Assembly (NCBI RefSeq): GCF_020085105.1
Contig: NC_058061.1
Coordinates: 1,501,784-1,565,783, forward strand
Length of the DNA stretch: 64,000 nt
Direction of reading: 5' to 3'
From: Siniperca chuatsi
Lineage: Eukaryota; Chordata; Actinopteri; Centrarchiformes; Sinipercidae
The notes beneath the pieces were generated by a model. The model was not told the origin of the DNA. It saw only the letters and a list, made by a program, of their open reading frames with translations, and made no database searches. Shown in pieces: positions 1 through 64,000 of this stretch. The stretch's first letter is position 1; every line of letters starts with the position of its first letter. Made by a program: the position numbers and the translations under genes.

Positions 1-2020
1 AGGAGATGAAGAGGGACAGGCAGCGCCCGGACGGGGCGAGAGAAGTGACCCGCGACCACTTCATCGTAGTTATAACAATGCAGCGCAGCGAGGATACAGA
101 CGTTTGATCGATGAGCGCGGTTCACACGCTTCACTGATAAACCATAGCTGTAGAGTAACATCAGGCTTCACGATCAAAGAAAGTTTCTATATCCTGTCAA
201 GACTTCTGTCCACATCCACGCGCTCCCTCTCTGAGTCTGCTCAACATAACGAATGATGGCCGAATGGTGCGTCACTATGGGACGCCATTATCTCCTCTGC
301 TTTGGTGGTCCAGCGTGCTGAAGCACCTTTCCTTAGCATTTAGAGGATTCGAACAGCTGTTATCATGGCTGCCACTGAGATACTTCTGGGTCATTTCACT
401 CAGTCAGGAACCTTCCTGAGCAAACCCAGGACCAACTCTGACATCTTCCTCGCACAGCTGGAGTCATGGCTCCCTCTGCTGGACACAAGTCAAACTTTTC
501 CAACTCACATCCAGACTGATTTTCAATGAAAAACCGTTGAATAAATGCAGATTTCTGGCTCTCTGATAGCGTCAAACAAACCAGAGAGGTGAGAAATGAA
601 CCCAGGGAAACAAGACACACCGGACTTCCTGTTAAGTTTGGAAATCAGAGAATCGTGCACACAGTCACTGCTGTCAGGGACACAGACTGAAAAACAGTCA
701 AAACTTCAGCTTCATGTTGCTCCAGTCACACAAACTGTTTGCTGTGAGGCTGTCAGGATGTTGTTACTCCACCGCTGCTTGTTTAGCAGTATTTATGGAT
801 TTCATTTTCACGACCTTTGGCTTTAGAAAGCACACAAAAACGGCAGACGCTCCTCTTCGCTTCTGTAACACGAAGAACTGCAAAGCTCTGAGACGACATT
901 TGGACCAGAAGCTCAGCGTAGAGGTCACGGGTGACGCAGCACAGAGACCTGAAAGCTCTGAGGTCGTATTTCTGTCATGGGAAGTCGAGTTGATAATAAG
1001 TTTGGTATTCAAGTGGTTTAAATCACTGCCAGGAAACTGACAACACACACGGCTGCTGCCTTATTCCCTTTTAAAAAATGATGAATGTTTTCATTTCAAC
1101 GTCTTTAGGAACAGGAGAAGATTAAATGAAATCATTTCCATGCAAGCCTATTTGTTTTTTCAAAATAAAACGTAATAAATCGTAACAACTATTGAACTGT
1201 GAGCTATCAGTAATCCTCACCAATACCGACAGCGGGCAGGAGTCTGTACAGCAGGGACGACTAACTGCACCAAGGACCAAGTCCTGCAGACGAGACGAGA
1301 AGCTTTAAAAACGCCTCGGGGTGACAGATGACAGGAGGAAGAAAACAAAGAGAAAAACAAACAACAGTTTGTAAGTTTTACTGAGAGAAGGGGCGAACCA
1401 GCCTCCTGGTAAATCCTGAACATGAAACCAGATTCTCCGGATTCTGGTGGACTGATGGAGCCCATTACTGTGACCTGGGCTGCAGCCGGGATTTTAGAAA
1501 CACTTTATAAATACAAACTGCCCCAGAGCAACCCCTCCCTCATAAGACATTTTGAGTATAGGTATCAAAAAAACTCATTTTATTTATCCAAGAAAACTTT
1601 TCAATGTTATTTTCAGTAAATTTCATCTCCCTACATGATGGTTTAAATGATGTTTCAAAGCCTTCTTCACACCGCCACCTACGTAATCCTGCTATTCATT
1701 TTTCCCCAAAACAAGTCGAACACCAGAATCTGTGGAGTGTAAAACGTGACCTCAGCGTCCTCCGTGGTAGCTTTGGCGTTGACGGTCACATTTCAGATGA
1801 TTCAAGCGTTGTGAGATGAAATTACAAGTGTGACAGTCTGGCGACGCAGAGAGGAAAGTGGATCCGAATGCAGATTTGGATCCAAGATGGAGGACTGGCG
1901 AGTTGAGTCGGAGGAAGATCGGAGAAAAGAGAGCGAACACGCAGAAGGAAAAGAGTGACGTGATGAAAACTTCTTCAAAAACTTTAGGTTACGGCTTCAA
2001 AAGCATCTGAAACATCCTCC
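1..2020. other. Intergenic or intronic, no gene seen
   Basis: No convincing exon or dispersed repeat recognised; all open frames are short. Remaining 3' exons of the minus-strand gene could lie here or beyond the left edge. Confidence 0.4.
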
Positions 2021-2024
2021 CTGA

Positions 2025-2165
2025 TATAAACCTGTGGTTCCCAACCTGGGGGTCAGGACCCTCTCAGGGGGTCGCAAGATACATCTAAGGGGACGTGAGA
2101 CGATTAAAAGATGGGAAAGAAGAGAAATACATGTTTCTGCTCCACAGAATTATGATTATTTTGGA
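2025..2165 (+). repeat. Teleost repeat GTGGTTCCCAACCTGGGGGTC
   Basis: GTGGTTCCCAACCTGGGGGT, GGGGGTCGCAAGATACATCT and GACGATTAAAAGATGGGAAA match a very common fish dispersed repeat in this order. Confidence 0.8.
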
Positions 2166-3479
2166 CTTCTCCCCCGAAATACTGGATCATCAGACCTCTG
2201 AAGAGTAATCAGATGTAACAGTCTGAGAAGGGAATTCACTCTGTGGTTGAAATGATCTCAGTTCGTGGGCACATGTAGCCTGCGAGGAGTCGTCGTAGAT
2301 GGGCACCGCTTTGTTTAAAAAGGGTCACAAGCCAAAAAGGTTGATAAAGCAGAGTATTCTGAAGTCAACAAGAATGAGCCCTGAGCAACAAAGATGGAGA
2401 TGAAGACGAGGAGACTGGCTGTAATCTGTTCAGGAAGCTCGTTATCATTCTCCAGAAGGGTGGAGCTAAAGGACGTCTCGCTAACACAGGAAGCAGAGCC
2501 CCTGGACAGCATAAACAAGACACCAGTCAGAGTGTTTGTGCACTTTGTGTCATAAACATTCCCGACAGGACGGCACGTCCACAACTTCACACTGATCCTG
2601 CATTCGGTCGGTTTCATGTTTGTTTCCACCGTCACAAACCTGCCGAGTTACTTCAACCAAATGTGCAGACATCCGCCCACACGGAATCCGCGCCCGCACA
2701 GTTACGCCGACACCTCCGCACATTTCCCCCAGATTTTAAACGAATAGAGATGCTGCTTGTAAAACTCAGAATGAACACATCTCCACCCCCTTGTGCATGT
2801 GTGTGACAGTTAGCGTTAAGTTAATGGTGCCGTATGAAAAACTAGATTTACTGCTCAGGAACTTTGTACCTCCACCTCCCAACTACCTCAGTGAGTGTAG
2901 AGAGACTTTTCTATAACGGCACGATGCTGCTGACGCAGTACAGACCGAGCCAAGGTTGCCAAGTTCAACTGTAGACACTAAGACTAATCCCCACCCCAAG
3001 CAGAACTAATTCACATCACTCATTTGTTCTCTTACTGTACTCACTGTTGATTTGTTCGCTTTCTTTTGACTAAATGAATTTTGTATGTGGATGTTTTGAA
3101 TATCCAAAGAGTTTTAAACTTTAAGCAGATGCTTTATTTTAGAGCAGACAGGGAGGTAGGCCAGCCAACCATTTCATTTGAACCGAATGCAATGATTAGA
3201 CAGGCTTACTTTTTATTTTTTCCCCCACCGAGCATTTGATTTATTGATTCCTGTCGAGATGTAAAGAGAACTTCAACAAATATAACAAAAATGCTTCTGA
3301 AATACATTATCTGCCCTAGCTTTAAATTAATATTGTCACATTACAAGCAAAAAAAAACAAAAAAAAAACATTCTGTTAATTCTGCAGATTTTTAGTCTGG
3401 ATCACTGATGAAAACTGTAAAAGAAAATCTGCAGATTTCATTTGTGTTTGCTTACACTGAAGGGTCTTTTCCACTACAA

Positions 3480-3715
3480 CAACTTATCGGCCGGCAACCC
3501 GGACTTTCCTATGACCCAGCTCTCCAGAGCCGACTGCATCCTCTAGAGCGGGTCTAGACCGAACTCTTTATAATATTATTTACAGAGACCCAACAGATCC
3601 CACCATGAGCAAGCACTTGGCCACAGCGGCAAGGAAAGACTTCCTTTAAGAGGCAGAAACCTCGAGCAGAACCAGACTCAATGGTGAGCGGCCAAACAAT
3701 CTTCCTTGCAGTGCT
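3480..3715 (-). mobile_element. LINE 3'-end fragment, antisense
   Basis: Reading the minus strand gives TTTCTGCCTCTTAAAGGAAG, CCAAGTGCTTGCTCATGGTG and GAGTTCGGTCTAGACCCGCT, the common percomorph non-LTR 3' tail. A shorter copy of the same tail lies at 54960-55075. No reverse transcriptase ORF remains. Confidence 0.7.
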
Positions 3716-3743
3716 CATCTAAACGGGTCCTATGTTATATTAC

Positions 3744-6700
3744 CTGCAGAGTTCCAGTGGAGTCCTCCAGGACTGGCAGCGAGCCGCCGGCGCTTCCTGA
3801 TGCTGACCCCGCTCTGGGAGGTGGAGTCTCCCGCTGACGTCCCTGAGCTCAGCACTGCAGCAGTAGGGGTGGAGGAGAGGATGGGGAGGAGGGACGTGGA
3901 CAGAAATGGCATCTCCTTCCCCAGTGCAGGGGTGAGGAAGGCGGATTCCCTCTCTGATGACCTGCAGGGATTGAACAACAGAAAATTCAGTGACATCACA
4001 ATCAGTCTTGACTTTCGGGACCGCTGCTGCACCTTTTCTGCGGTGTCTTCATATACAGTAGCTGTACAGGTGAGTTCACTGTAGGGAAGAAACTGGTGAT
4101 AATTTTGATCATCAGTTAAGAAATGAGCCATAAAAACAGCAACAGCAGTGGGTGAGACGTTTGCTGTACAGAAATCACAACTTTTTCACAATTTTTCGAC
4201 CCACGTAGAAAAAGAAAAACATTAACGGCTCCGACCACAGTCGGTGTTGACGGAGAACTGTATCAACGGGACAAATATATAACACGGGTTCAATAGAGCT
4301 GAAACTATTTGTCAATTAATCAATTAGGCGATCTACGTAAAATTAATCAGCAACTATTTTAAAAATCAATCAGTATCAAATTGTTTGTAATTTTTCAAGC
4401 ATATATGCGAAATATTCTCTGGTTTCAGCTTCTTCAATGTGAGGCTTTGCTACTTGTCCCTGTTTTATGTGACAGTAAATCAAATACCTTTGGATCGTTG
4501 GGTTTAACAAAACAATTTTAAAAGAAGTCACCTCGGGCTTTGGGAAATTGTGATGGCTGTTTTTCACCACTTCCTGATACTTTACAGACCAGGATATCAA
4601 TAATGAAATATAACTGTTGCAGCCCTAGCTGCCAGATACTCTGAGTTGAGGTATCAGAATCAGTATTGGGAGAGGAAAGGTTGGACTGGTTGCATCCCTA
4701 TTCTCCTCCATGTTGGCCTTAAAGTCATTAAAGTGCTCAGAAAAAGTGGAAATTTAAAAATCTACAGCTCCATGACAACTGGGCAGACTCCACCTGCTGA
4801 TGAAGATCGTGTGACACGATCAAAAGCTCCTGAACAAAATATTAAAAACGGACCTTGTGGGTCCGAGGTCGAGACGAAACTTTCAATATCAGCAACAAGA
4901 CTTCGCAGTGTGACCGCTCTTCTTTCAGCTTTAATGTTCTGAAGAGCTTTCTGATTAATTTAATAGTAAACCTGACACTGGGAATCAAGTTTACAGTACA
5001 ACAGGAAGGACGTCCAAAATGGCTGCCACTGTACATACTGCATCCTCTCAGTGTCAATAAACAAAGTTAATACATATATATATCCGGCTGCTGTGTTATC
5101 CCGATACCTGGCCTCTGAGACGACGTAGCTGCGGCTCCGCCATGATCCTCTGGTTCCACGTCTTCCCTTGTTTTTCCTCCGCAAGACAAAGTCCAGCAGC
5201 TGAGCCCAACTCCACATCTACGATCGACACGCTTTACCGCATCACGTCGGCGTTACCGTCTCCGCCACTATCTTGTTTAGTGGTTGACTTTTTTGTAAAA
5301 GTGGCACACGAACGCAACAGCCGGGTGTTTTAGAAGTACGGAAAAGGTTTTCAGGGTCCAAGCAGGAAACATAATCACACATGACTGTGTGGAGGTCCAC
5401 AGCTGACGGGAAAAGGACCTCTCAAGTGTTCAATGCCCAATAGGGGTGTTACCTTACCTCACTGTGTGTGTGTGGGGGGGAAATCAACAGTCGAGTGCTT
5501 CAGATATCACAGTTTATCCAGCAGAGGCTGATCAGTCAGGAGGCCTTTGTGTCAAATGAAAGGAAACCTTCAACTGAACCAGGGAGGGGGGCAGACTAAT
5601 GCTGCATTTACTCACAGTAGGAAAATCCATATAATTTGGCTGCTTAACATTATTACTTTAATGATGAGAAGCAGCTGAAACCAGATTCAGCCACCATCTT
5701 CTACCTGCAGAAGCTACAGCAGCTCCACAAACTGCACCACCTACAGGTGAAGTCGCATGCCTATAGGTCACCTGCGTGACATGAGTGGCAGCATGTGTGA
5801 GGGCATTTACTCTGAGGGGGCACTGTGATAGCCTAACCTACCTCAAACAACTGTCACGTCCCTGACTAGTGATTTTCTTATTTCGTTGTCGCCACCCAAG
5901 GAGCCGGTCGTCTCGCTCAGAAACAAACGTCCACAAGACGCAGACTGACCTACAGATCCCTCAAGACCTGCTACAGATGACAAGATTCAGGCATCAGTTG
6001 CTGAATTAGCTCATTTAAATTCTGTGTTCGGCTGCTTCGTCCCATGAAGTAAAACAAACACACAGCAATAAAAACACAACAAGCTCAGTTTAAGAACAGG
6101 GACGCCCTCCGACCCTTAATACCCATCGTCTGACGAAATCCCTGCTAATTATAGTCAACAACATGAACGCACCTCACTGATCTGAGAATGAAATAAAATT
6201 CTGAATTGATATTTATCAATCAGCAATGATCGTAGAGCCGAACTGAATCAGACTCAGCTGTCTAACAAACATCAGAGCAGCTTCCTCTGAGCAAAAACTT
6301 CCGCCACTTTATTAAAATCAAAGGCTGATTCACTTTCCACGACAGACCTGAAGGGTTTTCTTGGTTATCTTCGTTCTCACTTCATTTTTGTTTACGCCTC
6401 AGCTTGAAAACAAACACTCTCCTTCACAATTTGAGCGACCGTAAGTATTTTAAATGTAGTTTACGCAGCCGACACACTGAAGAGTTAGAGTTGGACACAC
6501 TTGTGTACACAAACCCAAATCTAGCTGCCACAGGGGCAAAACGCTAGTTTCCTGAGAGAAACTTGATCACTATAGATATGTGATAAGTAGTACTTCCATT
6601 TGGGCAGGCATACTGTAGCGTCCACGTTGGGAAATGACGGTTTTTCCCCCCACTGACCAGAAAGGAATCGCACCGAAATGAAGGCTGGACAACCTTCTGA

Positions 6701-9700
6701 ACATGTACTGGATCCAGTAGACCAGACCACTGAACGGCAGCTAGACCTCAGTCAGCCAGAGATCTGACTGGGAAGCAGAGAATACATTACACCTGCCATC
6801 ACACTACAACTGACTTTCAGATCATTTTCCGTGTCTGTAGAGCTCTAATCGGCCTTGTGAAGCAAGTCAGGCATGCTTAAAACCTCCTGGTTCCTGAGGA
6901 CTTTCACGTCCTCTAAAGGCAGCCTCAAAACTTTCCTTTTATTCCTTTTCAATAACCGACAATTTGACCAAACAAATCTGTTCCTATACGATCGCTATAC
7001 GCCTACCTAAAGAGCCCTCCAGCTACACATCATAATGACCACACTTCCTTATATTTGCAGTACATTTCCCCCACATCTATAAACACCAATGTTTCCCTCC
7101 AGGCTCCCTGCAGGCTCTTGGCTTATCTTTCCCTGCATAGCTGCCATCACCATGGTGCCAGACAAATACTTTATGAGCTGCAACAACTGAGGAACAATGT
7201 TTCTGCTGGCTGCAGGAGGAGAAGTTTCTGAACTGACCACAGTTTCAACACAGCACTTTTTTAGGTAACTGGTGCAGCTGAGCTTAAGTCTCTCTAGTAA
7301 ACATCATAAAAAAAAGACATCTGGTGGCCATCAGAACCATTATCTTCTACTGTAAGTCCAGTCTGCAGGGCATTTACTGTGAAACGTTTAAACAGGCACT
7401 CTGAGGGGGCATTGTGATAGCCTAACCTGCCTCAAACAACTGTCAAGCCCCTGCAACGGGACTTTCTTAAGGCCCCAGTGTGCTTCAAATAAAGTACGAT
7501 TGTTATCCAGCATCTAAAACCCCCTCCCGCCACGCTTTTCTGATGTCAGAATTAGGGGTGACTCTGATTTATTAATAAATCCAACATCAACTTCTCATTG
7601 TGCGAGAAACAGAGGTTAACTGAAGTATATGTTCGGTGGATTTTCTATATTTTAGCAGCTGTTTGAGGAAACTACTGAGCCTTTTTAAACATCAAACTAT
7701 ATATCTGTGAGGAGTTTTTCAGCAGGAACCAACGGGCTCGCAGCTGAGAGCCGCAGACAGGAAGTCAGACGGTGCTGAGATCTGTTGACAAGAAGAAAAA
7801 TACAGAATATCGCCAGCCTTGTCCTCTAGACTAAATCAATAAGCAGAGTTTATCTGATTAACATCACTTTTCGGCCTCGTTAGCCGTCTCCTTCCCAAAA
7901 TGTGACGCGACAGCAGACAAAGCTGAGTGGCAGCACGAGTCGTGCTGATGCACAGAAAATACACTGCAGGCAGCAGAGCCCAGGCTGCTTTGTATGATTT
8001 TACAGGCTTTTAAAGTATATTCTAGTTCTAAACGTAAAACACATATTTAGGGAGTTACGAGTGGAATACAACAGCAGGCTGAGGAGGATTTTTACACAGT
8101 CCATGAACACATTTTGCCCCTCCGCCCAGTATCTTTAAAAGACCGTCAATGTGATCTTCAATCGGCACGAGCTCCATTCTTTCATTCTTCACACAACTAC
8201 TGTCACTTTCCACGTGAACGCCCGTGTGCGACATCATAAATGTCTTATGAAAGTGTGCGCTGCGGGAATTTATGGAAACCATGACTGCCTCAAACTAAAA
8301 ACTGTAAATCATTAGAAAATAATCAGCAGTAGTGTAAAATATATGCTGAAGGGATCAAACAAAAACCACCTGGTGTGGTCTTTAAAATCTTCAGTTGACC
8401 TTTGAACTTGATAACAGACTTTGCGTTACCTGAGTGGCGTGTCGGTCTCTCCCGGCTCGCTGCAGGTGGAGCGACGGGAGTTGGAGGCCGGCGAGGAGGA
8501 GGAGGAGATCGGCGGGGAATTGGAGGAGTGGTTAGATGCATGCGAGGAAGAGGAGGAGGAGGAGGTGGAGGTGTGGATGGAGTCCAGGGCCCTGGACAGC
8601 AGCAGCGAGGACGGCATACAGAGCCATGTCTCCAGGTCGGAGAACTTGGAGTAGCTCAGCATCTCCAGAACACTGCGGGAGGAGAGGCACACCAGCTGAA
8701 TCTGAATCCTTCACTACATAAACTGCAGCTGCAGGCAGAAAGTTCATTTTCATCCCACTTTTTAAAACAAACAGAAAGGAGAAAAGATAAAAGAGGAAAT
8801 AAAAGAGAGACAGAAAATATATCAAAACAAGGACAGAAATGTGCAGCGACTTTGCATCTCCGACACTCTGTGGGAGGCTGTTTCAGGGTTCACCTTCAGT
8901 TTCCAGCCTAGACCTCGAAGTCCCTGCTCTGAAGACCTGACACTCCTCTCCGAGGTCAGAGGTCATAACAGCTCCTTTCAGTAGAGAGAGGTCTCACCTT
9001 CTATGTCAAGAGTAACATTTAGAAATCAGCCCTACAGCTGATACCTGCGACAGTGTGTTGGGTGTCTCTGACAGCGATGAACCTCCAGAGAAGTATCAGC
9101 TGAATCTGCAGCTTTACGTTGTTTATCTGTTCGGCTGCAACTTTACTTAGCGCTGTCATGGCGTCGTTTCCAGAGAAAGAGCTGTCGCTCTGTAACTGCT
9201 GGAGGTGGAAATGAGCTGCTAACAAGTCCAACATGTCAACTTAAAAAAAAAAAAAAAAGGTCACAACTTGCTTCTTTGCATGTTTAAAGCTTGGGAAACG
9301 TGGTGTCTTATCTTAAGTATTTCTCTATAAACATTAAATATGCATGACTAAAGAAGCAACATCAAAGTTAAACAAACATATTTAGCAGTGGGAAGAACAC
9401 AAAATGCAGAAATCTCTCATGAAATAACCCAAACTGTTTAAACTGTGGCAGAAAACAGTGTTCGTGTAGGATCCGATCGCTCACAGTAAGAAGCCGATTA
9501 TAAAAAACAGGGTCTTTAAAAGTGACGAACGACTATTCTCATTATCAGCTAATTAATTAATTCTGTTTTTGAACAATGGATGAATTGTTCAGTGTATGAA
9601 ATGGCAACAAAAATTAACACAAACCTGAATACAAAACACTTTATCAAGGCCAGCAGTGTGAAAACCCTTAGAAAGAAGCAGCAAAGCTTCACGAGCCACA

Positions 9701-11755
9701 GCCAGCAGATGTTTGCTGTTTTTAGATAAAATATTCTTTTAAATAATAATCAAAAAACTGTCTGCAGTATTTACTGCAGTACATTTGGCACACCTGGTTA
9801 ACCCAAGTCTGCTATGTTTGTTATGAGTCGGTTACCTCTCCTCTCCCACTCCTGGGATGTCATCTTTCTCGTCCGCGGTTTGGAAGATGCAGGAAGTCCT
9901 GGAGTCTCGCGACGACAGCAAAACACAGGAGTTATCAGAATCCACGGACATCTTCAGCCATATCTGCAGGGGATCAGGAGCAGGTCAGCGAACAGTCTAA
10001 ACACAAAAATACAGACGTTACACACTACGTTCAGCACGAAGGAGGGGTCAGGTAACCAAATCAGCAACATGAGGAGTCCTCATAATCAAAAAGAACAGTA
10101 AGGCAGATGTGTTGCCTCCACAGAGTCCGTTAGCTAGCTTCTTTAAAGTATTTGAGGACAAATCAGTGTGTTACTGCGCTCGCTTACAAAACCATTTCCA
10201 CAAGCAAAAAAAAGAAACTATTCAAATGACCCTCAGTTTCTTACAGGTGTGCAGGTGTCTGTAGTCAGTTTACCTCATGGTTAGGTCCTTTTAACCAGTC
10301 AGAGCTAGCTAGCTGGCAAATTGTGCTTGTTAATTAGTTGGTAGTTAGCTGGTAACATTAGCTTGTTATTCAGTTGGTTAGCTAAACGGTGATATTTTTT
10401 GTTTGTTAGTTGGTATTTGGCTTTACCATTAGCTTGTTAAATGGTTGGTTAACTAGCTGGTTATTTATTAGTAGTTGGTTAGTTAGCTCATATTAACTTG
10501 TTAGGTAGCTAAGTTAGCTTTCTAGTAACATTACCTTGTTAGTTAGTTCCTAGCCAGCATTATCTGGTAACATTAGCTTGTTTATTAGTTGGTTAACTAG
10601 TTAGTAACATTAGCTTACTAGCTGTTAGCTAGCACCCTACACATAATATTACCTTGTTAGTTAGTTGTTAGCTTTCAAGTAACATTGGCTTGTTAAGTAA
10701 CCTAGTTAGTTTTTTTTAACTAGCTTGTAAAAACAACTTTTAGGAGTTGGTCGCTTTCTCCTAACATTACCTTGTTAGTTGGTTAGCTAGCAGGTACCAT
10801 TACCTTGTTAGTTGGTTATCTAAATCTAGGTCTAGAATTAGCTAGTTGGTTAGCTAGCGTGTACAAATAGTACTTGTACATGATAATACTTAGTAATAGT
10901 TGGTAGCTAGCGCCTAACATTACGTTGCTAGCTGGTTAGCTAACGCTAGCCGGTAACTAAGTAACAGGCCTACTGTTGCCATGGTGACACGGTTAATTCA
11001 CCGTATCTGCAGCACTTAGAATGGCGGTTAAACTGCAGCCCGGAAGTAATGTATGTGTATGTGAGAGGTGACCAGGTAGCCTATGATAATAACTGACATT
11101 AGAAATATTTATTTGTAATTTGAAGGCTATAATTACGAATTGAACTAATTAGCCAAAGGGCCAGTGCGGCAGACAGGCGGTGCCACCACACGTGGTCACT
11201 GTTTGGGCTAGTCAGTCATTAAAATGGGCAACACCCGGTGAGAGTGATTACAGCAACACACTGGTTAAAAAAACACACAGGAACACAGCTTAGCTCCCAG
11301 TCAGAGTTCATGTCGGCACACGTTCAAACTTAAATTACTATATAAATGACGATTTGTCCTTTAAAACGTCGGTTTCGTTTTTCAGTCAGGATCCATCCGG
11401 TCAGCTGTCCGTCACTTGTGACATACTGCGGTAATCTGTCCGCTAATCTGTCCGCTAACAGCTCCGCACAGTTAAAACACACAAACCACAACATCAGCGA
11501 CAGAAGCGGCTGCAACTGAGGACAAGTTTACCGTCTCTGAGTCTTCCTTCTTCTGCAGAAATAACTCTTCTTCTTCTTCTTTCCCCAGAGCAGAAACATC
11601 TGCTCACACTGGGCTCCCGCCTGGTAACGTGTCTTTGTCCTGCCCCGTGTAAAACATCCCAAAATACAGCCAGGCCGGAGCAGGCTCGGGTTTCACTGTG
11701 GTTCACTCACCGCACAGACGCCCAGCCCCACATCTGGGAGCGGCCGAGCCTCCAT
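3744..11755 (-). CDS. Unidentified Ser-rich protein, four exons (3' end uncertain)
   Basis: I do not recognise this protein. Four exons read on the minus strand: 11711-11755 (ATG, 15 codons, donor GTGAGT), 9836-9963, 8430-8672 and 3744-3961. Each has a clean AG acceptor and GT donor, and the phases match across all three joins. Exon 1 starts MEARPLPDVG; another in-frame ATG lies 7 codons upstream, and MSVDSDNSC in exon 2 is an alternative start. Exon 3 encodes a hydrophobic/aromatic stretch (LEMLSYSKFSDLETWLCMP) and then a long Ser-rich low-complexity run. Exon 4 ends in a basic cluster (IRKRRRLAASPGGLHW) that could be a nuclear localisation signal. About 211 residues are visible. Exon 4 ends at a good donor (GTAATA), but it could instead read through NIT to a stop at about 3730, which would make it the last exon. 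The first intron is about 1.7 kb; a purine minisatellite lies just upstream of exon 1. Phase consistency makes a real gene likely; the function is unknown. Confidence 0.6.
4290..4628. repeat. Teleost dispersed repeat with CAATTAATCAATTAG and GTTGCAGCCCTA ends
   Basis: Contains the typical blocks CAATTAATCAATTAG, CTTTGGGAAATTGTGATGG and TTTTTCACCACTTCCTGATA, and the GTTGCAGCCC end. The short ORF inside it is repeat-derived, not a gene. Confidence 0.8.
5800..5882 (+). repeat. Short dispersed repeat, copy 1 of 2
   Basis: CTCTGAGGGGGCACTGTGAT, AGCCTAACCTACCTCAAACA and ACTGTCA are nearly the same as at 7400-7475. Class unknown. Confidence 0.75.
7365..7475 (+). repeat. Short dispersed repeat, copy 2 of 2
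   Basis: CTCTGAGGGGGCATTGTGAT, AGCCTAACCTGCCTCAAACA and ACTGTCA repeat the segment at 5.8 kb with a few substitutions. Confidence 0.75.
7629..7812 (+). repeat. Dispersed repeat family X, copy 1 (internally deleted)
   Basis: Shares GTTTGAGGAAACTACTGAGC, GGCTCGCAGCTGAGAGCCGC and GTTGACAAGAA with the copies near 26.7 kb and 63.4 kb. The head (GGTGGATTTTCTATATTT) joins directly to the tail, so the central part is missing. Class unknown. Confidence 0.85.
10290..10960. repeat. Degenerate TTAGCTAG/TTGGTTAG tandem array
   Basis: Dozens of imperfect copies of short words such as GTTAGTTGGTTAGCTAG and AACATTAGCTTGTTAG over about 670 bp. The period is irregular. It lies in intron 1 of the unidentified minus-strand gene. 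No coding signal is seen. Confidence 0.85.
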
Positions 11756-11929
11756 ACTGTTCGCACTTACACTCATCAGCAGTCAATTAGCTGGCCCAGA
11801 GGAGGTCTGTCAGATCCTAAAGCCTGCCCCGCTCCCTCCTCCAGGGGAAACCACAGGTTAGTTTCACTGTAAATATAACCCATATCTCCAGTTTGGGAAG
11901 GAGGTCGTAAAACCCCGAAGAAGAAGAAC

Positions 11930-12150
11930 TTTGAAGGAAAGAAAGAAAGAAAGAAAGTGGAAGGAAGGAAAAGTGAAAAGTCGAGGAGAAGAATGAAGGA
12001 AAATGAGAAGGAAGGAAGGAAGAATGGGAAGTGAACTGAAGACGGAAAGGAGGAAGGAAGGAAAACCACAAGGAAGTGGAAAATGAAAAGGGAAGGAAGG
12101 AAACTGGGAAGGATGGAGGGAAAGGGAAAGGGAAAAAGGAAGGAGACATG
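11930..12150 (+). repeat. GAAAG/GGAAG purine tract, left flank of minisatellite
   Basis: Irregular GAAAG and GGAAG repeats, nearly all purine on the + strand. They lack the GAACAGC core of the array and look like the simple-repeat seed in which it arose. Confidence 0.85.
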
Positions 12151-15100
12151 GAAAATCAACAAAATGATGGAGAACAGCAGGAAGGAGAAAAAAGGAAATA
12201 AACAAAAGGATGGAGAACAGCAGGAAGGAGAAAAAAGGAAATAAACAAAAGGATGGAGAACAGCAGGAAGGAGAAAAAAGGAAATAAACGAAAGGATGGA
12301 GAACAGCAGGAAGGAGAAAAAAGGAAATAAACGAAAGGATGGAGAACAGCAGGAAGGAGAAAAAAGGAAATAAACGAAATGATGGAGAACAGCAGGAAGG
12401 AGAAAAAAGGAAATAAACATGGAAAATAAACGAAAGGATGGAGAACAGCAGGAAGGAGAAAAAAGGAAATAAACATGGAAAATAAACGAAAGGATGGAGA
12501 ACAGCAGGAAGGAGAAAAAAGGAAATAAACATGGAAAATAAACGAAAGGATGGAGAACAGCAGGAAGGAGAAAAAAGGAAATAAACGAAAGGATGGAGAA
12601 CAGCAGGAAGGAGAAAAAAGGAAATAAACGAAATGATGGAGAACAGCAGGAAGGAGAAAAAAGGAAATAAACATGGAAAATAAATGAAAGGATGGAGAAC
12701 AGCAGGAAGGAGAAAAAAGGAAATAAACGAAATGATGGAGAACAGCAGGAAGGAGAAAAAAGGAAATAAACAAAAGGATGGAGAACAGCAGGAAGGAGAA
12801 AACGAAATGATGGAGAACAGCAGGAAGGAGAAAAAGGAAATAAACGAAAGGATGGAGAACAGCAGGAAGGAGAAAAAGGAAATAAACAAAAGGATGGAGA
12901 ACAGCAGGAAGGAGAAAAAGGAAATAAACGAAAGGATGGAGAACAGCAGGAAGGAGAAAAAGGAAATAAACGAAAGGATGGAGAACAGCAGGAAGGAGAA
13001 AAAGGAAATAAACGAAATGATGGAGAACAGCAGGAAGGAGAAAAAGGAAATAAACATGGAAAATAAACGAAAGGATGGAGAACAGCAGGAAGGAGAAAAA
13101 GGAAATAAACATGGAAAATAAACGAAAGGATGGAGAACAGCAGGAAGGAGAAAAAGGAAATAAACATGGAAAATAAACGAAAGGATGGAGAACAGCAGGA
13201 AGGAGAAAAAGGAAATAAACATGGAAAATAAACGAAAGGATGGAGAACAGCAGGAAGGAGAAAAAGGAAATAAACGAAAGGATGGAGAACAGCAGGAAGG
13301 AGAAAAAAGGAAATAAACGAAATGATGGAGAACAGCAGGAAGGAGAAAAAAGGAAATAAACATGGAAAATAAATGAAAGGATGGAGAACAGCAGGAAGGA
13401 GAAAAAAGGAAATAAACGAAATGATGGAGAACAGCAGGAAGGAGAAAAAAGGAAATAAACAAAAGGATGGAGAACAGCAGGAAGGAGAAAAAAGGAAATA
13501 AACGAAATGATGGAGAACAGCAGGAAGGAGAAAAAAGGAAATAAACAAAATGATGGAGAACAGCAGGAAGGAGAAAAAAGGAAATAAACGAAATGATGGA
13601 GAACAGCAGGAAGGAGAAAAAAGGAAATAAACGAAAGGATGGAGAACAGCAGGAAGGAGAAAAAGGAAATAAACGAAATGATGGAGAACAGCAGGAAGGA
13701 GAAAAAGGAAATAAACGAAATGATGGAGAACAGCAGGAAGGAGAAAAAAGGAAATAAACAAAAGGATGGAGAACAGCAGGAAGGAGAAAAAAGGAAATAA
13801 ACGAAATGATGGAGAACAGCAGGAAGGAGAAAAAAGGAAATAAACGAAATGATGGAGAACAGCAGGAAGGAGAAAAAAGGAAATAAACAAAAGGATGGAG
13901 AACAGCAGGAAGGAGAAAAAAGGAAATAAACAAAAGGATGGAGAACAGCAGGAAGGAGAAAAAAGGAAATAAACGAAATGATGGAGAACAGCAGGAAGGA
14001 GAAAAAAGGAAATAAACGAAAGGATGGAGAACAGCAGGAAGGAGAAAAAAGGAAATAAACGAAATGATGGAGAACAGCAGGAAGGAGAAAAAAGGAAATA
14101 AACATGTAAAATAAACGAAAGGATGGAGAACAGCAGGAAGGAGAAAAAAGGAAATAAAGGAAATGATGGAGAACAGCAGGAAGGAGAAAAAAGGAAATAA
14201 ACGAAAGGATGGAGAACAGCAGGAAGGAGAAAAAAGGAAATAAACGAAAGGATGGAGAACAGCAGGAAGGAGAAAAAAGGAAATAAACATGGAAAATATA
14301 GGAAAGGATGGAGAACAGCAGGAAGGAGAAAAAAGGAAATAAACGAAATGATGGAGAACAGCAGGAAGGAGAAAAAAGGAAATAAACATGTAAAATAAAC
14401 GAAAGGATGGAGAACAGCAGGAAGGAGAAAAAAGGAAATAAAGGAAATGATGGAGAACAGCAGGAAGGAGAAAAAAGGAAATAAACGAAAGGATGGAGAA
14501 CAGCAGGAAGGAGAAAAAAGGAAATAAACGAAAGGATGGAGAACAGCAGGAAGGAGAAAAAAGGAAATAAAGGAAATGATGGAGAACAGCAGGAAGGAGA
14601 AAAAGGAAATAAACGAAAGGATGGAGAACAGCAGGAAGGAGAAAAAGGAAATAAACGAAAGGATGGAGAACAGCAGGAAGGAGAAAAAAGGAAATAAACA
14701 TGGAAAATATAGGAAAGGATGGAGAACAGCAGGAAGGAGAAAAAAGGAAATAAACGAAATGATGGAGAACAGCAGGAAGGAGAAAAAAGGAAATAAACAT
14801 GTAAAATAAACGAAAGGATGGAGAACAGCAGGAAGGAGAAAAAAGGAAATAAAGGAAATGATGGAGAACAGCAGGAAGGAGAAAAAAGGAAATAAACGAA
14901 ATGATGGAGAACAGCAGGAAGGAGAAAAAAGGAAATAAAGGAAATGATGGAGAACAGCAGGAAGGAGAAAAAAGGAAATAAACGAAAGGATGGAGAACAG
15001 CAGGAAGGAGAAAAAAGGAAATAAACGAAAGGATGGAGAACAGCAGGAAGGAGAAAAAAGGAAATAAACAAAATGATGGAGAACAGCAGGAAGGAGAAAA

Positions 15101-15925
15101 AAGGAAATAAACATGTAAAATAAACGAAATGATGGAGAACAGCAGGAAGGAGAAAAAAGGAAATAAAGGAAATGATGGAGAACAGCAGGAAGGAGAAAAA
15201 AGGAAATAAACGAAAGGATGGAGAACAGCAGGAAGGAGAAAAAAGGAAATAAACGAAAGGATGGAGAACAGCAGGAAGGAGAAAAAAGGAAATAAACAAA
15301 AGGATGGAGAACAGCAGGAAGGAGAAAAAAGGAAATAAACGAAAGGATGGAGAACAGCAGGAAGGAGAAAAAAGGAAATAAACATGGAAAATAAAGGAAA
15401 GGATGGAGAACAGCAGGAAGGAGAAAAAAGGAAATAAACGAAAGGATGGAGAACAGCAGGAAGGAGAAAAAAGGAAATAAACATGGAAAATAAAGGAAAG
15501 GATGGAGAACAGCAGGAAGGAGAAAAAAGGAAATAAACATCGAAAATAAACGAAAGGATGGAGAACAGCAGGAAGGAGAAAAAAGGAAATAAACGAAAGG
15601 ATGGAGAACAGCAGGAAGGAGAAAAAAGGAAATAAACATCGAAAATAAACGAAAGGATGGAGAACAGCAGGAAGGAGAAAAAAGGAAATAAACGAAAGGA
15701 TGGAGAACAGCAGGAAGGAGAAAAAAGGAAATAAACATGGAAAATAAACGAAAGGATGGAGAACAGCAGGAAGGAGAAAAAAGGAAATAAACATGGAAAA
15801 TAAACGAAAGGATGGAGAACAGCAGGAAGGAGAAAAAAGGAAATAAACGAAAGGATGGAGAACAGCGGGAAGGAGAAAAAAGGAAATAAACGAAAGGATG
15901 GAGAACAGCGGGAAGGAGAAAAAGT
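12150..15925 (+). repeat. Large 43-bp purine-rich minisatellite (about 82 copies)
   Basis: Tandem array of the unit GATGGAGAACAGCAGGAAGG followed by AGAAAAAAGGAAATAAACGAAAG, 43 bp. I counted about 82 occurrences of GATGGAGAACAGC by eye. Variants: five instead of six A in the A-run (42-bp units, mainly about 12820-13300), junctions CGAAAGG, CAAAAGG, CGAAATG and AGGAAATG, and a 13-14 bp addition ATGGAAAATAAAC (also ATGTAAAATAAAC and ATCGAAAATAAAC). One unit near 12800 is shortened. C and T are rare on the + strand. All three minus-strand frames are open for more than 3.6 kb, because the unit has no minus-strand stop in any frame. The array lies between two divergent genes, with its left edge about 400 bp upstream of exon 1 of the minus-strand gene. 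Confidence 0.97.
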
Positions 15926-16115
15926 GACTGAAAGTAGGAAAAGAGAGGACAGAGATATGGAGAAAGAGAAAATAATTCTGTATTTCTTTAAGAAGGAGAG
16001 ACAGAATGGGAAAAGAAATAAGGAAGGAAAGAAGGAAGAAAGGAAACGTGGAAAAGAAGTGAAAAGGGAAAGAACGAGGGAAAGATCAGATAGAAGAAAG
16101 AAAGAAAGGACCCTT
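15925..16115 (+). repeat. Purine-rich flank, right side of minisatellite
   Basis: GA-rich, degenerate sequence (AAGGAAGGAAAGAAGG-type) continuing the purine strand bias for about 190 bp beyond the last recognisable unit. Confidence 0.8.
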
Positions 16116-16639
16116 TGAAATGTAGCAGAGGAAAAGCAGAAAATCTCCCCAGGAGGAAATAAAGTATCAGAGCATCTAAACTGTGCAACGTACAGATGCG
16201 ATGGCCCCACTCCTGGAGACTTCTTAAAGTTTTTTGTGCACTGGACGATAAAAACAGTCCTTGATGTTGCTGCTGGAAGCCGAGAGATAAGTGCAGACAG
16301 GAAGGAGGCTGTTTGTGTTGTTCAGAAGCTGCTGCTGTAATTATCTGCAGCTGGGACAAACAGCCAGCCCTCAGCAGGAATAATAACACTGTTCGGATCT
16401 AAAGATGTCATGAACTACTTATAATCTCTGAAACTCTCCACGTCTCCTGCAGAAACACCCTTTTTACTCCTGCAATTCAGTGGCTTCAGCTCACTCCTGA
16501 CGCAGCCGTATTTTATATTTTATCACTGGATTAGTTCATTATGATGATGGTGATTTATTATTATTATTATTAAGATCCAATAACTGTGCAGATGTGCAGA
16601 ATCAATGACATTTTATCACTTCTCAAAACCTTTTTTAAA

Positions 16640-16866
16640 AGCTTTTTATTAATGCTAGCACACTGTTTTATTTCCAACATGTCGTGTCTCTTTTATTATT
16701 ATTGTTGTTGTTTTTATCTCGTCTTTATGTTGGGTTTTTTTATTCCATTTTATTTTTGTATTATTATTCATTTGTCTCATTTTATTTGCCTCCTAAAATG
16801 TTTTAATCCTGGTTCAACCATGCAAAGCACTTTGTAACTTTGTTTTGAAAACTGCTGTATTATAAA

Positions 16867-16905
<39 letters not shown>
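16640..16905 (+). mobile_element. LINE 3'-end-like fragment with (TTA)n
   Basis: T-rich tract with GCAAAGCACTTTGTAACTTT followed by a (TTA)n array at 16868-16905. The layout is that of a retroelement tail with its terminal microsatellite. Confidence 0.5.
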
Positions 16906-17324
16906 CTAAGAATGGTGCTAATGTTCCTTTCCCCATCACTAGGTGGCAGTATGGGCTCAGTGGGGAGTCATTTCCCAGGTCTCTGGAAATCTGGTGTTAC
17001 AGCAGACACAGTAGAAAAGAACTTTATTTTACACCAAACTAAAGTTCACTGAGACATGAGAGCGAATAACTCAAAGGAAAATACAGACAGAATAACTAAA
17101 ACAGCATTTAAAAAAACACAAGGTTTCTGCAGGTCAGTTTGCATCTGTAATAAAAGACGTCTTGAGCCTTTATGGCTCCACAGTTTATCCATCTGAACAT
17201 CTCACTCTCAGAAATAATATATAATATAATATAATAAAAGAAGAGAAAGACTATTTCCCAAAGTATTCAAACAGTTCAAAAGCGACCAGTTTTGGGATCT
17301 TTGATTCTTTGCACATGTATAAAG

Positions 17325-17760
17325 TCAACAAGCAGTGGCGGGAGAAGTACTCACATCATTTACTTAAGTAAAAGTTAGCATCAAAATATACTTAAAGTAC
17401 CAAAAGTAAAAGCACTCATTATGCAAAATGGCTCATTTCAGAATAATGTTTATTTTATTATTAGATTATAATCATTGGTAGATTAATGTAAGTATCGCTT
17501 TAATGTTGCAGCTGGTACAAGTGGAGCTGGGTAGCTTAATCTATATTTATATATCATTTTATTTATCGACAAAACTTTGTATTTATCATCTGAACCTGTA
17601 AAGTAATTAGTAACTCAGTTTATCACATTCATGTAGTGGAGTAAAAAGCACAATATTATTTCCCTCTGAAATATAGTGTATAAAGTAACACTAACACTCA
17701 AGTACCTCAAAATTGTACTTAAGTACAGTACTTGACTTAACGTTATGACACTTATGCTGC
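17325..17760. repeat. Teleost AGTACTTAAGTA repeat upstream of TBP-like gene
   Basis: GCAGTGGCGGGAGAAGTACT, CTTAAAGTACCAAAAGTAAA, CATTATGCAAAATGGC and CTTAAGTACAGTACTTGACT, in order. It ends about 320 bp upstream of the start codon of the TBP-like gene. Confidence 0.85.
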
Positions 17761-18077
17761 ATTCAAGTCATGTTTACTGTGTTCTGTAGAAAAGTCTTCA
17801 CAACATTATAAGGGGACATTTTCTGAGAGCTCACAAGTTTTTATTGTCTACTCTTTTCTTCCTCCTCTAAGGCTGTTAAAAAAAAAAGGAGCAAGGTAAT
17901 GTCCATCCCTGTCACCTTTTGTCACCTAGCAACAGTGTTGTCATGATGTAACCCGTTTGAATGTAAGCATTTATGTAAACATACCACCAGATTCAGCTGA
18001 TCAGAAATAATAACTTTAGTTTATTTAGTCACGGACTAAAACCAGGTCCCTGGAACGTCGTGGAAGGATCTGCAGCC

Positions 18078-21000
18078 ATGGGCGAGTCAGCGCTGGAGTG
18101 GTACTTTGATAACTTCATTGCAAATGTGAGTACAGGCTGCAGCTCCTCCACTCTGTGCACAAAAAGGGTCAGTTCACCCAAATGACATGTATCTCCTCAA
18201 ACAGTGGATCGTCCACAGAGCGCTTTCACTCGGACTGATGGCTGCTTGGATCTGACAGCGTTAACAGCTGACATGTCGCCTGCCTTAAAGGATGAAACTG
18301 CTGTGATTCTGTATTTGCGGTCGCAGCCGCCTCCATCGTTTTCACTGCAACCGTAACGTGCAGCAGAGTTTTATTCAGATGTTTTCAACTTGCCGCTGCT
18401 GTTCCTACTGAAGATGTAAATCTAAAAAAAACAGCTCACAAATATATAGTTTAATTTAAAAATAGGCTCAGTAATTTCCTGAAACAGCTGCTCACTAGTA
18501 ACAAATGTTACTCAAACAGGAGGAAATGGTGCATTTGTTGGGGACTATTTTCAGTGGCGGATTGATACACATTTTGTGCTCAGACAATTCTTGTTAATAG
18601 GATCCCTTCATCGTCGGTTTATTTCATGAGATTTGTCAACTGATGGTGTAACTCACTCAGTATTCTCTCGCTGCAGGACTCCTCGAAGATGGAGGAGGAG
18701 GAGGAGGAGGAGGTGAACGAAGAGCTGGGCGACAAGCTGTTCCTCAGCTTACTGCCTGATGAGCTCCTAACACTGTACGAGTCCAGCCCGGATGACACAG
18801 GTACGACAACAACTGAACCAAACTGTTTGTTTGAGCTGAAACCAAACAAACGAGCAGAGAATGAGAGCAGAACTGTCAACGTGTTGCCAGGCAGCAGCAC
18901 CAGTCGGGACTACAGCTCCCAGAATTCCACAGCAGCGGCCGAGCGCCCAGGTGGGTCGTCCATGCCGGAGCTGGGTGCCTCCCCCGTTCGTCCCACGACC
19001 CCCGTGATACCTGTGACACAGCAGCCAGAAAACATGCCACAGATACAGTAGGTCACCACAAAACAATCTCCTCGCAGGGTTCATTTAGTAGCTGTTCTGG
19101 AGCTTTCAGCGTTATTACACAGTCTTCCTCATCAGATGGATTTTGTCATGAAATCATAGGTTTCCATTTGGACTTTTTGTCCATATTGAATGTTCATTCT
19201 TGATGTTTGAAACAGTAGCTGACAAACAGGATCTCATCACGAGGTCTGCAGTCCTCCTCAGTGCCCTGCTTCCACAGACTGAGACTGAACTCACTAGTCC
19301 TGTGTGTCATGCTGCATTCATGCGTTGTTGTAAAAGTCCACGTCCAGTGTTGTGTGTTTGTGTGTTTGCGTGCAGGAACGTCATCTCCACGGTGAATCTG
19401 GGCTGTTGTCTGGACCTGCACTTAATTGCTTGCAAAGCGTGGAACGTAGAGTACAGACCAAAGGTACAGAAACTTGAAAACAGGACCCAGAAAAAGACAT
19501 GGACTCTACTTAATTAGGTCCCTTCCAGCTATTTATAAAACTGGGAACTGCTCAGGCGCCCCAGATGACCTGTAGGGGTAATACTTGTTAGTTTGTTTGG
19601 TAATCTGCACTGAAGCACAATAAACTGAAGGGCTTTCTCTCTGTATTTACACATGATCGTGAAGCCCTGTCTTGTAGAAGTGCCCTGTGTCAAAATCTAC
19701 TTTTAGCATCTTAAATATTTCACTTCATATTAAGGTTACATAATGCATATTCTTATTAACTTGGCTTTCAATCAAATTATAACCAAACTCACTTGGGTAA
19801 CCAGAGAAGGGCCCCTCTAGTGAGCTCTGAGGGAACTGAGATCAGCAAAGCTTCAGGTACCAATAATTTTACATGACTTTCTGATTTGAGTCGGCACTGA
19901 GGCTCTAAGAATAACTAAACTGTTTGCATGTTTGTTCTGTTAGACATTTTTGTAAAGTGGGGTGTAACGAACATTGCAGCTTCTAGGGATTTCAGGCTGG
20001 AAAACATGCTCCTCCGGGCTGTGCGTGGGCGAACGTGAAGTTCCAAGACACTCGCAGGGCTGTTTCTTTTATACTTTTATACAGATTTTTTTGCATTATA
20101 TATGTTTTTCTTTTCCATTTTGAATGTGCCAATCAGTGTGTTTGACACACACATTATTGAGATTTAGGAGGTGTGTGTTGGCTTCTCTGCGAACCTCTGC
20201 AGCCTGCAGTAACCCATAACACTCTTCACTGTGTAGACCCACAGCGTCATGTATCTTCAGAAAACCATAATTCCAGCCTTACCTCTTCATTTTCTCCACA
20301 GGAAGGTTAGAGAACAATTTAAGTTGTTAAGCAAGACCAAATCTGTGTCGTACAGTCCAAGGTGAGGCCAACTGCTTGGAAAACAACCTGTAAAGCTTCC
20401 TGTTGTGTTTCAGATTTACAAGGCACTCATCATGAGGATCCGTAAGCCACGAACCACAGCAATAATCTACAAATCTGGAACTATTGTCTGTACAGGAGCA
20501 AAAAGGTCTGTCTGCCTGTCTGTCTGGACTTATCCCCAATAACGGTGGTGCTGCAAGACAGTTTTCAGGACAGTGTATGACCCCCCCCCCCTGTGTTTGT
20601 GCAGTGAGGAGCAGTCACGGCTGGCGGCCAGGAAGTACGCCCGCATAGTGCAGAAGCTGGGCTTCCCCGCCCGTTTCCTGAACTTTAAGATCCAGAATTT
20701 GGTGGCCAGTTGCAGCACCTTCCCACTCAGTTTGGAGCGACTGGCCCACCATCAGAACAGCAGGTCAGGAGACACTGGACGCGGTTGCATGAGCCACGAT
20801 CGTCCATCTGAATGTACCCGGTCCTGCTGACTGAAAGTGTTTAAGTACAATAAGATGATCACAAAGACTGGATGCAGGGGAAAACGTAGCCTAGCTCAAT
20901 CAAAAATGCAAAGAAAAAACAAACGCAAATCAAAGCCTTCTGATTTACATGTTGCATCGCGTTAGCTAACAAGCTAACAAGACTCAGCTAAGGTTTGTTG

Positions 21001-22682
21001 ACTGTAGAGTTAGGACAGCGCTCATGCCTGGCAACCAACCCCACTATGAGGACTTTTCAGTTCCATCGCTAACTGCTACTAAAACCACAATATCTCCTTT
21101 TTTACATGTCTACTTCTACACCTGTTCAATAATCAAGTTTCACTGAATTCTGATCGCTCATGAGACATTTTTATTCTCATGTAAGCAACATGGTTGGACA
21201 GCGAGTGGTTGCTGCCGCCCGACGGCATTGATGTTTTGTATTTTGATTCCATTTAAACAAATGTAACAATCAACACTGACTCGAGATCTTGAGAGACGTG
21301 CTTCAAGATGCGACCACACGTCCGTTTATTTCTCCAGTGTACTTAGTACTTAGTAAGCGTATTATCTCCAAAGGCAGCCATTCAAATCACACAAATCTCC
21401 TGCTGCCTGTATGATGTGAACTTAATAACTTTATGTATAATACAATAACTATGAGCTTGTTGGTTTCCCTGTGGGCATATAGTCCTAACGGAGCCTACTT
21501 GAAAACTAGTTTTTTCCATTGAATCTTGGACATTACCTTGGTGAACACAGTCGAAAACAGTTGTCTTCACCTGATGTCTTGTGAATTAAGAGTTACTCTG
21601 ATTATCGGTGAAGTCTCCATTTAAACACAGATACTGAGTCAGATTTTGTTTTTCACTCTCCACAGTTATGAACCAGAGCTGTTTCCTGCCCTCCACTACA
21701 ACGTGACGCCTGGCATAACTGCCACCATCTTTTCATCTGGGAAGATGTGTTTGAGCGGTAACTTAGCTGTGTTTGTGTCCACATATCCCAGGTTATTGAT
21801 CATGTGATACCACAGAGCAGAGCGGCCAAGCTTGATCAGGCGCAGACACACTGAGAGCAACAATTGATTTGTGTCAATAATCATATCTACAATGCACTGC
21901 GAGCATCCACGCTGATCATGAGCAGCAGCAGAAATCCACCGGAAACATAAAATGGTGTCTTGAAGGTTCTAGGGTTCCGTCAGGAGGTTCTAGTGGGCTT
22001 TGAGGAGGTTCTAGAAGTCCTTCACGTAGTTCTAGTGTTCCTACATGAAGTTCTTGTGGGCACTGAGGAGGTTCTAGGGGTCATTTACATTGTTCTGTTG
22101 TTCCTTTGGAGGGTTCTAATGGTCAATGAGTTTATTCTAGAGGTGCCTAGGTGGTTCTAGTGTTCCCTAAGAGGTTCAAGTGTTATTTTAGGAGGTTCAA
22201 ATGATCATTGAGAAGGTTCTAGAGTTCCTTAGGTAGTTGTAGTGTTCCCTTAAGAGTTTCAAGGGGTCCTTACAATGTTCCAGTAGTCATTGAGGAAGTT
22301 CTAGGGGTCACTGAGGAGTATCTAAGTCCTTAGTTCTAGTGTTCCTTTAAGAAGTTCTAGGGGTCTGACTGGATTCAATGGGTTTTTAAAGAGGTTTTAG
22401 GGGATGTTTAATATGGTCTTGTGGTGATTGAGAAGGTTCTAGGAGTCCTTTTAGATATCCTAAAGGTCACTGGAGGGGGTGGGGGTCTAGGGGTCCTTCA
22501 GGTAGTTTGTGTGATCACTTTCTTTTAATGTCCCTGGATCTGTAGAACCTGTGTTAACTTCACTGTGAAATAGTTCTAATTTTGAAGTCTTGTGTTAAAT
22601 TCCAGGGGCTAAAAAGGAAGCTGAGGTCTACGAAGCGTTTAATATCATCTATCCGGTCCTGAGCTGCTTCAGGAGGCAGTGA
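18078..22682 (+). CDS. tbpl2: TATA-box-binding protein family, TBPL2/TRF3-like, divergent
   Basis: Core-promoter recognition factor of the TBP family, expected in the nucleus with TFIIA and TFIIB. Seven coding exons: 18078-18125, 18677-19047, 19376-19463, 20414-20505, 20605-20763, 21666-21757 and 22606-22682. All junctions are GT-AG and in phase, giving 308 aa and TGA at 22680. Residues 1-140 are a non-conserved N-terminus: an ALEWYFDNF motif that aligns with the LELYLD motif of TBPL2, a Glu run, then [11 protein letters not shown]. Residues from about 141 are the two TBP repeats. These keep [43 protein letters not shown] and YEAFNIIYP. The repeat-1 intercalating Phe pair is Tyr/Tyr (PKIYKAL, IIYKSG); the repeat-2 pair is Phe/Phe (PELFP, TIFSSG). 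Thr in LTGAK is Ser (CLSGAK). The linker before SYEPEL is about 3 residues short. Start context is GCAGCCATGG. I see about 60% identity to TBP, far below usual TBPL2 conservation, so it could be a separate fast-evolving paralogue rather than the orthologue. It is not TBPL1, which lacks [14 protein letters not shown]. Confidence 0.88.
20581..20591 (+). repeat. C11 tract in splice acceptor of TBP-like exon 5
   Basis: Eleven consecutive C, 13 bp before the exon start at 20605, form the polypyrimidine tract of that acceptor. Mononucleotide C runs are length-unstable. Confidence 0.85.
21955..22510 (+). repeat. Degenerate GGTTCTAG tandem array in last intron of TBP-like gene
   Basis: Repeats of AGGTTCTAGGGGTC, AGTTCTAGTGTTCC and TTTAAGAGGTTC words at a loose 20-45 bp spacing. 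It fills most of the 848-bp intron before the last coding exon. The same family resumes downstream of the gene. Confidence 0.85.
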
Positions 22683-22791
22683 AGAGCGATGCACCAAACT
22701 CTGACAGGAGCGGCTGCTCATTTCAAAACTTACGTTACAAAATAGACTGTTTTTGAGTAATTGTTGAACAGGTGTCAACATCCTTAAAGGA

Positions 22792-22797
22792 AATAAA
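22792..22797 (+). terminator. Polyadenylation signal AATAAA after the TBP-like gene
   Basis: A canonical AATAAA hexamer lies 110 bp after the TGA of the TBP-like gene. A short 3' UTR of about 130 nt is therefore plausible. It is the first such hexamer after the stop, but only transcript data would prove use. Confidence 0.45.
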
Positions 22798-23784
22798 TGA
22801 ATGTCTTTCCCTCAGTGGTTCAGACTTGAATATAGATGATTCATTTAAAGTTGAAAATAACACAGACTTCAGGATCTATGTCTCAAACTTGAGTATTGAT
22901 AACTTCTTGGTGTTGACTAAGGCAGGCAGACGGTCTGGGGCGGACTGTGGGGTTTGGGGAAGAGGGCAGGTATCGTTGCTGATAGCTCTGACAGCAACTG
23001 TCTACCTATGCAGACAGTTACATTACTCAGGTCTGAGGCTACAGATAAGTAACTATACTGCCCGAGAATTGCTCCCCTTTGAAGCTCAATAGGTTGAGCA
23101 AGGTATTATGCTAGTGTCAATTGTAGTTCCTCTCACCACCACTCGATGACAGTATGGTTGCAGGTTGGCTTGTGTAAAACTCAACCAATGAACACAGGTT
23201 AAGGGTGCAACAAGGACTCCATGGTCCAAGGTAATATCCATGTAATGTCTGAGAATCGGTTTATTTAATTCAAAGAATCTGAAAATTGGAAGTTTGTTTG
23301 AATAAATTGTCCAAAACTCTGCAGTTATCAGAAAGGAAAGTGTTTTTCACAGTTCCTGATGACATTTTGTATTATATTACTACGTACACCATGGCTGGAT
23401 TAACCCACTTGGGGGCACAGGGGCAAAAATATGCTTTGGGCCCCTAAAGACACCCTGTACCACCAACACCTCTCTGTGCATTGTGTATGTATCATGTCAC
23501 TTTCAAGCGAATTCATTAAACTGCTTACTAACACAATTTAAACCTGAATAATAAAGGTAAATCTAGTTTTTGACACTGGAGCCTTCTTCCAGACAGGGCC
23601 TTAAGACCAGGTAATACTGCAGGGCCTCGTTTATTCTTTATTCTTAATTTGAATCCCCATTGGCTTTCACAAAGTAGTTTCTATTCTTGCTGGGGTCCGC
23701 ACAAAAACAACAATTTAAATCACCGTTAAAGGCCCTTGTCATTTCTGTTGTTATCACAGTCCATACACACAGTGAACGGGGGGC

Positions 23785-24350
23785 TTTTGTGGTCCCTGAG
23801 GAGGTTCTAGAGCTCCTTTAGGTAGTTGTAATGTTCCTTTAAGAGGTTCAAGGGGTCGTTACGATGTTCTAGTGGTCAGGAAGGTCTATGGGACCTTAGT
23901 TCGAGGGTTTCTTTAAGTCATTCTAGGGGTCTTGTAGATACTTCTTGAGGTCATCACGGTACTAGAGTTCTTAGTTTTCCTTTAGGTGGTTCTGGTGTTC
24001 TTTTAGGATGTTCTAGAGGTTCTTTATGTGGTTCTAGGTGATTCTTGAATGTAAAATGTGAAAATAAAAAGTAAACAGTAACTAAAGCCATCAGATGAAT
24101 GTAATGGAGTAACATCTAAATTGTTCTAGCGTCCCTTAGGTAGTTTTAGCGTTCTAGAGGTTATTGAGGAGGGTCTAGACATTCTTTAGGTAGTTCTTTT
24201 GTTCCTTTAAGAGGTTCAAGGGGTCGTTACGATGTTCTAGTGGTCAGGAAGGTCTATGGGACCTCAGTTCTAAGGTTTCTTTAAGTCATTCTTGTGGTCA
24301 TCAAGGAGGAGTTCTCAGTTTTCCTTTAGAGCATCCTAAAAGAACACCAG
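23785..24350 (+). repeat. Second block of GGTTCTAG array with a 105-bp direct duplication
   Basis: Same words as the intronic block. Two segments of about 105 bp, starting near 23832 and near 24198, are almost identical over GTTCCTTTAAGAGGTTCAAG, GGGTCGTTACGATGTTCTAG and GTCAGGAAGGTCTATGGGAC. A TACTT-type fragment (about 24055-24115) separates them. Confidence 0.85.
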
Positions 24351-26654
24351 AACCACCTAGAGTTTCTTTATGTGGTTCTTGAATATAACATTTGAATCTA
24401 AAAAGTAAACTCCAGCTGTCTGATAAATGTAATGGCGTAAAAAGTAAATAGTTTGCCTCTGAAGTGTGTGACTGTGATTTTCAGTCTAAAACCTCAAATC
24501 CCCATGTGACGTACTAACAGCAGCAGTTTGCTGCTCCGTCTGCTGCATGTGTGTGTTCAGTGAGTTAGCTATTAGCTCGTCTGCCAGCCATCTGCTGCAC
24601 ACACACCAGGAAACATCTGGCTGACGCTCCACTTCTTAAACAGGTCAGTTTGTACCAAATAATCAGTGAAACAGGCAGGTGATGATGAAGCGAGGAGCTG
24701 TGGGGGGGTCAGACACTCGCGGCGCCTCGGCTCACCTACTGTTCTCTGCTGCTTTGGTAAACGAGGTTTGTCTTCTGGGACTTCTGTACCTTTATTTTCA
24801 GGCCCCTCAGCCACAACGGGGACCCCCTGGTTTTTTGAAAAACTACTACAGTATATACTGGTTTTTGTCAGAGGTATAACGCACATTAGGTGAGCACTGG
24901 AATATCAAACCCACTAACATCAAACACATTTTGTTTCAAAAAGTCACTAAATTGATGAATGTCACATAGATGTTATTTAGTTTTTTGATGTTTCGGAACC
25001 CTTTTGTTATCCTTGTAGGTTACTGTTTTTCATTTGTAGAGTCATTTGACTTATTTTCTTTGTATCTGTCTTTTATACTTGTTTTTCCTTTTCTTGTTTT
25101 ATTGGTTCTATGCGATGTGAAATTGTTGTTGTTTTCATTGTTTCTGTGTGGAGTCCAGGAAGACTAGCGACCACTTTGCGGAAGCTAACAGGATCCAAAT
25201 AGAGAATAAATAATATTGTGTCCTCCAAAACACGAGAGCGAGTTTTCGTTGACCAAACCTTGACCAGCCTGATAATGAGACTGAATTCACTTCAGTCAGA
25301 CATTGTGTTCATATTGGCTGAGTTATTTTGCTCTCACTAAACCTGTTTGTCTTGTTGACGTAATGTTCAGTCGACGTAGAAGTTGTGGTAGCTGTTGCTA
25401 GAAGCAGTCATCCTAATGTTTTTCATGATGATTGAAGAAATATGTTAAGAGTTGTTATTTCTGTACGTCGACTTAAAACAACCTGCAAACATCTAATCCA
25501 CACTCCATTTCTGTGGCCATTTTTCTCTCACTACTTTTCATGAATGAAGCTAGCTAGCTATGAAGACGACTCCCCCATTCTTAATCCAGCCTACGAAGCT
25601 CTGATTGGTCGATTGTTACAGCAATGCTTTAGATTACGGCCCGTAACGCACAGCGTAATTCTTTCCAATTTACAGTGTGCTTATCTGTTCTAACGGTGCA
25701 TCAGTACAGTGCGTACCGATACATATACAGGTGCAAGGGAACAAGACGTGACGTTAGGGAACGAGGGGGACAACCTGGGAGCTTAAACTAACAGGTAGCT
25801 ATGTTAATGTTCCAGGGAGGGCAGCACAGGTTTCCAGATCAAAGCACGGAAGGAGACATTTCACTCTGCACCAAAGGATGGACTTCAGAAGGTCTCTACA
25901 ACATCTCGTTTGACAGTCGGTGTTTCTAGTGAGAGTGTTTTCGGTGACCTGCTGACCTCTGAGCTGGAAGTCCTTCCTGTCTGCTCTCCGGGGCTGCAGG
26001 CCGGCGTGTTGACACTGAGCAGCAGGAAGTGAGATAATCCTGCGGCTGACATGATGAATCCTACATGAAAACAGTGAATTATGGGAACGCTTCCTCCCCT
26101 GTTGAGACCTGGAGCTCCTTCTACCGTCCTTTCTCTGATACTTCCTCCTCCTGTCTCCACAGTGTCTCTCCATTATTTTCCACTTAATTGACGAAATGCA
26201 AGATCTTGATTAAGTTTCATTTTGGTTACAAAACATATATTAGTTTTAGTCACTTTTAGTTTTAGCTGGTAATTCTAGGTCATAAAAATGTGTAAGACTA
26301 CATTTTGGTCATGCCTTTTTAAGTTTATTTGTCAAGTTCTTTTACATAATCATTTCCGTGACCTTTCATCGAGCACCTGTGACCTTCCCCCTTTTTTATG
26401 TAATCTGTTTCAGTTTTTCACATCCTGTTACTCTTTCTCTATTTGGCTCATCTATTTCTCTCTCTAATAACATCCTCACTTTCCTCTGATCCTAATAATA
26501 CCAAATGATGATCATGCTGACAGGAACACATCCTGTATTCCTCTGTCACATGCCCTCCACTCTTTTCACTCTCTCTTCTGCTGCCTCTTATCTTTGACTC
26601 ACTTTTTTACTTTAGTGTTTCTGTTTTTAAAGAGGAGGAGGACATTTTAAAAAA

Positions 26655-27180
26655 TTGGTGATATTATATATTTTATTTCTTGTCATTAATTCCCATGTTC
26701 AGACTCAAACCATCATGAACGTCTCTGCTAACAGGTGTGTGTGTGTAAATCACAGCTGATGGATCTTCTTCCTCCATCGTTGTCCAAAAACTATTAAAAC
26801 ACATCAGCGAGCCGCTCTGCTGCACTGGGTGACATGTTCCTTCATCACCACGAACACACACACTGTAGTTTATTCTGCCTCAGCCCCACACACACCGTCC
26901 TGCTGCCCCAAACACTCACTACAGCACCACATGTGGATTCATCCGCCGCTGGAAATAGTCCCCAACAGATGCTCTGTTTCCTCCTGTTGGTCTGATAAAA
27001 ACTACAGCGAGCAGCTGTTTGAGGAAACTACTGAGCCTTTTTAAACATCAAACTACAGATCTGTGAGGAGTTTTTAAAGATCTTCAGCAGGAACCAATGG
27101 GCTCGCAGCTGAGAGCCGCAGACCTGAGAGTTGGTCTGGGCCTGCACATGGGGTTTGATGACAAGCAGAATGATACTTTA
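26655..27180 (+). repeat. Dispersed repeat family X, copy 2 (longest)
   Basis: Longest of three copies in this window. It includes the segment CCACATGTGGATTCATCCGC, CTGGAAATAGTCCCCAACAG and the shared tail. It carries two internal segments absent from copy 3. No open frame of note; probably non-autonomous. Confidence 0.85.
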
Positions 27181-28854
27181 AGCAGAGCTGAGGCTGATTT
27201 GACCTTTTCTGTGGCGCCAGATTTTACATTTTTCACTCCACTACTAGAAAACATCTACGAATACAAATATTTTTCTGCCATTTTTCATCAATTCAACAGT
27301 TTTGTTTCCAGGTCTGTAAAGAGCACTGAAGCCTCATGGGGCTGCTGGTGTGACTCCACACTTTAATAAAAGTTTAGTCTTAGTTTCTGGGCCACGTGAA
27401 GCTACCAAAATGCAAAGTCAACTTTTCCGCCAAAGAAAACGAACAGCATGTAAGATTACAAAGCTGGAGTTTGACTGTGGCTCAGTGAACACACCTGTAT
27501 TCACAGGAAGGAACAGAAGAGCACAAACGCAGTCCTGTGCGCTCCAATAGCTGCTAACCTCACCACTTTACATGCACAGCCTGTAACCATCTGTTGTAAA
27601 GAGGAAGCAGGGGAGGATGTCTCCAGAGAGATGGAGCCAAAGCAAATAAGTCACATCATCCCTAACCCAGAAATGGATCCTGGAAGGAAGTGATTTAACA
27701 CTCATCCACGTCCCTGGACAGACGTCTAATGGGCCAGGAAGGAAAATCAATCTCCATTCATTCATTAAACATCTCATTTTGGTCTGATTGCTTTGGAGAG
27801 AAACACTTCAAAAACCACAAGACATCCTTTGGGGAAATAATATTATGTGAACACAGAGAGCCACTAGGACTGCGAGCAGGAAATGAAAAATGTAATCAAT
27901 TTCACTCAAGTGGAAACTGAATGTAAATTAGATCTGAAGAACTGCGTCTCTCCTGGGACAAACATTAGAGACAGTCAGGATAAAGGGAGACATTAACAGA
28001 TATGAAATGACTTTATATCTGTACACATTAGTAGGTGCCTGGTTTCCCAGCTAACTGGGTCTCTCAACAGCTCCAGCCTCTCTTTCAGGCCCTGCTGTGG
28101 TGACCCCTCGATCTGGATCAAAGGACTCACCGGGGGCCCTGCGGGCCCTCACTGACCCCCGAGAGGATCATCTGCAAAAGCAAAAGTCTGCTCAGGGTTT
28201 GAAAATAAGGCCAGATGTGCCCAGCTGGACTCTGCAGAAGCTGCGAGAGTGGAGATTTAAACCGCATTAAAGCACATAAATCTAATCTTTTTGTATTTGT
28301 TTCCACCTTCTGAGGTAACAGGAGGAGACACACTGGATAACACCTGTGTCTCTTTGGGAAAGCCCAGCTTGACTCTGTCACTTCACACTCGGTTGAAAGG
28401 TGTCCCTCGTAGTGATGAACACACAGACGATTCTCACAGTTTCAGCTCTACGGAGCTTTTCAGCCTCTTTTAGGTCATTTTAGCTTCACAGCACTTTTAC
28501 TGGTTCGGCCTCTCCGCTGTCATCGACCTGCTTTCCAGAGAAGAAGCTGTAAAAGGCCGCTGAACGCTACCTGCTCAGCAGCAGACAGCGCAGTCAGAGA
28601 GCAGCTGCTGAACATAGCGGAGCATCTAGCTGCTAAAGAGCCAGATGTTTCCCTCAGCAGCTGCTGTCAACTTAAAAGTTGATAACGTGTCAGTGTTGTG
28701 TTTACAACGTGTTGCATTGCCCCCAAGTGGCCAAAACACATTTAAAACAGCTTAAAGTGTATTGTTCCAAGTCCTCCAAATGAAACATCGCAACAGAAAT
28801 GTTGACATCACCGTTACAGATCACTGATTACTGTTTTACGGTGACGCTGTGGTT

Positions 28855-28975
28855 AAGCTTTGGTTACGTTTAGGCTCAAAAATGACTTGGTGAGTTAGGA
28901 AACATCATGGTTTGGGTTAAAATGACCAACTTTGTACTTTGCTAAATTTAGAGGGCCGTCGCTGCCATGACTGCA
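28855..28975 (+). repeat. GGTTTAGGCTCAAAAATGAC-type teleost repeat fragment
   Basis: GTTTAGGCTCAAAAATGACT, GTTAGGAAACATCATGGTTT and AACTTTGTACTTTGCTAAAT match a common fish repeat, also seen in part at 51.4-51.6 kb. Confidence 0.6.
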
Positions 28976-31058
28976 ATGTAAACGTGTGATTCAGGCAGTC
29001 TGTCCTGTTAAAGTCTGATGTTTCGTTGATCCACCCGACCTCGTCCCGACACTGACTCTGTCGCTCTATAACAGCGTCACCTGACTTCCTCCTTTGTGCT
29101 GTCACATGACCGTAAACAGATGTAGCTTTGGGCTCGCTTACTGAAATGGCGATGCTGACGTGTGATGAATTCTGTAAATGTGAATTCATCGCGTGTCACT
29201 GTCACATGGTTGTTAATGTCCTGTTGATTGGTTGCTGAATGTCGTGGGTGGGTGTTACCTGTTCTGAGGGGTGGAAGGAAACACAAATGCAAGCGCTGAA
29301 GTATGTTGGTTTAGTTTTCGTGTGTGTGGACGCCGTCATCTCTGTGGGGACGTTGTTGTGTTTCTTCTCCACCATCTGTTGATCAGCGGAGCGGAGTGGC
29401 GTAAACGCCGTCGCCCGTACGCTCGTGCCCATGCACGATACAAACACTACTAGTGGTCAAAAACTTGCTTTGCTTTTTGTATGAATTTTATAATTCTTTT
29501 TGGTTTTCTGCATATTTTACTATTTTACACTGTGACAGTGTGGATGAGCAAGTTCAGACATTTGTCCTGCGATAATAAAGAGAATTATTTCTTTAAATCT
29601 GCTGGAACACAGAAACCAGACATCTGGAGGCTGAACAGGGAGAAGATGTTTCAGCAACTCGTCCTCTCGGGATCAGAGAACAACATGAGCGTGAAGTCAG
29701 CAAAACTGCACTGAAAAGTGGAACTGTAACTTCCCTTTGTGCTATTTAGGCTGCACCTGCAGCGCGGGCTGGCTGGGAGTTTGAAGGGAAAGGATGCCAG
29801 AGCAGAGAAACCTCCTGCAGACACAAGACCTCCACAAGGTCAGCTGTTAACCAGAACCACCCGCAGCCGACTGATCGCATGATGAGCAGCTCTAATGAAA
29901 CGATTCCTCTCTTATAATATTCAGAAACGAGCTGACAAAACCACACGAGAAGTCTTTTCACTGGGATTTCTGTACTGGCTCAACGGGCTGTTTGTCAGCG
30001 TCTCTTCTAGACAAAATGTCCGACGCTGCACACACAGCCAGCGGTTTCCCACACAACAGCAGGACACAGGAAATTGTTAGCACGCTGCGTTGTTCGAAGG
30101 AGCTGATTCTGTGTTTGAGTCTTCAAATGATTCTTTCTGCTGTCCTTCGTCTCCACAGAAACTCTGCCTCGGACCACCGAGGACGTGGGACTGGAGCTGT
30201 TTGGAGGCTTTAGAGGACAACAGGGATCAGGATGATAAATAAACCTCAGCTGTTTGTCTCAGCTGATTCCTCCCAGATGTTAAACTCTGCAGGGCCGGGT
30301 GCTGAGTGGCTTTCGACCGGAGGGCGGGGGTCTCCCGGGGGGCTGCAGGGGGATTCTGGGAGAACAAATGTGACCCAGACAAGGACAAGTCTGTACTAAA
30401 TTAATATAAAATCCTCATCCTTTAAACAACTCCACAGTCTGAGCCCACGTACTGAAACACATCTGCTTCTTAAATGTCCACATGATGAGCCTCTGAACAC
30501 GTTGGTCTGCCTCGATGTTTCACTTTTTATTAGACAGTAAACTTTCAAAAGTGAAGATGTTATTTAAGGTGGTCTGGTAAAATGGCAAATTAAGGTATTT
30601 TCCTCCTCTATAAGTCCCTTAACTCATTTTGAGGAGGTTTAACAGAAAAGTTAGAGGTTATTTAAAGGAACAGCCAGTGGATTTACAGAGTGTGCTAGTG
30701 ACAGAGCACCAGCTGAAGGGAGGAAAGAGTTAAAACCAGTAGGAGGTGGTATGGAGGGGAGGTGTGGGGGAGGGCAGTCCCCCCCGTTTTTCTATTGATA
30801 GCCATATTCCCCCATTTATTCCTGCAGTCAGGACGATGCAGATTGAAGAGCAGAGGCGCGACCTGTAGAGCCGAGGACAGTCTGACCGTTTGAGTTCGTT
30901 TCAGACAAACAGAAAACACACAAGGAATGGAGCTGCACACTTCACCTGTAAGTGTTTTTACTTTTCTTCCTCCAGGACAGAAAGCAAGTGGCATTCAAAC
31001 GTATCAACCTGCAGTGATAACAGTCAGGTTTAACAGCAGAAACACAGTGTTAAATCAG

Positions 31059-31084
31059 TGTGTGTGTGTGTGTGTGTGTGTGTG
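31059..31084 (+). repeat. (TG)n microsatellite
   Basis: Uninterrupted TG dinucleotide run of about 13 units. Confidence 0.95.
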
Positions 31085-32674
31085 CTACCAGCAGCTCTGC
31101 AGTATTTTCTCTCCGTGGTCACATCATTACAGACTGCTGATCTCAGAGCACTGAGGGGAATCTCCTTAAAGTTTCATTTGCGAACAGAAAAACTCCCTTT
31201 AAAACATTTTGATGCTTAACAACATTAAATGTTAGAAATGCTCCTCCTGCTCTGACGTGAACTAATACCTGACTTTAAGGGGATCTGGCATCAAGGCATT
31301 CAATTAAGATATTTAAGGGTTTTTGTATGAAGAGGCGCGTGCACAAATTACAGGACGATGACGGTTTTATTTTTAATGCACAGAATCATTATTTTCACAA
31401 ATGTGAGACAAGATTTTACGCACAAACTGGATTTTCACAGTAATGGAGGGAGGGTCTGAGTGATTAGGGCTCAAATAAGAATCAGAAATAAGTCATTGGA
31501 AGCTGTGACATCAGAGTCTTAACACTATCAAACTTAAAGACCTTAGAAAGTTAAATGTCTGAATAACTTTTCTTTTCCTCTTAATTTGCAAGATGGAAAG
31601 TCAGGATTTGGTGGCTGAAACTTTGAATTATTAATGGAATCTGCATTAAAGCTTAACGCTGGGATGTTAATGTTTAAATTCTCTCCTTTCTGTCCTCTGT
31701 TCAATTAGACTAGTTAAGGTGGACTTATTTTGCAGTGCAGCCATCACTCATCACAGACTCACCGTCCAGAGGAAACAGGGCGGCTCCAGTCAGCCAAATC
31801 AGGCACAATTCTAGTGATTCTCAATATTTCTGTCAAAATAAATTCTTGAAAGTGTCATTTTATCCATGTAGTGGAGAACAAATCCACCTTAACCAGCCTC
31901 TCTGTGTTAGTAGGTTCTGATTGTGACCTCCTGCTACACAATAAGAGAAACACCGTACTTATATTAAAGCAGACCAAGTTCTTGGTCGGACAAAAAAAAG
32001 ACAGTGGAAGATGTAAGTTTGGACATTTTTCCAAATTTCACCCATCAATGGCTAGACTAACCAATAAATAATCGTTAAAAACAGCCCCGCTATATATCAC
32101 AATCCATCACAACAACAACCACACGTCCCCACGGACAGAGCGCAGCTGGACAGACAGACATCAGACTGTCCGGCTGTCCGACTGTCTCCCTTTATCCTGA
32201 CTGTCTCAAAGTGACCTCTTCAAGGAAAGAAAAGCTTCAGAGCTCTTCTGAGTTCGGAGCCAGACAGTGGATGGTTGTCTCCTGATGATCAGGTCCCTGT
32301 CTCGCGAAGCCACACTGGTGGGTTATCCAGCCATCTTTGAGTTTAGCTCTGGTTTCCCGGCATCACAAACCTGGCTCAGATTTAACCGAGGTACATCACT
32401 ATGGTAACTGGGGTAGATCGCCGCGGAAACAGATGCTGCGCAGTTAACCTGCTGCCTTCTAACAAACTCAGTAAAGAGCTCAGTAAATCATAAATGCAAC
32501 ATTTCGGTCAGATTTCATTTCTTCAAGCCTTTTTTTGTTGCTCAGACTGTCTGAACTTTTCCTCTCAGCTTCGGCCGCAGAAACAGCTTCAACTGTTCGT
32601 TCATCATGAGACAAAAAAACCCCACCAAAATGCTTTGGACAGTGTATTTCTCTTATTCTATTCTAGTATATATT

Positions 32675-32707
32675 TCCCGTCTCTGAATATCTAATTCAGA
32701 GACGGGA
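32675..32707. other. Perfect 14-bp stem inverted repeat, 5-nt spacer
   Basis: The arm TCCCGTCTCTGAAT and its exact reverse complement ATTCAGAGACGGGA are separated by ATCTA. The site is isolated in intergenic DNA about 1.3 kb upstream of tmem100. Confidence 0.85.
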
Positions 32708-33329
32708 TCTATCTAATTCTCCCCGGTTTATGTTGGATCGTATTTGAGCGAGACGCCTCCCTGTTTTCTGACCTGCTGTTGTTTGTCATGTTGATTTGCT
32801 GTCAGCGAAATCTCAACACTCTGTTTCACATTAGTGTAATCAACATCATGGAAGCACCGCAGCAGTCACTCCTAAGTAAGAGGGAGGAGAGCTTTGTCAA
32901 CACATGAAAATGCTGTGATGCCTCAACTTATCTGAAAAGGTCTAATGTCACCAAACTTAGACAGAACTTGGAGGTTGTCCCGGTAAGGTTGTCCCCTGTG
33001 ATCCATCTCGTAGGTTCGTTAAGGATTTTTCTGTAAAGTGCTTTCTTCTACAGCCAGTCGTGACCAAAAGCTTGGCGACGATTCGTGAAAGACTAAAAAC
33101 ATGTGCAAAACAGCTGAGAAAGAGTAATAAAAGACCTGTACACTTGCAAAGGCTGTCAGCAGGTTATCACATACAGCTCTGGACTGTCAGCACCAGAGGA
33201 TTCAACTCAGCAGCAAACCGACATTCAGTTTAATAATAACTTTAATGATCCGATTCATCACAGGCAGGGCTGAAACTCTGCTCCTGCCTGATTATATATA
33301 CACATGTAACTGTATGTCCTTTTTATTGC

Positions 33330-33510
33330 TTCCTTTAGTGTTACTTTTATATACTTTGTTCTATTTTAGTGCGTATTTTATTGTTTTATTCTGTTCTATT
33401 TTAAATATTTGAATATCTACATGTTCTGTGTGTAGTGTGGAGGGGGCTGCAGCTGCATTTCATCCTGTAGTCCTGATTATGACAATAAAGCTGAACCTTC
33501 ACCTTAATAT
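33330..33510 (+). mobile_element. LINE 3'-end-like fragment (GACAATAAAGCTGAA)
   Basis: T-rich stretch ending GCTGCATTTCATCCTGTAG and ATGACAATAAAGCTGAACCT, resembling a common fish retroelement 3' end. It lies about 500 bp before the tmem100 coding exon. Confidence 0.55.
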
Positions 33511-34010
33511 CCCAGCTGGCTAGCTAGCGTTAGCTACTCGGCTACATGGCAGCAACAAATCGAGCCAAGCAGAATCCGACTGTAATAACTTGATTTCCAC
33601 GATGTAGACGTTACATTGACACATTGTGTAAAAACCAAAATGAATCAAAGTACTTCGCCCAGTCGTGATGGCAGATTAACTGGTGTTCAATCAAACCTTT
33701 TGGCTTTACAAGTTTTTGCTAAAAGGCTAAAATGACTCATTCTGACACTACAAAAGCGAATTATTACGCAGTTTTATTCTTTCAGTGGCTTAAATGGTAA
33801 TTTAGTATCTCTTAACTAAAACTTAAAACTTGTTTTATTTATCATAATCGTCTCATTTACGTCAGGCCACTGTAGCTGTGCCAGAGGCCCGTTGACAATC
33901 AGATCTTTAGACTGAGGTCAACACAAGAGACAGAATCCTCAACACCTCTTTAATTTTCTGTTTTCAGCTAGCTGTTCTGTGATTGGCTGATCGCTGACAT
34001 CAGTATCGAG

Positions 34011-34484
34011 ATGGCCCACCTCTTCCTCGCCAGTAAGATCACCATGCCGGACGACCTGCACAGCAAAGGTGGCGCCAGGATCCCCAGGAGCGCCATGAGG
34101 ATGCCGAAATCAATCTCTGCCGAGAAGCTGAGTCGGGACAAGCCCAGGAAGGACCACAGCGTCGTCGTGACAGCGCACGTCCCGCACCTCAACGAGGTCC
34201 AACTGATGGCGGCCACTGGCGGCGCCGAGATGTCCTGCTACCGCTGCACCGTGCCATTCGGCGTGGTCGTCCTCATTGCCGGCATCGTGGTCACGGCGGT
34301 GGCGTACACCTTCAACTCCCATGGGTCCACCATCTCGGTGCTGGGACTGGTGCTGCTGTCTGCTGGACTGGGCCTGCTGGGCTCCAGCGCCATCTGCTGG
34401 AGGGTCCGACTGAGGAAGAAGAAGGACAAACGGAGGGAGAGCCAGACCGCCCTCCTGGCCAGCCAGGGATACTGCGTGGCCTGA
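34011..34484 (+). CDS. tmem100: Transmembrane protein 100
   Basis: Two-pass membrane protein of the TMEM100 family. In mammals it is a BMP9/BMP10-ALK1-induced endothelial factor needed for vascular development, and it modulates TRPA1-TRPV1 in sensory neurons. The 157-aa product is somewhat longer than the mammalian protein (about 134 aa), with the extra length in the variable N-terminus. The diagnostic part is clear: EVQLMAATGGAEMSCYRC at about 62-79, membrane segment 1 at about 82-101 (VVVLIAGIVVTAVAYTFNSHG), membrane segment 2 at about 106-130, then a basic juxtamembrane stretch (RLRKKKDKRRESQTALLASQ) that matches the family C-terminus. The coding region is a single exon; a TTTTCAG acceptor ends at 33967. 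An in-frame TAG at 33969 supports the ATG at 34011, the first ATG after it. One or more upstream non-coding exons are expected, as in mammals, but I could not place them. Many teleosts carry a and b copies; which this is cannot be told here. Confidence 0.96.
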   Translation: MAHLFLASKITMPDDLHSKGGARIPRSAMRMPKSISAEKLSRDKPRKDHSVVVTAHVPHLNEVQLMAATGGAEMSCYRCTVPFGVVVLIAGIVVTAVAYTFNSHGSTISVLGLVLLSAGLGLLGSSAICWRVRLRKKKDKRRESQTALLASQGYCVA

Positions 34485-34757
34485 TCGCCGCTGCAGAGGA
34501 AAATACCCATTAGGAACTTTAGACGATCCAGTCCTGAGCGGAGTTCAAGTTTAAGCTCGTTTTATCCGAAAAGTCACGCTGGTGGTTCAGATGATTAACT
34601 TCAGGGACACAGTGAACCTGAACGCACCAGACTAACAATGTAAAGTTTAACAGGGACATGAACTGGTGAAGCTGCAGGGTCTCGTCCGTCTGAGGTGGCG
34701 ATGACTCCGCAGAGTGTTTGGACACATGGCAGCCTGCAGGATGATTCAGCAGCAGAA

Positions 34758-34763
34758 AATAAA
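34758..34763 (+). terminator. Candidate polyadenylation signal for tmem100
   Basis: AATAAA lies 274 bp after the tmem100 stop codon. Mammalian TMEM100 has a longer 3' UTR, so a further distal site could also be used. Confidence 0.35.
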
Positions 34764-34837
34764 ACTATACTGGAAGTGCTGGACGATGGACAGGCGCTAA
34801 ACTTTCTTTTATAAAGCTCCAGTGCTGAGACGACGTT

Positions 34838-35850
34838 TAACAATCGATTATTCAAAAAACTATTTTGATAAATCATTTAGGTCATTTATGAATCCAAACA
34901 TTCATCCGGTTTCAGCTTCTCAAATCTGCCCCATTTCTCTGTTTTTATATCATTTGGGTTTTGGGCTGTTGGTGGGACAAAACAAGCTATTTGGAGACGT
35001 CACCTTGAGCTCTGAGAAGCTGTAATGGGCATTTTCTACGGTGACCCCTGAGGGTCACACGGTAGAAGAAATATTGCCACAGAAATCTGTGCAGAGGGAT
35101 TACTAAACTGAAGAAAGGCTCCTGGAATCTGCATCTGGCATTGAGAATAAAAGCAAAGCACTAATAACTGGTGTCAGAAGAAAAGCGGAAACACTAACGT
35201 ATCTTTGACTGTTTTGTCCTCTTAAAGTACAAGTTATATCTCAAAATACGTCCCCTCGACTGCACTCTGTCCTCACATAAACAGTGACTTGGCTCATGGC
35301 CAGTCAGTTGCAGGATCTGTTGATATCTCGAAGATAGTCAAAGCAAACAGGATGCACTCGTGTCATAACAAAGGCTCTGAAGACTGAAAACAGAGATTTC
35401 AGTTTTGATTTGTTTGTTTTTTAAAATTGTCATTATGGGTTATCATGTGTAGAATTAATTGCCCAAAAAGTAAATGTAATCAATTTTAAATTTAATTTGG
35501 AACATGATAAAGTGTGCAAAAAAAGCCACTTGTTCATTAACACTCACACAGGACTGTCTAATTTATACTCTGCTCTGATTGGCTGATAGTTACTGTATTA
35601 CGTGCATCAAACAGGAGAGGACGCGTTTTAAATGTGAATTCATTCAGTGGGTGTAAATAACAAATTACGTTCCCCTAACAATATCTAACCCCCCACCGCT
35701 TTTATTCTGAAGGTCAGAGGTCCATATTAGTTTATTGTTTCCTCTTTAAGATGTTTTACTACCATGTGACTCACGAGCGGCTCCGTGTTTTTCGGACATT
35801 TTATAGACTCAACGATTAATTGATTCATCAAAAAGTCAGCAGATGTTTTG
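34838..35850. repeat. Same repeat family as at 4.3 kb, split by about 745 bp
   Basis: The left part (34838-35040, AATCGATTATTC to AATGGGCATTTTCTAC) is followed about 745 bp later (35786-35850) by the expected continuation TTTCGGACATTTTATAGACT and CAACGATTAATTGATTCATC. The intervening DNA is probably a later insertion. Confidence 0.65.
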
Positions 35851-37044
35851 CTAATAAATGGTTGGTTAGATGTCATCAATGACAGTATCAGTATCTCTAA
35901 CTAAATGCTGCTAATAAGCTATAAAAGACATTTAACAAGGTACTCTACTGTTGATGTTTCTCTTTCTGAGACAGTTTGTCTCGTCTCTCGTCTCATTTGT
36001 GATCTCAGCACTCCGTACGTTACCCTGCGATCACGTAGCGTTCCTCGGGGTGAAAATATTGGATTTGTTTCGGCGCATCTTTCTGAGCAGGCAGAAGCTG
36101 TCTGTGGGATCACGAGAATGCCTGTGAAGACACAACCCGCTGCCGAACAACAGGTCAAAGACTGACTCTGACTTTGTGACAGCTGAATCACGGATTAACG
36201 TTCTGAGTACTGAGCTCACGAATGGCGATAATCTCTGATATGCATGCCACTTTGTATGTTTAAGCTAGTGCACTATGATCTAAAGTGATGAAAAATAACC
36301 ACATGTCATGTATTCCACCGTATTAAAGAGTTCACATGTAAATGTTTATCTGTTTAACTAAGGATCAATCTGACGCCGTCTCACTTCCTTTTACCTTGGA
36401 CAGGTGTCCTGTCTTATTTATTCCGTGTCAGGAGACACGAGTGAAAGTGTTTGTTCTATTAAACTCAAGATTAAAGTCCCGACCTGAGAACGAACGACTT
36501 TGTTTTAATTTCCTCACTGAGGAGTTTGTATTCAGAGCAGGTTGAGGAGAGACTGTAAAGTTATAGCAGTTATATTTAGTTGTGTTTATGTTGCCTAGCA
36601 TCCCACAGACACACGACCAGATAATAAACCGGGGGGGTTTGCTGCGTCATTTGGGGGAGGAGGAGGTTGTGGTGACGGGTAACGGTTACAATGCGTTGTC
36701 ACTTCTGCAGTGCTAACTTTATCTCCACTGGAGTGCAGCATCCTGGGAATGTTTGGGGGGGGGGGTTGGGTGAGAAACGGAGCGGAAAGAGAGAGGGGGG
36801 GCAGTGTTGCATCACCTCAGTGGATCTTCAGTGTCGTTCCTGCAGACACTTCGGAGGAGGTACAGTTCCTCCCTGAGCGTGACAGAGCTGCGAGGGTGAA
36901 AATAGAAGCAGCGAAGTGGAAAAACACCAGAACCTCACAGGAAGTGAGCCCACATTCAACACTGAGACCCCCCCCCGCAGCAGACCATCACCCACTGATG
37001 ATTAAAGATCACTTCGTCTAACTAATCTGCTCTGCTGATGACTC

Positions 37045-37165
37045 CCAGTGGTGGAATGTAACTAAGTACTTTTACTCAAGTACTGTACTTAAGTACAAAT
37101 CCGAGGTACTTCCATGTATTTCCATTTTATGCATCTTTTTACTTCCACTCGGCTACATCTCACTG
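37045..37165 (+). repeat. Teleost TACTTTTACTCAAGTAC repeat fragment
   Basis: GTGGTGGAATGTAACTAAGT, ACTTTTACTCAAGTACTGTA and TACTTCCATGTATTTCCATT: a truncated copy of the common family. Confidence 0.85.
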
Positions 37166-37647
37166 CGTTTGTCTGACGGCTTCAGTTACTTCGCAGATCA
37201 CAGTGTTTCATCCCCTTCCTGTGCAGTTGAAACCTCGTATCTCCAGGTGTTTGTGACGAGCTGAAGGATGAAGAGTTTCCTTCACGTGCTGAGGAAACTC
37301 TCCTCCTCCTGAAGCTGAATAAACTCTTTAACCCCCCCTCGGATCAGCTGGGAAACGAATCGTCACAGAGCTGAAAACAGGCTGTTTCTCTGATACGTGG
37401 TTCTCACAGGACGGCGACACTGCAAACACGAGATGACCTTATAGACCATGATGCATTGCTGCAGATGAAACTGCCCAACAGTATATAAAGCAGTTAAAAT
37501 TCAAATTTAAAATTAAATTTAAATGATCTCCTGATCATGAGATAATTATGACCGCTGCTATGAGGCTTAGTGCTTCCTGTGGCACTATCGCCAAACCCCG
37601 TAAGTTATTAATTAAATCATGGCTCACATTTGGTAATTAAAAAATGG

Positions 37648-38146
37648 TTAAAGGTGGGATCAGTGATTCTAATCCGATTTGTCAAATTCAGCGAATATCT
37701 CCTCCCTTACCGCTAGCTGGGCGTTCAGTGTGTGCGCTGAAAACTCCTCCGAGTTTGAACACAGCCCCGGCTCTGTAGATGGGAAACAAACAACCACACG
37801 ACACTATTCCAGCCATGATGTGTGTGTCAGGTAACGTTAAATGACTTGTCCACGGACGTTCAGCTGACTTTCTAGTTTGCCAAGATCTGCTGCTGTTGTG
37901 ATGTTAGCTATAGCAGCAGGAGAGTTGTGAGCGTCGCTGTCTGGAGCTGCTGTGCTGGCTCTGGGAAACCGGCTCGTCCTCTCTGGCTGTTAGCTTCGCA
38001 GCAGCAGCTGTAGCGACAGTATGCTAACCCACAACCTAGCTAAGCTAACCACAACCTAGCTAACGTTAGGTACGTTACTTGCTGTGTCGTTGTTTGCTCT
38101 GTATCACGGTATTGGATTTCTCCAGAATCGCAGACCCCGCCTTTAA
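37648..38146. mobile_element. TTAA-flanked short TIR element (MITE-like)
   Basis: About 499 bp bounded by TTAAAGGTGGGAT at the left and ACCCCGCCTTTAA at the right. These are inverted repeats matching at 11 of 13 positions. TTAA at both edges fits a piggyBac-like target duplication. No coding capacity. I recognise the internal sequence as a repeated teleost element. Confidence 0.7.
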
Positions 38147-38300
38147 TCAGAGAAGACAAGTTGTAGGGAGAGAACGTCCTCACCATAATTAACGTGGAGG
38201 TTTGTTTGTGGAGATTGACGCTCCACTTATATTCGACTTTGGCTCATAAACGTGTTTCTAAATTGGACTGCAATTACTTTTATGTGAACAAGACGAGGAG

Positions 38301-38745
38301 TCTGCAGCCATGCTAGCAGCTCTGTGAGGCTGTACTGAGGCACGGCGGCGCTTTGGCCTACATGCTAACGTCAGCATGCTAACATGCTCACAATGACAAC
38401 ACTAACATGCTGATGTTTAGCAGCTATAATGTTTACCATGTTCACAATCATACTTTAGCATGTTAGCATGCTAATATTTGGCAATTAGCACTAAACCCAA
38501 GTCCAGCTGATGTCAGTAGTTTTGCAGGTATTTGGTCATAAACCAAATTATTGGACAAGAAGAAAATTTGACCTGATGGTGCACTAGAGGAAAAGTCAAG
38601 ACAATCACCAAAGTTATAAGGATTTATTGTCAGGTAACCGTGAGATATCTGTACCAAATGTCCTGGCCACCCATCCAAAAATCGAGATATATCAGTCTGC
38701 ACCAAAGTGGTGGACCGACCGACCGACCGACAGGCCGACATTGGT
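38301..38745 (+). repeat. GCTAACATGCTAA-type percomorph dispersed repeat, copy 1
   Basis: Runs from CTGCAGCCATGCTAGCAGCT through several CATGCTAAC words, TTTGGTCATAAACCAAA and CCAAAGTGGTGGACCGACCG. I recognise this as a very common non-coding repeat in percomorph fish. A (GACC)n tail marks the end. Confidence 0.9.
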
Positions 38746-41277
38746 TGGTTAACTTCTGTGGTGGAGGTAAATAATGTTTTACTGGAACTGAACCATCGCT
38801 GAGCTTTGTTTTGGAGCAGAATGAATGATCACTGATTCTTTGTGTTTCTCAGGCTGCTTTGTATCGCCTCAGGCTGCATGGGGAGGGTTCAGAGGGGAAA
38901 TCCCGACCCTCCCTTCCCTTCCTGTAACACAGTGACCAGCTCGGTGACCAGAGGTGCAACACAGTGGCAGTGTCACCCTCCCTCCCCCCTTAAACACACC
39001 CCAGACTCTCAGCCAGAAAGGGCCTGGCACGCAAAGAGACAGGGAATCGGCAGGATTAAAAGGGATCAGCCCGAGAACAGGAAGGTTTCTGTTCCTACAC
39101 ACCCTTTACCAAAACTTTGAAATAATTCCCCCGCAGGCGTGAGACTGTTCTGCCATCAGACAAACCTCAAGGTCAGCAGAGTCTGCCCGAGGCCGAAGAG
39201 AGCTGAGTAACCTGGTTCCAGACCTCTGAATCAGTGCCCACAACACGCGTTGGTCACATAAAATGTTTCCTCCTACTTGGGTAGAAATAAAGTGGGACTT
39301 CTGTCACTTTCATAAGGAATCAGTTTCTTTTGTGCTCTGTTTCAAGATGGCTGCCAACATGCTATCAGGTACTAACAACAGAAATCTCTGCTATCACTGT
39401 AAACCTGCAGGGGACCATCCTGCGTGGTCAGAGGTTGTTCTCGTTAACTTCCTCTTTTGAAACTACAGTCATCATGGCCGTACTGAGCGTTTACTGCAGT
39501 CCAGTGTAACAACCGGTGCATGTTGTTAAAGCTGCCGAGAAACGACGAGTCACCTTCTCTGCTGTAACGAGGCACAGTTAAAGGTTAAAGAAGATAAAGT
39601 TGTGGTCAAAGTGCATCTTTTTGCACTGAAAATGTCCTGCTTCTGCGTCATCAGTCAACTATATACTAAAAAACACACAAACCCCCTTTCCATGCTAGTG
39701 CAGCGACAGTTTACAGCGATGATGGTGGCAGATTTACCACGAGAAACACTGAGTCCTTGATTGCAGACAAAAACAGACAACAGCAGCTTCTAATTTTAAG
39801 TCACTGACCAGTGATTTTGTCGGCTAAAATGACAACTGCCTCCAGCAGATTTTCATCAGCTGGAGTTAGCAAGCTAATTGAGCTAACTGAGTTGGTGGAA
39901 AATACATTGTGTAAAAGATTCCTGAGAATTTCAATGGTAAATCTCCCACTGCTGCATGTGAACTACATTCATGCTGTGCAGGAATGAAAAGGTTCATGAG
40001 TTTGAACCTAAATCAAGGAGACAGTAGATTTGTGAAGGAACATTTGTCTGCACAAGCTGAAAGCCGTTGAAGTGGCTGTGGTGCTGCGGTGAGAACACGA
40101 AACCAAATCAGTGAGACTGTATGAAACAAAACGAGCACAATGTCGAAGCGAGTTCACGCCGTCAGAAGAGCTACAGTACGTCTCTGAGGAAGTCGAGTCT
40201 TTTAGCAATAATTTGCTTCTGTTGTGTAACATCAACAAAGAATCTGCAGAAACTAATGAATTTCCTTAACTGGAGCTGCTATAATGCTTCGACTGCAAAC
40301 ACACAATAAGCGAGTCACAGAGCGAGCACAGAGCGTCTCATATCTGCAGAGGTGAGCTTTAATTACCTGTCAGCTGACAAACTGCAGCCCCCGCCGACAG
40401 GTGGCTGCATGGGTAACGAGGCTGGATGTCGATGATGCTGTCAGTCAGAGCTGCTGGGAGGCAGCGCAGCTCGTTAGACTCACCGAAAGCTTCCTGTTTC
40501 CTGCAGCAGAGTCGGTGCTGGAACTGGAATCTGATGGGACCCTTACAGCTCGAGTCATTACAGGAGTCACTTCTCCCGCTGAAACAACAAGTAATGACAT
40601 TAAAGTGGTGAGGAGGTGACCAGAGTCCAGACTCACAATAGAGATTTGAAAGTTTTAGCATCTGTTCAGAATTCATTGAGAGTTAACGGATAATTCTGGA
40701 TTATAACGACTTGGGGCCTATTTTCATAAATCTGACCATCATTTCCATCAGGTATGATAATATTCAAGTTTCCACATGAGCGCAAACTATAAACTAACAG
40801 ACTTTCCACTACAGTTATGCGAACATTAGAAGTTGGCTGCACCGAGATAAACAGGCGGTGCCATTAAAGCTTTGCAGAAGACGACAACAAACAAACGAAC
40901 GTCTCATCGCTCCACACAGATCGGATGTTTTCGTCTCTTCAGTGGAAACTTGAGTTAAATTTAAGTCACACGCTTCACCTACGTCATCTATTCGCTGAGT
41001 CTGTTTCCATACACCAAGTTTTCCGCCTCAGCCAAACACAAACTGCAACATTGGGGAACAAACGCAGACAACTGAAAAGGTAAAGACGCACTGACTAAAT
41101 ACTGACTGAGGGAAGGAGACGCAGGTGCAACCAATCAAGTAAAGTAAGTAAGTAAAAGTACACAAAATGAAAGTTGCAGCTCGGTAGTTCAGCTGCTCCC
41201 TGAAGGTTACGAGCTGCAGAGGTCTTTTGGCTGGAAAACGATAAACACTCTGCCAAACTGATTTCCTCTCCCACGAA

Positions 41278-41960
41278 ATAATAATAATAAAACTTTATTT
41301 ATAGAGCACTTATCAAAACAAAGTACAAAGTGCTTCACACAGAGAGAAATAAAATCCCACAGTGAATGACGAAATATAAAGAAATAAAACAAAAATACAA
41401 AAATACATAAAACCAATAAGATAAGCAGCCAGTTCAGGTAAAATCAGGATCTGCTTTCAGATAAAAATGTGTTTTGAGACGAGACTTAAACCAAGACCCT
41501 GACTCAGACAGCCTGATGTCTTCGGGCAGGTTGTTCCAGAGCCTCGGTGCCCTGATGGCAAAAAGCTCTGTCCCCCTTAGTTTCCATCCTGGACTCAGGA
41601 ACAGACAGGAGACCCCTGCCCGAAGATCTCAGACTACGTGAAGGTTCATAAGGGATTACAAGGTCTAAAATACAGTCTGGAGCCATGAAGAGCCTTAAAA
41701 GTCATCAACAAGATCTTAAAATCAATCCTGAAACCAACAGGGAGCCGATGTAAAGAGGCTGAACCAGGTGTGATGTGGTCGCAGCTCTCGGTCCTGGTTT
41801 ACAGCCGAGCAGCTGAGTCCTGTACAGTCTGCAGTCGGGTCACAGTTTTTAGATTAAGACGAGTGAACAGGCTGTCGAAACAGTAGTGGACTCTACTGGA
41901 CGTAGAGTCCAGTAAATCTGTCTTGAGAGGCCGCAGCTTCGTTCAGATGGATGTTTTTTG
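41278..41960 (-). mobile_element. Retroelement-derived repeat, antisense
   Basis: Begins AATAATAATAATAAAACTTT and TTTATAGAGCACTTATCAAA, the reverse complement of a typical retroelement tail. It continues through GCAGGTTGTTCCAGAGCCTC, GGTCTAAAATACAGTCTGGA and AAAATCAATCCTGAAACCAA, all familiar from a common teleost repeat. Confidence 0.7.
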
Positions 41961-42874
41961 CCATTGAAAGGAATTATGTTTGACTTCTGTTCTTGCTCGC
42001 TTTCGGTCACTGCAGATCTCTAGTGAGGTAAATGTTGGGGCAAACAGGAACAAAATGCGAGCTCTCAGGTTGCAGGCATGTCAGGCGGAAGGTAGGCCAT
42101 GTTTTCAAATGAGGCAGTAGCCCAACGTTTCGCCGTGTAACAACATGCCATAGTGATTCATTGATGTTAAAATGCAACACACCCTGAAGGAGAAGCAGGC
42201 TTGTTTTGGTTAAACATGAGCAGCAGAACGAGTAGTGGATGCAGGATATGTGCAATGTGTTGTCTGCGGGACGGAGCGGCTCCAGTTGGTCTGTGGTAGG
42301 AGAGATCCTGTGATAGAAGCTGGATTCAGCCACTGAAGGAGGCCGACCAGCAGGGCCAACAATGGCACAGAGGCCCCCAAAGGCCCTGCCTGGAAGGCCC
42401 CATTAACCAGGGAGAGGCACTTCCTTTCATCTGTCAAAAATCCATTTTTTCCCCTGAAACTTTTTCTCTGCATCTGTTTCTTTCATTTGCTGGCGTGCTG
42501 ATGGATTTAAAGGCTTATTGAAATAATAGGGTGTGCTCGTAGCTCCCAGTTCGTGGTGGGTGCTGTGGCAGACAGGAGGGGTGTGCTCAGCGGTGCCGCC
42601 TCAACGCAGGAAGTTCACATTGTGTTTCAAAAGAATGGCAGCCCCATTTTGATTGCCATCGTGGCCCGCTGCTGTTCTTCCAGTCAGTCGCTCCCAGCTG
42701 CTCTGAAGAGGTTGCGATAAGAAGCCTGAAGGCTGTTCATGAGAGCCGTAATGCACAGAGGTGACTCCACGTCCGTCAAACACAATGCTCCGAGCTGTTT
42801 GGTGACGTGTTCGCAGTCACACCTGCAGTCCACTCTGCTCTCTTGTTTATCTCATCTACATTTCTAGGAATGGC

Positions 42875-43612
42875 AGTCAGTCGGTCCACCACTGTGACCC
42901 AGACTGAAATATCTCAACAGCTGTTGGACGGATTGCCATGAAATTTGGTTCAAATATCCCCTCAGGATAAATTACAATAACTTTGGTGATCCCTTTATAG
43001 GAATAGTTTGACATTTTCTCTTACTTGTTTTCTGGTGACTATTTCTTGGCTGGGACCAGTGACTTCCTGGAGTCTCCGCTGGTTGCCTGGCAAGAAACAG
43101 TCTGGCACATAACCCCTGTAATAAGGCGAATTGATGTTTTTGTACCGAATTAAACAAACGAGATGTAATGTGTTAAGCAGTGAGATTTAGACGTGTTGGT
43201 AGGAGGATGTTTTTACAGTTGGACAGAGCCAAGCTAGCTGTTTCACCCTGTGTCCAGTCTTTGTGCTAAGCTAAACCAGCTGCTGGCTGTAGCTCATGTC
43301 TAATGGACAGATGTGAGAGTGGTATCGACCCAACTCTCTGCCAGAAAGCCATTAAACTTGTTTCTTAAAATGTCGATCAGGTCAAAAATGTAGTTTGTCC
43401 AATACTTTGGTTTATGACAAAATTCCCGTCAGCCTCAGCTACACTTTGTGTTTAGCTCTAATTAGCAAATGTTAACATGCTAACACGCTAAACTATGATT
43501 GTTAACATGGTAAACATTATACCTGCTAACATGTTAGCATTGTCACTGTGAGCATGTTAGCATGCTGATGTTAGCATTTAGCTCACAGAGCTGCTAGCGT
43601 GGCTGCAGACTT
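42875..43612 (-). repeat. GCTAACATGCTAA-type repeat, copy 2, interrupted
   Basis: Reverse-orientation copy of the repeat at 38.3 kb. It starts at GTCGGTCCACCACTGTG and ends at GCTGCTAGCGTGGCTGCAG. It is split by an inserted element at about 42998-43372. Confidence 0.9.
42998..43372. mobile_element. Short TIR element nested in another repeat
   Basis: About 375 bp inserted into the repeat copy at 42875-43612. The ends are inverted: AGTTTGACATTTTCTC at the left, CTTAAAATGTCG at the right. Internal words such as CTATTTCTTGGCTGGGACCA and CCAGTCTTTGTGCTAAGCTA match a very common teleost MITE-like element. No transposase. Confidence 0.8.
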
Positions 43613-44309
43613 CGTCCGGTTTGCAGATAATGTGGTCTTGTGAAGGAGTTTCAGTATCTTGGGGTCTTGCTAATGAGTGAGGCTAAGATGGAGCAGGTGA
43701 TCGACAGGTGCATTGGAGCAGTGGAGTGTTGAATACACCATCAAGGAGAGTCTCTACTGCTTTAAAAAAAACGGGAAATAAACAAAAAGATATTAAATGT
43801 TGACTGTTTTCTTGGAAATGAACTAACTCTTTGCACTCTTGTATTCGTGTTTACAATCGACAGAAGCAGTTTGACTTGTGTAACGTTGAGAGCAACGGAA
43901 AACCAGAGGCACATTTCTCCCACACATCCTTGGCTAATAAAGCTGACTCTGAATTATTCTGTAATCTAAAAACAAGTCAGAGCCTAGTGTCGGCGTCTAG
44001 GTTTACAACACACACAGTACTGCGCCCAAAGAAGTGAGAGTTATAAATTAGGCCCTGTGTGAGGATAAAATACCTGAGAAAAGTTTCACAAAGAAACAAT
44101 ATGGTCAGCGTTAAGGGTTCTTTGGAACTGGACAGACTTTGTGTCCCAGTTTCACCTCCGATGATGATCTGAGAGGTTTTTTCCTTTTTTGGTCCATCTG
44201 TCGTCTGTTTTTCCTTCGTCCGTCAGGCAGAAAAAACCTCCGCAGATGGAGAACAGCAACGACAAGGAATTAGCCTGATTCCTGAGACGAGTTTATCCGC
44301 CACATGTGC

Positions 44310-44334
44310 GCACACACACACACACACACACACA
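44310..44334 (+). repeat. (CA)n microsatellite
   Basis: Uninterrupted CA dinucleotide run of about 12 units. Confidence 0.95.
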
Positions 44335-44984
44335 GATAGTGAACAACGCTGTCCCATATTTAAAAAAAATAAAAAAATAAATCACATTTGTTCTCCAACA
44401 GCTCTGTGTTTGGTTAAAGTTGGGAAAGGCACCAAATCTGAAGGAACCCAGTCGGCCAGGACCGGTCCTGCAGCAGACGGTTCATGCAGGAAGCAGTGTG
44501 ACTGACACCAAGCAGCCCAATCAGAGCCTGGAACCTGCCTGCCATTAAACCACGTAGCCAGATTTTTTATTCAGATTTATTTTCCATCCAACATATATAC
44601 ATGTATGAAATGACAATGTTTTTCTAAAGTCTTAAGTGGCGTTGAATGATATTTTGTTAAAATAACACACTCATAAATATGGCTGCATCCAGATGAGAAA
44701 ACACTTTATCTTAATTAGAATGTAACTTGTCAGATGGCAGACAAGATGTTTTTCGACTACGTTAATTACATCAAGCTGGCTTGCTCACTGGTTAGCTGGA
44801 GGAGGAAAGATAACTCTGTTGGCTTGGAGACAGTCGGGTGTTTGATTTGCATTCGGTGGAGCTTTTTCCTGCTCGGAGAAACGTGTGAAGTCGTTCCCTT
44901 CTCGGTTCTTTAATCCTCTGTATTTCTCAGCGTTCAGCGACACTGGCAGTTTTTTGTTACTGCAGCAGTTGAGGTCGGATCCAT

Positions 44985-45212
44985 ATTTGATTTATCTATA
45001 AGTTTGTCATCCTGATTGTCCATACTGTAATCAACTACGTTGGTCTACATCTACAGTATTGCATGTCCTCTGTTGCTCTTCCTGAAGTTTCTTCCATGTT
45101 TTCCCCATTAAAGGTTTTGTTGGGGACTTTGTCCTGATCTGAATCGAGGGTCTGAGGACAGAGGGGGCCGTGCGCTGTACAGTTTTGGGTTATATAAATA
45201 AAACTGACTTGA
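44985..45212 (+). mobile_element. LINE 3'-end fragment (GGTCTGAGGACAGAGG type)
   Basis: CTGTTGCTCTTCCTGAAGTT, CCCCATTAAAGGTTTTGTTG, GAGGGTCTGAGGACAGAGG and GGGTTATATAAATAAAACTG follow the order of a widespread fish non-LTR 3' end. Confidence 0.75.
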
Positions 45213-47524
45213 TGTGAGGTGCCAACATTTTCTCCAACTTCAGGACGAGACCTGTTTCATAATCAAAAACTGCTCAGTGGTTCTCATCTACAAGACACAG
45301 ACTCCATGAATCTGCTGGTCAGAGTCTCCCACAAACCCCCTGTAGTGGTCTACAGGGTCGCGGGAGAGTTTGAAAAGCAAACAAAGTCACTCCTGAATCT
45401 CTGCTCACTTCTTTCTCCCGAGTTTTATTTTACTTTCACATCCAGCTCAGGAACTTTTAAGGGCATTCTTGCATCCTTGTTTCATCATTCAGTTCTGACA
45501 GCCTGTCTTACTGTTTAGTGGGTCACGCTGATCTTATACCATCAGCATGTCACTGCAGCTTGTTTGGGTGTCCTCTCTCTAAAGTCTAATATCCGCTTTG
45601 CTATATCTTTCCTGCTCTGTTATTTTTACCCCGCCTTTTTTCCCCGGCGCTCACCATCTGCTGTCGAGGACAGTAGTTAGGTGTCCCTGGTTTGAAAGGT
45701 ATTTCCTGATTCTGTTATTTTACAACATTTTTTGAAGAGACTGGATATCCTCTTTTCATTTTTCTGTGTTTTATTTAGACAGGAGAAGGGTTGAGAGGTC
45801 TACAGACGCAAAGTGCATTCAAACTGAATCTGAACGCGTTCTGCAGTGCGAGCCCCAGTTTTTACTGTGAACTTATTGAACCGTTTCTGCATTTTGGTCG
45901 GAGTGAGAGATAACTGTGCTTTGTATTTGTGTTGAGGCTTTACATGAATCTATGTGGGAGCTCTGGGAGACGCTGAGACACAGGAGAAGCTTGAGAAGCT
46001 GCAGCTCTGATGCATAATGCAGAACAGATGCAGGACGAATGCAAACAACAGGAAGCATTTTCAAAGCAGTAAAGGAGGACTTTCATGTGGAGCCTTGTCC
46101 TGCTCTGTCTGCAGTTTCTGTGGCTGATGTGGTCACATGACTTTATGTATACAGTCTATCTGGTATACATTCAGTGCTGTGATCCCATTGGTGCTCGGGC
46201 TACAGCAACTCACTTACCTACAGATGATGTTCACAAGTTGCTTTAGTCACGTTTTAACTCAGAAACAGAAGAAGAAGCGCCTGGTGGTGAGCATGAGCAG
46301 TGATAACAGAAAGACAGAGAAACCAGCGCCTGCTTGCCTCTTTCTCCACTCTTTAGATGTTTTGAAACCAGTAAAAATGTGTTTTCAGGGCAGATTTTGT
46401 GTCCTCTGTGTTTGATTTAAAACTTTAACATTGAACAGCTTTCGCTCCCTCGAAGGAAAAGCTGGAAACAAAGCGCTCAGTTTGTACTACGTCATCTAAC
46501 CGTGTCCAACGCTGCGTGCACAACTTCACGCAGGTCATTCACTCCGGTGGAGGGTGAATGACAGTCAGTAACGGACTGGCTCTGCAGGCCAGGTGATCTA
46601 ATACACAGGTTTATTTACAATCTCTGCGTTGAAATCAGATCTTCAGTACAGCTGAACGCAGGAAGTGGATGACCTGTCATAAACAAGCTATTCTGGCTCT
46701 GTGTAGACAAAATAAATCAATTTATACGTTTTGCCACGACGACAAGTTTAATTATTATTTATATTATCAGTGATGTTGATGATGACTATAATATCAAATT
46801 ATTTTTCAACCCATTCCCTCATTATCAGGGTTTTACAGCTCACGCTCAGATAAATACTTGTCGGACCATTTCACTCAGCATGAGAAGCTTCACATTTTGT
46901 CACATTAACTGTCTGCTGTCAGGTCATGAAGGCAGCGACACTCGGATACTGCAAGCTCTCTGTAGTCCCGCTGTGAACGTGGATAACAGAGCACATTTTC
47001 AGGCTTGCAGAAGTTCAAACCCTGCTTACGTTCACGCCTCCTCTCACCCGACCAATCACTGGGTGAAGCGCTGGTCGGATCGTCACTTTAAGAAAGTTAC
47101 AGAAACTGCCAGATGCAGACGGTTTCAAACACTGTTAGACGATGAGACAAGCATTTTGTCTGAAGACTGAAGCCTTTACTGTGTGTCAACTGGTTTGTGC
47201 TAACTGAAAGGGTTAGATCGGTCCATACTGTCAGATCAGTTTTCGAGCACTTTGAAAGCAAACTGAGGCCCTACAGGTGACCGTCTGACAAGAGAAAATA
47301 CTAAACACCAGCAGCTAGAACAAGCCAAAATTCAGTCAAACCCTTCCCTGAGCTACCTCGGGACTCGTCCATGCACATTGAGATAAACAGCTCAACATAT
47401 GATTACAGATATCCTCCTTTACTTTATGAAATCCATACAGACTTCACCAAGAAGCCTCTTCAGCAGGGTGTGTTTTCTGCTCAGGAGGAAACCCGAGGTG
47501 GACCTGATGTTATCGAGTGGCTAA

Positions 47525-47935
47525 TTGTTGTAATTTTGAGACAAATATCGTAATATTTAGAGAATAAAGTCAAAATATTTTGCCAGTGAAGTTGAAATTG
47601 TATACGAGAAAAGTCATAATATAATAATCCAAGAAACAACATCAAAAACGAGTGTGTGCGTGTGTGAGCATGTGTCAGCCAAAATATAATAGCCAAGTCT
47701 GAAATAAGTGCATATTGAGTGTATAACAGAAATTTGAGGAAACAAACTGGGCTCTGTAATGATCTATCGATTAAACATCATATTAATCGAAAGATCTCCA
47801 CTTATGTGAAGCAATAACTGATTTGCGATATAATAATCTGTTATAGCTGTGGTTTAGGACCATGGTTCAGGTTCAAGTTTGTCAATTTTTCTCTAAATAT
47901 TTCGACTTTATTCTGGAAATAAAGTAGGAAGTTAG
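47525..47935. repeat. AATAAAGTCAAAATATT-type low-complexity repeat
   Basis: GAGAATAAAGTCAAAATATT and GAGAAAAGTCATAATATAAT at the left; the opposite orientation (CTCTAAATATTTCGACTTTA) at the right. Typical fish simple-repeat-like family with an inverted arrangement. Confidence 0.55.
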
Positions 47936-48429
47936 AGAGGATGGATTTGTAGTCAGCCTGAGATGAAGCTCCGCCTGTAAGGCTCAAATCTGGGCCAAAA
48001 AAAAGCCTCTAGCTGTCATTACCAGGATGTGCTAACATGCTAACAGCAATACTCTTAAAATGTCATGTTTGAAGCAAGACCACAGCCTGTTCTGTGACCT
48101 TATATGCTTTTAATCTAATTTGATTTCAAATGTAAAAATAATCACTCACATAATAAAGCAGTTGTTTAATACATATTACATGACTCCCAAAATCCCCAAA
48201 GTGACGCTTATGGCAGGCTGACAGGTGTGTGTTGAAGTCCCTTCCTCCATTTTGCTGAGCATGATTTTGTCACTGCACTGTTTGTGTAGTTGGGAAAATC
48301 AAAATGGTGGCTTAAGTTATTAAAACTGAGCAGCTTTAATCATTGGCTGCTGAAATTCAAGGTTGAGGAGCAGCGAGGATTAACGTCCTTTAAAGCACAA
48401 AGCTTCATATCCACCCTGTCCTGCTGTCA

Positions 48430-48660
48430 CCGCCTCTCTCTCTCTCTCTCTCAGCTGATCCCTCTCATTTCATCTCTCTGATGCCGTCCTCTGCTGTCTT
48501 TTGCTCTTTCTCTCTTTCTAGCCAGCTGTCCATCCCTCGTCCATCACCACAGTCTTTTTTTCTGTTTCTTCTCTTTCACCCCCCCAAATATCTCTCTCTC
48601 TTTCCCATATTTCCTTTCTTCTTCTGTTGATTTTCCCATCATCTCTTCCCTCTCTGGATC
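48430..48660 (+). repeat. CT-rich tract with (TC)n upstream of smim36
   Basis: This stretch is overwhelmingly C and T, with a pure (TC) run at about 48434-48452 and further CTCTCT blocks near 48592. It ends about 25 bp before the smim36 start codon. It may act as polypyrimidine tract or promoter element; no splice AG immediately before the ATG is compelling. Confidence 0.6.
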
Positions 48661-48674
48661 CGGGCGAGATATGA

Positions 48675-49031
<357 letters not shown>

Positions 49032-50519
49032 GGAAGAGGAGGAGGAGGGAGGTTCTGACTGACAACCATGAAGTGCTGTTGTATCACTTTGTACACTGTT
49101 TTTAGTCCTGGACTCTTATTTTTACTTTTTAACATCCCTGGACGGTGATGAAGAGCTGCTGTAGGTCAGCAGGAGGTAAGCAGCCAGCAGGGCCGACCCA
49201 AAACTTTTGGGGCCCAAAAAAGATTTTGATAATCCCACCCCCAACCTGAACCCCCACTCCCTGCAGACGAGCAAACATGTACAGCAGTAATTAACAAGAA
49301 TTTAAGACAACTGAAATCACAAAATGAAATTGATACAACCTAAACAGTGTCATTGTTATTAAAAGTGCAAATACAAAATTCCTAAATTTATAAAAGTGCC
49401 GTTGGTTGTTATTTTTCATTCGTTCATTATCTCTTTTTCAATAACTTCAAACAGATAATACTTACACAAAATATAAGCTACAATCTGTAACAACATGATA
49501 CACATTCCAGGATCAAAAAGCAGCAGGGAGGCAATACAATCTTATATTACCTTCTCAAAACACGAACGGTCCACCACATGTAGTCTGCCAGTGCTTTTAG
49601 CAACAGTTTGCGTATGTGTGTGTGTGTGCCTCGATGAACACTTCGAAACACCACACACAACGAGACAAAACACAAATATTACTCATCAAGTGCATATTGT
49701 TCAGTTATGACAAAATCAGTGTGTATCTTCAAATACTTAAATTTTGAACCCCCAAAAGAATGTTTTGGAATAATTTCGGGGGATTAATTTGTTTAGTCAA
49801 TAACTTGTAAAAAAAAAAGTATGGAAAAAAAACCCATTACAATGCTACATTAAAGAAATTAGTTATTAAAAATGTTGATGGTCAATCAACTAACCAATGA
49901 ATCTACTTACTGTCAAACCTGACAGCGCACTGACATTGTGGGGACTCCTGCATTGTGGGGACCGAGAGGGTGTTTCCCCACAACTTAAACTGTTTATTTT
50001 GGGCTTTAGTCTTAGTGATGAGGTGAGGACTAGAATTTGTTTAGCGCATAGTTAGGGGCTAGAGAATGACTGTACTTAGTGGAAAGTCATAGCGAGAGAA
50101 GTTTGTGTGTGAAGTTTGGGCTTTTTTGGGTTAAACTGACACAGCTGCTTGCCAGAATGTTGTTTTGTTTCATCAGTTATGGTACAATGACCATAACAAC
50201 AACAACAACAAGGCCCAACACTTGTATTTATCAGTCTGGTTTCAGTGTCCCACGAGAGTCTAAAGGTTGCTCCAGAGGCTTCAAAACGAGAACAAAAGTA
50301 CGAGGGGAAACTCTTACTTTTGAACATGGTAAAAGTCAAAGTATATGAAAAAGTTGAACTTACAATCAAAAAGATTAGTGTTTCTCTGAAATAAACCACA
50401 TCTGTTAAATCATCCTGCATGTGAACATCTGTGTGTGTTCAGATATTACGGTTCATTGTGTGTCAAGGACATCTGTTCATCCCATACATGTACAGGCTGT
50501 GTTGTGCCAGGGTTCTGTA

Positions 50520-50660
50520 TGTTCCAACTGTAATCCATTATGCATTAGCAAATGCATGGAAATCAATCATTACTGATATGTGTCACCCGGGTCTGAGCAG
50601 CTGATTGGTCCTATATAATCAGATTAACAAATCAAAACCTGATTAATTAGTTAGCTGCAG
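50520..50660. promoter_or_regulatory. Candidate enhancer with POU/homeodomain-like words
   Basis: Dense AT-rich binding-site words in non-repeat DNA 1.5 kb after smim36: ATGCATTAGCAAATGCATGG, AATCAATCATTA, CAGATTAACAAATC and TGATTAATTAG. This is only a motif impression; no conservation could be tested. Confidence 0.2.
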
Positions 50661-51429
50661 TTGGTCGCTGTTCTGTCACTTCTGTTCTGTTTTTATTTTG
50701 TTTACTCACTTTCTGCCTCTAGTTCTGCTTCTGCGACGTATTCATGACGTTTGCCAGCTCTTGCAGATGTAGAAACTCGTCTCTGTTTTTCTATGATGGA
50801 TTTCTCTCTGCACTGCGGTCGAAAGGTGTTACAAAATGGCAGGTCTACAAGGTCTCGCTCTTTAATTTATTAGGACTGTTACTAAAACCTGATGTTTCTA
50901 TTAATGTTTTGGATAATTGAATAATTTCTGTTGTCAAACTGCTGCAAATACCCGTGACTGTGCGGTATCTTAATTGCGGTACTGATATCAAAATGAACCT
51001 TTGAGAAATTTCTTTGAGAAATACAAGCAATTTTTCCATAAATTCATTTTTTTCACAACATCAGCCAAACTTCTCAATGCATCAGTATTAATAATGTCTG
51101 AACATGTAAATATACATTAAAGAAATTTACAAAATTTACTGATAAAATTTACAAGAGTCTTACCAATAACTTCCGAGGAAACTTTAAGTGCTTGGCAGTT
51201 TTTGTGACACAATTTGTTATATTTTTAATAAGTACTGAGGTTCGACAAATAGCTCCAGATGTTTACCAAACCCAGTTTGGTTGGATGTTATTCCAACCTG
51301 ATCGCCAGACAAGAACATCGACATTGGACAATTGTACCAAACCCTGGATACTTTCAACAGTTTGTTACGTCCGATGTCTATGTTTTTTTTTGAATTCTTG
51401 CTTTCTACAATATCTGCGTATGTCAAGAG

Positions 51430-51650
51430 TATGATTAAAGTTAGGGAAAGATAATTTTCATGGCAAATAAACTATAGTTAGTGTATGGTTAGGGTTAGGC
51501 AACTAAAACCCTTGGTGAAGGTTAGGGAAACATCGTGTTAATAAAAAGGGAAGTGTTATTTCCAGGTCTGTGACAGGACGTGAACTCCTGGCTCTTGTAT
51601 AGAAGTCTGACACGCTAGTCACCCATCCACCACCCTGACCTCCTCACCCT
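51430..51650 (+). repeat. GGTTAGGGTTAGGCAAC-type teleost repeat
   Basis: GTATGGTTAGGGTTAGGCAA, GGTTAGGGAAACATCGTGTT and the tail GGACGTGAACTCCTGGCTCT. Same family as 28.9 kb and, in part, 52.4-52.53 kb. Confidence 0.6.
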
Positions 51651-52344
51651 TACTTTCCAACTGTCTATATAGAGGACACACTACTTCCTGCATTGACACT
51701 GAACATGCGTAAATCGTGAGGAGTGGAATTGTTGCTGAGTTATTCACAGAAATTATTTAAAATACATGAAGAGATTAAATGGGGACACAGATGCGAACAG
51801 ATCACTTGCAACAGATTGTTAGCCATGTTTGGATTTCCTTGCTTTTTGTCCTGAAAATTCAACTTCTGATCAGATGATACAGAGTTTTTAAAACGAGTTC
51901 ACAGGCTGACATACACAAGCTTTAGTTTCCAACATGTGACAATGTTCAAGCCAAATGTCATGTATGCTTTGGCTGCCCTAATCACAGCTGCTTATGTTCT
52001 GTCCATACTGAATAATATTTTGCAAGAGGATAAGTACTTTTACAGCAGAAACATCATGAATCAAATACAGTCTGAATGTTCCTTGTAAATCATTTTAAAC
52101 CCCTGTGTAAAGCTGTCTGCATGGAGCTTTACATCGATGCCCCGCCCACTGGCTCATGGCTTGTGGATGCTGAAATCAGATGGTATAGCTGTGTTGTCAC
52201 TGAAACAACTTTCACTCTTACAAAGGGGTAGAATCGGGTGGAAGAAACTTAACAAGTATGGCATCGCTTTCTCATAATTGTGAGATAATTACAAGACATA
52301 GAAGTCTAACAGACATTTCCTAATTAGCAGTAAACACAAAGAAC

Positions 52345-52672
52345 CGCTGAGGCTGGTGGGAATGTTTTCAGTTTTGCAGGTATTTGGTCGTAAACCATAA
52401 TCTTTCTCTAACCTTACCCAAAGTGCTTTTGTTGCTTAAACCTAACCACACAGAACTCAGGATATGAACTCCAGGTCTCCGGTGTCAAGGTCCCGAACTT
52501 TGTACCATCACCATCATGCAGACAAACATAGTACTTCCTTTACTTAAAGCTTACTAAAGCTTTGCCTCTGAACATTATGTGGGAAGCAAATGTGTTTTCC
52601 TCAAAAGATATTTCACTAATTGAAAACGTTGACGTGCTGCGGTGGACAAACCGACCGACCAACCGACCATGC
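52345..52672 (+). repeat. Broken GCTAACATGCTAA-type repeat fragment, copy 4
   Basis: Only the middle word (GTTTTGCAGGTATTTGGTCG) and the tail (GTGGACAAACCGACCGACC) remain. About 235 bp of other repeat-like DNA (CTAACCTTACCC to CATCATGCAGAC) lies between them. Confidence 0.6.
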
Positions 52673-52685
52673 CACCCCTTGAGCC

Positions 52686-52725
52686 CCAGAGAGAGTGTCA
52701 CGTATTGACACGTGACTCTCTCTGG
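52686..52725. other. Long imperfect inverted repeat
   Basis: CCAGAGAGAGTGTCACGT pairs with ACGTGACTCTCTCTGG around a short spacer; the only mismatch is two extra bases (GT) in the left arm. Confidence 0.85.
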
Positions 52726-53464
52726 AGCGACATGGCTAAAATTGCTTCAGAAAACACTGTCATGATTGGTCTTTAGTCTCAAGTTCTGACTTTCACTAGC
52801 TGTTGAAGCAGTTTATGAAGCTCTGTCAGGACCCTCCAGTAAAATACGCAGCACCAGACTGCGAGTCTGTTGGCTCCCCTCCCCCCAAACTCTGGACCCT
52901 GAGGTCCAAGACTCTAAGCTCTTCGTCCTGCTGCATGAAGCTCTGAACCAGCCTGTAAATCCCCTGCTTGACCCCTCCTCCCTCCCTGCATCACCGAGAT
53001 GAATTTAGCTGGCAAAATAAACCCTCACTGGACAGGGAAATAATGAATGGATGGACGGATGCATGTTCGTCACTCATCCCTTTGACGTATGCTGGACAGT
53101 AGGACTAACCCTTTGGTGGCCTCTGAGAGAGGGTTATGGTTGACACATGCGGCAGGCAGCAGATGGTGGTGCTAACAGAGATTTGTTGGATGGTGTTAAA
53201 AGAAGCTGATAGAGAAAGTCAGCTGATGTTTGTTTGGAGGAAAATCCTCCTGCTGAGACGCCGCAGTGCAGAGGAAACAACATCTGTTTCTCTCAAACAG
53301 AAAGATATGTTTCATTACCGGGCTAACGATCTCACACTGATGTTCAGAAGCCTGTACAGAGAACGTAGTTGTACATATTATAACAAACAGGCATCATCAC
53401 CAAATAATTATTTGATTCATAGGGTGATCATATTGTTTCCCATTTACAGTAAAGTAACACTAAG

Positions 53465-53870
53465 AGTCTACAGCCATGCTAGCAGCTCCGTGAGGCTGTA
53501 CTTAGGCTAAATGCTAACATCATCCAGCTAACATGCTCACAATGACAAAGCTAACATACTGATGTTTAGCAGGTATAATGTTCGCCATGTTCAACATCTT
53601 AGTTTAGCGTGTTAGCATGCTAACATTAACATGAGTACAGCTGAGGCTCTTGGGGATGCCATTAGTTTTGCAGATATTTGGTCATAAACTAAAGGGACAC
53701 ATTAATATTGTGACCTGATGATGGCGCTAGATGAGCAGTCAGAGGATCACTTAAGTCAGTAGGATTCCTCTCTGGGCACAATGAATGTCTAAACAAAATT
53801 TCATAGCAATCCATCCAATAGTTGTTGAGATATTTCTGCCTGGACCAAAGTGGTGGACTGACCGATTGAT
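53465..53870 (+). repeat. GCTAACATGCTAA-type repeat, copy 3
   Basis: Same order of words as copy 1: CAGCCATGCTAGCAGCTCCG, CATGCTAAC words, TTTGGTCATAAACTAAA, GACCTGATGATGGCGCTAGA, CCAAAGTGGTGGACTGACCG. Confidence 0.9.
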
Positions 53871-54944
53871 CACCAAAATAGTAGTAATTATTAACTAGAA
53901 AATATTTAGGGCTAATAGAAAGATATTAAAAATGGTTCTTGTTCAAAACAATCAACTGAAGGTGCTTTTCTGAAGCTTTCATCATATCACATGACCTTTT
54001 TGTTCAGTTGTCATGGAATTAGTAGATGTTCAGGTTCATTCTTGAGCTTAGAAACAGCAGCTGACTAAACATTTAGTAGCTTTTCTGGAGCTTAATGCAC
54101 CAAATGCCATTGACATTTCTAAACACATTTTTGAGATATCCTGCTAATTAAAAGACAAAAGAACAGCTGGACTGAAATACTGGTTTACATTAGAGAAAAG
54201 TACACAGATAAAATACAGAACAGAGAGTTAGCAGACAAACTGAAATGTGGAGAGTTGCTCAACATTTATCACCATGTTTTTTTCGGGTTTTTCCAGGGTC
54301 TCAGCCACACCTGCTGAAAAAACAACAAATCCCAGAAGCCCCTTAAATTCCTGCCATTGGCCTCCATCCACCTGCAGCACACAGCTTCTTCAGCCTGAAC
54401 CGTCGAATGGACTCCGTTACATCCCAGCAGAGGCTGCTGAGCACCCAGTGACGTCCAACAGGTCTGACTTCAACCAGTTCACTGAGGTATAATCATCTTC
54501 TGGGACACTGGAGACATTCGGACTTGGACTCTGCCTCATCAGGACCTGCTTGCAGTAACACTAACAGACGTTACAGTGTACTGGGACTGAGGCGTTGCCA
54601 GCTGGCGTGTTGGACAGTGGCGGAAGTGAATCACGTGACGGATACTACGTGGAACAGTGACTGATTACTTGATCAAAGAAAGGAGGATGTTTTTGGTCAG
54701 TAACCAAAGCTGACACCATCATCAGCACAAATAATGTCAAAAAACATAAAAGTGCAAAACAGAGATACCTGAGAAAGGCTTTCATGGTGAAGGTAGCCCC
54801 ATTTGTGAGCTCATAGCTCCGCACATTACTCTGTGATTTTTACCTGCTAGCAGCAGCAGGTTGTAAGTGCAAAGGTATTTTCATGATTTCATACATACCG
54901 TCTGCGTTTAAAACCAACATTTTCACCAACTGCCCTGCTCTTTT

Positions 54945-55078
54945 TCTTCTTCGCTGAATATTGCTCAGCTTGCTCATGGTGGGATCGAAGAGTTCGGTCT
55001 AGACCTGCGCTGTAGGAAAAGTGCAGCGAGATACCTTCTGTTATGAATTGGCGCCATATAAATAAATGAATAAACTTA
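54945..55078 (+). mobile_element. LINE 3'-end fragment
   Basis: AGCTTGCTCATGGTGGGATC, AAGAGTTCGGTCTAGACCTG and GAATTGGCGCCATATAAATA. Sense copy of the family seen antisense at 3.5 kb, with an internal deletion. Confidence 0.7.
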
Positions 55079-58000
55079 CTATAGTGTGTTAAGGCCGCCT
55101 TGCGAGCGGTAGCAGGCCGGGGCAGTGTGCAGAAATACTGGGTTTAAATGCTGAAAGCTAAATCTCAAGAAGACTTCGATGAGAAAACCTGAACAGGCAG
55201 TTAGCCAGAAAACTAGCCAACAGGCTAATGCTAACTGCTAAAACTAGCTTCAACAAGTTAGCTAACAGTATCTAGGTATAAAAAGATGGGTCAGAGGTAA
55301 AATGACCAGCTCATAGCCAGACATAACCGACCATGTCTGTTCATTTCTGCTGAAACAGATGTTGTGTTCCCCAGCCTAGCTCTTCAAACTGCTGCGAAAC
55401 AAATAAAGGAGCCATGTTGGAGCTGCCGCCGTCAAGCTTTTCCTGCTATGACAAGTCAAAAGTCTGCCGTCGTAAAGGTCAAAACAGTTAAAACAGATTG
55501 TCATTCAGTGTAGAGAGATATTTCTCTGGTTGTGTTTTTTGGTGAAAACACCATGACGCTGCTGCTCACACACACCACTGTTTTCAGGCTAACTTCGATG
55601 TTTCAGCCTCAATTTTAGGATTATATTGTTTTTCTGTGGGTGTGAGAAGTCTCTGACACTGGGTTTATGAAAAGTGTTTTAAACTGTTTAAATAACCTTT
55701 AAAAATCTTTTTTTTACAATTCTGAAATGTCCAAATGTATCAGGTGATGTATATATGTAACCTTTATTTAATCAGGTAATGATGATGTAATCTTTTTAAG
55801 CTCTACCAATGTGCAACATCAGAACCGCTCAGTTCAATCTTTTTAAATTTATAACTACATGAATCCTCAGTAAAATCAGCAGTTTATTATTATCTGAAGC
55901 AGTTTTACAGCCTGAGGGAGAAGGGAACTGTAAAGCCGCTCAGGGCCCCTCATCCACTTTGGGCCCCTGAACAAAATGAAAATGTGAACTCTTTTTGGGG
56001 TCATAAAACTGAGTTATTAAACATGCACTTCCTAATTATGTTGTAGCACCTATAGTATCTTCAGCCTGGAGCAAGCCTGGAGTACCAACCCAGCAAAGTG
56101 GGCCCCAGACTCCCAGGGGCCCCAAAAGGTTCACCTTGTGTGAATTGGTTTCTGGTAATTTGATTAACTGCTAATTTGTCAGGGAATCTTTAATTTCCTC
56201 GTAAAGAGGCCCTTCAAAATGTATATTTAACACCTGTTTTATTTTAATCCCTAAATAAACGTGTGTTCATCAAATTACCAGAAGGAAATAAACCCACAGA
56301 CCAGGGGCCAGATACTAAGAGATTCATTCGTCTGTGTCTGGGGGACATTTATGGATTTGGGAAAGCTATACTAAATTTTGGGATTTGGGAACGATATGAG
56401 TGTCTCTTCAAGCTTCAACAGTATCTCATGTTTTCATGTATTTTTTACGGCGCTGGACAGAAAAGATGAATTTTCTGTCTTTGACTGAGTCTAAATGTCA
56501 GAAATGATAGGTAATTGTTACCATGCACATCTGTTTGGATTAATCTCGCTTCCTTCCTGAAACGACAAAATCCTCCTCGACCAAAAAGACTCTCGCCTCC
56601 CACGTCAGGCCGTCCCCTCTGCTCATTGGCTGTGGCACCGTCTGACAGATGATCCAACCCCGAGTCTTTAGAGGACCCGTGCCACAGAGTCCCTCACTGG
56701 GACAAATCCTCTTACATAAAAAAAAAAACAGCACACAGCCAGCTGAGCAGCCCACCAATGGCTGCATCCCATCCAATATGAATTGCACAATTATCCACCC
56801 CCCTTCCATATTCCATGTCTGTGGATTATATGGTGACCGCTGCAGAGTATTAGGAGCATGTATTATGTATTTGTTTTTGTCCTGTGCTGTATTTTTGTCC
56901 GTGGGGAGGGTTACGTAAGCTTCAGGTTGTCAACAGGCTGAGAGCTCGTCATGTTCAGGCCTGACCTGACAGCTGATCTGATTCCTACATGAGGCTCAGA
57001 GACCGGGCCTCGCCGCCGCCGCACGCAACGCTGAAGATCCGGCCACCAACCGGACAACCGGTCTGTGACGTCAGATGCGGTCCAGACTGCTCGGGAAAGA
57101 CTTTGATGAAAGCGCCACCAAATGGCATCACAGTCTTCCTTCAGACGACAGATACTCCGGTCCGCTGAAACACTTGGACACGCTTGAATAAAAACAGAAA
57201 AACGGAAACAGAGCAGCAGCAGTCTGAAAGTTATTGTCCGCTTCAACACAAGCTGAACTGCTGCTGTGGAGAAAAGCTGTAAAACGGGAATGTGGCGTCT
57301 CGTTGTTTCAGCACAACACTTGCTGATAACGGCAGCAGCGTTTGGATGTTTTGTGTTCAGGCATCTAAACTGCAGAATACCTTTCAAATGAATTTAAACA
57401 CACATGTGATGAGGGCATGTGATGTAACGTGTGATGCACGTTCATCTGATGCAAAGAGAAGAGAGGCTTTGTACCAGCTGGGGAGCTAGAACAAACACTG
57501 CTACTACTGATACAATCAATGCTTACTTAACCATACCATAGCTGCCATGTACGCGGGCATGGGATGTAAAAGAAGGTAATCCAGCGTGTTGCAGAATTAT
57601 CCAATAATGACGTTCTCGTCTGGTGACAGGGTCGTGTTGAAAGCTCCAGAAAGAGCTAGTCAGTGGACCTTGAGTTTAGATGATTTCGTCAAATAAACAA
57701 ATTCAGATTCAAATGACTGTTGGAGAGTTTAGTGGACTGAAAAACAATGCAAAGCGTGCCGAGCCGCAGAGCGACACGTCCATCGCCACACCTGACGCAA
57801 CAAACGTGACTCATGCAACAAGTCAACGTAGAAATGCAACTTTATTTTTCCTGTTTATTGATTCGCAGTGACAGATTTATATCCGCACTTACATCATGAG
57901 TCCGGTGAGCTGATAAAAACCAACACTGAACAAAGCACCCGGGGTTAAACGAACAGGAAGTGAGCTTTAGAGAAACGGCTTTGGGTCGTTTGTTGCGTCT

Positions 58001-58644
58001 TGTTTCCACCTCTGGAGAAGTGTTCATTGCACATGTACTGATTTCTTTTAAATAGTTGTGTAAGCTGGTGCTCACGAGTTTTGTTGTTTAACACTGAAGC
58101 ATGAAGTCGTCTTATTCCACAGAGAAATGGGAGCTGGTTATGTTTTCAACACTTATCTTTATTTTGGGAGATAATCACAGAAATGATTCCAGTGTATTTA
58201 ATAATGTCTTCTTTCTTAAACCTGTTATTGCGTAACGACAATAATGTGACCAGAACTTTAAAAGGTGCATTAAGGTTTTATTTAACCCTGTAAACAAGCA
58301 AATGTGCAAATCTATGAATAAAAGCTGGAAACTGAACTGTTGTATAATGCTGACATGCTTTAGGACGTCTCCGCAGCAGGGAGCCTTTCGTGGACTTGTC
58401 CACCTGCCTCCAGAGGTGAAAGCAGCACTGAAGCTGCTCTGCTGTCACCACGTGACGGCCTGGACTCGTGGGATTAGCAGAATATCCTGATCTGCTCCCT
58501 TTCACTTTGAGAAAATGGTGTTACATAATGACAATTCCAACTTAGCGGGGTGCTAAAGAGGGTGAACTGAATCAGAAGGGCTGTGCGTGTGTACTCACCG
58601 GGATTTAATCTGGTCACACCGGGCGGACAGTCAAAGTCCTGCAT

Positions 58645-58755
58645 TCACAAACTTAATAAAAGTATTAACATCAAAATATACTTAAAGTACCAAAAGTAAA
58701 AGTGCTCATTATGCAGAACGGCCCGTTTCAGAATACCTGGTTTATTTACTGACAC
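58645..58755 (+). repeat. Teleost CTTAAAGTACCAAAAGTAAA repeat fragment
   Basis: Nearly identical to 17380-17450: CTTAAAGTACCAAAAGTAAA, then CATTATGCAGAACGGC and TTTCAGAATA. Confidence 0.85.
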
Positions 58756-59554
58756 ATGCACATAACTCTCAGGGAGTTTTAAGTTTCAGGAATCAAAATA
58801 ACCAGAGGGCACAAGTCAGTTCCCTCAAGTTTACAGATCAGTTTGATTATTAAATTAATTAAAATAATACTCAGATGAAACAAAAAATTAAAGCATGCAT
58901 GCCAGCCCCTCCACCGTGCCTGTAAAACTGTGTTGCCCCCCCCCCCCCCGGTGAACAGCGCTGAATGTCGAAACTAACTGCTGACCTGCTCGAAAGTTTG
59001 AAGGTTTGGCAGAGTTTCTAATTCCATTTCCATGAACTGTAATAACCTTTCTCTGTCCTCCATTTCTCCCTTCACCGTTCACTGTTTTTGTCTCTCGACG
59101 TTTATTGGCGTTGCTGGACAATCAAAGAGTCAAACAGCAAAACCAAAAATGTCCCCCCCTCCGTGAGACATGAAGGAAAGAGAATTTAAAGAACATAAAA
59201 ATACAGAAACGGAGGGAAAATGAAGCACGTCGTTGGATTTACAGGAAAACACTGTGTTCACGGTGTTGTCAGATGATGTCTGTTGATGGCATCACATACA
59301 GACTTGAGCGGGGGCTGGTTTATTCACTGCCCGGCGAAATGAAAGAACAAGACACAGGTGTGGTTTAATGAGGACATGAGGGACAGGTGTGCAGGGTGAA
59401 GCACAATCAGGTGAGTCTCTGAGGGCATCTGGTGGACAGATGAGGAACAACACGAAACCGGGAAACTTCTTTCCTCCACAAACTCTTCTGCAGAGACTTT
59501 CTCAGTTCTGAATCTGATGTTTGAGGAGAGAAAACTGAGGGGAAATATATTTCT

Positions 59555-59765
59555 GTGAAGTCACTCAGTACATTAACTCAAGTACTGTACAGGAACTTTA
59601 CTTGACTTCATTTTTCTGCTACATAAATTACTATATATATTATATATATATATAATAAAACACCATCAAATAAGCCATTTTTTTGCTTAATGAGTACTTT
59701 TACTGTTGATACTTTAGGTACATTTTGCTGAAAATACTTCAGTAGGATTTTGAATGCAGGACTGG
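59555..59765. repeat. Teleost CAAGTACTGTACAGGAAC repeat with (AT)n
   Basis: CTCAAGTACTGTACAGGAAC through TTTTCTGCTACATAAATTAC, a (TA)n block at about 59631-59655, then GAGTACTTTTACTGTTGATA and TGCAGGACTGGGACTTTCA. Probably one degenerate copy. Confidence 0.7.
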
Positions 59766-60444
59766 GACTTTCATGGTGTGCTGTTAGCACTCAGGCACAG
59801 GATCTGAACACTTCTCCCACCACCGCTCACTCCTCTTGTAATTAAAGGATTGTGAAAAGAGGAAATGAAGGATTATATATTATATTTTCCACCCTGAGCA
59901 GTGATGGGCTCCTCTCGTCCTCTGTTACATAGTGTGGATCTCTTCATGTCGTCCTGCTGCTGCGGTCAGAGCTGGTGAGGAGGTGCTGCCCCCTGGGGGC
60001 CATCATTGGATTAGCTTCAGTCAAACCAGAGGGAACATCATCATCCTGCGTGTTGGGATCCCTCCCAGAATGCAACAGGACAGGATTTCATGCGTTCCTG
60101 CGTTGCTACTGATGGGATTTAGTTTTACGCTGTTCTCCACACACGTCTCCGCACTTTGATCACTGTCGAACATTAGATGTTACCAGTGAATGTGTTCAGC
60201 TGCCGCTGCAGGTTGAACTTTACTAAAATAAATTGAGAAGCAGCTTTAACTGTATGAAACATTTCCAGCAAAGTGAGTTCAGCAGGAAATCATTTAATAA
60301 GTTTCAGTTTTCAAATGACAGATCCTTATTTTAATGTCAAACTAAATGTTCTGGCCCTTTAACAGCCCGAACAAACAAACAGTCCCAGATGAATTTGAAA
60401 CCAGCTTTGAAGAACCAAAAAGTCAAGAACAAGCCGAGACGGGA

Positions 60445-62700
60445 TTTAAACTTTTATTTCTTTATTCTTATTTTGATCATTAGAAACATAATCGAGGACA
60501 AATATAGGAAAAATATCTTTGAACACAGATTGAAACAGAACAGAGAATATTAGAGGCTCTGAAGAAGCAGAGAGAGAGAAATCACACCGAACAAAAGGAA
60601 CGACCGAACAGGAGAAAGAAGAAAGTGCTTCAGGGCGGGTGGATACATTCCTCTGGGCCAAATCCAGCCGAGAAGCTACGTAAGCATCTACAAGGAGGCG
60701 ACTGTGTCCTCGCCGAAAAGCGAAAGAGGACGAGCGGAGCACCTGGTGCAAAAACACCTGCACAGGTGTGATGGAGGCTGTCTGAGGTATTTTGACTACG
60801 CAGGGAGGAAAGGATCGGACACAAACAAACCTTGGAGGATTTTCGTAATGCCCATGCATCGCCCGGACTGGCCGGGCACAGTGTTTTGGTAATGTTTCTG
60901 AATCTATTTATATGTGTAATATTCTGCTTATATTCATGTAACCTTTCCAAAATACACAGGAAATATCTATGTAGGAAATCAGACTGTACAAAAAACAAGA
61001 AGAATAGCTCTGTATAAACATTAAAACCTTTAATATATCAATATATCCTTTATGTAACGTATTCTTTTGGTCTGTAGTAAAGAGTACTAAAGTGATTCCA
61101 CAGTAGAAGACAACACCACTCACTTCAAATGTACATTCATGTCTCACTCGGCCATCGGGGGGCGTACTCGGCGCTGAGCTACACTTCAGAAAGTATGACA
61201 GAGAGAAAAAGAAAATCAAAGTTCATGCCAAAGCCATAAAGAGCCACCTGTTGCACCGAAGGGAACGAGCCTGGTTTCTATAATGATTTCAAAAAGACAG
61301 AGGTGAGTCTTTAACTTTTGCACCGCCTTCAGAACAAAAGCGTGAACGGTTTGAGGACAGCGATCAATAAACAGCAAGAGCATATAATAGTTTGTTAAAG
61401 GAAAATCATATTCTTCTTTTTTGACAACACGGGTCTTATTTTAGAAAACAACAACGACCAAAAAACACTTGAAATGAAACGAGACCCAAGTTGTAAAAAG
61501 CCGCAGATCAGCTTCCACTAATGAGCCTGCAAAGACAAAAACAGCGTCGTGTTTACTGACGGCACGACGCGGTGACGTTCAGGACCGCTCAGACTGAAAA
61601 CCTGCCTCTGCCACGCCTCCGTGACGCTGCCGTAAGGTTGCGTAACGAGCTGCACTCGACACGTCAGGTCACCGCTCAGCTGGTGCCGGCCGGCTCATCC
61701 CTGCACGTGCCTTCCTCCTCTATTCATCCTGCGAGAACAGGATCCGCCCGGTCCACTGAAGAGGCCAGTTAGAGGGACATAAAGCTGGAGTGCGTTTCTG
61801 CAGACGCCTCTGCTGCGTCCACTCCAGCATGATGTGCTGATCACAGTTTAAAAATGAGAGAGCAAGAAACTCAAACAGACGTGCAGCACCTGGGAAGCCC
61901 CGGAAGATGATCGAAAGGACGTCATCTCGCGCGGACACAAGTTAAACGGAATCTGAAATGAATCCTGATCTTTCAAACTTTTCTGAAAAGTTAGAGGAGA
62001 CTGGCTGGATGTAGCTGAAAAGCTGAGTTTGGACTCTTCGTGGATTTTTATTTTAAGTTCTTAGCTTAGATAGATTTTCAAACGGACACAAACAAGCTAC
62101 AATTCATCACTGTACATTGAAAACAAAAGAGTGTATGAAAACCGAATCTCTAGATTCTTTTGATTTTCCAGCTTTCAAAGCACATCGAGATGGAGATCTC
62201 CACGCCGCCGCCCGTCTCCGTTTCTGCGTCTGAACAGGCAGCACACAGCAAATTCAGGACTTTAGCACGTGTACAGTGACAAGACACATACCGCTCATCT
62301 CAAACACAAAGAGACAAACATTACACGGGCGACCTGCAGGGAAAACGTCCCGTCTGTCCTCGGACGCTCCGGAGCTGCAGCCTGAATTCACCTCCGACGC
62401 TGAAAATAAAATGTATTGCTGGTCGATTATGGCGGCGCTGATCAGAAACTGTACATGAGCTGAAGCAGTCGTCCGGCCTGCTCGTGTGTGAGCAAAGAGC
62501 CTGAGGCAGAAGCAGACGAAGAGGCTGTCGAGGGCCCCGGGGGCCACAAAAGCAAACTGAAAATGTTCTCTGTCTTTGGGTTCGTCTCTTGACTGTTTCT
62601 GTCATAGCTGAAGTATTTAAAGCGAAACACTCTCTGATGTTGTTACAGCAAATTTGATGATTATACAAATTTTGGGGGCTGTTAACAAATTTTGGGCGTA
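60445..62700 (-). other. Possible 3' UTR of a minus-strand gene beyond the window
   Basis: On the minus strand two AATAAA signals lie at 60453-60466, at the left edge of a long stretch without recognised dispersed repeats. That is what a long conserved 3' UTR can look like. Synteny would suggest hlf or a neighbour, but no coding exon is visible, so this is a weak inference. Confidence 0.2.
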
Positions 62701-63107
62701 TAAAAAAATAACTAATTTCAAAGTTTCTTAAAACATTTCAGGGCGCTATATCAAAGTCAGCGAGTGCATGTTAAAGTTATGACGTCCTGCGCTTTCTGTT
62801 TGCTCCTTGCAGAAGAATACTGCTTAAAAGGCTGCTGATTGACCAATAGGAGAGCGGCAGGAGGCGGTACACATTCATATAGAAAGTCATCAGGAGCAGA
62901 ATGAAGGCGGGTATGTACATGTGAACAGGTGCATTGTGGGAACAGCACCTGCAGGGGGCGGAGTCTGCACAGAGCGAGCCGTCGGTAGTTCTGCAGTGCC
63001 GTTACTGTACACTGGCAGAGGAGGGGTCAGAGGTCAGAGGTCAGACATCCGGTGGGTTAATGAGGCGGCCGTTTAGTGTTCGTGGTGAGCCAAAGAGACG
63101 TCCTAAC

Positions 63108-63109
<2 letters not shown>

Positions 63110-63142
<33 letters not shown>
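63110..63142 (+). repeat. (TG)n microsatellite
   Basis: Uninterrupted TG dinucleotide run of about 16 units. Confidence 0.95.
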
Positions 63143-63148
<6 letters not shown>

Positions 63149-63426
63149 TAATAATCCTGAATAACGGCCTCAGCTCTCGGCAGGGAGACGGCCGCCGCTC
63201 GGGAGCAAACCGCCCGTCTTTAAGCAGCTGGTAGGCGGCTGTTACCATGGAAACGGATGATAAATGTCAGCTCGTGAGCCGGGAATATTATAAAGACATG
63301 AAAGGTTTTGTTGATAATCCTCCTGGCTCGGAAACAGGAAATAATCCGGTGCCAAAGCGAACAATAAAATGCGTTGACTCATATTCTGGATATTTTTAGT
63401 GCTGTGCTTCTTTACTTCTTGTAATT

Positions 63427-63843
63427 TAAAGGAAAAGTCTGGTGATTTTCTGTATTTCTGTATGTTCAGACTCAGACCAGCAGCGAACGTATCTGCTAAC
63501 AGGCGTTTATTCTGCCTCAGCCCCACACACACCGTCCTGCTGCAGCACCACATGTGGATTCATCCGCCGCTGGAAATAGTCCCCAACAGATGCACTGTTT
63601 CCTCCTGTTGGTCTGATAAAAACTACAGCGAGCAGCTGTTTGAGGAAACTACTGAGCCTTTTTAAACATCAAACTACAGATCTGTGAGGAGTTTTTAAAG
63701 ATCTTCAGCAGGAACCAATGGGCTCGCAGCTGAGAGCCGCAGACAGGAAGTCAGACGGTGCTGAGAGACGGAGCGACGTGCTGCTGGGTTGAGTCTGAAC
63801 GTTGGATTTGTTGACAAGAAAAACACAGAACAACACCAGAATT
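63427..63843 (+). repeat. Dispersed repeat family X, copy 3
   Basis: Nearly identical to copy 2 from TTTATTCTGCCTCAGCCCCA through GGCTCGCAGCTGAGAGCCGC. It lacks the GTGTGTGTGTAAATCACAG region and a 17-bp CCCCAAACACTCACTAC segment. It retains the end GTTGACAAGAAAAACACAGA, shared with copy 1. Confidence 0.88.
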
Positions 63844-64000
63844 AAGTTTTGTAATCATGTTATTTTCAGCAGCAGTGAAGGACCTTCAGGGGAAATATTC
63901 GACGTTCAGCTTCAAGTCAACTTGTTTCCGTGTTCGTGTCTGTATTAACCCTTTACCTGCCGAGAGCTGAGCCATCAGGACTGTGTGTGGAGGAGAAGTG

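What the first reader, a model, noticed from the sequence alone, without database searches (positions are those of the whole stretch)
18078..22682. Divergent TBP-family gene with Tyr/Tyr in place of the first intercalating Phe pair
The translated exons show both TBP repeats intact, but the repeat-1 Phe residues that kink the TATA minor groove are both Tyr, and a repeat-2 DNA-contact Thr is Ser. The repeat-2 Phe pair, the TFIIB-contact SYEPELFP and the basic helix [11 protein letters not shown] are kept. Known TBP and TBPL2 cores are nearly invariant across vertebrates, so this suggests a factor with asymmetric or relaxed TATA specificity, perhaps a fast-evolving oocyte TBPL2. The N-terminal ALEWYFDNF motif supports TBPL2 ancestry.
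Basis: partly seen in the sequence, partly recalled or inferred. Interest (0 to 1): 0.8.

Follow-up and report, generated by a model that had tools for sequence, protein, structure and literature searches.

The report
Extra, altered fish TATA-binding protein gene
This fish carries what looks like a fourth gene of the TATA-binding protein family, an intact copy of the egg-type gene tbpl2 whose DNA-gripping face has changed while much of its partner-binding face has been kept, so it may be a newly specialised starter of gene transcription, or a copy on its way out.

Summary
It is not this fish's ordinary TBPL2: the same genome has a canonical tbpl2 (C15, about 100 kb from a dact gene), TBP (C1) and TBPL1 (C16). 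The window gene is an extra, dispersed tbpl2 copy sharing exon 1, N-terminal tail and intron DNA with it. Its core differs from tbpl2 at 52 of 168 positions; 47 changes are unique to it, none to tbpl2. Pairwise dN/dS is 0.21 in the N-lobe, 0.51 in the C-lobe, but a branch model does not reject 1 for either lobe. Best reading: a young TBPL2 paralogue keeping TFIIB and N-lobe partner surfaces with changed DNA recognition. Main rival: a decaying duplicate. Expression, DNA binding and presence in other fish are untested.

The parts
18078..18125 (+). Exon 1, [16 protein letters not shown]; 12/16 residues as canonical tbpl2 exon 1 (MDESALERYFDDSIAN), same GTGAGTAC donor, phase 0
18677..19047 (+). 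Exon 2 as modelled: corresponds to tbpl2 exons 2 and 3; acidic run, LLPDEL motif, and the SQNSTAAA...GSSM..LG..ASP tail homologous to tbpl2
18801..18857 (+). 57-nt stretch at the place and phase of tbpl2 intron 2 (GT...AG, multiple of 3, no in-frame stop): either a very short intron (289-aa product) or exonised (308-aa product)
   Evidence: read; tbpl2 intron position; both variants aligned
19376..19463 (+). Exon 3, start of N-lobe ([10 protein letters not shown]..)
20414..20505 (+). Exon 4, N-lobe strands with both Tyr substitutions
20417..20419 (+). TAC = Tyr at hTBP F193 position
   Evidence: sequence, alignment
20468..20470 (+). TAC = Tyr at hTBP F210 position (N.L5.1; Trp in TBPL1)
   Evidence: sequence, alignment; PMC7221094 passages for N.L5.1
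20605..20763 (+). Exon 5: conserved N-lobe helix H2 and linker (SEEQSR..QNLVAS, 3 aa changes against tbpl2 in 36 codons), then start of C-lobe with two of the three deletions
21666..21757 (+). Exon 6: TFIIB-contact SYEPEL and Phe pair kept; R290N, R295G, L299T, V307C, T309S and one deletion
22606..22682 (+). Exon 7, C-terminus and stop codon
22792..22797 (+). AATAAA, likely polyadenylation signal about 110 nt after the stop
   Evidence: sequence (direct reading)

Best explanation
The window holds an extra, fourth TBP-family gene of a teleost, made by a dispersed, intron-containing duplication of tbpl2 that is younger than the teleost genome duplication. Shown: intact frame and splice ends, origin from tbpl2, a canonical tbpl2 kept elsewhere, core change since the split almost wholly on the window copy, and changes at DNA-contact residues of both lobes. 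Supported but not proved: purifying selection on the N-lobe and its basic helix (it assumes that synonymous change is shared about evenly between the two copies). Inferred: the protein still forms the TBP saddle and still binds TFIIB and N-lobe partners (TAF1, BTAF1, Brf1, perhaps TFIIA), but grips DNA differently. Tyr/Tyr in repeat 1 and a more polar, arginine-poor repeat 2 would weaken or re-tune TATA recognition. It would act as a specialised initiation factor at other core promoters, or as a competitor for TFIIA/TFIIB as TBPL1 is reported to be, probably in the germ line where its parent works.
Against: No expression data. The branch model does not reject dN/dS of 1 on the window branch for the core (2.26, p 0.65), repeat 1 (0.62, p 0.75) or repeat 2 (20, at its bound, p 0.51), and puts only 0.10 of core synonymous change there. 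At K 0.1 a neutral copy stays stop-free in 8% of runs, at K 0.05 in 26%. C-lobe pairwise dN/dS (0.505) is what one unconstrained branch would give; the C-lobe alone stays stop-free in 12.5% of neutral runs at K 0.34. Contact residues are not protected (11 of 23 against 41 of 145). N189, which I recall as a TFIIA contact, is Arg here. Three C-lobe deletions could harm the fold; no structure was predicted.
Confidence: 0.45

Rival explanations
1. Decaying duplicate: the copy was functional for part of its life, lost most constraint, and is drifting towards a pseudogene; the contact-residue changes have no function.
For: C-lobe pairwise dN/dS equals the value expected for one unconstrained branch; dN/dS of 1 on the window branch not rejected for the core or either repeat; contact residues are not protected, 11 of 23 changed against 41 of 145 other sites, Fisher p 0.087.
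Against: No stop, no frameshift, 12 intact splice ends; three core deletions all in frame; pairwise N-lobe constraint and the helix-H2 scan result; whole-frame neutral survival 5 of 4000 at K 0.34.
Confidence: 0.28
2. Positive selection: the DNA-facing surface is being driven to new specificity, for example to follow changing germ-line or transposon promoters.
For: Maximum-likelihood window-branch dN/dS 2.26 for the core; changes on the minor-groove floor (L299T, V307C, T309S), where the viral TBP mimic ORF24 also carries polar residues at the matching positions (PMC12529657 Table 1).
Against: Estimate not different from 1 (p 0.65), and the split of synonymous change between branches is poorly determined because TBP is saturated.
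Confidence: 0.15
3. Dominant-negative modulator: it has lost DNA binding and works only by occupying TFIIA, TFIIB or other N-lobe partners.
For: R290, R295 and K214 (recalled as backbone contacts) lost, three C-lobe deletions, while SYEPEL and the H2 basic residues stay; TBPL1 precedent of TFIIA sequestration (PMC3142196 section 13).
Against: Both base-contact Asn (N163, N253) and the C-lobe Phe pair are kept.
Confidence: 0.1

Closest known systems
TBPL2 (TBP2, TRF3), vertebrate oocyte TBP paralogue
   Same: Derived from it: exon structure, exon 1, N-terminal tail, introns
   Different: Extra locus; core 69% identical to the canonical tbpl2 of the same genome, which is itself 94% identical to TBP; Tyr/Tyr, repeat-2 contact changes and deletions
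TBPL1 (TLF, TRF2)
   Same: Also changed at F210 (Trp there, Tyr here; PMC7221094, own copy), changed C-lobe contacts, SYEPEL kept
   Different: Separate locus (C16) without the tbpl2 N-terminal tail; repeat-2 first Phe is His there, Phe here
TBP
   Same: Two-lobe TBP core, Pfam PF00352
   Different: Own TBP core is identical to human; window copy shares 112 of 168 positions with it
KSHV ORF24, viral TBP mimic (paper seen in passages and section 15 only)
   Same: Polar residues at the positions of yeast TBP L205, V213, T215
   Different: No common origin of these changes is claimed; ORF24 keeps all four Phe and lacks the TFIIB glutamates, the window gene has Tyr in repeat 1 and keeps the glutamates

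Membership tests
TBP family (PF00352) | Two TBP repeats over the Pfam cut-off | tested here: met
   179.7 bits against cut-off 22.9, two stretches
TBPL2 lineage | Descent from tbpl2 (N-terminal tail, exon 1, introns) | tested here: met
   Core-only trees are weak and disagree: the 5-sequence protein tree puts the window gene outside tbpl2+TBP at 30.1/57, the 4-sequence nucleotide tree groups it with tbpl2 at 72.2/70
TBPL2 orthologue | Conserved teleost locus next to dact1 and fbxo34 | tested here: not met
   Window gene lies on C20 near TMEM100; the tbpl2 linked to a dact gene is on C15 (none of 13 Dapper matches is on C20). fbxo34 was not searched. Among the 60 best of 133 ORF matches between 184 kb and 110 kb the only gene I recognised was tbpl2; the rest I read as repeats, untested
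TBPL2 core | Core about 92-95% identical to TBP, four intercalating Phe | tested here: not met
   112/168 identical to TBP; two of four Phe are Tyr; percentages from PMC3142196 and PMC7755920
TBPL2 function | Oocyte expression and TATA binding | not testable with these tools
   no transcript or binding data
TBPL1 | TBPL1 locus and sequence | tested here: not met
   separate gene on C16
Teleost-genome-duplication ohnologue of tbpl2 | Lies on the partner chromosome; saturated dS | tested here: not met
   TMEM100 matches lie on C20 and C21 (two each) and weakly on C9, none on C15; paralogue dS 0.68 against 6.1, saturated, for one tmem100 pair over 94 codons (one of four planned pairs ran, the other two loci gave no ORF with the tag used). 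One-gene control, so moderate evidence
Processed retrogene | No introns | tested here: not met
   six introns at tbpl2 positions
Pseudogene | Broken frame or splice sites | tested here: not met
   absence of expression or loss of function cannot be tested here

The most novel reading that the evidence does not exclude
A fourth vertebrate TBP paralogue, specific to some fish lineage, in which a TBPL2 copy is being turned into a factor with new core-promoter specificity: it keeps the TFIIB and regulatory faces and re-tunes the DNA face of both lobes, repeating by a second route what TBPL1 did in early animals.
Probability: 0.28. Interest if true: 0.8.

Novelty: new variant of a known kind. Interest (0 to 1): 0.57.

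Why it matters
TBP cores are among the most conserved proteins: this genome's TBP core is letter-identical to the human one. Two papers read here in part list three vertebrate members, TBP, TBPL1 and TBPL2 (PMC3142196 abstract, PMC7221094 passage). An intact fourth member with changed intercalating residues would be a natural experiment on what a TBP can change at the DNA face while keeping its partners. With its little-changed parent in the same genome, it would also give a paired test of how core-promoter specificity evolves after duplication.

Tried and rejected
Rejected: retrogene (introns present); ordinary tbpl2 orthologue; genome-duplication partner. A PF10186 (ATG14) search of the genome gave no match at E 0.001 and the exon beside canonical tbpl2 that I recall as ATG14 matched that family only at E 0.037, so that neighbour is a recalled name. 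Core-only trees did not settle placement. Ten neighbour ORFs searched in Pfam gave one sub-cut-off match, Pox_F15 at E 0.048, taken as chance, and nothing else. The dS split between branches is unreliable. Identity over aligned intron positions is inflated by free gaps, as the controls show, so it was not used as a clock. The exon-5 segment and some noncoding stretches were chosen after seeing the alignments; the two-lobe split was not.

Literature: ten searches. None of the listed papers appeared by title or abstract start to describe a second tbpl2 in fish; several listings were capped (20 of 17,409, 10 of 4,465, 10 of 523, 20 of 33), and the library lacks most subscription journals. Seen: PMC4236578 (one passage), PMC3142196 (outline, sections 6, 13, 14, passages), PMC7221094 (outline, sections 11-13, passages), PMC7755920 (passages), PMC12529657 (passages, section 15).

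Not done: structure prediction, because the spliced protein is not given letter for letter by contiguous window DNA as that tool requires. No other fish genome was available (one search states that no relatives are held).

Full report
What is there. Seven exons between 18078 and 22682 on the + strand join into one open frame of 308 codons with six GT-AG introns. Pfam gives TBP at E 8.9e-54 with two stretches, and human TBP is the best match in the PDB (E 1.1e-73). A further splice is possible: 18801-18857 is a 57-nt GT...AG stretch, a multiple of three without a stop, at the position and phase of intron 2 of canonical tbpl2. If it is spliced the protein has 289 residues. Which form is made cannot be told here.

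The named residues. In 335-aa human numbering (Phe193/210/284/301 as in PMC3142196, section 6), the window protein has Tyr at 193 and 210, Phe at 284 and 301, and Ser at 309. The change goes further. The protein also has V165I, R192I, L208I, K214T in repeat 1 and R290N, R295G, L299T, V307C in repeat 2, and lacks K261, L269-V270 and M291. My 23-position contact list is partly recalled (the arginines, serines and lysines); 11 of 23 are changed, against 41 of 145 other sites (Fisher p 0.087), so contacts are not protected and not clearly over-hit either. On the 17 TBP residues of Table 1 in PMC12529657, 7 are changed by my hand count. Kept are both base-contact Asn, the C-lobe Phe pair, the two glutamates in SYEPEL, and R227, R231, R235 and K239 of helix H2. 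In the 339-aa numbering the middle two are R235 and R239, and the glutamates are E284 and E286, all four reported as important for transcription in PMC7221094 section 13.

The rest of the family in this genome. The window lies at C20:1501784-1565783 of a 718.8-Mb assembly. A family search found TBP-like exons at four places: C1, C15, C16 and the window (11 matches), and a search with the window protein (13 matches) found no fifth place; the tool calls such counts lower bounds. C1 is TBP, with a core letter-identical to human TBP. C16 is TBPL1. C15 is a complete canonical tbpl2 of 329 residues with all four Phe and 162 of 172 core residues as in TBP. It lies about 100 kb from a Dapper-family gene, taken as dact1; teleost tbpl2 is reported beside dact1 (PMC4236578, one passage). 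None of the 13 Dapper matches is on C20. The window gene lies instead by tmem100 and an ORF that I recall as SMIM36 (no Pfam family).

Age and mode. Paralogue dS over the core is 0.68. For one tmem100 pair on C20 and C21, taken as a genome-duplication pair, dS over 94 codons is 6.1, that is saturated. Four tmem100 comparisons were planned; only this one ran, as two fetched loci gave no ORF with the tag used. TMEM100 matches lie on C20 and C21, two each, and weakly on C9, none on C15. Of 133 ORF matches between 184 kb around the window and 110 kb around C15 tbpl2, the 60 best were listed; the only gene I recognised was tbpl2 itself, and I read the rest as repeats without testing them. So this looks like a dispersed duplication, with introns, younger than the teleost genome duplication.

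How it has evolved. With TBP as outgroup, 47 amino-acid changes are unique to the window gene and 0 to C15 tbpl2 (chi-square 47.0, p 7e-12). Pairwise core dN/dS is 0.33; 1 is rejected (2dL 23.7), and 0.5, the value expected if the window branch were free, the tbpl2 branch fully constrained and dS shared equally, is not quite rejected (2dL 3.5). By lobe, N-lobe dN/dS is 0.21 (0.5 rejected, p 0.006) and C-lobe 0.505 (0.5 not rejected, p 0.97); three segments, one chosen after seeing the data, differ at p 0.018. The stretch from SEEQSR to LVAS has 3 changes in 36 codons; a 40-codon stretch with so few changes arises in 0.3% of 20,000 permutations, while synonymous changes show no such gap (P 0.96). 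Against this, a three-branch model gives window-branch dN/dS 2.26 for the core (p 0.65 against 1), 0.62 for repeat 1 (p 0.75) and 20, its bound, for repeat 2 (p 0.51), with only 0.10 of core synonymous change on that branch and 0.53 on the tbpl2 branch. The order of the lobes agrees with the pairwise result, but neutrality is not rejected for either. The split is poorly determined because TBP is saturated.

Is it alive? Starting from C15 tbpl2 and mutating neutrally (substitutions only), the 329-codon frame stays free of stops in 5 of 4000 runs at K 0.34, and in 1.3% at K 0.2, 8% at K 0.1 and 26% at K 0.05. The three core deletions are all in frame. If the window branch has its even share of the dS, this argues for a coding gene for most of its life; it leaves recent decay possible.

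How it most likely works. Inference: the saddle is kept, with TFIIB and N-lobe partner contacts largely kept, and DNA recognition altered. PMC7221094 (passages) states that Phe-to-Tyr at L5.1 influences binding to TATA sequences and that TBPL1 has Trp at N.L5.1; here it is Tyr. Loss of R290, R295 and K214, recalled as backbone contacts, should weaken the grip. A polar L299/V307/T309 set resembles that of KSHV ORF24, which acts at TATTWAA promoters (PMC12529657). I therefore favour a factor with changed or relaxed core-promoter choice, or a TBPL1-like competitor for TFIIA and TFIIB (PMC3142196 section 13). N189, which I recall as a TFIIA contact, is Arg, so TFIIA binding is open. Expression in the germ line is a guess from the parent gene.

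Verdict. Observation confirmed and extended. It is a new variant of a known kind. Interest 0.57, limited mainly by the lack of expression, binding and cross-species data.

Noticed in passing
12153-15975: Long tandem array, units of about 43 and 56 bp, open stop-to-stop in three minus-strand frames for 1309-1485 codons; I read it as a composition effect of the repeat, not a gene.
   Followed up: partly
21964-22309 and 23977-24046: Degenerate repeat with a unit of about 20-21 bp rich in GTTCTAG in intron 6 of the gene and again downstream of it.
   Followed up: no
33972-34484: TMEM100 gene (Pfam E 1.2e-50); further TMEM100 matches on C20 and C21.
   Followed up: yes
48684-49031: ORF that I recall as SMIM36; no Pfam family.
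   Followed up: partly
26760-27044 and 63378-63665: Two ORFs end in nearly the same stretch of about 38 residues (HMWIHPPLEIVPNRC.., one difference), probably a dispersed repeat.
   Followed up: no
8426-8710 (-): Serine-rich ORF that looks coding to me (MLSYSKFSDLETWLCMPSS..) but has no Pfam match.
   Followed up: partly
18801-18857: 57-nt stretch at an ancestral intron position that is in frame without stops: possible exonised or minimal intron.
   Followed up: partly
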